Positions 1 to 41,418 of a stretch of 41,418 bases of DNA are shown here, one piece after another. Source of the DNA: Pirellulales bacterium (GTDB lineage Bacteria > Planctomycetota > Planctomycetia > Pirellulales > Thermoguttaceae). Location: NCBI GenBank assembly GCA_020846145.1, contig JADLEL010000008.1, positions 1 to 41,418 of the forward strand, given 5' to 3'. The translations under genes and the position numbers were made by a program. The notes beneath the pieces were generated by a model. That model worked only from the letters and a program-made list of their open reading frames with translations, did not search any database and was not told the origin of the DNA. How positions within the stretch are numbered: position 1 is the stretch's first letter; every line of letters starts with the position of its first letter.

Positions 1-128
1 AAACATGGACCTGTCCCCTTCCCGCGGCGCGAGGGGGACAGTCCCATTTTCGCGGCGATTAAGCATTTTTTCGGCGCCATCATCTTTTGCGCCGCGAAAA
101 TCGGGACAGTCCCCTGTGAACGGTTACA
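1..128. repeat. Palindromic dispersed repeat, left copy
   Basis: This non-coding stretch contains two inverted half-sites built on GGGACAGTCCC and ATTTTCGCGGCG (about 32-58 and 90-115), so it can fold into an imperfect hairpin. The whole unit recurs in reverse orientation at 41084-41211 with roughly seven differences by eye. It probably continues beyond the left window edge. It resembles a REP- or MITE-type element; no transposase is encoded here. Confidence 0.85.
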
Positions 129-165
129 CCGATCGAAGACGGCGCAACCTAGAGTTGGGAAATTC

Positions 166-1497
166 TCATGCGTCGTACCTCGGCGCGAGGATGTGCTTGT
201 CGATCAAGGCGTTCGCCGCCTCGTTGTCCAGAAAGCGCTCCTGCTCCGGATTCCAGCGCAGTTTCTGTTTCAATAAAACCGCGATGTGCCCCAAATGGCA
301 GAACGACGTTACCCGGTGCCCGACTTCCGCCGGTTCGAGCGTTTCTTCGCGGGTTTTCACGCAGTCGATGAAATCCTGCTTGTCGGACTTCATGCGGAAT
401 TGGACCGCGTCGGGGCCGGGTTTCCAATCCAAGATCGAGGCGTGCTCGGCTTCCACCGTTTTCGCGTCGGCCCGAATCCAACCCTCGGTCCCCTCGACCT
501 TGAAATACGGCTTGTCGATCTTGTAGGTCCACTGGACACCGTTGGCGAAGCGGTAATGGCACTCGAATTGCCAGAGCACGTTCCAGAAGCTCTTTTTCGG
601 CGGATAGACGCCCTGGCCTTCGATCTCGACCGGACCCGTGCGGTCCAGGTCGGTGGCCCAGAGGGCGACGTCGTTGAAATGCGTGCCCCAATTGGTAACC
701 ATCCCGTCGCAATAATAAAGGTGCCGCATCCAACCCGGCCGGCCGAACGACTTCGGATCGTGGACCCGCCGCTGGGTATAAGCCGCATGTGGCGCAGGCC
801 CCTGCCAGCGTTCGTAATCCAACTCGGTCGGAACCGGCATGTCGGGCGCCGCCTCGAATTCGTAACCCTGATCGCCCGGGGGAACGCCGACCGTCACGCG
901 GACCGGCTTGCCCACCAAGCCGTTTCGCACCAGAGTAGCGGCGCGATGCAGCGGCTCGGTCGAGCGCATTTCGCTATCGACGCGAAATACCCGCTTCAGC
1001 CGCGCCGCGGAGTCGGCCAATTGGCGGCCTTCGGCGATCGTCCGCGTGATCGGCTTCTCCAGCGAGACGTCTTTGCCCGCCGCGAAAGCGGCCATCGCCA
1101 TTGGGGCGTGCCAATGGTCGGGCGTGGCGATCATCACGGCGTCGAGATCCTTGCGCGCCAGCAGTTCGTGAAAGTCGGCGTAGGCGGCACAACCTTGGTA
1201 TTGGCCGGAGGCTTTGGTTTTGCCATAAGCTTCGCGCACCTGCGTTTTCGCTTGATCCAATCGCCAGGAGTCAACGTCGCATACGGCCAGCACCTGCACG
1301 TCGGGCATGGTGAAAAACTGCTTTAGGTTTTTCTGCCTGGTCTGCCGGCCGACCCCGATCATTCCCACGGTAATCCGTTTGCTGGGAGCGGGCGTGGTTT
1401 CAAGTCCCAGGGCCGAGGCGGGAACGACTAGCGGCGCAGCGCAGGCGACTCCCACGGTCTGCAAAAATCGACGACGATCGAGACGGGCGGATGACAT
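166..1497 (-). CDS. Tat-exported Gfo/Idh/MocA-family oxidoreductase
   Basis: A 443-residue predicted NAD(P)-dependent oxidoreductase. Residues 8-31 form a twin-arginine signal (DRRRFLQTVG followed by a hydrophobic stretch), so export in folded form with cofactor is expected. The Rossmann fold starts near residue 42 with GMIGVGRQ, and the family EKP motif (SLEKPITRTIAEG) sits near residue 147. The C-terminal half is the alpha/beta domain seen in many planctomycetal secreted members; substrates are usually sugars or inositols but cannot be read here. The start is supported by AAGGAA eight bases upstream of the ATG. It is transcribed away from the repeat at the left edge and follows otsB by 75 bases on the same strand, with no obvious functional link. 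Family assignment is firm; substrate is unknown. Confidence 0.93.
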   Translation of the reverse strand: MSSARLDRRRFLQTVGVACAAPLVVPASALGLETTPAPSKRITVGMIGVGRQTRQKNLKQFFTMPDVQVLAVCDVDSWRLDQAKTQVREAYGKTKASGQYQGCAAYADFHELLARKDLDAVMIATPDHWHAPMAMAAFAAGKDVSLEKPITRTIAEGRQLADSAARLKRVFRVDSEMRSTEPLHRAATLVRNGLVGKPVRVTVGVPPGDQGYEFEAAPDMPVPTELDYERWQGPAPHAAYTQRRVHDPKSFGRPGWMRHLYYCDGMVTNWGTHFNDVALWATDLDRTGPVEIEGQGVYPPKKSFWNVLWQFECHYRFANGVQWTYKIDKPYFKVEGTEGWIRADAKTVEAEHASILDWKPGPDAVQFRMKSDKQDFIDCVKTREETLEPAEVGHRVTSFCHLGHIAVLLKQKLRWNPEQERFLDNEAANALIDKHILAPRYDA

Positions 1498-1572
1498 TAT
1501 AGCGTTTCCTTGACTGTTCGGGATGGAGAATCATCGGCATGATTCTGTTCTGCCTCCCCTTTAGCTCTTATG

Positions 1573-2406
1573 TTAACCGTAATAATCGTCCAATGTCAAC
1601 GGTCGATAAACAATTGGAACCACTCGAAGATATTTATCGAGAACTAGCAGAAACGATAAAAGTGCGGCAGGATCGGCTACGCAATAATGTGCGAAGTGAC
1701 GAATGCCGGCGCCTACGCCGATGCAAATCCCACCCATTTCACTAACGATTTCAAAGGCGGCATCGTCATTAGAAGCATCACCGGCGTAAAGCGGAAGCAA
1801 ATCATCTTGCCCAAGGTGTTCGAGAATGAACTTTACTGCCGTGCCTTTGTTCCAGCCCACCTCGGGAACGATTTCGATAGCTTTCGGGCCATCAGTGAAT
1901 CGCATTCGATCCAAAAAAGGTTCCGAAACAACGCTGACTTGTGATTGCAAGTCCGGGATTTGATTGATGGGAACATCCCGATAATGAACCGTCAGCCCTA
2001 TCATTTTGTCTTCCAGCCAAGCTCCGGGAAACTTGTTGATTACTTTCTGAAGTAGTCCGACAAGTGCGGAGATTGCCGGGATGGCATTCTGAAGGTCGGG
2101 ATGGGATATCAGCGTGCCACGAAGATCCAATTCCAAGCCTGAATTGCCGGCATAGCAGATATTCCGCAAAGATACGAGGGTGCGCAATTCGCTGAGTTCC
2201 CGACCGCTCAAAATGCCCAAGGCGATTCGAGATCGGCCGGCCAGACGTCGCAGCAAACGCCGCGTTCGCGGCATCATCGTAGCCAATCGGGGATGAGCGG
2301 CGAGCGGCACAAGCGTTCCGTCGTAATCGAATAGGAGCGCCAATAGTTGACCGCGCCGATAGCGGCTCATCATCATCGCCACAAGCTCCTCCAAGGAAGT
2401 AGTCAT
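1573..2406 (-). CDS. otsB: Trehalose-6-phosphate phosphatase
   Basis: A 277-residue HAD-superfamily phosphatase that would convert trehalose 6-phosphate to trehalose in the cytoplasm. Motif I is DYDGT at residues 27-31 (nucleophile Asp27), motif II is GILSGRE, the Lys motif is GWNKGTA, and motif IV is GDASNDDAAF. The start chosen is the ATG at 2406, which overlaps the otsA stop as ATGA; this indicates translational coupling. A longer reading frame upstream lies inside otsA and has no family similarity. Pairing with otsA gives the complete OtsAB route for a compatible solute or stress protectant. It lies downstream of a regulatory cluster (CsrA-receiver, TPR) on the same strand, but a gap of 367 bases separates otsA from that cluster. 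Confidence 0.95.
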   Translation of the reverse strand: MTTSLEELVAMMMSRYRRGQLLALLFDYDGTLVPLAAHPRLATMMPRTRRLLRRLAGRSRIALGILSGRELSELRTLVSLRNICYAGNSGLELDLRGTLISHPDLQNAIPAISALVGLLQKVINKFPGAWLEDKMIGLTVHYRDVPINQIPDLQSQVSVVSEPFLDRMRFTDGPKAIEIVPEVGWNKGTAVKFILEHLGQDDLLPLYAGDASNDDAAFEIVSEMGGICIGVGAGIRHFAHYCVADPAALLSFLLVLDKYLRVVPIVYRPLTLDDYYG

Positions 2407-3899
2407 GCAAGTTCTCCCACGGATTGTTGAACGTGAATCAATTTGCTTGCTTCCGAGAGTAACATCCCTGCCCAACGATAAACGTTGTTGTCGGCGATCT
2501 GCTGTTGCATGCGGCTCATGCGAAGTTCCTGCTCTTCGGGAGGCATGGACAAAGCCAAGTGAAGCCCTTCGGCAAAATCATCGATGGCATAGGGATTGAT
2601 TAATATCGCGTCGAGCAATTCGCGGGCGGCTCCTGTAAAGCGGGAAAGCACGAGCACGCCCTGGCGGTCGGTGCGGGCGGCCACAAATTCCTTGGCCACC
2701 AGATTCATTCCGTCGTGCAGGGAGCTCACCACGCCGACCGTTGCAATTCGATTGACGGCATGAATTTGCTGGGAATTGTGATGTTCATTGAGAAAAATGA
2801 TCGGCCGCCAAGAGTTTTGGCCGTGCCGCCAATTGATTTCTTCCACTTGGGCGCGCAAATCGTCGTTCAATTGACGGTAACTGGGAATGTGCGTGCGGCT
2901 TGGTGCTCCGATTTGCACGAAGCATATCTTTGCTTTCCACTCTGGATGGTTCGTAAGCAGGCGATCCACGGCGGCAAAGCGTTCAGGAATGCCTTTGGTG
3001 TAATCGACGCGATCGACGCCCACCAAAATGCGCTCGTTTTTGATTCCCCAAGTTTTTCGCAGCCGCCTTTCGACTTCTTCCAAATTCGAGGGTAAACACG
3101 ACGCAACCGCTTCAGGATCGATGCTGATTGGAAACGGCCGGACCATCGTGGTGTGCCCGCCGCGAGTCACCGCGAAATGCTCCATATCCACTTTTGCCTC
3201 CAAAGTGCGGTCGATCGTATCCAAATAGTTGTTGCAATGATACTGAATGTGAAAGGCCAGGAGGTCGTTACCCAGCATTCCGTCCAGAATTTCATCCTGC
3301 CACGGACAAACGCGAAATACTTCGCGATTCGGCCAAGGTATATGCCAAAATTGGGCAATGACGATATCGGGGCGGGCCTCCTTGAGCATCCGTGGAAGCA
3401 AGGCGAAATGATAATCCTGCACGAACACCACGGCGGGGCCTTCGCCCACTTCTTCCAGCACCGCGTCGGCGAATTTTCGATTGACCCGGCGATATTGCAA
3501 CCAGTCTTCGGAATCGAATTGCGGCCGTTTATAGACGACGTGGCATAACGGCCATAACGCTTCATTGGAAAATCCGTAGTAGTATCCTTGTTCTTCGCCT
3601 TTCGTAAGCCAGACGCGGCGAAGCGTGTATTCCGCCCTTTCGTCCGGAACGCCCACGCGATCGAATTCATCGACTACCGCGCGATCGGCGTTTCCGCTGC
3701 CGTGTGCGATCCAGGTTCCGCCGCACGCCCGCATAACCGGATCCAATGCCGTCGTTAAACCACTTGCGGGGCGCATGCAGCGTATCTCGTTCCCTTCATA
3801 AACGTGGATATAGGGTTCCCGATTGGCAACGATCAGCAATTTGGAACCGCCCAACCGTTCCTTGATCGTCTCTTCCAAGCGTTGTTTCGACCAAGCCAT
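2403..3899 (-). CDS. otsA: Trehalose-6-phosphate synthase (GT20)
   Basis: A 498-residue glycosyltransferase of family 20, predicted to join UDP-glucose (or another NDP-glucose) and glucose 6-phosphate into trehalose 6-phosphate. Recognisable motifs are VANREPY near the N terminus, GGTWIAHGSG, WHIPWPNREVFR, the RVDYTKGI loop and the C-terminal SSLHDGMNLVAKEFVA nucleotide-sugar site. The ATG at 3899 is preferred over a frame opening 33 codons earlier because AAGGAG lies nine bases upstream of it and the extra residues are unlike the family. It overlaps otsB by four bases. Length is slightly above the roughly 470 residues of the E. coli enzyme. No convincing promoter was seen in the 367-base leader. 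Confidence 0.96.
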   Translation of the reverse strand: MAWSKQRLEETIKERLGGSKLLIVANREPYIHVYEGNEIRCMRPASGLTTALDPVMRACGGTWIAHGSGNADRAVVDEFDRVGVPDERAEYTLRRVWLTKGEEQGYYYGFSNEALWPLCHVVYKRPQFDSEDWLQYRRVNRKFADAVLEEVGEGPAVVFVQDYHFALLPRMLKEARPDIVIAQFWHIPWPNREVFRVCPWQDEILDGMLGNDLLAFHIQYHCNNYLDTIDRTLEAKVDMEHFAVTRGGHTTMVRPFPISIDPEAVASCLPSNLEEVERRLRKTWGIKNERILVGVDRVDYTKGIPERFAAVDRLLTNHPEWKAKICFVQIGAPSRTHIPSYRQLNDDLRAQVEEINWRHGQNSWRPIIFLNEHHNSQQIHAVNRIATVGVVSSLHDGMNLVAKEFVAARTDRQGVLVLSRFTGAARELLDAILINPYAIDDFAEGLHLALSMPPEEQELRMSRMQQQIADNNVYRWAGMLLSEASKLIHVQQSVGELA

Positions 3900-4266
3900 G
3901 ACAGACTCCTTTTCCACATATTCAATTCGATTAAATGTTCGATTCGATCCAATGTATATCAAGCGAAGAAAACGCAGGATGCAGGCTGATCGAGACACAG
4001 AATCATGGCGAAATAATCTCGTAATTGCCGGGTAAGCAAAAAATGCTCTCGAACGAACTCATGGCCGCTTTGTCCCATTCGCTGGCGTTTATCCGCATAA
4101 CGGAGTAAATACCGAATACGATAACCGTGCGGAGTGCATCAAGCAATTCCCGTAAATTCAAACAGGCTCGCCCCGTCGCCCGACGCGATAAGCTGCAATC
4201 GAATAATGCGAAAGGTTCCGCGGTACTCATGGATTTAGGCCTTATCGTCGAAATATCCGTTGAAAA
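3900..4266. other. Intergenic leader upstream of otsA, no gene seen
   Basis: There is no supported coding sequence between the TPR gene and otsA. A 75-codon frame on the minus strand (4003-4230) has no family resemblance, poor codon bias and only a weak ribosome binding site. I searched the minus strand for a -24/-12 sigma54 site and found only a poor GG-N10-GC match near 4082-4095. The long leader could hold the otsAB promoter, but I cannot place it. Confidence 0.5.
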
Positions 4267-4827
4267 TCATGCCGTCTTTTGCTTCAATCTACCTAGTACA
4301 TCTCGGGCGGCTTGCGCTACAGCGCCCTCCTTTCCGTCTCGCTGCACAGCCAACTTCCAGCAGAGGGCGGCTTGGCGCATTTTTTGCGCCTCGGCGAAGA
4401 TATCCCCCAAGATCAGGCAAACCGTCGGCATATCTTTGTACTCGTTTGCCAAACTGACGAGTTCTTGGAGAGTATCCGTCCTTACCCCCAATCCATGATA
4501 GGCAAATGCGTCGTGAAGGCGGTCGGCGACGGGTCGCTTATCTTCCGGGAGGCTCAGTTCAAGAAGATCGTGGCTCGCGGCATAGTCTTTCAAGGCCGCC
4601 TTGCAATAAGCCAACAGGATTGCCGGTCGGGGATGTTCCACATTCGATGCCACAACCGCTTTTAGGACCGTCGCTGCGTTTTCGTATTCTTTCTTCAGAA
4701 TCAAATTGTGAGCGAATACGAACGCCCGTTGAGGATCGAGAAGATAACTTCGTTCGCCGATTCGCAAGCGAATTCTACTTTCTTGCAAGTCGATAGCTCG
4801 TTTCGGACTATTTCGAGAAACCGTCAT
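4267..4827 (-). CDS. TPR-repeat protein of unknown function
   Basis: A 186-residue soluble protein. From about residue 38 it has helical pairs typical of tetratricopeptide repeats, e.g. DPQRAFVFAHNLILKKEYEN, then RPAILLAYCKAALKDYAASH, and near the C terminus CLILGDIFAEAQKMRQAALC. Such proteins act as protein-protein scaffolds. The ATG at 4827 is preceded by GGGGAG at good spacing; a frame opening 58 codons upstream would overlap the preceding membrane gene and lacks similarity. It is third in a row with the CsrA-receiver gene and a small membrane protein, so it may be part of the same regulated unit. It resembles the small TPR chaperones and tetratricopeptide partners found next to secretion or signalling genes, but no specific partner can be named. 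Confidence 0.75.
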   Translation of the reverse strand: MTVSRNSPKRAIDLQESRIRLRIGERSYLLDPQRAFVFAHNLILKKEYENAATVLKAVVASNVEHPRPAILLAYCKAALKDYAASHDLLELSLPEDKRPVADRLHDAFAYHGLGVRTDTLQELVSLANEYKDMPTVCLILGDIFAEAQKMRQAALCWKLAVQRDGKEGAVAQAARDVLGRLKQKTA

Positions 4828-4907
4828 GATCCATCTCCCCTTCGTGGAAATTGCTTGGATTCGAAGCAACCCGAGCCATTTTTCATGAACTATAGGAAAT
4901 TGCCCCG

Positions 4908-5255
4908 TCAAAGAAAGTAGTTTCCAAAAATATTTGTCGCTGCCCAGATCGATAATGCCGAGGGCACGAAAACATACATAAAACGTCGAAAGTCCTTCCA
5001 CGTCGATATTTGGCCGTCAGTCAAAGTACATTGGCCGGAACGCTGATCCACCCACCTTGCCAAAACCACCAACGCCAAAATGAAAAAAAACGTCATGTCC
5101 GTCCCCGAAAACCAGCTTTTATCCTCGGTCGTATTGCCGTACAAGATCGCGAAAAGAACGGCGGGACCGAGAAGCATCCAAAAAACATGAACTACAAGAA
5201 CATATAAGCTGTTCACCGCCTTCGATTGCGCGGTGTTTTTGTCTGTTTCATTCAT
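4908..5255 (-). CDS. Small integral membrane protein, unknown
   Basis: A 115-residue protein with three predicted transmembrane segments at about residues 17-41, 55-71 and 92-111, separated by short polar loops; the first 16 residues are hydrophilic and likely cytoplasmic. No family was recognised. The ATG at 5255 is chosen because a strong CCTCCTT complement (AAGGAGG) sits 11 bases upstream at 5267-5273; the alternative TTG seven codons earlier would put the ribosome binding site inside the coding region. It lies 55 bases after the CsrA-receiver gene and 80 bases before the TPR gene on the same strand, so co-transcription is likely. Confidence 0.7.
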   Translation of the reverse strand: MNETDKNTAQSKAVNSLYVLVVHVFWMLLGPAVLFAILYGNTTEDKSWFSGTDMTFFFILALVVLARWVDQRSGQCTLTDGQISTWKDFRRFMYVFVPSALSIWAATNIFGNYFL

Positions 5256-5310
5256 GGTTAGTCGGACCTCCTTCAATAAACTGGACCTGGATTATTGCCC
5301 CCCTACGATT

Positions 5311-5916
5311 TCATCGTGCTGTCGTCGATCCTGTGTTTACCAAGTGAGATCGGCGGCAATGATGAAGAATTCGTGAAATCCGTTCGGCAAGACTCTTAAC
5401 CGAAATCGGTTTCTTTTGAAAATCGCTGATGTCGTAAGAACTGATGTTGAATAACACGGATGAATCGGTTCCATACGTGAGAATCAACACGGGTATTTTC
5501 GGCACATCCGATCCCTCATTCATTATGGCCAACACGCCGTCGCCTCCGCCCCAGGGCAGGATGGGTTCGAGGACCATCAATTCCGGCGAATATTTTCGAA
5601 GTTTCTCCAGACAATCCAAGGCATCTGAAGAAGTTAAGACCTCATACCCATGCTTCGTCAAATACTCTTCATATCGCGTTAAAAGAAATTCATCGGGATC
5701 AACCAGAAGCACGCGAATCGGCATGGATTCCTCCTTGGAAACCGGATCGCACTCGTTATTGATGCGATCCCATATTTCTTTTCGATGGACGGGAACCTGT
5801 GTGGGAGCGGCAATTCCCAACCGGACCGACTTGGCTCCGACACCCAGAACCTTGACGGAAAGTTGACAGCTAGGCATAACAATCTCCTCTCCGATCTTGC
5901 GACTGAGAACCAGCAT
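5311..5916 (-). CDS. CsrA fused to a receiver-like domain
   Basis: A 201-residue protein. Residues 1-60 are a complete CsrA/RsmE RNA-binding domain (MLVLSRKIGEEI; VKVLGVGAKSVRLGI; VPVHRKEIWDRI), with Arg6 and Arg45 matching the two RNA-contact arginines of E. coli CsrA (Arg6, Arg44). Residues 65-187 form a response-regulator receiver fold: acidic pocket D73/D75/E76, Thr147 and the K169-P170 switch pair. At the phosphoacceptor position (LMVLEP) there is Glu117 instead of Asp. CsrA normally blocks ribosome binding at GGA motifs; the receiver may mimic a permanently active form. There is no stop codon between the domains, but an excellent ribosome binding site precedes Met65, so a free receiver may also be made. 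AAGGAG precedes the first ATG. It is first in a unit with a membrane and a TPR protein and has a sigma54 site upstream. Confidence 0.9.
   Translation of the reverse strand: MLVLSRKIGEEIVMPSCQLSVKVLGVGAKSVRLGIAAPTQVPVHRKEIWDRINNECDPVSKEESMPIRVLLVDPDEFLLTRYEEYLTKHGYEVLTSSDALDCLEKLRKYSPELMVLEPILPWGGGDGVLAIMNEGSDVPKIPVLILTYGTDSSVLFNISSYDISDFQKKPISVKSLAERISRILHHCRRSHLVNTGSTTAR
5722..5736 (-). promoter_or_regulatory. Internal ribosome binding site and start (Met65)
   Basis: On the minus strand AAGGAGG (5736-5730) lies five bases before an in-frame ATG (5724-5722) at the start of the receiver domain. The sequence also contains a GGA core of the kind CsrA recognises. It could allow separate translation of the receiver, and CsrA could repress it. 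This is inferred from sequence only. Confidence 0.6.
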
Positions 5917-6009
5917 GTCGTGTACTCCTTCTCCCGTCGAGGAGCAATTTTGCGGTTTATTCGATGCTGTCTAGCCATTTCAGGCACTTCATTCGCTATT
6001 TGAAGAATC

Positions 6010-6024
6010 GCAAAGATTGCGCCA
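6010..6024 (-). promoter_or_regulatory. Predicted sigma54 (-24/-12) promoter of the csrA-receiver unit
   Basis: Read on the minus strand the sequence is TGGCGCAATCTTTGC. It matches the sigma54 consensus TGGCAC-N5-TTGC at every conserved position except one (G for A). Transcription would start near 5998, giving a leader of about 82 bases before the ATG at 5916. The nearby NtrC-family activator (7746-9179) retains the GAFTGA sigma54 contact loop and is its natural candidate. Confidence 0.65.
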
Positions 6025-6043
6025 ATCGCGGCGTTTTCACGGC

Positions 6044-6072
6044 TTGCAAGAGGTAAGTCGTTATTGCATAAT
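6044..6072 (+). promoter_or_regulatory. Predicted sigma70-type promoter for the histidine kinase
   Basis: TTGCAA (6044-6049), a 17-base spacer and CATAAT (6067-6072) face the kinase gene, giving a leader of about 110 bases. It overlaps the upstream side of the divergent sigma54 site, so the two directions may influence each other. Confidence 0.45.
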
Positions 6073-6188
6073 AGGTTAAGTCCACGATACTATTTTGTCT
6101 CCCAATATTTTTACCTAGCTTTATCCGCAGAATTGAAAAACATTTATCCTCCAGTGGATATATCCTTTCCATTCCCTGAAAGACCGTT

Positions 6189-7694
6189 ATGTGGAAAAGA
6201 GTTGTAGCTCCGGTGTTTTTTGTGGTGTCGCTCTGGGTCGTCATCAGCGTTTCGACCACCTTCTATATCAATTGGCTGTATGAATCGTATTCCAATGTTC
6301 TCCGGGAGAATGTAAGCTCAATCCAGGCAGCCGGGGCGATGCAACATTCGCTCTGGCGCCTTCAATCCGCCGTAAAGAACGCCGTGAAAAATCCTTCGGA
6401 GAGTGCCTGGAATACCGTGAGCGATTGGGAGTTGCTCTTTCAGCAACATTTATCCGACGCCGAACATACGGCTTTCACGGAAGAAGAAAAGAACATCGTC
6501 GCGTCCATACGCGACGGTTTCGGGGCGTATGTAAAGCACGCCCAAACGCTCAAGGAACGGAGCGAAAACCAGCCCAAAGCAGTAGTCCTCGAATCGGGAG
6601 AATTTACGAGTTTAGCTCAAAATGTCGCCGATCCTTGCAATGAATTGCTTGGACACAATAAATCATTGATGCTCCTTGCAACGACTTCAAGCAATCGACT
6701 AGTCGCTTCGTTTTATGTGATACGGCTGGTTTTTCTTACGGCGGGCCCCTTGATCGGAATAGTTTTCGGCATTTGGGTAGCGAGAGGTTTGCACCGTTCC
6801 ATATCCCAAATCAAAGTCGTCTTACAAAGCGCCTCCAGCGAACTGGAGCAAGAGGTCGGGCATATCGATATCCTTGCCGCCGACGACTTGACCGGCGTAC
6901 ATCGACAATTAGGGATTGTTTCTGGACACATTACCAAAGTATTGGAACAACTTCAGGAAACACGGCGCGAGGTCATTCGTGCCGAACGGTTGGCCGCTGT
7001 GGGTGAATTGGCGGCCGGAGTGGCGCACGAACTTCGGAATCCCCTCACTTCGGTCAAGCTTCTTATTCAAACCGAAGCACAGCGTCATTCGGCTCGACCG
7101 ATGGACGAGAGGGAGTTGCAAATCATCCAGGAAGAAATCGCCCGCATGGAAAGGACAATTCAAGGGCTGCTCGATTTCGCTCGACCGCCGGCATTGCGAC
7201 GAACCCGGCATGACTTACGGGAGACCGTGCATCGGGCGGTGAAACTTGTGGAAGGTCGCGCCAAACAGCAAAATGTTTCGATTTATGAAGATTTATCCGA
7301 TCTCCCTCTATGGATCAACGGAGATCCTGAACAACTGCACCAGGTGTTCGTCAATTTGCTCTTGAACGGGATCGATTCCATGGCTCAAGGAGGAACTCTC
7401 AATGTAATTGCTCAAGTATCTTCCAACGATAATACTATTTGTTGCGTATCATTTTCCGATGTGGGAATCGGAATTCCCGATATAATTCTCGAACGCATTT
7501 TTGAACCGTTTGTCACCACCAAGGAACGAGGGACGGGCTTGGGACTGGCGGTGAGCCGCCGAATCGTGCAAGAACATCAGGGGGAGTTAAAAGCGGCTAA
7601 TCAAAGCGATAAAGGCGCTGTTTTTACCGTCGAATTGCCATTGTCTTCGGAAAAATCCGGCGTTACTAAAGAACTGATCGGCACATTGTCCTGA
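6189..7694 (+). CDS. NtrB-type membrane sensor histidine kinase
   Basis: A 501-residue kinase. Transmembrane helix 1 is at about residues 6-28, followed by a helical sensor region of about 140 residues that should be periplasmic, and helix 2 at about 171-198 with a linker to 255. The DHp domain carries the phosphorylated His280 in AHELRNPLT. The ATPase domain has the N box (NLLLNGIDSM), G1 (DVGIGIP), F box (FEPFVTTK) and G2 (GTGLGLAV). No PAS domain is evident. It would autophosphorylate on a signal sensed outside and pass phosphate to Asp52 of the activator encoded 51 bases downstream. There is only a weak ribosome binding site (GAAAGACC). The sensed signal is unknown; location next to the CsrA-receiver and trehalose genes hints at stress, which is inference. 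Confidence 0.93.
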   Translation: MWKRVVAPVFFVVSLWVVISVSTTFYINWLYESYSNVLRENVSSIQAAGAMQHSLWRLQSAVKNAVKNPSESAWNTVSDWELLFQQHLSDAEHTAFTEEEKNIVASIRDGFGAYVKHAQTLKERSENQPKAVVLESGEFTSLAQNVADPCNELLGHNKSLMLLATTSSNRLVASFYVIRLVFLTAGPLIGIVFGIWVARGLHRSISQIKVVLQSASSELEQEVGHIDILAADDLTGVHRQLGIVSGHITKVLEQLQETRREVIRAERLAAVGELAAGVAHELRNPLTSVKLLIQTEAQRHSARPMDERELQIIQEEIARMERTIQGLLDFARPPALRRTRHDLRETVHRAVKLVEGRAKQQNVSIYEDLSDLPLWINGDPEQLHQVFVNLLLNGIDSMAQGGTLNVIAQVSSNDNTICCVSFSDVGIGIPDIILERIFEPFVTTKERGTGLGLAVSRRIVQEHQGELKAANQSDKGAVFTVELPLSSEKSGVTKELIGTLS

Positions 7695-7745
7695 AAAGTC
7701 GCACACCATAAGATTAATAACCGAAAACACTTTCGGAGTCGAGTC

Positions 7746-9179
7746 ATGCCGAAATTATTAATCATTGACGATGAGCCAAATATCCTTTTTAGCATTGAAA
7801 GAGTGTTTCTGAACCAGGGCATTCAAGTGCTTAGCGCCCAAACGGCTGAAAAAGGCTTACAACTCGCTACTGAACATTCGCCGAATGTGATATTGTTGGA
7901 CATCCGGCTTGGCAATTCCTCGGGGCTAGAACTATTCGACGATCTACGCCGCATCGATTCTAAGAGCTTGGTCATTTTCATCACCGGACATGGGACAACC
8001 GATACGGCAATCGAGGCCATGAAACTGGGAGCTTATGACTATCTCGTAAAGCCCTTGGATGCCGTTCAACTTCGTCAGATTGTCGATCAAGCGTTCTCCG
8101 TCAGTAGGCTGATGCACATCCCCGCAGTCATCGATGAAGGGGAGCAACCCGAAGACAAGCCTGATCGACTCATCGGCAGCGGAGCCGCCATGCAAGCCGT
8201 CTGCAAGCAAATCGGAAGAGTCGCCGCGCAGGACGTCAACGTGCTCGTACTCGGCGAAAGCGGCACGGGCAAGGAACTCGTGGCCCGCGCCATTTATCAT
8301 CACAGCCATCGCAGCCGGGGGCCGTTTCTGGCCATCAATTGCGCCGCCATTCCCGAATCGCTCCTCGAAAGCGAACTTTTCGGCTACGAGCGCGGGGCAT
8401 TCACGGGAGCGGAACGGCGGCGCATCGGAAAGTTTGAACAAAGCCATGGCGGTACGCTCTTTTTAGATGAAATCGGCGATATGTCGCCCGAAACACAGGC
8501 GAAGATACTGCGTTTGCTTCAAGACGGCCGTTTCGAGCGACTTGGGGGAAGCGAATCCATCACCGCCGATGTCCGCATTATTGCCGCCACCAATCAAAAC
8601 CTGGATGCGCTCATTGAGCAGGGAAAGTTCCGCAAAGATTTGTACTACCGCTTGCGCGGCGTGACGATTCATCTCCCTCCCCTCCGCGACCGCTCCGAGG
8701 ACATCGCTGAATTGGCGCACTATTTCCTGTTTCGCTTCAACCGGCAATTGGGAACCACGGTGCAATCGATCGCCCCCGAAGCCTTGGAAATGCTCGAAAA
8801 GTTTGATTGGCCGGGCAACATTCGCCAATTGCAAAGCGCTATCCGAGAAGCACTGATCGTTTCCGTTGGTTCCACGATTCTGCGGGATTTTATCCCCATC
8901 GAGTTACATCAAGAAAAATTCGCCGATGCGGGCGATGATGCCGAAACCGGTCCTCTTCCCGATATTGATTGGAGCAGCCTTCCCGAATTGATCGAAAACG
9001 CAATCCTAAACGGTGAAAATAACCTCTACCGACGCGTCATTGATTACGTTGATCGGATTCTTGTTACGTTGGCGATGCGACAGGCCGGCGGCAAGCAGAA
9101 TCGAGCCGCGGAAATTCTGGGACTCAGTCGCGTGACGCTTCGGACTAAACTACGCATTCTGGGCAATTTTGAAAAATAA
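7746..9179 (+). CDS. NtrC-family sigma54-dependent response regulator
   Basis: A 477-residue activator with three domains. The receiver (1-120) has the acidic pair D8/D9, phosphoacceptor Asp52 (ILLDIRLG), Thr80 and a Lys-Pro pair at 102-103. The AAA+ domain (about 143-370) has Walker A GESGTGKE at 170-177, the sigma54 contact loop GAFTGA at 217-222, and Walker B LFLDEIGDM near 238-246, so it should be competent for ATP-driven open-complex formation. The C-terminal Fis-type helix-turn-helix is QNRAAEILGLSRVTLRTKLR. It follows its histidine kinase directly. A good -24/-12 site faces the opposite way at 6010-6024, in front of the csrA-receiver gene, making that unit the likely target. Confidence 0.95.
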   Translation: MPKLLIIDDEPNILFSIERVFLNQGIQVLSAQTAEKGLQLATEHSPNVILLDIRLGNSSGLELFDDLRRIDSKSLVIFITGHGTTDTAIEAMKLGAYDYLVKPLDAVQLRQIVDQAFSVSRLMHIPAVIDEGEQPEDKPDRLIGSGAAMQAVCKQIGRVAAQDVNVLVLGESGTGKELVARAIYHHSHRSRGPFLAINCAAIPESLLESELFGYERGAFTGAERRRIGKFEQSHGGTLFLDEIGDMSPETQAKILRLLQDGRFERLGGSESITADVRIIAATNQNLDALIEQGKFRKDLYYRLRGVTIHLPPLRDRSEDIAELAHYFLFRFNRQLGTTVQSIAPEALEMLEKFDWPGNIRQLQSAIREALIVSVGSTILRDFIPIELHQEKFADAGDDAETGPLPDIDWSSLPELIENAILNGENNLYRRVIDYVDRILVTLAMRQAGGKQNRAAEILGLSRVTLRTKLRILGNFEK

Positions 9180-9231
9180 TGATGTATTATGGCATTTTGA
9201 GTCGCATCGAGGTCCACTTTCTTCGGTTCTC

Positions 9232-9260
9232 TTGCATCTCGCATCGCCGCCGAATATACT
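9232..9260 (+). promoter_or_regulatory. Predicted sigma70-type promoter
   Basis: TTGCAT (9232-9237), a 17-base spacer and TATACT (9255-9260) lie about 70 bases before the ATG at 9330, which has AAGGAG at good spacing. This would give the oxidoreductase-DUF6807 gene its own transcript, separate from the two-component genes. Confidence 0.5.
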
Positions 9261-9329
9261 GGTTCACTGAACAATAACCGCCGCCGAATCGCGGTCCGGC
9301 CATTTCGCATTTCCTGGAAGGAGTTATCC

Positions 9330-11513
9330 ATGAACTTGAAACCGTGGCTTGCGTTCGTTTGTGCGGGAATTTTTTCGTCGGCCTACATGCTCGAATGCCG
9401 CGGTGAAACCGGCAAGCCGATCCGCGCGGGCATGGTCGGGCTCGACACTTCGCACGCCGTGGCGTTCGCCAAGCTGCTGAAAGATCCCCAGGCCGGCAAG
9501 GATTTGGCCGGCTTGGACCTCGTGGCCGGTTATCCCGTCGGCAGTCCCGATATCCCGGATCGGATGAAAGCCATGAAGGAATACACCGAAACCCTGCGGG
9601 GCATGGGAGTCGAGATCGTCGATTCGATGGAGGCCCTGCTCGAGCGGGTGGACGTGGTGCTGATCGAAAGCGTCGATGGACGCCCGCATTGGCAACAAGC
9701 CAAGCGGGCGATCGAAGCCGGCAAGCCCGTGTTCATCGACAAGCCCCTGGCCGCATCGCTGGCCGACGCCATGCGGATCTTCCGGCTGGCCAAGGAGATG
9801 AACGTGCCCTGCTTCTCCTCCTCTTCGCTGCGGTTCGGCATCGGCGCGGAAAAAGTGCGGAACGGCACGGATGACTATGGCAAAATCAAACGCTGCACGG
9901 CTTGGAGTCCGTTGAAACTCGAACCGCATCATCCCGATCTCTTCTGGTATGGCGTTCACGGCGTGGAGATACTCTACACGGTCATGGGCACCGGCTGCAA
10001 AACGGTTCGCCGCGCCGCGCCGGATAAAGTGCTGGGCGTTTGGGCGGACGGCCGCGAGGGGATTTTTGTCGGCAAGAAAAACTATGGCGCCACGATCGAA
10101 GGCGAGAAGCGCGGCGGCGATCTGGGAAAGTACGTGGGCTACGCGCCCCTGCTGGTGGAAATCGTCAAATTCTTCAAGACCGGCAAACCGCCCGTTGACG
10201 CCGAAGAAACGCTGGAGATTATCGCCTTCATGGAAGCCGCCGACGCCAGCAAAAACCAAGGCGGCGCGCCGGTGAGCGTCGAATCGGTGATGAAAAAAGC
10301 CAGGGAGGAAATCGACCGCGACGCGAATCCCGCCGCGGCGAAATCCGCGGACGCGGCGAAGCCGGTTATTGCCGTGCCGGCGAACGAATCGGCGCTGCAG
10401 ATCGCCGTCGATCTGCCGAAAGACGCGAAGCCGGCCAATGGCGAACGATGGCAGTTAAAAGAACTCGGCGGCGCCGTCGCGGTTCCCGCGCAACTCGTGC
10501 CCGCCCTCTTCGCCGACGGCACGGTCGCCGCCCCGCACGGAAAAGTCGTCGCCGACATTCCGCCTCGCGCCGGTGCGACGGGAATTCGTCGCTTTGTTCT
10601 CGAACCGAGCCGGGAGATGCGGAACTCCGCATTTCAATTCGTCGAGCAGGATGCCAATTCGCTCAAGCTCCTTAACGGCGATAAGCCGGTGTTCGTTTAC
10701 AACCACGGCGTCATCACGAACGAGCGCGTGCCCGCAACCGATTCGCGCCGCAGCCGGGCTTGCTACATTCACCCCCTCTGGGGCTTGAACGGCGAACTGA
10801 TGACCGACGATTTTCCCCGCGATCATTATCACCACCACGGCATATTCTGGGCCTGGCCGCACGTGGGCATCGGAGATAAACAATACGATCTGTGGGAGTA
10901 CAGGAATATCCGGCAGCGGTTCGTCCGCTGGCTCGCCCGCGAGACGGGGCCGGTGGCCGCGGTGCTGGGCGTCGAAAACGGCTGGTTCGTGGGCGACAAG
11001 AAAGTCATGATCGAGCGTGTTTGGATGCAATGCCGCAACGCGGCCGGCGGCGAACGCTCGCTCGACATGGCCTTGAACTTTATTCCCGTCGGCGAGCCGA
11101 TCGCGCTCCGCGGCGCCGAGGGGAAAAGTTACGGCGGAATGACGGTCCGGTTCGCCGTCAAGAACTCGAAACAAACCACCATCACCGTCCCCAGCGGCGT
11201 CGCCGAAAAAGATCTCCCCGAGACGCCGCTCCCCTGGGCCGACTTGACTTACACTTATCCCGGCGCGTCCGAGCCGAGCGGCGCGGCCTTCTTCGTTCCC
11301 AAGGAACACCCCGATTATCCGCCCACCTGGCTCACGCGCCATTACGGCCCCTTATGCATCGGTTGGCCGGGCGTCAAGGACAAAACTTTCGCGCCAGGCA
11401 AGTCGATCCAACTCGACTACCGCGTATGGATGCACAAAACGGCCGTCAGCGTGGAGGCATTGAAACAAGCCTACGACGCCTATCTCGCGGCGTCGCAAGC
11501 GAGATCGGAATGA
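9330..11513 (+). CDS. Gfo/Idh/MocA oxidoreductase fused to DUF6807 (PmoA-like)
   Basis: A 727-residue two-domain protein. Residues 1-25 are a probable Sec signal peptide (KPWLAFVCAGIFSSAYML). Residues 30-330 are a Gfo/Idh/MocA oxidoreductase with the Rossmann start AGMVGLDTSHA and a DKP in place of the common EKP motif (FIDKPLAASLADA). An Ala/Pro-rich linker (about 331-360) leads to a DUF6807 domain (often annotated PmoA family) with the His-rich block DHYHHHGIFWAWPHVG near residue 500. The two domains are often separate neighbours in planctomycetes; here they are one chain. DUF6807 has no established reaction, and the label PmoA does not imply methane oxidation. Co-function in breakdown of an algal or plant sugar derivative is plausible but unproven. 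Confidence 0.9.
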   Translation: MNLKPWLAFVCAGIFSSAYMLECRGETGKPIRAGMVGLDTSHAVAFAKLLKDPQAGKDLAGLDLVAGYPVGSPDIPDRMKAMKEYTETLRGMGVEIVDSMEALLERVDVVLIESVDGRPHWQQAKRAIEAGKPVFIDKPLAASLADAMRIFRLAKEMNVPCFSSSSLRFGIGAEKVRNGTDDYGKIKRCTAWSPLKLEPHHPDLFWYGVHGVEILYTVMGTGCKTVRRAAPDKVLGVWADGREGIFVGKKNYGATIEGEKRGGDLGKYVGYAPLLVEIVKFFKTGKPPVDAEETLEIIAFMEAADASKNQGGAPVSVESVMKKAREEIDRDANPAAAKSADAAKPVIAVPANESALQIAVDLPKDAKPANGERWQLKELGGAVAVPAQLVPALFADGTVAAPHGKVVADIPPRAGATGIRRFVLEPSREMRNSAFQFVEQDANSLKLLNGDKPVFVYNHGVITNERVPATDSRRSRACYIHPLWGLNGELMTDDFPRDHYHHHGIFWAWPHVGIGDKQYDLWEYRNIRQRFVRWLARETGPVAAVLGVENGWFVGDKKVMIERVWMQCRNAAGGERSLDMALNFIPVGEPIALRGAEGKSYGGMTVRFAVKNSKQTTITVPSGVAEKDLPETPLPWADLTYTYPGASEPSGAAFFVPKEHPDYPPTWLTRHYGPLCIGWPGVKDKTFAPGKSIQLDYRVWMHKTAVSVEALKQAYDAYLAASQARSE

Positions 11514-11523
11514 GCGTACCTTA

Positions 11524-11647
11524 GGCGCTGTCCGACAATATACTACCAAATTTCTGTGTAGTAGGCACACTCCGTGTGCCGTAATTCGCGGACGGCACAC
11601 GGAGTGTGCCTACTACGATTCCGGCAACTTATTGTCGGGCAACGCCT
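11524..11647. repeat. Palindromic element between convergent genes
   Basis: Perfect 25-base inverted arms at 11558-11582 and 11592-11616 enclose a nine-base loop. Outer arms (about 11525-11540 and 11630-11646, GCGCTGTCCGACAATA against its near complement) extend the hairpin. It fills the gap between two converging genes and could stop transcription in both directions, although it lacks a T-tract; it may simply be a MITE-like repeat. Confidence 0.85.
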
Positions 11648-11669
11648 TGGATTTTACCGGCTCGAAAGC

Positions 11670-13253
11670 CTAGTCGGCGAGATCAACTCCTCGGCTCGCT
11701 TTCCACGCCAGCGCGGCGGTGGGACAGGCGGCAACGCACTCGGCGGCGACTTTTTGCAGGGCTTCGCCCAAATGGCGGTCGAGCGGGACGGCCACGCGAA
11801 CGTCGAAACCGCGTCCGACGAACGTCAGGCCGATCTCTTCGCCGGCTTTGGCGGCGATCTGGATGCACAGTCCGCAATCGATGCACTTGCCCGGCTCGAA
11901 CAGCACCTCGGCGTGTTGGGCGTCCTGCACGAAGGCGCGGCGATGCCCCTTGAAGCGTTTGGGGTCGGCCCCGTAGATCGCGGAGTATTTTCGCAATTTG
12001 CAGGCGTGCAGGCCGCGGCAATCGCAGTGTAAACAACGAACGGCTTGAGAGGCGGCTTCATCGGGCACGTAGCCTTCGGCTAGGCCGCCGGTTGGTTCTT
12101 CACGGGTATCCGGCGCTGCTCCCTCGGCGAAGCGTAGGAGTTCCTCCCCTTCCATGCGCCCGATTTTGGTCGTGAAGGGTCGGATTTGGCCCGTAACGGT
12201 CGCGCCGCGCAAGAATTGGTCGATCGCCGCGGCGGCTTCCTTGCCGTCGGCCGCGCTGCGGACGACCATCGACTTTCCGCGCACTGCCGTGCCGGCCGCG
12301 AAGACCTTGGGACGGTCGGTGCGAAAGATGCCGTGTTCGACGTGAATACCCTTGGTCGTTGCGGCGACGCCGAACGCATCGGCTTGCTCGCGGGCCGCGT
12401 GGCCGGCGGCAATCAGCACGGCATCGAAGCGGCCGCACAAATCATTGAAAGCCGCGGCGTTGATCTTTCGATTCAATTGCACTTCCATGCCGAGCCGAGC
12501 GATTTGCGCAATTTCGGCCGCGAGCACCTCGCGGGGAAGTTCTTCGGGCGTGGTTTCGCGCAGCAATCGGCCGCCGAGTTCGGCGTTTTCGTCGAGGATC
12601 GTGCAAGCGTATCCGGCCCGGGCGAGATAATACGCCGCGGCAAGGCCCGTCGGCCCGCCGCCGAGAATCGCCACCTTCCTCCCGCTCGCGGTTTCGCAAA
12701 CGGGAAGATAAGGCTCGGCCGTAGCGAGATCGACGTCGGCCACAAAACGCTTCAACAGGCAGATGGCGACCGCGCCGTCGAGTTCTCGGCGGCGGCAAGC
12801 CTTTTCGCAAGGGGCGGGGCAGATTCGTCCGAGCACGGCGGGGAGCGCAATGTCGCGCTTCACCGTGGCGATTGCGCCCCGCAGGTCGCCCGCGGCGATC
12901 TGCCGCAACATGACGGGGATGTCCATTTCGGCCGGACAGGAGAAAAAGCAGGGGGCCAGGCAATCGCCCAGATGGTCGCTCAAGAGCAGTTCCAAGGCGG
13001 TGCGCCGCGCGGCATGAACTTCCGCGGTCTCGCTTTCGATCATCATCCCTTCCTCGACCGCCGTAGCGCACGCCGGGGCCAGCCGCGCGTTTCCGTTGAT
13101 CTTCACCACGCAGACGAGGCAGGATGCCGAGGCGTCGCAGCCTTCGCGGTAACAAAGCGAAGGAATCTCGATGCCCAATTGCCGCGCGGCACCAAGCACG
13201 GTCGTGCCCGCCGGGACTTCGAGTTCGCGATTGTCGATGGTGATCTTGGTCAT
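11670..13253 (-). CDS. NuoG/GltD-type iron-sulfur flavoprotein oxidoreductase
   Basis: A 527-residue cytoplasmic redox protein. Residues 1-75 form a 2Fe-2S ferredoxin (Cys34, Cys45, Cys48, Cys62) as in NuoG and HydA. Next comes a Cys-rich block with ICPAPCEKAC as at the N terminus of the glutamate synthase small subunit, then an FAD/NAD(P)-binding domain (VAILGGGPTGLAAAYYLA near 216). A C-terminal ferredoxin-like segment has CIDCGLC and a later CVAACP; it does not have the full two-cluster cysteine set. The start at 13253 overlaps the upstream NuoE-NuoF gene as ATGA; an earlier frame would lie wholly inside that gene. It likely forms a complex with it, passing electrons between NAD(P)H, FAD and iron-sulfur clusters. 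It lacks the catalytic H-cluster or molybdopterin domain that often follows this module. Confidence 0.85.
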   Translation of the reverse strand: MTKITIDNRELEVPAGTTVLGAARQLGIEIPSLCYREGCDASASCLVCVVKINGNARLAPACATAVEEGMMIESETAEVHAARRTALELLLSDHLGDCLAPCFFSCPAEMDIPVMLRQIAAGDLRGAIATVKRDIALPAVLGRICPAPCEKACRRRELDGAVAICLLKRFVADVDLATAEPYLPVCETASGRKVAILGGGPTGLAAAYYLARAGYACTILDENAELGGRLLRETTPEELPREVLAAEIAQIARLGMEVQLNRKINAAAFNDLCGRFDAVLIAAGHAAREQADAFGVAATTKGIHVEHGIFRTDRPKVFAAGTAVRGKSMVVRSAADGKEAAAAIDQFLRGATVTGQIRPFTTKIGRMEGEELLRFAEGAAPDTREEPTGGLAEGYVPDEAASQAVRCLHCDCRGLHACKLRKYSAIYGADPKRFKGHRRAFVQDAQHAEVLFEPGKCIDCGLCIQIAAKAGEEIGLTFVGRGFDVRVAVPLDRHLGEALQKVAAECVAACPTAALAWKASRGVDLAD

Positions 13254-15634
13254 CCTTCCGCCTTCCCCCTTCCGCCTTCCCCCTTCGGCTCCACCACCAC
13301 TGCTTTCTCCGGACAAATCTGCAGGCAGGTGTCGCAACGGGTGCATTTTTCCAGGTCGATGGCGTGTTTTTGGTAGGGCGCGAAGGGGATCGCATCGACC
13401 GGGCATTGCTGGGCGCAGAGCGTGCAGCCAATGCAATCGTCGGTGATCCGGTAGTCGATCAGCGCCTTGCACTTACCCGACGGGCAGCGGCCGGCCAAAT
13501 GGGCCTCGTATTCCGCGCGGAAATATCGCAGCGTGGAGAGCACGGGATTGGGCGCGGTCCGGCCGAGTCCGCAGATGCTGCCCGCGCTCACCTGCCGGGC
13601 CAACTCGTCGAGCAACTCCAAATCGCCGTGCTTGCCGTGCCCTTCGCAAATGCGGTCGAGGATGTCGAGCATTCGCCGCGTGCCGATGCGGCAGAACGTG
13701 CATTTGCCGCACGAGTGATCCTGCGTGAAGCGGAGGAAATAGCGGGCGATATCGACCATGCAATCGGCATCGTCGAGCACGACCAGCCCGCCGGAACCCA
13801 TGATCGCGCCCATTTCGGCGAGTTTTTCGTAGTCGATGGGCGTTTCGGCCAATTCGGCAGGCACGCAGCCGCCGGAGGGGCCGCCAATCTGCACCGCCTT
13901 GAACTTCCGGCCGCCGGCCACGCCGCCGCCGATTTCCTCGACCACTTGGGCGACGGTTACGCCCATCGGCACTTCGATCAAACCGCCGCGGCGAATCTTG
14001 CCCGCCAACGCGAAGACCTTGGTCCCCTTGCTCGCGGCGGTGCCCAGCGCGGCGAACGATTTCGCCCCGTTGCGGAGAATCCAGGGAACGAGCGCGTAGG
14101 TCTCGACGTTGTTGACCAGCGTCGGCTTTTGCCAAAGCCCGCACTGGGCCGGAAACGGCGGGCGCAAGCGGGGCATGCCGCGGCGGCCCTCGATCGAAGC
14201 GATCAGCGCCGTTTCCTCGCCGCAGACGAACGCTCCCGCGCCTTCCTTGATCGAAAGCCGCAAGCTGAAATCGGAATCCACGATCTTTTCGCCGAGGAAA
14301 CCGCGCCGTTCGCAGATTTCGATGGCTTCTCGAATCCGCTTCACGGCCAGCGGATATTCGGCGCGGATGTAGAAGAATCCTTCCCCCGCGCCGACCGCCC
14401 GCGCGGCGATCGCCATGCCTTCGATGATGCGGTACGGAAACGATTCAAGCAACATGCGGTCCATGAACGCGCCGGGATCGCCCTCGTCGCCGTTGCAGAG
14501 GACGTATTTCAGTTCTCCCGCGGCGGCGCGCACGGCGGCCCACTTCTTGCCGGATGGGAAACCAGCCCCGCCCCGGCCGCGCAGGCCGCTAAGGTCGATT
14601 TCCGCGATGATTTTTTCCGGCGATAATTCCTCGATCGCACGGCGAAGGGCCTTAAAGCCGTCGTGCCGAAGGTATTCGTCGAGATCGGTCGGATCGATCT
14701 GGCCGCAATACTCCGTGGCTAAATGCTTTTGCGGGCCGAGGAACGCGCAGACCGGCGGGTCGCGGGCGTCGATGGCATGCCGCGCAAGCGAGTCGCCCGT
14801 CTCGTCGCTTGCGAGCCGGTCGAGAAACCGCGAAACCGAATACGCGATCCGGCGGTGCAAACCCTTGGGCTTAAAAGTTTTTAACACGATTGCGGGCGCG
14901 TCGTCGGCATTGACTTTGGAAAAGAGTTTTACCTTGCCGCCCGGCGAGACCAATTCGACCAGCGGGGTTTGGTGGCACATCCCCACGCATCCCACGCGCT
15001 TGACCGCGGCCGGCGCGCCGGTTTCGGCCAGCACCCGCTCGATCCGCTCGTGGACCTGCCCGCTGCCTTGCGCGACGCAGCAGGAGCCGAGTCCGACGCG
15101 GATTTCCCCCAACTCGCCGCTGGGCTTCACGATTTTCGCGGCCTTGCGGACCGCGCCGTTCTGATGTCGTTCGAGGAAATCGTGGAGCACTTCGCCGACC
15201 ATGGCGGGGGCCAGATGGCCGTAAGTAACGCCGTCGATTTGAATTACCGGGGCCAGCGTGCAGCAACCCAGGCAGGCGACTTTTTCGAGCGTGAAAAGCC
15301 CTTCCGAGTCGGTGTCCTCGCCGTTTTGCAGGTGGAGTTGGCGGGCGAGGGCGTCCTGCACCAGGCTCGCCCCTTTCACGTGGCAAGCGGTCCCGTGGCA
15401 TACGCTGATGATGTATTTCCCCACCGGCCGATGGCGGAACTGGGTGTAGAAGGTCGCAACGCCGGTGATGTCGGCGGGTGTAATCTCGGTTTGCAAACAA
15501 ATCCACTCGATCGCTTCGCGCGGCACGTACCGATAATGCCCTTGGATCGCTTGCAGCAAGGGAATCACCACGTCCCGCCGGTTGCCCAGGCGGGCGATGG
15601 CCTCATCGACGAATTGCAGATCGATTTCGGGCAT
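13250..15634 (-). CDS. Fused NuoE-NuoF-type NADH:acceptor flavoprotein
   Basis: A 794-residue fusion. Residues 1-160 are a NuoE thioredoxin-like 2Fe-2S domain (Cys79, Cys84, Cys121, Cys125). About 170-245 is a second 2Fe-2S thioredoxin-like domain (CCVAQGSG, GCVGMCHQ) as at the N terminus of HndC/HydB. About 290-640 is the FMN/NADH domain (RGRGGAGFPSGKKW, NGDEGDPGAFMDR, GEETALIASIEG). A 4Fe-4S site is CGKCTFCRIG from residue 642, and two 4Fe-4S ferredoxin clusters are at about 734-775 (CIGCTLCAQQCP, CTRCDTCLQICP). This is the layout of the NADH modules of bifurcating hydrogenases and related enzymes. The last dozen residues come from a Gly/Glu/Lys-rich DNA repeat. It overlaps the next gene by four bases. 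No hydrogenase or dehydrogenase partner lies nearby. Confidence 0.9.
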   Translation of the reverse strand: MPEIDLQFVDEAIARLGNRRDVVIPLLQAIQGHYRYVPREAIEWICLQTEITPADITGVATFYTQFRHRPVGKYIISVCHGTACHVKGASLVQDALARQLHLQNGEDTDSEGLFTLEKVACLGCCTLAPVIQIDGVTYGHLAPAMVGEVLHDFLERHQNGAVRKAAKIVKPSGELGEIRVGLGSCCVAQGSGQVHERIERVLAETGAPAAVKRVGCVGMCHQTPLVELVSPGGKVKLFSKVNADDAPAIVLKTFKPKGLHRRIAYSVSRFLDRLASDETGDSLARHAIDARDPPVCAFLGPQKHLATEYCGQIDPTDLDEYLRHDGFKALRRAIEELSPEKIIAEIDLSGLRGRGGAGFPSGKKWAAVRAAAGELKYVLCNGDEGDPGAFMDRMLLESFPYRIIEGMAIAARAVGAGEGFFYIRAEYPLAVKRIREAIEICERRGFLGEKIVDSDFSLRLSIKEGAGAFVCGEETALIASIEGRRGMPRLRPPFPAQCGLWQKPTLVNNVETYALVPWILRNGAKSFAALGTAASKGTKVFALAGKIRRGGLIEVPMGVTVAQVVEEIGGGVAGGRKFKAVQIGGPSGGCVPAELAETPIDYEKLAEMGAIMGSGGLVVLDDADCMVDIARYFLRFTQDHSCGKCTFCRIGTRRMLDILDRICEGHGKHGDLELLDELARQVSAGSICGLGRTAPNPVLSTLRYFRAEYEAHLAGRCPSGKCKALIDYRITDDCIGCTLCAQQCPVDAIPFAPYQKHAIDLEKCTRCDTCLQICPEKAVVVEPKGEGGRGKAEG
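13254..13292. repeat. Purine-rich microrepeat at a gene end
   Basis: Tandem CCTTCCGCCTTCCC units (minus strand GGGAAGGCGGAAGG) cover the 3' end of the NuoE-NuoF gene and encode its Gly/Lys/Glu tail. Similar units occur at 28501-28518 and 30015-30050. Confidence 0.75.
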
Positions 15635-15813
15635 GGAGTGTGGGCAGTGGGCAGTGGGTAGTGGTCAGAGGGAAGTGTTCTGTGGGGATATAAACTTCGC
15701 CGGGGCAGCGGCTATGCGTTAATGAAAAACTGAATACTGTCCACTATGCTCTGTTCGTCCATCGTTTACTGCTCACTGCTCACTGTCCACTGCCCACTTC
15801 CCACTGTCCACTC
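15635..15813. repeat. Intergenic inverted GT/CA-rich repeats, no gene
   Basis: The left part is built of GGGCAGTGGGCAGTGGG-like units (15640-15690) and the right part of CTCACTGTCCACTGCCCAC-like units (15770-15813), which are complementary and can pair into a long imperfect stem. No coding sequence is seen. It separates the propeller gene from the NuoE-NuoF gene inside the redox cluster and may attenuate transcription between them. Confidence 0.65.
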
Positions 15814-17643
15814 TTATTTCCCAATACAAAACAAATGGTCTTTTCCACGGATGTAAAAGCATCCGTCCTGGAAGGCGGGGCTGGTGAGGCATTCCTCGCC
15901 GAGTTGGTTTTCGGCGATCCGTTCGCACTTATCCTTTTTCGGCTCGACCACCCAACCCAGGCCGTTTTTGGCGAAAAGGAACACCCTTATGCCGACGAAA
16001 CTCGGCGAAGAATAGCCGCCCTCGTCGAACGACTCTTCCCAGAGCTTTTCGCCGCTCTCGGTATCGTAGCAAGTGAGCGTGTTGCTGGCGTCGAAGAGCA
16101 GCACGAACTGTTCGTTGGCCAGCGGGCAGCAGGTATCGGGGATGCCGTCTTCGCCCTTCCAAATGATTTTCTTGGTAACTTCGCCTTGGCCGTCGGCGGG
16201 AATGGCCGATAGCTCGGCGCCGTCGTTGGCGGTGAAAAACTTTCCGGCAGCAAACGTCGGCGAGGCGCCGATCTCGCCCCGCAGGCAATCGGCCCGCCAA
16301 ATTTCCTTGCCGTCCTGGGGATCGTAGGCGATGACCCACGGGCTGGCCGCGGTAACGATTTGATCGCGGCCGGCGGCGCGGATCGCGATCGGCGAGGCCC
16401 AAGAAGCGGGTACTTCCCTCTTTGCTTGCCAGACGATATTGCCCGTGGCCGAATCGAAGGCATAGAGTTTCGATTTTGCATCTCCTTCGGCGCCCTGGTC
16501 GAACTGCACGTAAAGCAGATTTTTGCACATCGTAAGCGAGGAGGAGTATCCGTAGGTGCTGTCGGGGATGCCCAGACCCTTCGACCACGCCGGATTGCCG
16601 TTCACGTCAAATCCGGCTAAATCTCCGTTCGCGAAAATGGCGAACACCCGGCGGCCGTCGGTGGCGACGGTCGGCGCGGCATAGCCGGCATCCGGCGGTC
16701 GCTCGAACTTTTTACCGCCGAGCGGCGTGGCGGGCACGGCTTTTTGCCAGAGGAGCTTTCCCGTTTTCGCGTCGAAGCAATACACTTCGCGGCGGTTCTC
16801 GTCGCCGCCGGAAAGGAACACGCGGTCTTTCCACACAACCGGCGAACTGTTGCCCGGCAGGGGAACGGCGGTCTTCCATCGCAGATTCTTTTCGCTGCCT
16901 TCCAGTGCGTTCCATTCGGTGGGGATGTTCTTAAAGGCCGAAACGCCGCGTCCGCCCGGCCCGCGGAAAGTGGGCCAGGCAAGGGCGATTTCTTCGTCGC
17001 TGGGAGGCGGCTCCGCGGCGGTATTTTTGGAGCCTGGCTGATTCGCGCCGCCGGCCAGATTCTCCGGGGAGCGATTCTCACCTTTCCGGCCGGCATCGAT
17101 TGGATTTTTCGATTCGTCGAGCATCGCGGCCAATTCCTCCGTACTGCCTGGCAACGGCGATCGAGACGCGAAGTTCAAAGTCAAAACGGATGCCGCTAAA
17201 ACGCCGAACAAGCCGGCCACGCCCCACAGGGCGCGGCGCGTCCACTTGGTTTCGGTGTCTTCCAAGGTCAAAAGCGGCTGCAGCTGCGGCAACCGCCGAT
17301 GCAGCGTAACGGCCGTCTTGCACGCCGCCAGGAAAACGCCCATGCCGATCAGCAGCAGCGCCGCGCCGCCGGCGGCGAATGCCCTCTGGCGGAAGTATTC
17401 CCGCCGCAATTCGGTATCGAGGATGCGGATTTGCTCTTTGAGTTCTTCATTTGTGGGCCTTTGCAGAAGCATATTGCGGAAGGCCTTGAAATTGGCCGAT
17501 TCGAGCGGGTCCTTGGCCGTTCGTCGGCTGTAATCGTAGGCCAATAGCGCGCAAATGACGATTGCCAACACTCCCGCCACGCCCGCCGTCCAGGCGGCAA
17601 TGCGGAAATAGGTTTCGTTCGGATTAGGTACGTTATTTTGCAT
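15814..17643 (-). CDS. Membrane-anchored PQQ-like beta-propeller protein
   Basis: A 609-residue protein. Predicted transmembrane helices lie at about residues 11-34 (WTAGVAGVLAIVICALLAY), 85-107 (GGAALLLIGMGVFLAACKTA) and 135-158 (WGVAGLFGVLAASVLTLNF). A Pro/Gly/Asn-rich linker leads to a C-terminal propeller of PQQ-like repeats from about 225, starting with WPTFRGPGGRG and with blades such as VYCFDAKTGKLLWQ and LTCYDTESGEKLWEE. The propeller should be periplasmic. Despite the name, PQQ binding and dehydrogenase activity are not shown, and no heme motif (CxxCH) is present. The ATG is three bases after the stop of the NapH-like gene, so the two are translated together. It may organise or cap the electron-transfer complex. 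Confidence 0.85.
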   Translation of the reverse strand: MQNNVPNPNETYFRIAAWTAGVAGVLAIVICALLAYDYSRRTAKDPLESANFKAFRNMLLQRPTNEELKEQIRILDTELRREYFRQRAFAAGGAALLLIGMGVFLAACKTAVTLHRRLPQLQPLLTLEDTETKWTRRALWGVAGLFGVLAASVLTLNFASRSPLPGSTEELAAMLDESKNPIDAGRKGENRSPENLAGGANQPGSKNTAAEPPPSDEEIALAWPTFRGPGGRGVSAFKNIPTEWNALEGSEKNLRWKTAVPLPGNSSPVVWKDRVFLSGGDENRREVYCFDAKTGKLLWQKAVPATPLGGKKFERPPDAGYAAPTVATDGRRVFAIFANGDLAGFDVNGNPAWSKGLGIPDSTYGYSSSLTMCKNLLYVQFDQGAEGDAKSKLYAFDSATGNIVWQAKREVPASWASPIAIRAAGRDQIVTAASPWVIAYDPQDGKEIWRADCLRGEIGASPTFAAGKFFTANDGAELSAIPADGQGEVTKKIIWKGEDGIPDTCCPLANEQFVLLFDASNTLTCYDTESGEKLWEESFDEGGYSSPSFVGIRVFLFAKNGLGWVVEPKKDKCERIAENQLGEECLTSPAFQDGCFYIRGKDHLFCIGK

Positions 17644-17646
17644 GTT

Positions 17647-19365
17647 TTAATCCAGCGCGGCCCCATGCTCTTGCGCGGGAACCAGGTCAAATCTCTCTCC
17701 CCTCTCCCCTCTCCCCTCTCCCCTTTTCTCCTCGGGGCAGTACCAAAAACAACGTCCGCAGGCGACGCAACCCGCACGGTCGGGTTGGTAATCGGCGCGC
17801 CGGCGGCGGAGAGAGAGATGAATCAGCTTCACGCCGATCACCAGGCCGACATAAGCCCCGAACCACGCCCCGGCGGCGGCGAACCATTTTCGCAGATCGA
17901 CGGCCTGTTGATATAACTCCGTCACCGGCCGCCTCGTGTTGCGGAAGGCGTTGACGGCATCGACGGCGAAAGGTTCGTAGGTCAACCCCGCAGGCTCCGC
18001 GGTTTCGGCTTCCTTGCGGAGTTGGTCGATCCGCACGTATTCGGCCAGCCGCACCGTCTGATTCACGCGCGAAAGCGGCACTTCGAGCAATTTGCCGAGC
18101 AGATAGCCCGCGACCATCAATATCGGCAGCAAGAAGAGCAACAGGCCCAATCGCCGCCGCGATTTATCGCGATCGACCGGCGATTGCGGCACGGTCGGCT
18201 CGCGGATCGCGCCGTAAGGGCAAGCGTCTTCGCAGAGCCGGCAGTTGATGCACTGCTCCGGCGGGATTTTCACGTGCCACTGCGAAATGCGGGAGAGCAA
18301 GCCCAATATCGCGCCGTAGGGGCATAAATATCGGCAATACGGCCGGCCGACGAAAATCCCCACCAGCAAAAAACATCCCCCCAGCACGAGCATGTTCGCG
18401 CCCGCGTTCATCCGGAAAAAACCAACGAACGGATCGTAGCGGCAGATGAGAAACGCCGTGCCGGTGACGGAAAACAATACGGCCAATCCGAGATAGATAT
18501 AGGCCAATAGCCCGAGCGTATGATCGAGCCAAAGCGGCACGCGGACCGGCTTGAGGGCCGCCAATTCCTGCACGGCCCCCAAAGGGCAAACCGCCGCGCA
18601 AAACGTGCGGCCGAAAAAAATCGTGAAGATCAGCGGCAGCGCGAAAAACGCCGCCACGGTCAGCGGAATCGCGTAGTTTGAAGTGCAAACCGCCAACGCG
18701 ACGTTCTGAATCGCGCCGATCGGGCAGATGCAACCTTCGCGCCAAAAGCCGAGCCACAACAACGAAACGATCGAGAGAATGAAAAGCCCCCGCCGAGAGC
18801 GTTTGAATACGGCGAAATACGACGCCAACGAAAGTCCGACGAACAGCGCAGCCAGGTCGAGGTATTCGTAAAACAACGGCGGAGACGACGGCGCAAGCGT
18901 CGGCGGCAACTTGTGTTCGCTGAAGTCGGGCGGAGGAAAACGCTCGGCCCCCCACGCGAAGCCGCCTAAAGCAAGGATTGCCAACGCAATCAGAATGATC
19001 TTTACCGACGTGGATTTGTTCTTATCGATTAATTTTTTTCGGCCAACGGCCGAGTCGTTCTCCCAGCCCAGGGCATCGCCCTGGGGAAGCGGTTCAGAGA
19101 TACTTTTTAACGGCCCAACGGGCCAACAATTCAAGGAGAACGGTTGGCCCGTTGGGCCGAGAAGGGCATTCGTTATATACTGTGCCCCAGGGCGTTGCCC
19201 TGGGCTGGGCGAACGACTGCCCCGTTGGGGCGAAAGAGCACAAATCCAGGAGATATCATCCTTGGAAACAATCGCGTTTTTTGCGCAGCCGCTCCTCAGC
19301 CATCGTCCAAAAAGGAGAGGAAGATATCGACATTCCTTTACATGTTTTTTCACCGGCCGGTTCAT
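17647..19365 (-). CDS. NapH-like membrane polyferredoxin
   Basis: A polytopic membrane protein with at least six transmembrane helices and cysteine motifs of the NapH/NosR/RdxA family: CICPIGAIQ, CAAVCPLGAVQ, CRYLCPYGAIL, then a ferredoxin cluster CINCRLCEDACP and a C-terminal CVACGRCFWYCP. Such proteins move electrons between the quinone pool or cytoplasmic donors and periplasmic ferredoxins. The ATG at 19365 overlaps the upstream ferredoxin gene as ATGA and gives 572 residues. However residues of about 45-110 are encoded by a palindromic repeat (19036-19236), and the first family-like helix (KIILIALAILALGGFAW) starts only after it, so the true N terminus is uncertain. The C terminus is also extended by an AG-rich repeat (EEKRGEGRGERGE). 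Confidence 0.85.
   Translation of the reverse strand: MNRPVKKHVKECRYLPLLFGRWLRSGCAKNAIVSKDDISWICALSPQRGSRSPSPGQRPGAQYITNALLGPTGQPFSLNCWPVGPLKSISEPLPQGDALGWENDSAVGRKKLIDKNKSTSVKIILIALAILALGGFAWGAERFPPPDFSEHKLPPTLAPSSPPLFYEYLDLAALFVGLSLASYFAVFKRSRRGLFILSIVSLLWLGFWREGCICPIGAIQNVALAVCTSNYAIPLTVAAFFALPLIFTIFFGRTFCAAVCPLGAVQELAALKPVRVPLWLDHTLGLLAYIYLGLAVLFSVTGTAFLICRYDPFVGFFRMNAGANMLVLGGCFLLVGIFVGRPYCRYLCPYGAILGLLSRISQWHVKIPPEQCINCRLCEDACPYGAIREPTVPQSPVDRDKSRRRLGLLLFLLPILMVAGYLLGKLLEVPLSRVNQTVRLAEYVRIDQLRKEAETAEPAGLTYEPFAVDAVNAFRNTRRPVTELYQQAVDLRKWFAAAGAWFGAYVGLVIGVKLIHLSLRRRRADYQPDRAGCVACGRCFWYCPEEKRGEGRGERGERFDLVPAQEHGAALD
17693..17732. repeat. AG-rich microrepeat in a gene end
   Basis: CTCTCCC units in tandem (minus strand GGGGAGAGGGGAGAG) lie in frame near the 3' end of the NapH-like gene and encode RGEGRGERGER. 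The same units occur at 32891-32932 at the end of the P-loop gene. Confidence 0.8.
19036..19236. repeat. Long palindromic repeat inserted at the 5' end of the NapH-like gene
   Basis: Nested inverted repeats: the arms around 19054-19085 and 19185-19217 are complementary and each contains its own palindrome (CCCAGGGC-N3-GCCCTGGG at 19067-19085 and 19186-19204). Inner arms GGCCCAACGGGCCAAC (19112-19127) and its complement (19143-19158) surround a 15-base loop. The reading frame stays open through it. In RNA it would form one large hairpin, and it looks like a MITE or REP-type insertion. Confidence 0.85.
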
Positions 19366-19934
19366 GCCTTCGTTTCCCGAATTTTCAAAAGATAGGCATC
19401 CTTGGCCGGAACGCGGCTGAACGCCTGCGAGGGGCAGGAAACGGCGATCGCGCATTCGTTGCAGTTTTTGCAGCGGTCGTGCTGCACCTGCAAATAGAGC
19501 GAACCGTTGCCGAAGGCGTTGCAGCCTTTCACGCATTTGCCGCAGCCGATGCACAATTCCTTGTCGATCGTGTACTCGAAGTACGGGTCCTCGATAAATT
19601 GCCGCCGGATGGCGCCCGTCGGGCAGAGCTGGTTTTCGGCCCCGGTCTTCAGTTCGATCGGCGAAGGCTGGAAGTAGCCGGTGCAGAGATCGCAATAGCC
19701 GCACATCGGGAAGCTATGCACGCATTTCACCGCCGATTCGTCGAGCACGCAGTAGGTGGCGCAGTTGCCGCAGGACACGCATTTATGCGGATCGAGCTGC
19801 CACGCCAATTCGCCGCTCTGCCCGCGCCGGACGGCTAGCGCGGCGGCCAATCCGCCGATCCCCGCCGCGCCGGCGACGCGCAGCGCGATCCCCACGAAGG
19901 AACGTCGATCGAGTTTGCAGGAAGTTTCGGTCAT
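19362..19934 (-). CDS. Tat-exported 4Fe-4S polyferredoxin (NapG-like)
   Basis: A 190-residue protein with a twin-arginine signal (LDRRSFVGIALRVAG, then a hydrophobic segment to about residue 38), so it should be exported folded with its clusters. Cysteine motifs follow: CVSCGNCATYC (about 52-62), CVHSFPMCGYCDLC, CIGCGKCVKGC (about 133) and CKNCNECAIAVSCP (about 158), enough for three to four 4Fe-4S clusters. It resembles NapG, HybA and similar periplasmic electron carriers. It overlaps the NapH-like gene by four bases, and a NapG-NapH pair would pass electrons across the membrane. No nitrate reductase or other terminal enzyme is nearby, so the partner is unknown. Confidence 0.88.
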   Translation of the reverse strand: MTETSCKLDRRSFVGIALRVAGAAGIGGLAAALAVRRGQSGELAWQLDPHKCVSCGNCATYCVLDESAVKCVHSFPMCGYCDLCTGYFQPSPIELKTGAENQLCPTGAIRRQFIEDPYFEYTIDKELCIGCGKCVKGCNAFGNGSLYLQVQHDRCKNCNECAIAVSCPSQAFSRVPAKDAYLLKIRETKA

Positions 19935-19977
19935 GGAATTTCTATTCGTGCGTTTTTTTCATTGTCGAGTAGTTTAG

Positions 19978-19997
19978 CCCCCGCGTCCACGCGGGGG
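19978..19997. repeat. Short GC-rich palindrome, copy 1
   Basis: CCCCCGCGT-CC-ACGCGGGGG forms a perfect hairpin in the 74-base gap between the propeller and ferredoxin genes. It is preceded by GTTTAG, as is the identical core at 32940-32959. It is a dispersed repeat; it might also slow transcription. Confidence 0.8.
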
Positions 19998-20008
19998 CTT
20001 TGCCATTT

Positions 20009-21049
20009 TCACTTTTTTTCGAATATCCGCACTTTACCCGCATTCGGATCGAGTACGATAATTCGCGACTTGCTATCGACGGCCACATCGACGGGCTTGA
20101 GCCGCATGTCCTCGCGGGTTTCGGTGGTTGCGGAAAAATTGGGAGCCAAAACGTCGGGGCCGACCACGACGCACTCGAATTTGCCCTCCGCGTCGTAAAC
20201 TTTCACTCGCGGAATGCCCTTTTCGCCGGTGACGAACCGCCCGTCGGGCAGGATGGCCATCGCCGCCGGATTGCAGCATCCGCAAAAGGCGGCCACATCC
20301 AGCCCACGCTGGCCCCATGATAATTCCAAGTGGCCGTCGAAAGTAAAAGCCTCGATCTTGTGCGCGCCGGGATTCACCACCCGCAACAATCCGTCGGGCG
20401 CCGCGGCCGTTTCGAAATACGGGCTGGGGATGACGAATCCGCGAATGTTCCGCGCTTCGTCCTTCCCGCCGATGCGCCCCAAAAGCTTCCCGCTTGCGTC
20501 GTAACGCCAGACGATGCGATTGCCGGCGTCGGCGGCGAAAACATCTTGCTCGGCCACCGCCAATGAAGTCAGGTTGGCTTTCTCGCCCAGCGATTCCCAG
20601 GATATTGCCGGGCCATCGACCGTATCCAGCGCTTGAATGTGGTCTTTCATCCCAAGATAAATGCGGCCGGGGACCGAATGATCCTTTCCCGCGACGGCAA
20701 CGCACTGCGTCTCGCCCTCGAGCCGAACGGTTTTCACCTCCGTGCCTTGCGGATCGAAGACGGCTAAACCGTCCTTGCCGACGACGTATATTTTATCGTC
20801 AATTCCCGCGGCCACGCCGCGCGGCTCTTGCATTTCGAGCGGAATTTCCGCGGTTTGCCGATATTTCACCAAGGCGGGGTCGATCTTCTGGTACTCTTCG
20901 AGCGAGTAGTCGAACGCGTCGGGGAGGCGATTGCCTCCATCGCCCGAAGGATCGTTCATCAGCACCACCAAGACGCCAACGGCGATTCCGGCGAGAATCA
21001 GCCCGCCGATGGCGAAATTGAGCGGATTGAGTTTCGCGGATGCCGGCAT
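20009..21049 (-). CDS. Membrane-anchored NHL-like beta-propeller protein
   Basis: A 346-residue protein with one N-terminal transmembrane helix (about residues 12-31, FAIGGLILAGIAVGVLVVLM) and a six-bladed NHL/SMP-30-like propeller in the periplasm. Blades show the pattern of a hydrophobic strand, Asp/Gly turn and arginine-rich strand, e.g. GVAAGIDDKIYVVGKDGLAV and PVDVAVDSKSRIIVLDPNAG. A Cys pair (FCGCCNPAAM near 261-270) is unusual for the fold and could bind metal or form a disulfide. It ends one base-pair step from the next gene in the cluster (start 21049, upstream stop 21051). It likely acts as a structural or binding module of the redox complex; no enzymatic role can be given. Confidence 0.8.
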   Translation of the reverse strand: MPASAKLNPLNFAIGGLILAGIAVGVLVVLMNDPSGDGGNRLPDAFDYSLEEYQKIDPALVKYRQTAEIPLEMQEPRGVAAGIDDKIYVVGKDGLAVFDPQGTEVKTVRLEGETQCVAVAGKDHSVPGRIYLGMKDHIQALDTVDGPAISWESLGEKANLTSLAVAEQDVFAADAGNRIVWRYDASGKLLGRIGGKDEARNIRGFVIPSPYFETAAAPDGLLRVVNPGAHKIEAFTFDGHLELSWGQRGLDVAAFCGCCNPAAMAILPDGRFVTGEKGIPRVKVYDAEGKFECVVVGPDVLAPNFSATTETREDMRLKPVDVAVDSKSRIIVLDPNAGKVRIFEKK

Positions 21050-21050
21050 A

Positions 21051-22445
21051 TTATTCCCCCACTTCGATGCACGCCATTTGCGTTAAGTCGCGGAGGATCA
21101 GCCTGCTGCCCGCCAACGCCATCGGCGCCCAGGAATCGTGCCCGACAATTACTTGCGACTCCGCTAATTGTTGATAGCCCTTGGGCGATGCTTGGGCGAG
21201 CGTGAGCAGGCCCGAATCGTCCAGCACGTAAATCAGTCCATCGGCGATCAGGTACGGCCCTAGGCCGAAGCGATGCTCGGAACCGCTCTTCCAGACCTCC
21301 TTGCCGTTCAAGTCGAGGCAGACCAACTGCTTGTCTTTCTCGCGCACGCCGTAGATGTGGCCGTCGAAAAAGATCGGCGTTTGCTGCGTCGAGCCGAAAA
21401 CGCCGGGCGCGAGCTTAAAAAGCTTCTTCACGTCGATTTTCCCGTTTCGCTCGACGAGTTGCAGCATCATCGCGCCGGAATTGTATCCCCCGGAGCAGAA
21501 AATCTTCCCCGCGGGCAAAACGATCGGCGAAGGGCATGTCGCAATGCTGATCTTCCACTCGTTGGTCTCCCACAAAATCTCTCCGTCGTCGGTAGCAACG
21601 CCCGCCACGCCCCCTTTGCCGCAATAGACGTACATCTTTTTGCCGGCGAATTCCATCGGCACGATCGACGAGTGAGTCATCGTCCACGCTTGAGGATTCT
21701 TGCTCTTCCAAACGATCTCGCCGGTTTTGCAATCGAGCGCGACGAGCAGCGACTCGCCGCCGGGGGCGAGGATCGCCCGGTCGTTGTCGATCAACGGACA
21801 TTGGCCCGCGTACCACGGAGGCACCGTCGCGCCGAACTTGTCCACCATGTCGATGAGCCAGAAGCACTTGCCGGTTTTCGGATCGAGGCACGAAACGTGG
21901 CATTTCGGGCCGAGCGCGACGAGGTATTTCTCGGTTACGGCGGGCACGGTCCGCGACATGCCGTGATTGCGCTTGACGTTGTCGGGATAGCTGAACCGCC
22001 AGATCTCTTGGCCGTCGTCGAGTGAAAAGCAGCGGACGGCGTCGGCCGCGGCGGCACGGTCGTAATCGTGAACGTAAACCCTGCCGGCGAATACCGCCGC
22101 GCCGGCGTGGCCTTCGCCCAATTCGATCTTCCAATACTTCTTCGGTCCGCCGTCGGGCCACTTTCGTGCCAAGGTAAGGCCCGGTTGGCCGATGCCGTCG
22201 AAACGTTCGCCGCGAAAGCGGGGCCAGGAGCCGGGCAATTCGGACGGTTTGTCGCCAAAGGATTGCAGTTTTCCGACGAGCGGCCGGGCGATTTCGCTAA
22301 CGTCGCTTTTCGGCGGACGATCCAATCCCGGAATCCGCGCTTGCAGATCCTGCCTTGGCCCGATACCGGTCCAAATCACCAGCGCAACCACGCCGAATAT
22401 GGCCATTAAGCCGGGTAGCAATACGCTGGTTAAAAGACTTTTCAT
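21051..22445 (-). CDS. PQQ-like beta-propeller protein, first gene of redox cluster
   Basis: A 464-residue protein. The N terminus is a signal anchor (LLTSVLLPGLMAIFGVVALVIW, about 3-24), followed by a linker and PQQ-like propeller repeats starting with SWPRFRGERFDGIG and containing blades such as RCFSLDDGQEIWRF, SCLDPKTGKCFWL and VALDCKTGEIVWKS. It should sit on the periplasmic side. No heme-binding or obvious PQQ-ligand set is seen, so it is unlikely to be a classical quinoprotein dehydrogenase. The ATG at 22445 is chosen over a frame opening 33 codons earlier because the signal anchor begins right after it. A consensus-like promoter lies at 22560-22588. It is a paralogue in fold of the propeller at 15814-17643. 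Confidence 0.83.
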   Translation of the reverse strand: MKSLLTSVLLPGLMAIFGVVALVIWTGIGPRQDLQARIPGLDRPPKSDVSEIARPLVGKLQSFGDKPSELPGSWPRFRGERFDGIGQPGLTLARKWPDGGPKKYWKIELGEGHAGAAVFAGRVYVHDYDRAAAADAVRCFSLDDGQEIWRFSYPDNVKRNHGMSRTVPAVTEKYLVALGPKCHVSCLDPKTGKCFWLIDMVDKFGATVPPWYAGQCPLIDNDRAILAPGGESLLVALDCKTGEIVWKSKNPQAWTMTHSSIVPMEFAGKKMYVYCGKGGVAGVATDDGEILWETNEWKISIATCPSPIVLPAGKIFCSGGYNSGAMMLQLVERNGKIDVKKLFKLAPGVFGSTQQTPIFFDGHIYGVREKDKQLVCLDLNGKEVWKSGSEHRFGLGPYLIADGLIYVLDDSGLLTLAQASPKGYQQLAESQVIVGHDSWAPMALAGSRLILRDLTQMACIEVGE

Positions 22446-22559
22446 GCGCACTCGGAAGGACCTGACATCGGCCCTGCTTGTAGCCGGGGAAATGTGTTGG
22501 GAAAATCCGTCGGGGAAATCTGGGATTGGGGAGTATCTTGCCAATTTTTCCCATCCTTC

Positions 22560-22588
22560 TTCATACCCCCCCCGAACTCGGATGTCAA
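22560..22588 (-). promoter_or_regulatory. Predicted sigma70-type promoter of the redox cluster
   Basis: On the minus strand TTGACA (22588-22583), a 17-base spacer and TATGAA (22565-22560) precede the first propeller gene with a leader of about 108 bases. The -35 is perfect and the -10 moderate. The remainder of the 315-base divergent gap to serC shows no gene and no second clear promoter. Confidence 0.5.
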
Positions 22589-22760
22589 CCCGATGTCCTT
22601 TGATTACGAAAGGTTATACAGTGAAAATCGAGACTATTCTTTTAGCTAATATCGCAGGGCCGATCTACGTCCTCCCCTGGACAGATGGCCGATATTCGCT
22701 AAACTCTTAGCTTCATTTTTTCCACATTTTCCCCCGTTCTCCCATAAGGAATTCCGTACC

Positions 22761-23855
22761 ATGGAAAAGCGCGTTTACAATTTTTCGCCCGGTCCGGCCG
22801 TATTGCCTCTCAAGATTTTAGAGCAGGCGCAGCGCGACTTGGTCTGTTATCCGGGCGCGGGCTGCTCGATCTTGGAAATCAGCCACCGCTCGAAGACCTT
22901 CGATAAAATCATTCTCGGAGCCGAGGCGAACATCCGTACGCTCTACGGCATACCCGACAATTATCGCGTGCTCTTCATGCAAGGCGGGGCGATTTTGCAG
23001 TTCGGCATGGTGGCGATGAACTTGCTGCGCGACTCGGGCAAAGCGGCCGATTACATCCTCACCGGCACATGGAGTAAAAAAGCTTCCGAAGAAGCCGCCA
23101 CGCAGGGTAAAATCAACGTGGCCTTCAACGCCAAGGCGACCAACTACAACCGCGTACCCAAGCAAGAGGAACTCAAGCTCGATCCGAACGCGGCCTACGT
23201 CTATCATTGCTCGAACGAGACGATCCAGGGCGTGCAGTACCCCGCGCTGCCGAATGTGGGCGACGTCCCCTTGATCGGCGATTTTTCCTCCGACTTCCTC
23301 TCCCGCCCGGTCGATGTCTCGAAATACGGCGTGATGTTCGCCTGTGCGCAGAAGAACGCCGGGCCGGCGGGCGTAACGATGGTCATTATCCGCGACGACC
23401 TCGTCGCCAAATCGCCGGCGAACCTGCCTTCGCTGGTCAATTACAAGGTGTTCGCCGAAGGCAAGTCGCTGTTGAACACGCCGCCGACCTTTGCCATTTA
23501 CATCGTGAAATTGGTTACCGATTGGCTCTTGAACGAGATCGGCGGCCTGGCGAAGATCGCAAAGATCAACGAACAAAAGGCCAACCTGTTGTACGACGCC
23601 ATCGAGCAGTCGGGCGGCTTTTACACCGCCCATGCCGAGCCGAACTGCTGCTCGCACATGAACGTTCCCTTCCGCCTGGCCAAGCCGGAGTTGGAAGAGC
23701 CGTTCCTCAAGGGCGCCGCCGCCTTGGACCTGTGCGAACTAAAAGGCCACCGCTCGGTCGGCGGCTGTCGAGCCTCGATCTACAACGCCATGCCGGTCGA
23801 AGGCGTGCAGGCGCTGCGCGATTTCATGCTCGATTTCGCCAAGAAAAACGCGTAA
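22761..23855 (+). CDS. serC: Phosphoserine aminotransferase
   Basis: A 364-residue PLP-dependent aminotransferase of class V that forms 3-phosphoserine from 3-phosphohydroxypyruvate and glutamate in serine synthesis (also used in pyridoxal phosphate synthesis in some bacteria). It begins with the family signature YNFSPGPAVLP, contains SHRSK near residue 41, and has the PLP lysine at 198 in CAQKNAGPAGVT, the same number as in E. coli SerC. AAGGAA precedes the ATG. It stands alone, divergent from the redox cluster; serA and serB are not in the window. Confidence 0.97.
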   Translation: MEKRVYNFSPGPAVLPLKILEQAQRDLVCYPGAGCSILEISHRSKTFDKIILGAEANIRTLYGIPDNYRVLFMQGGAILQFGMVAMNLLRDSGKAADYILTGTWSKKASEEAATQGKINVAFNAKATNYNRVPKQEELKLDPNAAYVYHCSNETIQGVQYPALPNVGDVPLIGDFSSDFLSRPVDVSKYGVMFACAQKNAGPAGVTMVIIRDDLVAKSPANLPSLVNYKVFAEGKSLLNTPPTFAIYIVKLVTDWLLNEIGGLAKIAKINEQKANLLYDAIEQSGGFYTAHAEPNCCSHMNVPFRLAKPELEEPFLKGAAALDLCELKGHRSVGGCRASIYNAMPVEGVQALRDFMLDFAKKNA

Positions 23856-23891
23856 AGCCTATTTCCTAACGCGGCATAGCCGCAACTAATA

Positions 23892-23975
23892 GTTTAGCCC
23901 GGAGCCAACGGCGACGGCGGATGGAGATATCCAACGCCCCTCGCACCCGCCGTCGCCGTTGGCTCCGGGCTAAAC
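23892..23975. repeat. Perfect 29-base inverted repeat
   Basis: Arms at 23892-23920 and 23947-23975 are perfectly complementary and separated by 26 bases. The outer ends read GTTTAGCCCGGAGCC. The right end (GCTCCGGGCTAAACGA) recurs alone at 31544-31560, and the GTTTAGCC prefix is shared with the palindromes at 19978 and 32940. It fills the gap between serC and the next gene and might act as a terminator-like hairpin for serC. Confidence 0.9.
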
Positions 23976-23997
23976 GAAATATTTTAAGGAACCGACC

Positions 23998-25026
23998 ATG
24001 CAAACCGAAAAACTCGGAGTGGCGATCGTCGGGGCGGGCTGGGTGGCCCACGCGCACGCCCGAAGCTGGATGAAAAACCCCCACGCGCGCGTCGCCTCCG
24101 TCTGCGACGTCGATCTCGACCGCGCGCGGCGGTTCATCGAGGAATTGCAGATCGATTGCCCCGCGCGGGACCGCTATGAAGACGTGCTCGCCGACAAGGA
24201 AATCGCGGTGGTGGACGTTTGCAGCCCCAGTCATTTGCACGCGCGGCAGGGAATCGCCGCCGCGCAGGCGGGCAAGCATCTGCTCGTGGAAAAGCCGGTC
24301 GCACTAACGGTCGAGGAAAACCGCGCGCTGCGCGATGCCGTCGCGCAAGCGGGCGTGAAGAGTCAGGCCAGTTTCGTGCTCCGCTGGAATCCGGCCATCG
24401 AAACCTTGAAGTCGCTCGTGCTCCGCGGCGCGATCGGCAAACTGTTTTACGTGGAGGTCGATTATTGGCACGGGATCAAACCCACGCACCACGCCTGGAA
24501 CCTCTACAGCCGCCGCGAGACCGCCGGCAGCACCATGCTACTGGCCGGCTGCCACGCGGTCGATGCCGCGCGGTGGCTCTCCGGCGACGAAGTCGTCGAA
24601 GTGACGGCGTACGCCAACAATTTCAAGGGGCTGTTCGAGTACGAGGCCAACGTCGTGGCGATTTTCAAGTTCCAAAGCGGGATCGTCGGCAAGGTGTCGG
24701 CGCTGTTCGATTGCGAAATGCCCTACGCCTTCAACATCGACTTGGCCGGCACCGACGGGACGCTGCGCGACAACCGTATTTGGTCCAAAGGGCTGTTCCC
24801 CGGTCAAAACGATTGGGCGACCTTTCCCTGCATCCTGCCCACCTCAGGCGATGTGAGTCACCATCCGTTCGACGGCGAGATCAACCACTTCGTCGAGTGC
24901 ATTTTGCAGAACCGCGAGTCGCATTGCAACGCGGCCGACTCCTTCCGCACCCACGAACTTTGCATGGCTATCGACCGCTCGATCGCCGCAGGCGGGAAGC
25001 CGGTGCGGCTCCCGTTGAGTTCGTAG
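23998..25026 (+). CDS. Gfo/Idh/MocA-family oxidoreductase, cytoplasmic
   Basis: A 342-residue NAD(P)-dependent oxidoreductase with no signal peptide. The Rossmann motif VAIVGAGWVAHAH is at about residues 8-20, the catalytic-lysine motif EKP is at about residue 99 (LLVEKPVALTVEE), and the C-terminal domain has a conserved GCHAVDAARWLSG helix near 181-193. The substrate is not predictable; sugar or inositol dehydrogenases are the common functions. AAGGAA lies eight bases before the ATG. It is not obviously in an operon: serC ends 142 bases upstream beyond a hairpin, and the next gene, a GntR regulator, has its own promoter. Unlike the other two family members in this window it would act inside the cell. 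Confidence 0.93.
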   Translation: MQTEKLGVAIVGAGWVAHAHARSWMKNPHARVASVCDVDLDRARRFIEELQIDCPARDRYEDVLADKEIAVVDVCSPSHLHARQGIAAAQAGKHLLVEKPVALTVEENRALRDAVAQAGVKSQASFVLRWNPAIETLKSLVLRGAIGKLFYVEVDYWHGIKPTHHAWNLYSRRETAGSTMLLAGCHAVDAARWLSGDEVVEVTAYANNFKGLFEYEANVVAIFKFQSGIVGKVSALFDCEMPYAFNIDLAGTDGTLRDNRIWSKGLFPGQNDWATFPCILPTSGDVSHHPFDGEINHFVECILQNRESHCNAADSFRTHELCMAIDRSIAAGGKPVRLPLSS

Positions 25027-25321
25027 GGGGACAGCGGAAGACCGCCGCCCGGAAACGCCGTCGAACAGTCCCTGCAAGACCTCGTCGTCCGAATCGGCGG
25101 CGTTTGCGGCGAATGAATCGAGCGCCAATTCGCCGCTTTCGATGTTCCCGCCCAGAGGCCATTCAATTGGAAGCTGATGCGGTGTTTGGGGACGTGCCGC
25201 AGCGGCAATCCAATTGCCGCAAAAGCTAGGGATTATCAGGATCCGCGATTATATTTTCGCGTTTATCTACCTGTACAGGGGGTGGAAAAGCTCATTTTTT
25301 CTCGTTAAGAAGAAAAAGGAC
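25027..25321. other. Intergenic region with a possible minus-strand gene remnant
   Basis: No intact gene is seen. On the minus strand from about 25225 to 25027 one frame stays open with codon use like the neighbours (reading for example GNIESGELALDSFAANAADS), but there is no good start codon or ribosome binding site, and it runs into the antisense of the preceding gene. It may be a decayed gene end or chance. The plus-strand part after 25230 is AT-rich and leads into the GntR promoter. Confidence 0.35.
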
Positions 25322-25350
25322 TTGACCACTTGGCATACACGACCGATAAT
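25322..25350 (+). promoter_or_regulatory. Predicted sigma70 promoter of the GntR-methylaspartate cluster
   Basis: TTGACC (25322-25327), a 17-base spacer and GATAAT (25345-25350) give a strong promoter with a start near 25357, ahead of the regulator gene and the operator palindrome. Confidence 0.65.
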
Positions 25351-25366
25351 TGGACTATACCGCTAT

Positions 25367-25384
25367 TTATGGCACATGCCATAA
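25367..25384. promoter_or_regulatory. Candidate GntR operator palindrome
   Basis: TTATGGCACATGCCATAA consists of eight-base perfect arms around a CA centre. It lies about 10-27 bases downstream of the predicted transcription start and 36 bases before the regulator ATG, a position suited to repression of its own transcript. Flanking GGACTAT (25352, 25427 region TGGACTATGCCA) partly repeats half-site sequence. Confidence 0.65.
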
Positions 25385-25420
25385 GAGTGATATGGCTCAA
25401 TTCTGCGGGATTAGTGGACT

Positions 25421-26410
25421 ATGCCAATGGACTTTACAATTGATCGCGATAGCGACATCCCCGTTTATCGGCAGATCATCGAAAAGATCACCTCTTTAGT
25501 AGCTTCTGGGGGGATGAAGCCGGGAGATAAACTTCCTCCGGAGCGAGAATTGGCTCTTCGGCTAGGCATTGCCCGTGGAACCATCACCAAAGCCTACGAG
25601 GAACTAGTGCGCAGCGGCATTCTCGAAGCCGCCCAGGGGCGCGGCAGCTTCGTTTCCTCGCGTCAGGACGTTTTTCCCCGCGGCCGAAAGGAAAAGGCCG
25701 TCGAACTCATCAATTCCTTGGTCAATGAACTCGATGCCCTGCGTTTTTCTTTCCGTGAAATCAAGAGCATCGTCGATCTGGTGCTGCTGGAGCGCGAGGA
25801 GCGAACCGAGCACTTCCACGCGGCGGCCGTCGATTGCAGTCCCGAGGCCCTCAAAATGTTTTGCCGCCAACTCGGATTTCTTTCGCGGATTCGCATCCAT
25901 ACGTTTTTGCTCGACGATCTCGCGCAGGCACCGGACGCGGAAAAAAGACTGGCCGAGTTCGACCTCCTCTTGACCACGACCACGCATCACAGCGAAGTGC
26001 TCGGACTGGCGCAGGGGCTGAAGGACCGCATCGTGCAAATGGCGTTTTCTCCCAGCGCGGAGACCATCATCAGCCTGGCGGGGCTGAAGCCTTCGCAAAC
26101 GTTGGGCATCGTGGTCGAAAGCCCGCAATTTCTCGATATCATCCGCACCAAGCTGGACGACCTTTGCTTGACCAACCGTGCGGACCAACAGTTTATTCCC
26201 TGCGACGGCGAACAACTCGACCGCTTCGTTGCGGATAAGGACGTGCTGATCGTGCCGCCGGCCTTCCAGTCGGCATTGGACCGCGAAACGGCGGCGGCGG
26301 TCGCCTCGTTCACTGAGGGGGGCGGAAAAATCATCCCCTTCGATTACCAGATCGAACGCGGTTCGCTGGTTTATCTCGAAGAACGCATCAAACTATTATT
26401 GGAACGATGA
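25421..26410 (+). CDS. GntR-family transcriptional regulator
   Basis: A 329-residue regulator. Residues 1-77 are a GntR winged helix: IPVYRQIIEKITSLVASG, then PGDKLPPERELALRLGIARG and TITKAYEELVRSGILEAAQGRGSFV (shown in overlapping parts of the domain). Residues 90-130 form a helical connector with many charged residues, and residues from about 140 look like an alpha/beta ligand-sensing domain (periplasmic-binding-protein-like), not the usual FadR, HutC or MocR effector domain. Two ATGs (25421, 25427) are possible starts. A strong promoter and palindrome lie directly upstream, so autoregulation is likely. It precedes the glutamate mutase and methylaspartate genes and probably controls them in response to glutamate or a pathway intermediate; the ligand is inferred from context only. 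Confidence 0.88.
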   Translation: MPMDFTIDRDSDIPVYRQIIEKITSLVASGGMKPGDKLPPERELALRLGIARGTITKAYEELVRSGILEAAQGRGSFVSSRQDVFPRGRKEKAVELINSLVNELDALRFSFREIKSIVDLVLLEREERTEHFHAAAVDCSPEALKMFCRQLGFLSRIRIHTFLLDDLAQAPDAEKRLAEFDLLLTTTTHHSEVLGLAQGLKDRIVQMAFSPSAETIISLAGLKPSQTLGIVVESPQFLDIIRTKLDDLCLTNRADQQFIPCDGEQLDRFVADKDVLIVPPAFQSALDRETAAAVASFTEGGGKIIPFDYQIERGSLVYLEERIKLLLER

Positions 26411-26414
26411 ACAT

Positions 26415-26512
26415 TGTTGGGATGGCAGTTGCACTGCCATCCCTTGACGGCAAGTATTCCAGGGGTGGCAGTACAACTGCCACCCCAACAAATTAAGACT
26501 GCCATCCCAACG
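26415..26512. repeat. Pair of related hairpins between regulator and glmS
   Basis: GGGATGGCAGT-N3-ACTGCCATCCC (26419-26443) and GGGGTGGCAGT-N3-ACTGCCACCCC (26462-26486) are variants of one palindrome, followed by a further half-unit at 26498-26511. The sequence may limit read-through from the regulator into the enzyme genes, or be a REP-like repeat. Confidence 0.85.
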
Positions 26513-26531
26513 AACTTGATTTGTTGAAACG

Positions 26532-26999
26532 ATGAAAGACACCACGATCATCCTCGGCGTTATCGGCAGCGATTGCCATTCGGTCGGCAACAGCATTCTG
26601 GACGCCTTTTTGACCGAAAGGGGCTTTCGCGTCGTCAACCTCGGCGTGATGGTGAGCCAGGAGGAATTCATCACCGCGGCCATCGAGCACGATGCCGCGG
26701 CGATACTGGTCTCCTCGCTCTACGGCCACGCCGAGCTCGACTGCGTGGGCTTTCGCGAGCGCTGCGTCGAGCGCGGATTGGAGCAGATCCTGCTGTACAT
26801 CGGCGGCAATCTCGTGGTGGGAAAACCGTCGCGCGAAGCCATCGAGCAAACGTTCGTAAAGTTGGGTTTCGACCGCATTTTTCTGGCCGGCGACGACCTT
26901 GAAACCGCCGCAAAGCGCCTCCAGGCCGACATCGAACGGCAAAAACAAAGCCTTACCTCCACGGAAACGCAGATATCGAATTGCGGAATCGTAAAGTAG
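26532..26999 (+). CDS. glmS: Glutamate mutase (methylaspartate mutase) subunit S
   Basis: A 155-residue B12-binding subunit of glutamate mutase, which interconverts L-glutamate and (2S,3S)-3-methylaspartate with adenosylcobalamin. The cobalamin motif DxHxxG is at Asp14-His16-Gly19 (GSDCHSVGN), in the same positions as in the clostridial protein, so His16 is the predicted lower cobalt ligand. SSLYGHAELDC and IGGNLVVGK complete the family signature. It is somewhat longer than the clostridial subunit (about 137), with a charged C-terminal tail (KRLQADIERQKQSL). There is no clear ribosome binding site. It is followed by glmE after 54 bases; the usual intervening glmL is missing. The symbol here means the mutase subunit, not glucosamine-6-phosphate synthase. 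Confidence 0.95.
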   Translation: MKDTTIILGVIGSDCHSVGNSILDAFLTERGFRVVNLGVMVSQEEFITAAIEHDAAAILVSSLYGHAELDCVGFRERCVERGLEQILLYIGGNLVVGKPSREAIEQTFVKLGFDRIFLAGDDLETAAKRLQADIERQKQSLTSTETQISNCGIVK

Positions 27000-27053
27000 C
27001 GTGCGTGCAAGTGCGCACCCTACCATTTTCCAACCGACTGAAACCTACACGGC

Positions 27054-28499
27054 ATGAAAACGAAAAAAAATTCCCTCGACGATTTCAACAAAATTCGCCG
27101 GCAGGTGCTGCAATCCTGGCCCACCGGCGCGGATGTCCATCTGGACGAAGCGATCGCCTATCAGCAGGCGATTCCCGATTCCAAGCGGTTCGCCAAGGCA
27201 ATGGCCGAGGCGAAAGCGCGGAATACGCTGCTTACCCAGCCCCGGGCGGGCGTCGCGCTGGTCGAGGAGCACATCCGCTTGCTCAAGTATCTCGAAACCG
27301 AAGGCGGCGCCGATTTGCTGCCCACCACCATCGACGCCTACACCCGGCAAAATCGCTATCGGGAAGCCGCCAAGGGAATCGAAAAATCGACCGCTTCCGG
27401 CGTCTCGATGCTCAACGGATTCCCGGCCGTCAATCACGGGGTCGAGCAATGCCGTCGCGTAACGGAGAGCCTTTCGCGCCCCGTTCAAGTCCGCCACGGC
27501 ACCCCGGACGCCCGCCTGCTGGCCGAAATCACCTTGGCGGGCGGATTCACGAGCTTTGAAGGGGGCGGCATCTCCTACAATATCCCTTACGTGAAAAACG
27601 TTCCGCTCCGCAAAACCCTCACCGATTGGCAATACGTCGATCGGCTCTGCGGATATTACGAGGAACACGGCGTGGCGATCAACCGCGAACCGTTCGGCCC
27701 GTTGACCGGTACGCTCGTTCCGCCGTGCATCAGCCACGCCGTGGGCATCATTGAGGGATTCTTGGCCTTGGAGCAAGGGGTAAAATCGCTCTCGCTCGGC
27801 CACGGCCAGGGGGGAAACCTCGTCCAAGATGTCGCAGCCGTGATGAGCTTGAAGTCGCTGGCCGACCGGTTTTTCCGCGAGGCCGGCTTTGCGGATTTTG
27901 AATTGACCACCGTCTTCCACCAGTGGATGGGCGGTTTTCCCGTCGATGAGTCGCGAGCCTTCGGCGTCATCGGCTGGGGCACCGTTGTCGCCTGTTTGGC
28001 CGGGGCCGACAAGATCATCGTGAAGACCCCGCACGAAGCGATGGGCGTTCCCACCAAGGAGGCCAACGCCCAGGGCCTCAAGGCCACGAAACAGATCATC
28101 AACATGTTCGGCGAGCAGCGAAACCTCGATATCGCCGCCGTCGAACGCGAGAAATCGGTAATCGAACGCGAAGTCAATTGTATCCTCAAGAAAGTCATCG
28201 AACTGGGACGCGGCGATATCAAGGAAGGCACGATCGCCGCCTTCGAGGCCGGTGTCCTCGACGTTGCCTTCGCCCCCTCGACCCAATGCCGCGGAAAAAT
28301 CCTGCCCATGCGCGATAACGAAGGATACATCCGGCTCTATAACCATGCGGGAATACCGCTCGACGACGACCTCGTCGCCTACCACCGCGAACGCCTCGAA
28401 CAACGCGCGAAACACGAAAAACGCAATATCTGCTTTCAGATGATCACCGACGATATTTACGCCATTTCCAAAGGACAACTCGTGGGAAGGCCGCGTTGA
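27054..28499 (+). CDS. glmE: Glutamate mutase (methylaspartate mutase) subunit E
   Basis: The 481-residue catalytic TIM-barrel subunit of glutamate mutase; the clostridial homologue is about 483 residues. Family-like segments include RQVLQSWPTGADVHLDEA at the N terminus, LLTQPRAGVALVEEHI, the glycine-rich GGFTSFEGGGISYNIPYVKN and the FHQWMGGFPVDESRAFGVI region near the active site, and KTPHEAMGVPTKEANAQGLK. It pairs with GlmS to bind adenosylcobalamin at the subunit interface. No ribosome binding site is visible before the ATG, a feature shared by several genes of the cluster. It starts the methylaspartate route by making 3-methylaspartate for the ammonia-lyase encoded downstream. Confidence 0.96.
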   Translation: MKTKKNSLDDFNKIRRQVLQSWPTGADVHLDEAIAYQQAIPDSKRFAKAMAEAKARNTLLTQPRAGVALVEEHIRLLKYLETEGGADLLPTTIDAYTRQNRYREAAKGIEKSTASGVSMLNGFPAVNHGVEQCRRVTESLSRPVQVRHGTPDARLLAEITLAGGFTSFEGGGISYNIPYVKNVPLRKTLTDWQYVDRLCGYYEEHGVAINREPFGPLTGTLVPPCISHAVGIIEGFLALEQGVKSLSLGHGQGGNLVQDVAAVMSLKSLADRFFREAGFADFELTTVFHQWMGGFPVDESRAFGVIGWGTVVACLAGADKIIVKTPHEAMGVPTKEANAQGLKATKQIINMFGEQRNLDIAAVEREKSVIEREVNCILKKVIELGRGDIKEGTIAAFEAGVLDVAFAPSTQCRGKILPMRDNEGYIRLYNHAGIPLDDDLVAYHRERLEQRAKHEKRNICFQMITDDIYAISKGQLVGRPR

Positions 28500-28560
28500 G
28501 AAGGGGGAAGGCGGAGGGATCAGCCGCTCGCGGCTTCGCAAAGAACCGCCATTTACTCCT

Positions 28561-28700
28561 CGTTCCCACGCTCCGCGTGGGAACGTAATTCCGCTTGTGC
28601 TTCCGCGTCGCCGATGTGCTAACCGACGTTGAATTATTCACCATTTCCATGGGGCGCAGGAGCGTCCGGCAATTGCGTTCCCACGCAGAGCATGGGAACG
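28561..28700. repeat. Paired palindromes flanking a short spacer (MITE-like)
   Basis: A perfect hairpin with 11-base arms (CGTTCCCACGC, 28561-28585) and a near copy with one mismatch (28676-28700) bound 90 bases of non-coding sequence between glmE and the ammonia-lyase gene. The unit resembles the palindrome GTTCCCAGGC-N4-GCCTGGGAAC at 41378-41401. The preceding 28501-28518 is a GA-rich microrepeat following the glmE stop. Confidence 0.85.
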
Positions 28701-28711
28701 AAAAGTTTACC

Positions 28712-29962
28712 ATGAAAATCCAAAGAGCCATCTTCGCTAAGGGCGCCTCGGCGTTCTTCTTCGACGACCAGCGGGCAATCCGCAAAGGAGCGGCCCACGA
28801 CGGCTTTTTCTACGAGGGAAAATGCGTTACTCCGGGCTTTACGCGCATCCGCATGGCCGGCGAGAGCATTTCCGTGATGCTGCTGCTGGACGACGGCCAG
28901 ATCGCCGTGGGCGATTGCGCCGCGATCCAGTATTCGGGTGCGGGCGGGCGCGATCCGCTGTTCTTGGCCGACGATTACCTTCCTTTTTTGGAAAAGCATC
29001 TCCGCCCGGCCTTGGAAGGACGGGAAATCGAGAGCTTCCGTTCGATGGCCGCCGCGCTTTGCGGCGGTGAAATCGACGGCCGCCACATGCACACCGCCTT
29101 GCGCTACGGTGTTTCGCAAGCGTTGCTGGATGCCCGGGCCAAAGCTCTGCACAAATTGCGCTGCGAAGTGATCTGCGAGGAATACGGATTGCCGATCAAT
29201 CCCGAGCCGGTGCCGATTTTCGGCCAAAGCGGCGACAATCGCTACGAAAACGCCGATAAGATGATCCTCAAGCGGGTCGATGTCCTCCCGCACGGTTTGA
29301 TCAACAACATTGAAGAGAAGCTCGGCCGCGACGGCGGCAAGCTCAAGGAGTACATCCACTGGTTAAAACATCGCATCGATCGGTATAAACCTTGCGACGA
29401 TTATAATCCCGTGTTGCATATCGATGTATATGGGACCATCGGAATGATATTTGATAACAACCCATTAAAAGTTGCAAAGTACATTGATGATTTACAATCC
29501 GAAGCCTGCAAATATAAACTCTATATCGAAGGGCCGGTCGATATGGAGGGCAAACCGCGGCAGTTGGAGGTCTTCGGCAAAATCAAGGCGGAATTGCGCC
29601 GCCTCGGCTCGCCGGTGAAGATCGTCGCCGACGAATGGTGCAACACGGTCGAGGACGTGCGCGATTTCATCGCCGCCGACGCCTGCCACATGGTGCAAAT
29701 CAAAACCCCGGTCCTCGGCGGCGTCCAGGAAACGATCGAAAGCGTGCTGTATTGCAGGGCCGCCGGCATGGAAGCCTATCAAGGCGGAAGCTGCAACGAG
29801 ACCGACGTTTCCGCCCAATGCTGCGTCCACCTGGCCATGGCTACGCATCCCCAGCAGATGCTGGCCAAGCCCGGCATGGGCTTCGACGAAGGCTTCGCCA
29901 CCGTAAAAAACGAAATGCAGCGAATACGTGAAGTGCTGAAGGGATTAGGGATTAGAGATTAG
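28712..29962 (+). CDS. mal: Methylaspartate ammonia-lyase
   Basis: A 416-residue enolase-superfamily enzyme that removes ammonia from 3-methylaspartate to give mesaconate. Residue numbering agrees with the clostridial enzyme: catalytic His194 (LPHGLIN) and Lys331 (QIKTPVLGG), Gln329, and magnesium ligands Asp238 (HIDVY), Glu273 (YIEGP) and Asp307 (VADEW). Thus the active site appears complete. The ATG at 28712 is selected because the N terminus MKIQRAIFAKGASAFFFDDQ matches the family; the frame upstream runs through the palindromic repeat. The last residues (GLGIRD) are encoded by the start of a GATTAGA microsatellite. It lies between glmE and the AtuA-family gene. Confidence 0.97.
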   Translation: MKIQRAIFAKGASAFFFDDQRAIRKGAAHDGFFYEGKCVTPGFTRIRMAGESISVMLLLDDGQIAVGDCAAIQYSGAGGRDPLFLADDYLPFLEKHLRPALEGREIESFRSMAAALCGGEIDGRHMHTALRYGVSQALLDARAKALHKLRCEVICEEYGLPINPEPVPIFGQSGDNRYENADKMILKRVDVLPHGLINNIEEKLGRDGGKLKEYIHWLKHRIDRYKPCDDYNPVLHIDVYGTIGMIFDNNPLKVAKYIDDLQSEACKYKLYIEGPVDMEGKPRQLEVFGKIKAELRRLGSPVKIVADEWCNTVEDVRDFIAADACHMVQIKTPVLGGVQETIESVLYCRAAGMEAYQGGSCNETDVSAQCCVHLAMATHPQQMLAKPGMGFDEGFATVKNEMQRIREVLKGLGIRD

Positions 29963-30012
29963 AGATCAGAGATCGGGGATTAGAGATTAGAGATTAGAGA
30001 TTTGAGATTAGA
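29943..30012. repeat. GATTAGA microsatellite
   Basis: About eight tandem units of GATTAGAG and close variants (GATCAGAG, GATCGGG, GATTTGAG) begin inside the last codons of the ammonia-lyase gene and continue into the gap. The unit length and AT content differ from the surrounding GC-rich coding sequence. Confidence 0.9.
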
Positions 30013-30091
30013 ATCCACCTTCCGCCTTCCATTTTCCGCCTTCCGCCTTCCGCCTTCATCATTCATCATTCATCACTCATCACTCGCCCCC
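30013..30091. repeat. CTTCCGC and CATCATT microrepeats before the AtuA-family gene
   Basis: Units of CCTTCCGC (30016-30054) are followed by five to six units of CATTCATCA/CATCACT (30055-30083), ending eight bases before the ATG. There is no ribosome binding site in it, so translation of the next gene probably starts without Shine-Dalgarno pairing. Confidence 0.85.
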
Positions 30092-31468
30092 ATGCCGAAC
30101 GCCGAATTCCGCGTCCTCTCTCCGACCGCGATCCTGGGCTACGGTTTCCCCGAAGAGTCCTTCATGGCGGGCGTCGCGCGGAGACCGCACTTGATCGCCT
30201 GCGACGCCGGCTCGACCGATCCGGGACCGTATTATCTCGGCAGCGGCAAGTCCTTCACCAATCGGGCCTTCGTCAAGCGGGATTTACGCTACATGCTTGT
30301 CGAGGGCTTGAAGCTCGGCGTACCAGTGGTCGTCGGCTCGGCGGGCGGATCGGGCGCCGCGCCCCATTTGGCCTGGTGTCGCGGCATCCTCGAAGAAATC
30401 GCCCGCGAGGAAGAATTATCGTTCCGTCTCGGCGCAATTGCGGCTGACATCGATAAGGCGGCGGCGAAGGCCGCCCTCCGCGTCGGAAAGATTCGGCCCA
30501 TGCCCTTCGCGCCCGAACTGACAGAGGAAGCCATCGACGCCTCCTGTCACCTCGTGGCGCAAATGGGCGGCGAGCCGCTGGTGAAAGCTTTCCAAGCCGG
30601 CTGCAACGTGATATTGGCGGGCCGGTGTTACGATCCCGCGAACTTCGCCGCTTTGCCGATCGCGCTGGGATACGATCCGGGATTGGCCATCCATTTGGGA
30701 AAAATTCTCGAATGCGGGGCGATCGCTGCCTCGCCCGGCAGTGGGGCCGACTGCGCTTTCGGCACGCTCACCGGCGAGAGTTTCATTCTGGAAGCATTAT
30801 CGCCCGCCCGGAATTTTACCCGCGAATCGGCGGCCGCGCACACGCTTTACGAAAAGTCCGATCCCTACCGTCTGCCCGGCCCCGGCGGCGTACTGCATTT
30901 GGAAAATTGCAGCTTCGCTGAACTTGGCGACGGCCGCGTCGAAGTCCGCGGCAGCCGGCACGAGAACACGTCGCCTTACCGCGTGAAGTTGGAAGGGGCT
31001 AGGAAGGCCGGTTTCCGCGCGGTGAGCATCGCCGGCAGCCGCGATCCGATCTTCATCGCCAAGATCGACGAAATCCTGCATGCGGTCCGCGCGCAAGTAA
31101 GCACGATGATGCAAAATACCGTTCCCGGCTCGATCATTTTCCACGTCTATGGCAAAGACGCCGTGATGGGGCCGACCGAGCCGGAAAAAGTGAACCATTC
31201 GCACGAGATCGGCATCGTCATCGAGGCCGTGGCCCCCACGCCGGAAGCCGCCGATACCCTGCTAAGCGTTACGCGCTCCACGCTCTTACACTACGGCTAC
31301 CCCGGCCGCATCTCGACGGCGGGCAATTTGGCCTTCCCGTTTTCGCCGTCCGATATCGCGGTGGGCGACGTATACGAGTTTTCGGTCTATCACCTCATGG
31401 AAATCGAACGCCCCGACGATTTCCCCTTGCAAATCGTGAATTTCAAACGCGGAAGGATCGAATCGTGA
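30092..31468 (+). CDS. AtuA-family (DUF1446) protein of the methylaspartate cluster
   Basis: A 458-residue protein of the family named after AtuA, a protein of acyclic terpene use in Pseudomonas whose biochemical role is not well defined. Recognisable parts are the N-terminal LIACDAGSTDPGPYYLGSG, the glycine-rich VVVGSAGGSGAAPHLAW, and PGPGGVLHLENCSFAELGDG. The ATG at 30092 is preferred; an earlier frame is encoded by microrepeats. The next gene, DUF4387, is about 100 residues, the size of the C-terminal domain that longer AtuA proteins carry, so the two may be a split form of one enzyme. Its place between the ammonia-lyase and fumarase-type genes suggests action on mesaconate, citramalate or their CoA derivatives; this is inference. 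Confidence 0.85.
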   Translation: MPNAEFRVLSPTAILGYGFPEESFMAGVARRPHLIACDAGSTDPGPYYLGSGKSFTNRAFVKRDLRYMLVEGLKLGVPVVVGSAGGSGAAPHLAWCRGILEEIAREEELSFRLGAIAADIDKAAAKAALRVGKIRPMPFAPELTEEAIDASCHLVAQMGGEPLVKAFQAGCNVILAGRCYDPANFAALPIALGYDPGLAIHLGKILECGAIAASPGSGADCAFGTLTGESFILEALSPARNFTRESAAAHTLYEKSDPYRLPGPGGVLHLENCSFAELGDGRVEVRGSRHENTSPYRVKLEGARKAGFRAVSIAGSRDPIFIAKIDEILHAVRAQVSTMMQNTVPGSIIFHVYGKDAVMGPTEPEKVNHSHEIGIVIEAVAPTPEAADTLLSVTRSTLLHYGYPGRISTAGNLAFPFSPSDIAVGDVYEFSVYHLMEIERPDDFPLQIVNFKRGRIES

Positions 31469-31482
31469 AGAAATCAGTAGAT

Positions 31483-31560
31483 GTAGGTTATGCTTTAGCA
31501 TAACTTTCATCCACTTTTTGTTATGCTAAAGCATAACCTACCTAGCTCCGGGCTAAACGA
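31483..31560. repeat. Perfect 22-base inverted repeat and solo repeat end
   Basis: Arms at 31483-31504 and 31520-31541 are perfectly complementary, and each is itself nearly palindromic (TTATGC-TTTA-GCATAA). It is followed by GCTCCGGGCTAAACGA (31545-31560), the same outer end as in the inverted repeat at 23892-23975. Confidence 0.88.
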
Positions 31561-31583
31561 AAACTTTGTCGGAGGCTCGAATC

Positions 31584-31904
31584 ATGAAAAAAAACATCCA
31601 AGAAGCGGCCCGGATCATCCGCTCGAAAAACTCCGGTCCCTACGAACTGACGCTCGATATCATGTTCAAAAATCGCCGCTATTTCGACCTCTTCCGCGCG
31701 GAAAATATCATCAATCCCGAATTGATCTGCCGGCTCTATCGCATCCCGCAATCGGATATTCTAGGCATCCTCTATTTCGAGCCGGCCCAAGCCGTTAAAA
31801 TAACCATGAAGCGCCGCATCCCCTCCGGCGCGCTCGGCGATGGCGATATTTACGGCGCGCAGCAACATGCGCCGCTGTTGGAGATCGAATTCGAGGAAAA
31901 CTGA
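31584..31904 (+). CDS. DUF4387 protein
   Basis: A 106-residue soluble protein of family DUF4387, with the signature KNSGPYELTLDIMFKNRRYF (about 16-35) and a C-terminal MKRRIPSGALGDGDIYGAQQ followed by an acidic end. GGAGG lies eight bases before the ATG at 31584; an alternative TTG six codons earlier would place that site inside the gene. DUF4387 genes commonly follow AtuA-family genes, as here. It may be the small subunit of an AtuA-type complex. The next gene starts 13 bases downstream. Function is unknown. Confidence 0.85.
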   Translation: MKKNIQEAARIIRSKNSGPYELTLDIMFKNRRYFDLFRAENIINPELICRLYRIPQSDILGILYFEPAQAVKITMKRRIPSGALGDGDIYGAQQHAPLLEIEFEEN

Positions 31905-31916
31905 CGGAGTTGCAGC

Positions 31917-32894
31917 ATGGCCGACCAAATCCCCAACGAACCTTCCCCCGCTCCCAAGCCGTTTCGAGCGACCGCGCACTATTACGAAACGCTCATGTAC
32001 GCGGCCTACTACGCGCCCCGCGGGCGGCTGCGGCTGTACATGGTCGCCAGCGAGTTGGCGCACCGTTATTTATATCCGACCGATCTGGTGGTGGGCATCA
32101 TCGGCGCGGAAGGATCGGGTAAATCGACGCTCATCAAGGGCCTCTTTCCCGGCCTCGAATTGACCAACGACGACGACGGCGTGAATCTGCAGCCCACCCC
32201 GATCTACCATTTCTCGCCCGACAATTACTTCGCGCCGCATACGTTCCACGTCGATGTCCGCTACGAGTCGGCCTTCAAGCAGCGATTCGAGATCGTCGAG
32301 GCCATTACCAAGGCGGTTTCGCACGGCCGCCGCGTGGTGATCGAACACTTCGATTTGATCTACGACGCCCTGGGCTACAACGCCCAGATTCTCTTCGGCA
32401 TCGGCGAGGAGATCATCGTTTCGCGGCCCAACGTTTTCGGGCCGTTTCCCGCCGCCATCAAGGCCGTCGTCGATAAGACGATCAAGTACCGGCTGATGGC
32501 CCATTCCGCCGAGGACATCACCGCCATGGTGCTCGAGCGCGATTACAACTACCGCATGCCGATCCATCATTCCGACGTGAAGCACGGCTTCGTCCTCAAT
32601 TTTCCCACCAAGCCGGAGATCGATCTCAACGAATTGGAAGCGAAAGTCAGGGAAATCGTTAAACAGGACTTGCCAATCGTCTCGGAAGGAGAAGAGGGCA
32701 TTCTCGTCGGCGAAAGCGCAATCCCCTGCACCGGCCCGCGAACCCACGTGCAGCGCACCGGCCAGATCAAGAACTTCCGCCTCGTGAAAAAATTCAGCTA
32801 TCACCCGATCTCCAAGGAATACATGCTCATCGGCATCGTCGGCCCCCGCGAGCAGGCCGGTTACGACCAGCTTTCGCGGGATATCGATGCGTGA
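31917..32894 (+). CDS. P-loop protein of the methylaspartate cluster
   Basis: A 325-residue protein with a clear Walker A motif GAEGSGKST at residues 63-71, followed by LIKGLFPGLELTNDDDGVN. A strand RRVVIEHFDLIYD near 140 resembles a Walker B region. The middle contains MPIHHSDVKHGFVL, recalling the metal-binding second additional domain of alanyl/threonyl-tRNA synthetases; from memory, database entries for such proteins carry that domain name and occur next to glutamate-fermentation genes in Firmicutes. It may be an ATP-dependent kinase or a chaperone of the mutase, filling in for the missing GlmL; this is a hypothesis. CGGAG precedes the ATG. The C-terminal end overlaps an AG-rich microrepeat. 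Confidence 0.75.
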   Translation: MADQIPNEPSPAPKPFRATAHYYETLMYAAYYAPRGRLRLYMVASELAHRYLYPTDLVVGIIGAEGSGKSTLIKGLFPGLELTNDDDGVNLQPTPIYHFSPDNYFAPHTFHVDVRYESAFKQRFEIVEAITKAVSHGRRVVIEHFDLIYDALGYNAQILFGIGEEIIVSRPNVFGPFPAAIKAVVDKTIKYRLMAHSAEDITAMVLERDYNYRMPIHHSDVKHGFVLNFPTKPEIDLNELEAKVREIVKQDLPIVSEGEEGILVGESAIPCTGPRTHVQRTGQIKNFRLVKKFSYHPISKEYMLIGIVGPREQAGYDQLSRDIDA

Positions 32895-32959
32895 GGGGAG
32901 GGGAGAGGGGAGAGGGGAGAGAAAAAACGAATCGTTTAGCCCCCGCGTCCACGCGGGGG
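32891..32959. repeat. AG-rich microrepeat plus GC-rich palindrome copy 2
   Basis: Tandem GGGGAGAG units (32893-32932) follow the P-loop stop codon. They are followed by GTTTAG and CCCCCGCGT-CC-ACGCGGGGG (32940-32959), the same 20-base palindrome as at 19978-19997. The hairpin ends 18 bases before the start of the hydratase gene. Confidence 0.88.
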
Positions 32960-32977
32960 AAAGCTTGGGAAAATACC

Positions 32978-34588
32978 ATGAACCTCGCAAACCTTTTCAA
33001 TAAAAACTTCACTTCGGGAAAAACCGCTTTCCGGCGTCTCGATTTCGACGGCGTGCGCCTGGAATCGTTCGCCGGCCGATCCGTCCTGCGCATCGAACCA
33101 AAAGTCTTGGAATTATTGGCCCAAGAGGCCTTTCGCGACGTGAATTTTCTGCTCCGCACGGGCCATCTCGAAGCCTGGGCGGCTGCGCTCGACGATCCCG
33201 CGGCCTCGGCGAACGACCGCTTCGTCGCCGCCGCGCTCTTGAAAAACGCCGCCTTGTCGGCCGAAGGCGTCTTGCCCCTCTGCCAGGATACCGGCACCGC
33301 GACGGTCGTGGCTTTCAAGGGGGAATCGGTCTTCACCGGTTGCGAGGATGCGGCGGAACTGGAAGCCGGCATCCGCGAGACCTACGCCACGCGGAATCTG
33401 CGATTTTCGCAGGCCGGCCCTTTCTCCATGTTCGAGGAGCGGGATACCGGCAATAATCTCCCCGCCCAGATCGATATTTATGCGGCCCCCGGCGCCGAGT
33501 ATCAATTTCTATTCGTCGCCAAAGGGGGCGGTTCGTCGAACAAAACCGCGCTCTTCCAGGAAACCAAGGCCCTCCTGAACGAGGAATCGCTCGCGAAATT
33601 CTTGCGCGAAAAAGTCAAGGCGTTGGGCGTGGCCGCTTGCCCGCCGTATCACCTGGGCCTGGTGGTGGGAGGAACGAGTCCCGAATTTAACCTGAAAATG
33701 CTGAAACTCGCCACGGCCGGCGCACTCGATCTTATGCCCGACGAAGCCGACGGCCGCGGCGAGCCGTATCGCGACCGCCCTTGGGAAAAGCGCCTTTTGG
33801 AAATCGCCGCGGAAACCGGACTGGGCGCGCAGTTCGGCGGAAAATACCTGGCGCTTTCCGCCCGCGTTATTCGCTGCGCGCGGCACGGCGGAAGCTGCCC
33901 GGTGTCGCTGGGGGTTTCGTGCAGCGCGCACCGCAACGCGCTGGCGAAAATCTCCGCCGACGGCATTTTTTTAGAAGAGTTCGACCGCAATCCCGCCCGC
34001 TTCCTGCCGCAGGCTCTGGAGGTGCTGAAAAAAGCCGAAGACGCTGTGTCGGCGGCGATCGATCTCGACCGGCCGATTCGCGAAGTCTGCCGTTCGCTTT
34101 CCCGTTTTCCTTCGGGCACGATGGTGCTGCTCTCCGGGACGATGATCGTCGCCCGCGACGCCGCGCATGCCCGATTTTACCAACTCCTGCAAGCAGGCCG
34201 TCCGCTGCCGGAGTATTTGACGCGGCATCCGATCTATTACGCCGGCCCCGCCGAAACGCCACCGGGCTGCGTCATTGGCAGTTTCGGACCCACGACCGCT
34301 CAGCGGATGGACGGCTACCTGGCTGATTTCATGGCTCAAGGAGCATCGCTCGTCACGCTTGCCAAGGGAAATCGCTCGCTGGCGGTTACCGAGGCCTGCC
34401 GCGCCCACGGCGGATTTTATCTCGGCACCATCGGCGGCGCGGCTGCGCTCTTGGCGAAGGAGAACATCACCGCCAGCGAAATCGTTGACTACGCCGATCT
34501 CGGCATGGAAGCCGTCCGCCGCATCCAAGTGAAGAATCTGCCCGCGTTTATCATTGTGGATGATAAGGGGAATAATTTTTACCAGTGA
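32978..34588 (+). CDS. Class I fumarate hydratase / mesaconase-type hydratase
   Basis: A 536-residue single-chain class I hydro-lyase with an oxygen-sensitive 4Fe-4S cluster. The three cluster cysteines are Cys102 (PLCQDTGTA), Cys221 (ACPPYHLGLVVGGTS) and Cys315 (GVSCSAHRN). Other family motifs are AKGGGSSNKTALFQ and, in the C-terminal domain, LSGTMIVARDAAHARF and GCVIGSFGPTTAQRMDGY. Members of this family hydrate fumarate to malate, mesaconate to (S)-citramalate, or both. The location after methylaspartate ammonia-lyase, which makes mesaconate, favours a mesaconase role, but fumarase activity cannot be excluded. The ATG at 32978 is chosen because upstream in-frame codons come from the repeat. 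It is the last gene of the cluster. Confidence 0.92.
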   Translation: MNLANLFNKNFTSGKTAFRRLDFDGVRLESFAGRSVLRIEPKVLELLAQEAFRDVNFLLRTGHLEAWAAALDDPAASANDRFVAAALLKNAALSAEGVLPLCQDTGTATVVAFKGESVFTGCEDAAELEAGIRETYATRNLRFSQAGPFSMFEERDTGNNLPAQIDIYAAPGAEYQFLFVAKGGGSSNKTALFQETKALLNEESLAKFLREKVKALGVAACPPYHLGLVVGGTSPEFNLKMLKLATAGALDLMPDEADGRGEPYRDRPWEKRLLEIAAETGLGAQFGGKYLALSARVIRCARHGGSCPVSLGVSCSAHRNALAKISADGIFLEEFDRNPARFLPQALEVLKKAEDAVSAAIDLDRPIREVCRSLSRFPSGTMVLLSGTMIVARDAAHARFYQLLQAGRPLPEYLTRHPIYYAGPAETPPGCVIGSFGPTTAQRMDGYLADFMAQGASLVTLAKGNRSLAVTEACRAHGGFYLGTIGGAAALLAKENITASEIVDYADLGMEAVRRIQVKNLPAFIIVDDKGNNFYQ

Positions 34589-34638
34589 CTATTTTTGCGG
34601 CGTTCGGTCGCCATTATCGGGCAAATAATTTATTCGCT

Positions 34639-35778
34639 TTATTCGCAGATCAAATCCGCAAGGACCGGTAGATGTTCGGAGCCTACGGAGGGGCCGATCC
34701 AGCATCGTGCGGGCGTGATTTTGGGGCTGCACAGAATATGGTCGATGCGGACCCCGAACGGGATGTTGCGAACCTCGCACTCGAAGGTGCGGCCGAAGCC
34801 GAATCCGGCGCGCGAAAAGGCATTTCGGTAAGACGACCAATGATCGCGGTAGATCGCGCTCTCCGTCGGTGCATTGAAGTCGCCGGCGAGAATCAACGGA
34901 GCGGAAAATTTTTCCGCAATCTCCTTCACCGCCGACGATACTTCCCAACGAAGGCGGATGTCCTGCCGCAGGAATTGTTTTCTCGATAACCTGATCCCCG
35001 TTCGGCGGTCCAGCACGTTGGATAATCCGTATCGCGGACTGGGAAAATGCACGCAGCCGATGATCAACTGGCCGGCGGGAGTATCGGCGGCGTAGAACGC
35101 CGCATGTTCCCGCGCATAGTCGTGCGGTGGTTCGGGGCCGCTTAGCTCGTCGATTTCGCGAAGCGGGAATCGCGAGGCCACGAGCAATTGATCGCCGTGC
35201 AGCACTCGGTACTCCGTCAGCGCCGCTTGAACCGCTTCATAACGGCAATCCTGCAAGGCGATGAAATCGGGCTTTTCCCGCGCAATGAGAAACCGCAAGG
35301 CTTCGAGATCGCATTCCTCGTAATGCAAGTTGCAGGTGAGCACTCGGTAGCCGGTTCCCGCCGGCGCGAAAGGCCGACCCCAAGGAAGCCGGAAGTCCAT
35401 CACGGGAAATAGGAGCATGACGATCCCCAGCAGCAGTACCGGCCAACGGCGGCGATCCCAAAACAAGCAGAGCGGAACCAACGCCGGCAGGGGCAAGGAA
35501 TAAATCCAGCGGGGGCTGAAAAGCATCACCGTCCCAAACCACCAGCGGTCGGCGAGAAAACGCAACGCCGCCCAAACCAGCAGCAAGCTCAGCACGTAAA
35601 GCCACGGCAGCGCAATCGCGCTCCCGCGCAAGAATGTCCTTAGCGCCCGAGAACGCGGGGTGCAAGTCGATCTTTGCAGTTCCACCAGCCGCCGCGCGAT
35701 CTTGCCGCAATCCGTCGGTGGTTCGGCATCGGGTGCGCCCGCTCGCGCTTCGGCATTCGATGGAAGCTTAGGTTTCAT
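34639..35778 (-). CDS. Membrane endonuclease/exonuclease/phosphatase-family protein
   Basis: A 379-residue protein. About residues 47-140 contain three to four transmembrane helices ([51 protein letters not shown]), followed by an EEP-fold domain (about 152-379). Motifs are [36 protein letters not shown] and GSEHLPV. The usual metal-binding Glu of the LQE motif is Asp here, and the SDH motif reads SEH. It could be a phosphodiesterase or nuclease acting at the membrane. The ATG at 35778 overlaps the glpK stop as ATGA, so the two are co-translated; an earlier frame lies inside glpK. Substrate is unknown; lipid phosphodiesters would fit glycerol metabolism but this is only context. Confidence 0.82.
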
Positions 35779-37265
35779 TTGGCCCAGCCCAACGAACGTT
35801 CCACCGCCTCCTGCCAGCGCGCATACAGGGCTTCCCGGATGCCGGAGGGCATGGCGGGCGCAAATTCGCGGTCGAGCGCCCAATTTCGGGCGATTTCGGC
35901 GGTGTCTTCCCAAAATTTCACCGCCAAGCCGGCAAGATACGCCGCGCCCAACGCGGTCGTTTCGGCGACTTGCGGCCGGCGAACGCGGACCCCGAGCAAA
36001 TCGGCTTGAAACTGCATCAGGGCGTTGTTCGTCGAAGCGCCGCCATCGACTTTAAGCTCCGCCAGTTCGATCTCCGCGTCCTTTTCCATCGCCCGCAGCA
36101 CGCCGCACGTCTGGTAGGCCATCGATTCCACGGCCGCCCGCGCGATGTGCGCGGCGGTCGTTCCGCGGGTGAGTCCGACGATCGTCCCGCGCGCGTAGGG
36201 GTCCCAATACGGCGCCCCCAGTCCCACGAATGCCGGCACGAAATACACGCCTGCCGAATCGGGAACGCCGGCGGCGAGTTTCTCCACGTCGATCGATTTT
36301 TCGATGACGCCCAATCCGTCGCGCAGCCACTGCACCACCGCTCCCGCGATAAATACCGATCCTTCCAGGCAGTAGGCGATTTTTCCATCCAGCCCCCAAC
36401 CGATCGTCGTGAGCAAATTGTTTTTCGAGGCGACCGGTTTTTCGCCGGTGTTCATCAGCATGAAGCAACCCGTGCCGTAGGTGTTTTTCACGCTCCCCGG
36501 CGCGAAACAAGCTTGCCCGAAAGTGGCTGCTTGCTGATCGCCAACGATGCCGGTAATAGGAATCGGCCTGCCGAACCATTCGGGCGACGTTTCGCCGAAA
36601 TAACCGCTCGACGGTCCCGCCTCCGGCAGCATCGCCCGAGGGATGCCGAGAATCGCCAGCAGTTCGTCGTCCCAATCCAAAGTATGGATGTTGTAAAGCA
36701 GCGTGCGGCTGGCGTTGCTGTAATCGGTGTGGTGGCAGCGCCCGCCCGTCAATCGCCAAAGCAGCCAGGAATCGACGGTGCCGAAAAGAATCTCGCCGCG
36801 CTCAGCCCGTTCCCGTAGGCCGTCTTGCGAATCCAAAAGATATTTGATTTTCGTGCCGGAGAAATAGGCATCCAACACCAATCCGGTTTTCTCGCGGAAG
36901 AGCGGTTCAACGCCGTCGGCCTTGAGCTTTTCGCATATCGGCGCGCTAATGCGGCTTTGCCAAACGATCGCGTTGGCCACGGCCTTGCCGGTTCGCCGAT
37001 CCCAGAGAATGGTCGTCTCGCGCTGATTGGTAATGCCCAGCGCGGCGACGTCGTCGGCCGCAAGCGACGCCTCGGACATTGCCCGCCGCGCTACTTCCAA
37101 TTGCGAACTCCAAATCGCCTCGGGATCGTGCTCGACCGCGCCCGGACTGGGCAGGATTTGCGGAAATTCCCGCTGCGCTTTGGACAAAACGCTCCCGTCG
37201 CGGGCGAACGCGATCGCCCGGCTGGAGGTCGTCCCTTGATCGAGAGCAAGAATGCAGGAGGCCAT
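35775..37265 (-). CDS. glpK: Glycerol kinase
   Basis: A 496-residue FGGY-family kinase making glycerol 3-phosphate from glycerol and ATP. The N-terminal phosphate motif is [15 protein letters not shown], followed by EHDPEAIW. Further family motifs are [47 protein letters not shown] and, near the C terminus, [20 protein letters not shown]. Length agrees with E. coli GlpK (502). It follows a serine hydrolase gene by 37 bases and overlaps the EEP-family gene by four. No glpF or glpD is present, so uptake and oxidation of the product must be encoded elsewhere. Confidence 0.97.
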
Positions 37266-37302
37266 GAGGGAACGCCGTTCGTTATTTGCCGTGGACTTCG
37301 GT

Positions 37303-39129
37303 TTACTTCCGCTTGAAATCGAATACGCCGGTCGGATCGATCTGCTTCAAGCCTTTGGCCTGGCCGTTCTCAACGACGAACTCGACCACCAAATCGGCAT
37401 TGTGCGCGACCTTGAATTTGAGGCCCTTGTAAGGCACGAGCCTGTCGCCGGGTTGGCCCGGCAGAGACACGGATAGCTCGCCGCCTTCCAGCGCCACGCG
37501 AAACCGCGCCCCCGACGGCGCTTCGTAGGTTCCCGCGAGTTGCTTCGCGAGTTGGGGATCGAGCGTTTTCGGCTTGCGCGTGAAGACGGCCTCGACCTCC
37601 TCCAGGTTGAAAACGGCGGTGTCGATGTCGCCTTGCGGATTGGCGCCGAATTTCACCGACCTCATGCCGAAAAGCTCGTCGTTGGGCGAGTCGAAGCGGT
37701 CGTAATGGAAGTGCCGCAAGGGAAGCGCTTCCTTGTGGAAGTCCGACACGAGTTGCCCATCCTTCAGTTCGATCTTCAAAATGCCGAAGGCGGGATTCTC
37801 GTATTCGCCTACATAATCGGCCAGGGGATGCGAAGGCTTGGTGCCGGGAACTTGCCCCGCGCCGGCCTGCGCGCGGCCCTCCTTGTCGGCCTGCTTGTCC
37901 TTATTCCGCGCCGCCGACATCCGCTCGCTCCAAGGCGTCCGGTCCATGCCCAACAGCCGTTCGTAAACGTTGTAGCTCACGAAATTGTAGAGCTTTGAGC
38001 AATGGTCGCCGATTACGAAAACGATGACGCCCATTTTCTCGTGCGGCATGAAGGAAATCTGCGAATGAAAACCGCCCAGGTCGCCCCCGTGGTAAGTCAG
38101 CAGCCGCCCGCGGTACGAGGCGGTCATTCGTCCCATCCCATAAGACGGATTCAGAATCTCCCAAAATCCCATCGTTTCGCCCAGCGTATTGGGCATGGCG
38201 ATGGCGGGCTGCAGCGTGGCCCGCAGCGCGTTCGGGGGCAACACCTGCTTGCCTTCGTACTTCCCCTCGTTCAACAGGGCGATCAGCCAATGCGAGACGT
38301 CCTCGATGTTCGAGATGATCGCGCCCGCCGGCGCCAAGCCCTGGGTGTCTTCGTAGTACGGCATCTGGAAGAGTTCATCCGTGTCGCGCTTCTCGGTGAA
38401 CGGCACGCCGTGGTCGGGCTGCTTCAACATCTCGTCGATCGAATACAGCGTGTTTTTCATCTCGAGCGGCAGGAGGATTCGCTCGCGGACAAACTCCTCC
38501 CACGTCTTGCCGCTCTGCAACTCGATGAGTTGCCCCGTCGCGGCGTACATCAAATTGTTGTAGAGATAGAGTTGCCGCATGGGCACCCGGGGTTCGAGGT
38601 ATTTCAACCGCTCGAACATCTCTTTCCGGGTGAAGTCCGACTTGTACCACATAGCGTCGTGCCGCGTGATGCCCGTCCGATGTCCCAGCATGTCGCGCAC
38701 GGTTACCGTATTGTTGAGCGCATCGTTGAAGAATCGGATCGCGGGCACCGAATTGCGGACCGGCTCGTCCCAGGTCAGCTTGCCTTCCTCGACGAGCATC
38801 CCCGCGGCAATCGCCGTGAACAGCTTGCTGTTCGAGGCGATGGGGCAAAGCGTCTTCGAGGTGATGGGCAATTTTTTCCCGTAGTCCCGGTAGCCGTACC
38901 CCTTGGCGAACGCGAGTTTGTCGTCGCTCACGATGCCCACCGCCACCGCCGGGGCGTTCCAATCCTTGAGCACCTTTTCCATGTAGCCGTCGAAACCTTC
39001 AAGTTTCTTGGCGATTTCCCGCTCGTCGGCCATCAAAGCCGGCGAATGAGCCAGAGCCAAAAAGCCGAAGATCAACGCTACCAGGAAAAACTTCAAAATA
39101 TTTCGATCATCGATTATTCTTGTACACAT
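37303..39129 (-). CDS. Secreted serine hydrolase (class C beta-lactamase family)
   Basis: A 608-residue protein. Residues 11-34 are a signal peptide ([19 protein letters not shown]), so it is exported. The penicillin-binding-protein/beta-lactamase domain has the SxxK motif at Ser99-Lys102 (ASNSK), the YxN motif in [12 protein letters not shown], and an HxG in place of KTG (YHGGDLGG). A C-terminal DUF3471-like beta domain begins near 470. Members are D-aminopeptidases, esterases or transpeptidase relatives; true antibiotic resistance is not implied. The ATG at 39129 is chosen by the signal peptide and an AAAGGAC site upstream. It is first in a possible unit with glpK. Confidence 0.9.
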
Positions 39130-39282
39130 GTTGGACCGTCCTTTCGAGGGAATGACTCGACTCTTTAACAGTGCAAACGACGCCATCTCGGCATGGGGAG
39201 ATGGAAAATCGCTCAAGTTGCGCAAACATTTCATTTTATCCTAGGCAATAAAATAAAAAAGGTGCTGCTTCCGCGTTTGTCG

Positions 39283-39627
39283 CTATTTCGGACCGAGATA
39301 TTTCGACAACCGTTCCAACACGCGATTCATCCGCGCCGGCGAGATGCTGCCGATTCTGCCCGAAAGTTCCTTGGCATCGGTCGAAAAGAGATAGCTCAAG
39401 CGGATGGCCGACGGACGATGCAAGCCGGAAGATGCGTAATCCACGTCCCGGGAATCGATCAACTCATCCCAATCGGGTTGAAGTTCACGAAGCTGCGTGC
39501 TGATGCCGCAAAGCAAAACGTTCTGGTACGGGCCCGGCAAGCGCGCGAGCACGAGCGCGGGGCGGAGCTTGGGAGGTCCGCCCGCCATCTGCGGAAGTTG
39601 AAGAAGAACGACGTCGCCCGGCTTCAT
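39283..39627 (-). CDS. MazF/PemK-like toxin
   Basis: A 114-residue protein with the MazF-type start MKPGDVVLLQLPQ, then PPKLRPALVLARLPG and a downstream strand LLCGISTQL, typical of the PemK/MazF ribonuclease barrel. Such toxins cut mRNA, often at specific short sequences. The Arg in KLRPALVL corresponds to a conserved position of the family. The start at 39627 overlaps the antitoxin stop as ATGA, so antitoxin is made first. It is preceded only by its antitoxin on the same strand. Cleavage specificity cannot be predicted. Confidence 0.82.
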   Translation of the reverse strand: MKPGDVVLLQLPQMAGGPPKLRPALVLARLPGPYQNVLLCGISTQLRELQPDWDELIDSRDVDYASSGLHRPSAIRLSYLFSTDAKELSGRIGSISPARMNRVLERLSKYLGPK

Positions 39628-39830
39628 GGTTGCGATTCGGGAAGAAGATCGTCGGCCGAGTACACCGGCTCGTCGGGTCCGTACGCCTTGGCGAACTGTT
39701 CGCGGCCGAAACCTCGCCATGACTCGCGCCGTTCGCGCCAACTAAGATACTGGGCATACTCCAGTAGTTCATCTTGCCGGGATTCCGGCAAATGAACGAA
39801 AATCTCGGCAAGGGCTTCTTGGACAGTCAT
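39624..39830 (-). CDS. Antitoxin partner of the MazF-like toxin
   Basis: A 68-residue acidic, helical protein (TVQEALAEIFVHLPESRQDE, then LLEYAQYLSWRERRE), with the pattern of DUF2281/VapB-like addiction antitoxins: an N-terminal helical domain and a C-terminal acidic tail (YGPDEPVYSADDLLPES) suited to blocking the toxin. GGGAGA lies about 12 bases before the ATG. It overlaps the toxin gene by four bases. The family label is by pattern, not by clear homology. Confidence 0.75.
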   Translation of the reverse strand: MTVQEALAEIFVHLPESRQDELLEYAQYLSWRERRESWRGFGREQFAKAYGPDEPVYSADDLLPESQP

Positions 39831-40000
39831 GACGGTTTGTCTCCCGAAATTCGACGAAGTGCCCCCAAACTCACATTCTAATTATACAAAGGAACTGGCA
39901 TTATATCCAGGCAGAAAAAACGCCCCCCAGAGCGGTCAGGGCATCGCAAATAATGCCTCGGTCGCTAGGGAGGGCGCTTAAAGGCGCTAAAAAATCGGAT

Positions 40001-40375
40001 TTATCGCCCTTGGCCCATCATGCCCGGTCGGACGCGCTTCTGCACGTCGGTTTCCAGCACGCCGAAGGTCGCTTCGTGCCGTTGGAGGGTGAGTTCCAAC
40101 GCGCGAAGCATCCGCTTGGCCGTGTAGAAATTCGTGATGATCCGCTGGGTGACCGGAATCGGATGGGTGGGAACGCCGACCGGCTGCGGATTCAATCCGA
40201 AGTCGATGATCAGTTCTTCGGGCGTGCCCGTTACGCGGCAGAAATTCGCGTACAAGGCGAACACCTTCGAGTCGTCGATCTCCAATTGCATCCGCTGCGG
40301 TTGCGGCGGTTGGGGCGTTTGCGTTTCGGCGGGAGGCGTGTTTTCGCCTTCGAGTTTTTCGGTTGCTTCGCTCAC
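40001..40375 (-). CDS. DUF3467 protein
   Basis: A 124-residue protein of family DUF3467. The first 28 residues are Pro/Gln/Glu-rich and probably disordered. The conserved part follows, with ALYANFCRVTGTPEELIIDF and VTQRIITNFYTAKRMLRALE and the end RHEATFGVLETD. The family is common in planctomycetes and has no defined role. The start is GTG (40375), supported by AAGGAG seven bases upstream. An extended -10 promoter element lies at 40496-40504 on the same strand. Confidence 0.9.
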   Translation of the reverse strand: MSEATEKLEGENTPPAETQTPQPPQPQRMQLEIDDSKVFALYANFCRVTGTPEELIIDFGLNPQPVGVPTHPIPVTQRIITNFYTAKRMLRALELTLQRHEATFGVLETDVQKRVRPGMMGQGR

Positions 40376-40495
40376 GGATTGCTCCTTTTGTAGTGGTTAT
40401 ATCGCATATTCAGAATACATTTCCGAATCGACTTCGAATCTTTGCTCGCCGATAGTAGATAGCATCCAACGGTGTCCGTTTGCGGACATTGAGCA
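40376..40495. other. Leader of the DUF3467 gene, no other gene
   Basis: AT-rich leader of about 114 bases from the predicted transcription start to the GTG. A short palindrome GTCCGTTTGCGGAC (about 40475-40488) lies near the predicted start and could be an operator or a 5' hairpin. Confidence 0.4.
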
Positions 40496-40504
40496 ATTAT
40501 AGCA
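40496..40504 (-). promoter_or_regulatory. Extended -10 promoter for the DUF3467 gene
   Basis: On the minus strand TGCTATAAT (TGN plus a perfect TATAAT) is found, with no recognisable -35, as expected for an extended -10 promoter. Transcription would start near 40489. Confidence 0.5.
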
Positions 40505-40602
40505 TACGAAAATCAGATGGTTATCCCCATTGTGCAGTTTGTTTTATACCACCTCGGAAAAAACTGCATAGCCCCCCCTAATCCGCATTATTCGGAAGGC
40601 GA

Positions 40603-40663
40603 ATTGTAGAAGCGGCATCTTGCCGCTATTGCCTAAAATGCGGCAGGATGCCGCATCTACAAT
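40603..40663. repeat. Inverted repeat with 24-base arms
   Basis: Arms at 40603-40626 and 40640-40663 are complementary with two mismatches and enclose 13 bases. It lies just past the stop of the small gene at 40672-40953 and could end its transcript; it also looks like the other dispersed palindromes of this window. Confidence 0.85.
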
Positions 40664-40671
40664 CATTCCCC

Positions 40672-40953
40672 CTAATATTTGGCCGCAGGCCCTTCGAATC
40701 CGATGGATTGGAACGATTTTGCCTTGACCACGTCCACGATCTTGATCGCGACAATCTGGGCAAAGGCCAGGATGATCGTGCGGGCGCCCAACGAATCGGG
40801 CGTTTGCCGTTCCAATAACAAAAGGTTGGAACTGGTCCAAAACGCCGAAAAGGGAATTTGTTCCCCAAAAGACGTTACCACAATGCCCCGCCGCTGCACT
40901 TCGGAAGGCCAATGCGCGAAAAAATCTCGCCAATTTTCCAAAACGGATGACAT
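40672..40953 (-). CDS. Small conserved-looking protein, unknown
   Basis: A 93-residue protein beginning MSSVLENWRDFFAHWPSEVQ with an amphipathic pattern typical of a real fold, then RRGIVVTSFGEQIPFSAFWT and a C-terminal AQIVAIKIVDVVKAKSFQ. I do not recognise a family; it reads like a small cytoplasmic protein of mixed alpha/beta structure. No strong ribosome binding site is visible. This frame is chosen over an overlapping 148-codon frame on the same strand (40544-40990) because its composition is more protein-like and the rival runs through the repeat at 40603-40663. Confidence 0.65.
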   Translation of the reverse strand: MSSVLENWRDFFAHWPSEVQRRGIVVTSFGEQIPFSAFWTSSNLLLLERQTPDSLGARTIILAFAQIVAIKIVDVVKAKSFQSIGFEGPAAKY

Positions 40954-41083
40954 CGGTCGAATCGTTTTCAGGGAATCTGGATAAATCCAAGTATGTTGAC
41001 TAAATCCGTGCTATTTCTTTCCGCACGAGGAATGCCCGGTCCAAGTGAGTCCGGGCTTTGCTTAACCATAGCTTAAAATTCAG

Positions 41084-41211
41084 GTAACCGTTCACAAGGG
41101 ACTGTCCCGATTTTCGCGGCGGAAAAAGATGATGGCGCCGTAAAAGTGCTTAATCGACGCGAAAATGGGACTGTCCCCCTCGCGCCGCGGGAAGGGGACT
41201 GGTCCATGTTT
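41084..41211. repeat. Palindromic dispersed repeat, right copy (inverted)
   Basis: This is the reverse complement of the element at 1-128 with about seven differences. A related half-unit (AACAGTCCCCGACC) follows at about 41259-41272. No gene is found from 40954 to the window end. Confidence 0.88.
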
Positions 41212-41350
41212 TCGGCCTACCGTTTGTCCACAAATTACGTTTTCACTCCGAAAAATGGAACAGTCCCCGACCGGGGCGTGAACGCTTAGTACCTGTCCAG
41301 TATCAAGACCGCGTTTTGTTCGTTGCGGACACGGTTTGGTTGGCGATTCT

Positions 41351-41401
41351 GCGAGGCGGGAGCCTCGCGGACATTGCGTTCCCAGGCGGGAGCCTGGGAA
41401 C
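41351..41401. repeat. Two adjacent GC-rich palindromes at the right edge
   Basis: GCGAGGC-N4-GCCTCGC (41351-41368) and GTTCCCAGGC-N4-GCCTGGGAAC (41378-41401) share the same loop GGGA. The second resembles the palindromes at 28561 and 28676. They are dispersed repeats of unknown role. Confidence 0.85.
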
Positions 41402-41418
41402 GAGAAAATCGCGGAGTT

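Follow-up and report, generated by a model that had tools for sequence, protein, structure and literature searches.

A CsrA domain fused in frame to a pseudo-receiver, with a candidate internal start, in a planctomycete and its relatives

The csrA-rec locus

The DNA analyzed here, a stretch of 41,418 nucleotides from a Pirellulales bacterium (contig JADLEL010000008.1; hereafter, the window), carries a gene of 201 codons, csrA-rec, at positions 5311–5916 of the minus strand. Its reading frame runs uninterrupted from 5916 down to 5311, and a Shine-Dalgarno (SD) sequence, AAGGAG, precedes the csrA start (5925–5930, minus strand). Stand-alone CsrA has about 60–70 residues. In csrA-rec, a CsrA domain (residues 1–53; 5758–5916, minus strand; Pfam PF02599, 60.3 bits against a cut-off of 27) is followed by a linker (residues 54–67; 5716–5757, minus strand) and a receiver domain (residues 69–180; 5377–5712, minus strand; Response_reg, PF00072, 43.3 bits against 30.2). 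The in-frame fusion proposed in the preliminary description, which gave these coordinates without naming a strand, was therefore borne out, with no stop between the domains and both above their Pfam cut-offs.

Upstream of csrA-rec and divergent from it lie a histidine kinase gene (6189–7694, plus strand; HisKA and HATPase_c) and a gene whose domain matches identify an NtrC-type sigma-54 activator with a receiver (7746–9179, plus strand). Downstream, on the minus strand, are genes for a small hydrophobic protein (4908–5255), which has no family match and is 50% identical to the protein in the same place at locus L118; a remnant of a TreT-like glycosyltransferase (3962–4153; 66 aligned residues, 71%), an enzyme that aligns almost from end to end in L118, L122, L123, and L126; an OtsA-like glycosyltransferase of family 20 (GT20; 2403–3899) scoring below NCBI's curated cut-offs; and a trehalose-phosphatase scoring above the TIGR00685 cut-off (1573–2406). 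When the window proteins were compared by tblastn with 23 loci, nine of these (L118–L126), or ten loci with the window, carried the fusion or a receiver at the same locus. The kinase is divergent in eight of the ten, being cut short by contig ends in L119 and L123 and separated by a gap of more than 1 kb in L119 and L121; it is missing from L125, and the contig of L122 ends too soon to show it. The NtrC protein lies next to the kinase in four of the ten loci (window, L118, L124, and L126), and six (window, L118, L119, L122, L123, and L126) carry GT20 downstream with the same orientation. L118 (6728–7318), L122, L123, and L126 share, between csrA-rec (or the receiver gene) and treT, a conserved protein of 196 aa that matches no NCBIfam entry; it was not found in the window. 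At 11 other CsrA or receiver loci (L127–L137), there was no match to the NtrC protein, GT20, the phosphatase, or the small protein, and the kinase matches had only 24–29% identity.

A sigma-54 promoter-like sequence, TGGCGCAATCTTTGCG (GG-N10-GC; 6009–6024, minus strand), begins 108 bp upstream of the csrA ATG. Scored with what we take to be the sigma-54 consensus and its weights, a site of at least 18.5 out of 21.4 occurred within the 300 bases upstream in six of the ten loci, as against 2.8% of 300-base segments of the same DNA. The scores were 18.5 in the window, 21.4 in L120 and L126, 20.7 in L124, and 20.4 in L122 and L123, which belong to one genus; L119 (17.9), L118 (17.5), L125 (16.0), and L121 (14.9) fell below 18.5. 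The site of csrA-rec is not the best in the window, three sites in the 41 kb scoring higher and one equally. The consulted part of a survey reports an enrichment of sigma-54 promoters for the csrA group in Planctomycetia (PMC12316311). TGGCGCAATCTTTGCG is a probable sigma-54 promoter of csrA-rec. The GT20 leader, considered as a CsrA target, has an SD containing GGA before the GT20 ATG; this observation is uninformative. The preliminary description overlooked the kinase/NtrC pair, the probable sigma-54 promoter, and the trehalose genes, as well as a sister family with an intact receiver that is described below.

The two halves and the candidate start between them

The csrA-rec protein scored below both NCBI csrA equivalog cut-offs (61.2 against 73 and 59.7 against 70.1 bits), and its N-terminus is, by these profile matches, a CsrA domain and not a standard stand-alone CsrA. 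An AlphaFold2 single-chain model built with 88 aligned fusions as input had a mean pLDDT of 84.1, with low confidence (pLDDT under 50) in linker residues 56–63. The best 50 Foldseek matches of the fusion model all fell on the receiver half, with a probability of 1.00 for the PhoP receiver (1mvo); the CsrA half was recognized from its sequence, by Pfam and by alignment to CsrA (1y00) and RsmE (2jpp). L4, R6, and R45 of csrA-rec align with E. coli CsrA, Arg45 standing opposite Arg44, which is described as essential in the consulted part of PMC7366521. Across the 88 fusions, conservation was 83/88 for L4, 86/88 for R6, 88/88 for P38, and 87/88 for R45, and the CsrA half looks fit to bind RNA, as predicted from these residues. 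The window's genome contains seven CsrA loci. Inside csrA itself (5875–5892, minus strand), GGAGAGGAG lies upstream of another in-frame ATG (Met14) and probably arises incidentally from the conserved GEEI residues.

The receiver half was aligned to the RR468 and CheY structures, and residue conservation was counted over the 88 fusions, out of 97, that are shorter than 240 aa. The phospho-acceptor position is occupied by Glu117 (5566–5568, minus strand), and the metal-binding acids correspond to Asp73 and Pro74, the latter (5695–5697, minus strand) in the position of the second acid. Over the 88 fusions, the phospho position holds Glu in 46, Asp in 39, and another residue in 3; the second metal-binding acid is Asp or Glu in none of them, and Lys169 is kept in 85. 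A signature, PWGGGDGVL, follows the phospho site. The term pseudo-receiver denotes a protein recognized as a receiver in which key catalytic residues are missing, as defined in the part of PMC12632262 consulted. The half in question is recognized as a receiver both by PF00072 and by its Foldseek match to 1mvo, and it has neither the phospho-acceptor Asp nor the second metal acid; judged from the aligned residues, it is a pseudo-receiver, a receiver fold without key catalytic residues. The preliminary description had seen in the fusion a two-component style switch linked directly to mRNA binding; a conventional phospho-switch of this kind fails for the window's protein because its phospho-Asp is Glu117 and its second metal acid is Pro74, a position that is not acidic in any of the 88 fusions. 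In roughly half of the fusions, the phospho position is still occupied by Asp, and some of these proteins may therefore be phosphorylated. In receivers that lack the aspartate, Glu is the most frequent substitute; it can mimic activation, although in many cases additional changes are required, according to the portion of PMC4395418 covered.

At the border of the two domains, AAGGAGG (5736–5730, minus strand) is followed by the spacer AATCC and an in-frame ATG (5724–5722) encoding Met65, just as the preliminary description had noted. This ATG is the likely start of a free receiver of 137 aa, and the case for it rests mainly on relatives, since 21% of synonymous recodings that keep the residues KEES give an equally strong SD. 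In the 97-protein fusion set, which is biased toward the query and consists of related, non-independent sequences, a Met lies at most four residues before receiver beta-1 in 66 proteins (query included), as against 6, 6, and 4 proteins in the three four-residue segments that come before. When the set was thinned to below 60% identity, Met was present in 9 of 20 proteins, as against 1 and 0 of 20 in the upstream segments and 0 in each of six downstream segments. The residues before this Met could be encoded as an SD in 66/66 cases, compared with 47/289 internal Mets elsewhere and 24.9% of the remaining positions, given 5-mers and a 4–10 base spacing that we chose ourselves and proteins that are related to one another. 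The preceding residues themselves vary (KE, ED, GE, GD, and GG), and 19 of the 31 fusions without Met also have SD-codable residues there. At the protein level, the putative internal start exceeds chance.

At the DNA level, the duplex of AAGGAGG with the anti-SD has an energy of −11.4 kcal/mol, which was reached by none of 191 in-frame internal ATGs in 27 long open reading frames of the window (six-frame, at least 300 aa); −6.4 was reached by 6.8% of them. An internal ATG is present in 5 of the 15 fused loci with DNA (L152–L154 are identical, so that 13 are distinct), and 4 of the 5 have an SD: the window (−11.4), L090 (−9.5), L096 (−7.6), and L092 (−6.4), with L095 (−2.5) counted as having none. 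L118, the closest relative with DNA (62% identical), has no internal ATG, and two other ATG-less fused loci, L094 and L173, have a nearby TTG with a fair SD (−9.3 and −9.2, respectively). The internal ATG is in register with the start codons of separate receiver genes: among non-fused receiver loci, 36/47 place an ATG between −2 and +1 relative to the domain position matching Met65. The SD of the window is stronger than the best ATG site in 35 of those 36, only L191 (−13.0) surpassing it. The second start is a strong, although unproven, candidate from the sequence comparison. The two products envisaged in the preliminary description, the fusion and a free receiver, are plausible in that the internal start is kept in part of the relatives, but only 5 of the 15 fused DNA loci have the ATG. 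In CheA-short, likewise, an in-frame internal start gives a second, shorter product; that start trims the same protein, whereas the start in csrA-rec would free one of two fused families.

It had also been suggested that the CsrA part, by binding a GGA in the internal SD, represses synthesis of its own free receiver. A possible 19-base hairpin over the SD, GGTTTCC-AAGGA-GGAATCC (5725–5743, minus strand), would indeed expose AAGGA, and with it GGA, in its loop when folded in isolation, although this evidence comes from the window sequence only and is weak. The hairpin stands out only modestly (2.3% of synonymous recodings are as stable, and 60/1,039 among those with an equal SD), it is lost to a competing structure in one of two longer folds, and the three other fused loci with both ATG and SD have no ANGGA motif. 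We consider such autorepression improbable.

Fused, split, and lost forms in relatives

A protein search with csrA-rec returned 413 homologues, and among the 120 listed, 96 have both domains and 24 only the receiver. The same domain pair, which the preliminary description had proposed to seek in other planctomycetes, thus recurs, and the case it had set against the fusion, two domains that are always separate genes in relatives, does not apply. Independent assemblies with 71–93% identity (P0002–P0007) keep the open fusion, and therefore an assembly or sequencing error hiding a stop was ruled out. Where the source names the fused homologues, the name is almost always "carbon storage regulator," and the organisms given are Pirellulales (P0009) and Thermoguttaceae (P0039). 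Within the window's family, a relative at E ≤ 1e−20 is present in 12 of 119 genomes, a sporadic distribution: seven have the fusion (window counted), one has the receiver alone, and four have longer frames (239–276 aa) that carry a csrA-rec-type receiver without a CsrA match. Further CsrA-receiver fusions occur in other families of the same order and class. The scan of named genomes was dominated by stand-alone CsrA, with only L008 of 80 loci matching over both domains, and L009–L087 were left out afterwards. An extra C-terminal region of approximately 70–80 residues is present in some CsrA-receiver proteins (L173, P0098, P0108, and P0116), and a similar-looking region stands behind the receiver in the CsrA-less proteins P0109, P0117–P0119, and P0121.

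Other arrangements of the two genes were also found. In L151, csrA and the receiver are tandem genes; in L155, they overlap in different frames, with AAGGAG preceding the receiver ATG within csrA; and in L175 and L191, a receiver of the csrA-rec type comes first, with a separate csrA closely behind on the same strand. In L126, only the receiver is present, with an SD of its own and flanked by the same neighbors as csrA-rec, and in the tree it is nested among fusions (98/90 with P0017); the genome holding it (G382) has three CsrA matches, all on other contigs. Because L126 is receiver-only between the same neighbors and groups inside the fusions, the receiver appears to be the constant part of this locus and CsrA the variable part, with one loss verified in DNA. 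The tree comprised 91 rows, namely 33 hand-picked proteins of the 120 listed homologues and 58 genome loci, and gave 13 fusion or fission changes, at least 6 of them forced; these counts are rough because 118 columns serve 91 rows and few inner branches (31/88) are well supported. Where no DNA accompanies a receiver-only protein (P0011, P0016, and others), the gene may have been called from the internal ATG.

A sister family has the order CsrA, a kinase-helix-like stretch, and receiver (L111, L114, L115, L190, and L192; by Pfam in L111, L115, and L192); two members were located at L111:1501–2304 and L115:1501–2274. A search with L111 returned 2,751 homologues, and all 120 listed (P0122–P0241) have both domains and are often annotated as CsrA. 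In an alignment of 123 rows (these 120 with L114, L190, and L192), His76 and Arg79 are invariant and Asn80 is present in 122/123, forming an H-box-like H-x-x-R-N between CsrA and the receiver; the Pfam HisKA match is marginal (E = 0.016 in L192) and was not seen in L111 or L115. In the receiver, Asp151, Asp194, and Lys246 are invariant over the 123 rows. The sister family would, from these residues, be a phosphorylatable version of CsrA-receiver, and the phospho-switch that does not hold for csrA-rec may hold for it. The window's genome, at 94.9% completeness, yielded no CsrA-helices-receiver protein. L189 represents a third CsrA-receiver type, 180 aa long, whose receiver differs from the others and seems to keep the Asp of the phospho position.

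Interpretation and known systems

We read csrA-rec as CsrA joined to a pseudo-receiver, with likely two products, an mRNA-binding fusion and a competing free receiver, an interpretation to which we assign an even chance. The kinase and NtrC protein would set the amount of CsrA-receiver by transcription from the sigma-54-like site, not by phosphorylating CsrA-receiver. The fusion would bind GGA-containing mRNAs, and those of the trehalose locus may be among its targets. Its receiver would be an interaction or dimer module independent of phosphorylation, the Glu perhaps mimicking the phosphorylated state. Translation from the internal AAGGAGG-ATG would yield the free receiver, and the two products would then compete for receiver partners.

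The internal SD and ATG might instead be the fossil of a former separate receiver gene, the fused protein being the only product now. The tandem (L151) and overlapping (L155) genes of relatives speak for such a history, and the ATG is missing from 10 of the 15 fused loci with DNA, L118 included; we nevertheless find this reading rather doubtful, given the Met in 9/20 representatives under 60% identity against 0–1/20 in control segments, the SD-codable residues of differing identity (KE, ED, GE, and GG) in 66/66 cases, and an SD at −11.4 that is stronger than the best site in 35/36 non-fused receiver loci. The switching of CsrA RNA binding by receiver phosphorylation would be consistent with the adjoining kinase gene, the catalytic residues retained in the sister family, and the Asp and Lys kept in 39/88 and 85/88 fusions. 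It is unlikely for csrA-rec, in which Glu117 replaces Asp and, as in all 88 fusions, the second metal-binding acid is missing, and the more natural partner of the kinase would be the neighboring NtrC protein. Very unlikely, in our view, is a receiver that is the only working half, with CsrA as an optional, decaying appendage: L126 does retain the locus with the receiver alone, but the RNA-binding residues of CsrA are almost invariant.

The csrA-rec architecture is real and recurrent, and it is undescribed within the literature covered. No paper on a CsrA-receiver fusion or on the sister family was found in the consulted portions of that literature, whose scope lay outside subscription papers and preprints, and the word "CsrA" occurs zero times in the main texts of the papers on aspartate-less and pseudo-receivers (PMC4395418 and PMC12632262). 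The C-terminal extension of CsrA varies by taxon, as the consulted part of PMC7366521 states. csrA-rec shares its domain and RNA-binding residues with the CsrA/RsmA family (PF02599) and differs in that its extension is a whole receiver. With the aspartate-less receivers RitR and ChxR it shares a receiver fold without the phospho-Asp, whereas its output is CsrA, placed N-terminal to the receiver. The ANTAR regulators EutV and NasR, from the excerpts covered, are likewise proteins of receiver or sensor type whose output is RNA binding; ANTAR, however, acts on antitermination or attenuation, and CsrA is a different RNA-binding family. Two-component control of CsrA output would be common to csrA-rec and the BarA-UvrY and GacS-GacA systems, which, again in the excerpts covered, act via the CsrB/CsrC sRNAs, whereas csrA-rec would act via transcription and physical fusion. 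The sister family resembles csrA-rec in its N-terminal CsrA and C-terminal receiver and differs in its extra H-x-x-R-N stretch and its intact receiver acids, Asp194, and Lys246.

Tentatively, planctomycetes may have rebuilt the link between two-component systems and CsrA in single genes: a CsrA-pseudo-receiver and a competing free receiver, switched by kinase, NtrC protein, and sigma-54 and aimed at trehalose mRNAs, beside a larger phosphorylatable sister family that would be the first directly phospho-controlled CsrA. The internal start, together with the fused, overlapping, tandem, and lost halves, makes the dual-product idea directly testable, and the sister family, whose phosphorylation site is intact, offers an immediate way to ask whether phosphorylation can switch CsrA. 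Control of CsrA activity is exerted by sRNAs or by partner proteins, FliW and CesT being examples, according to the consulted part of PMC7366521; CsrA built into receiver proteins would add another control route for CsrA in planctomycetes. CsrA RNA binding would become a new output class for receiver proteins, and a two-component locus next to trehalose genes would have a direct effect on mRNA.
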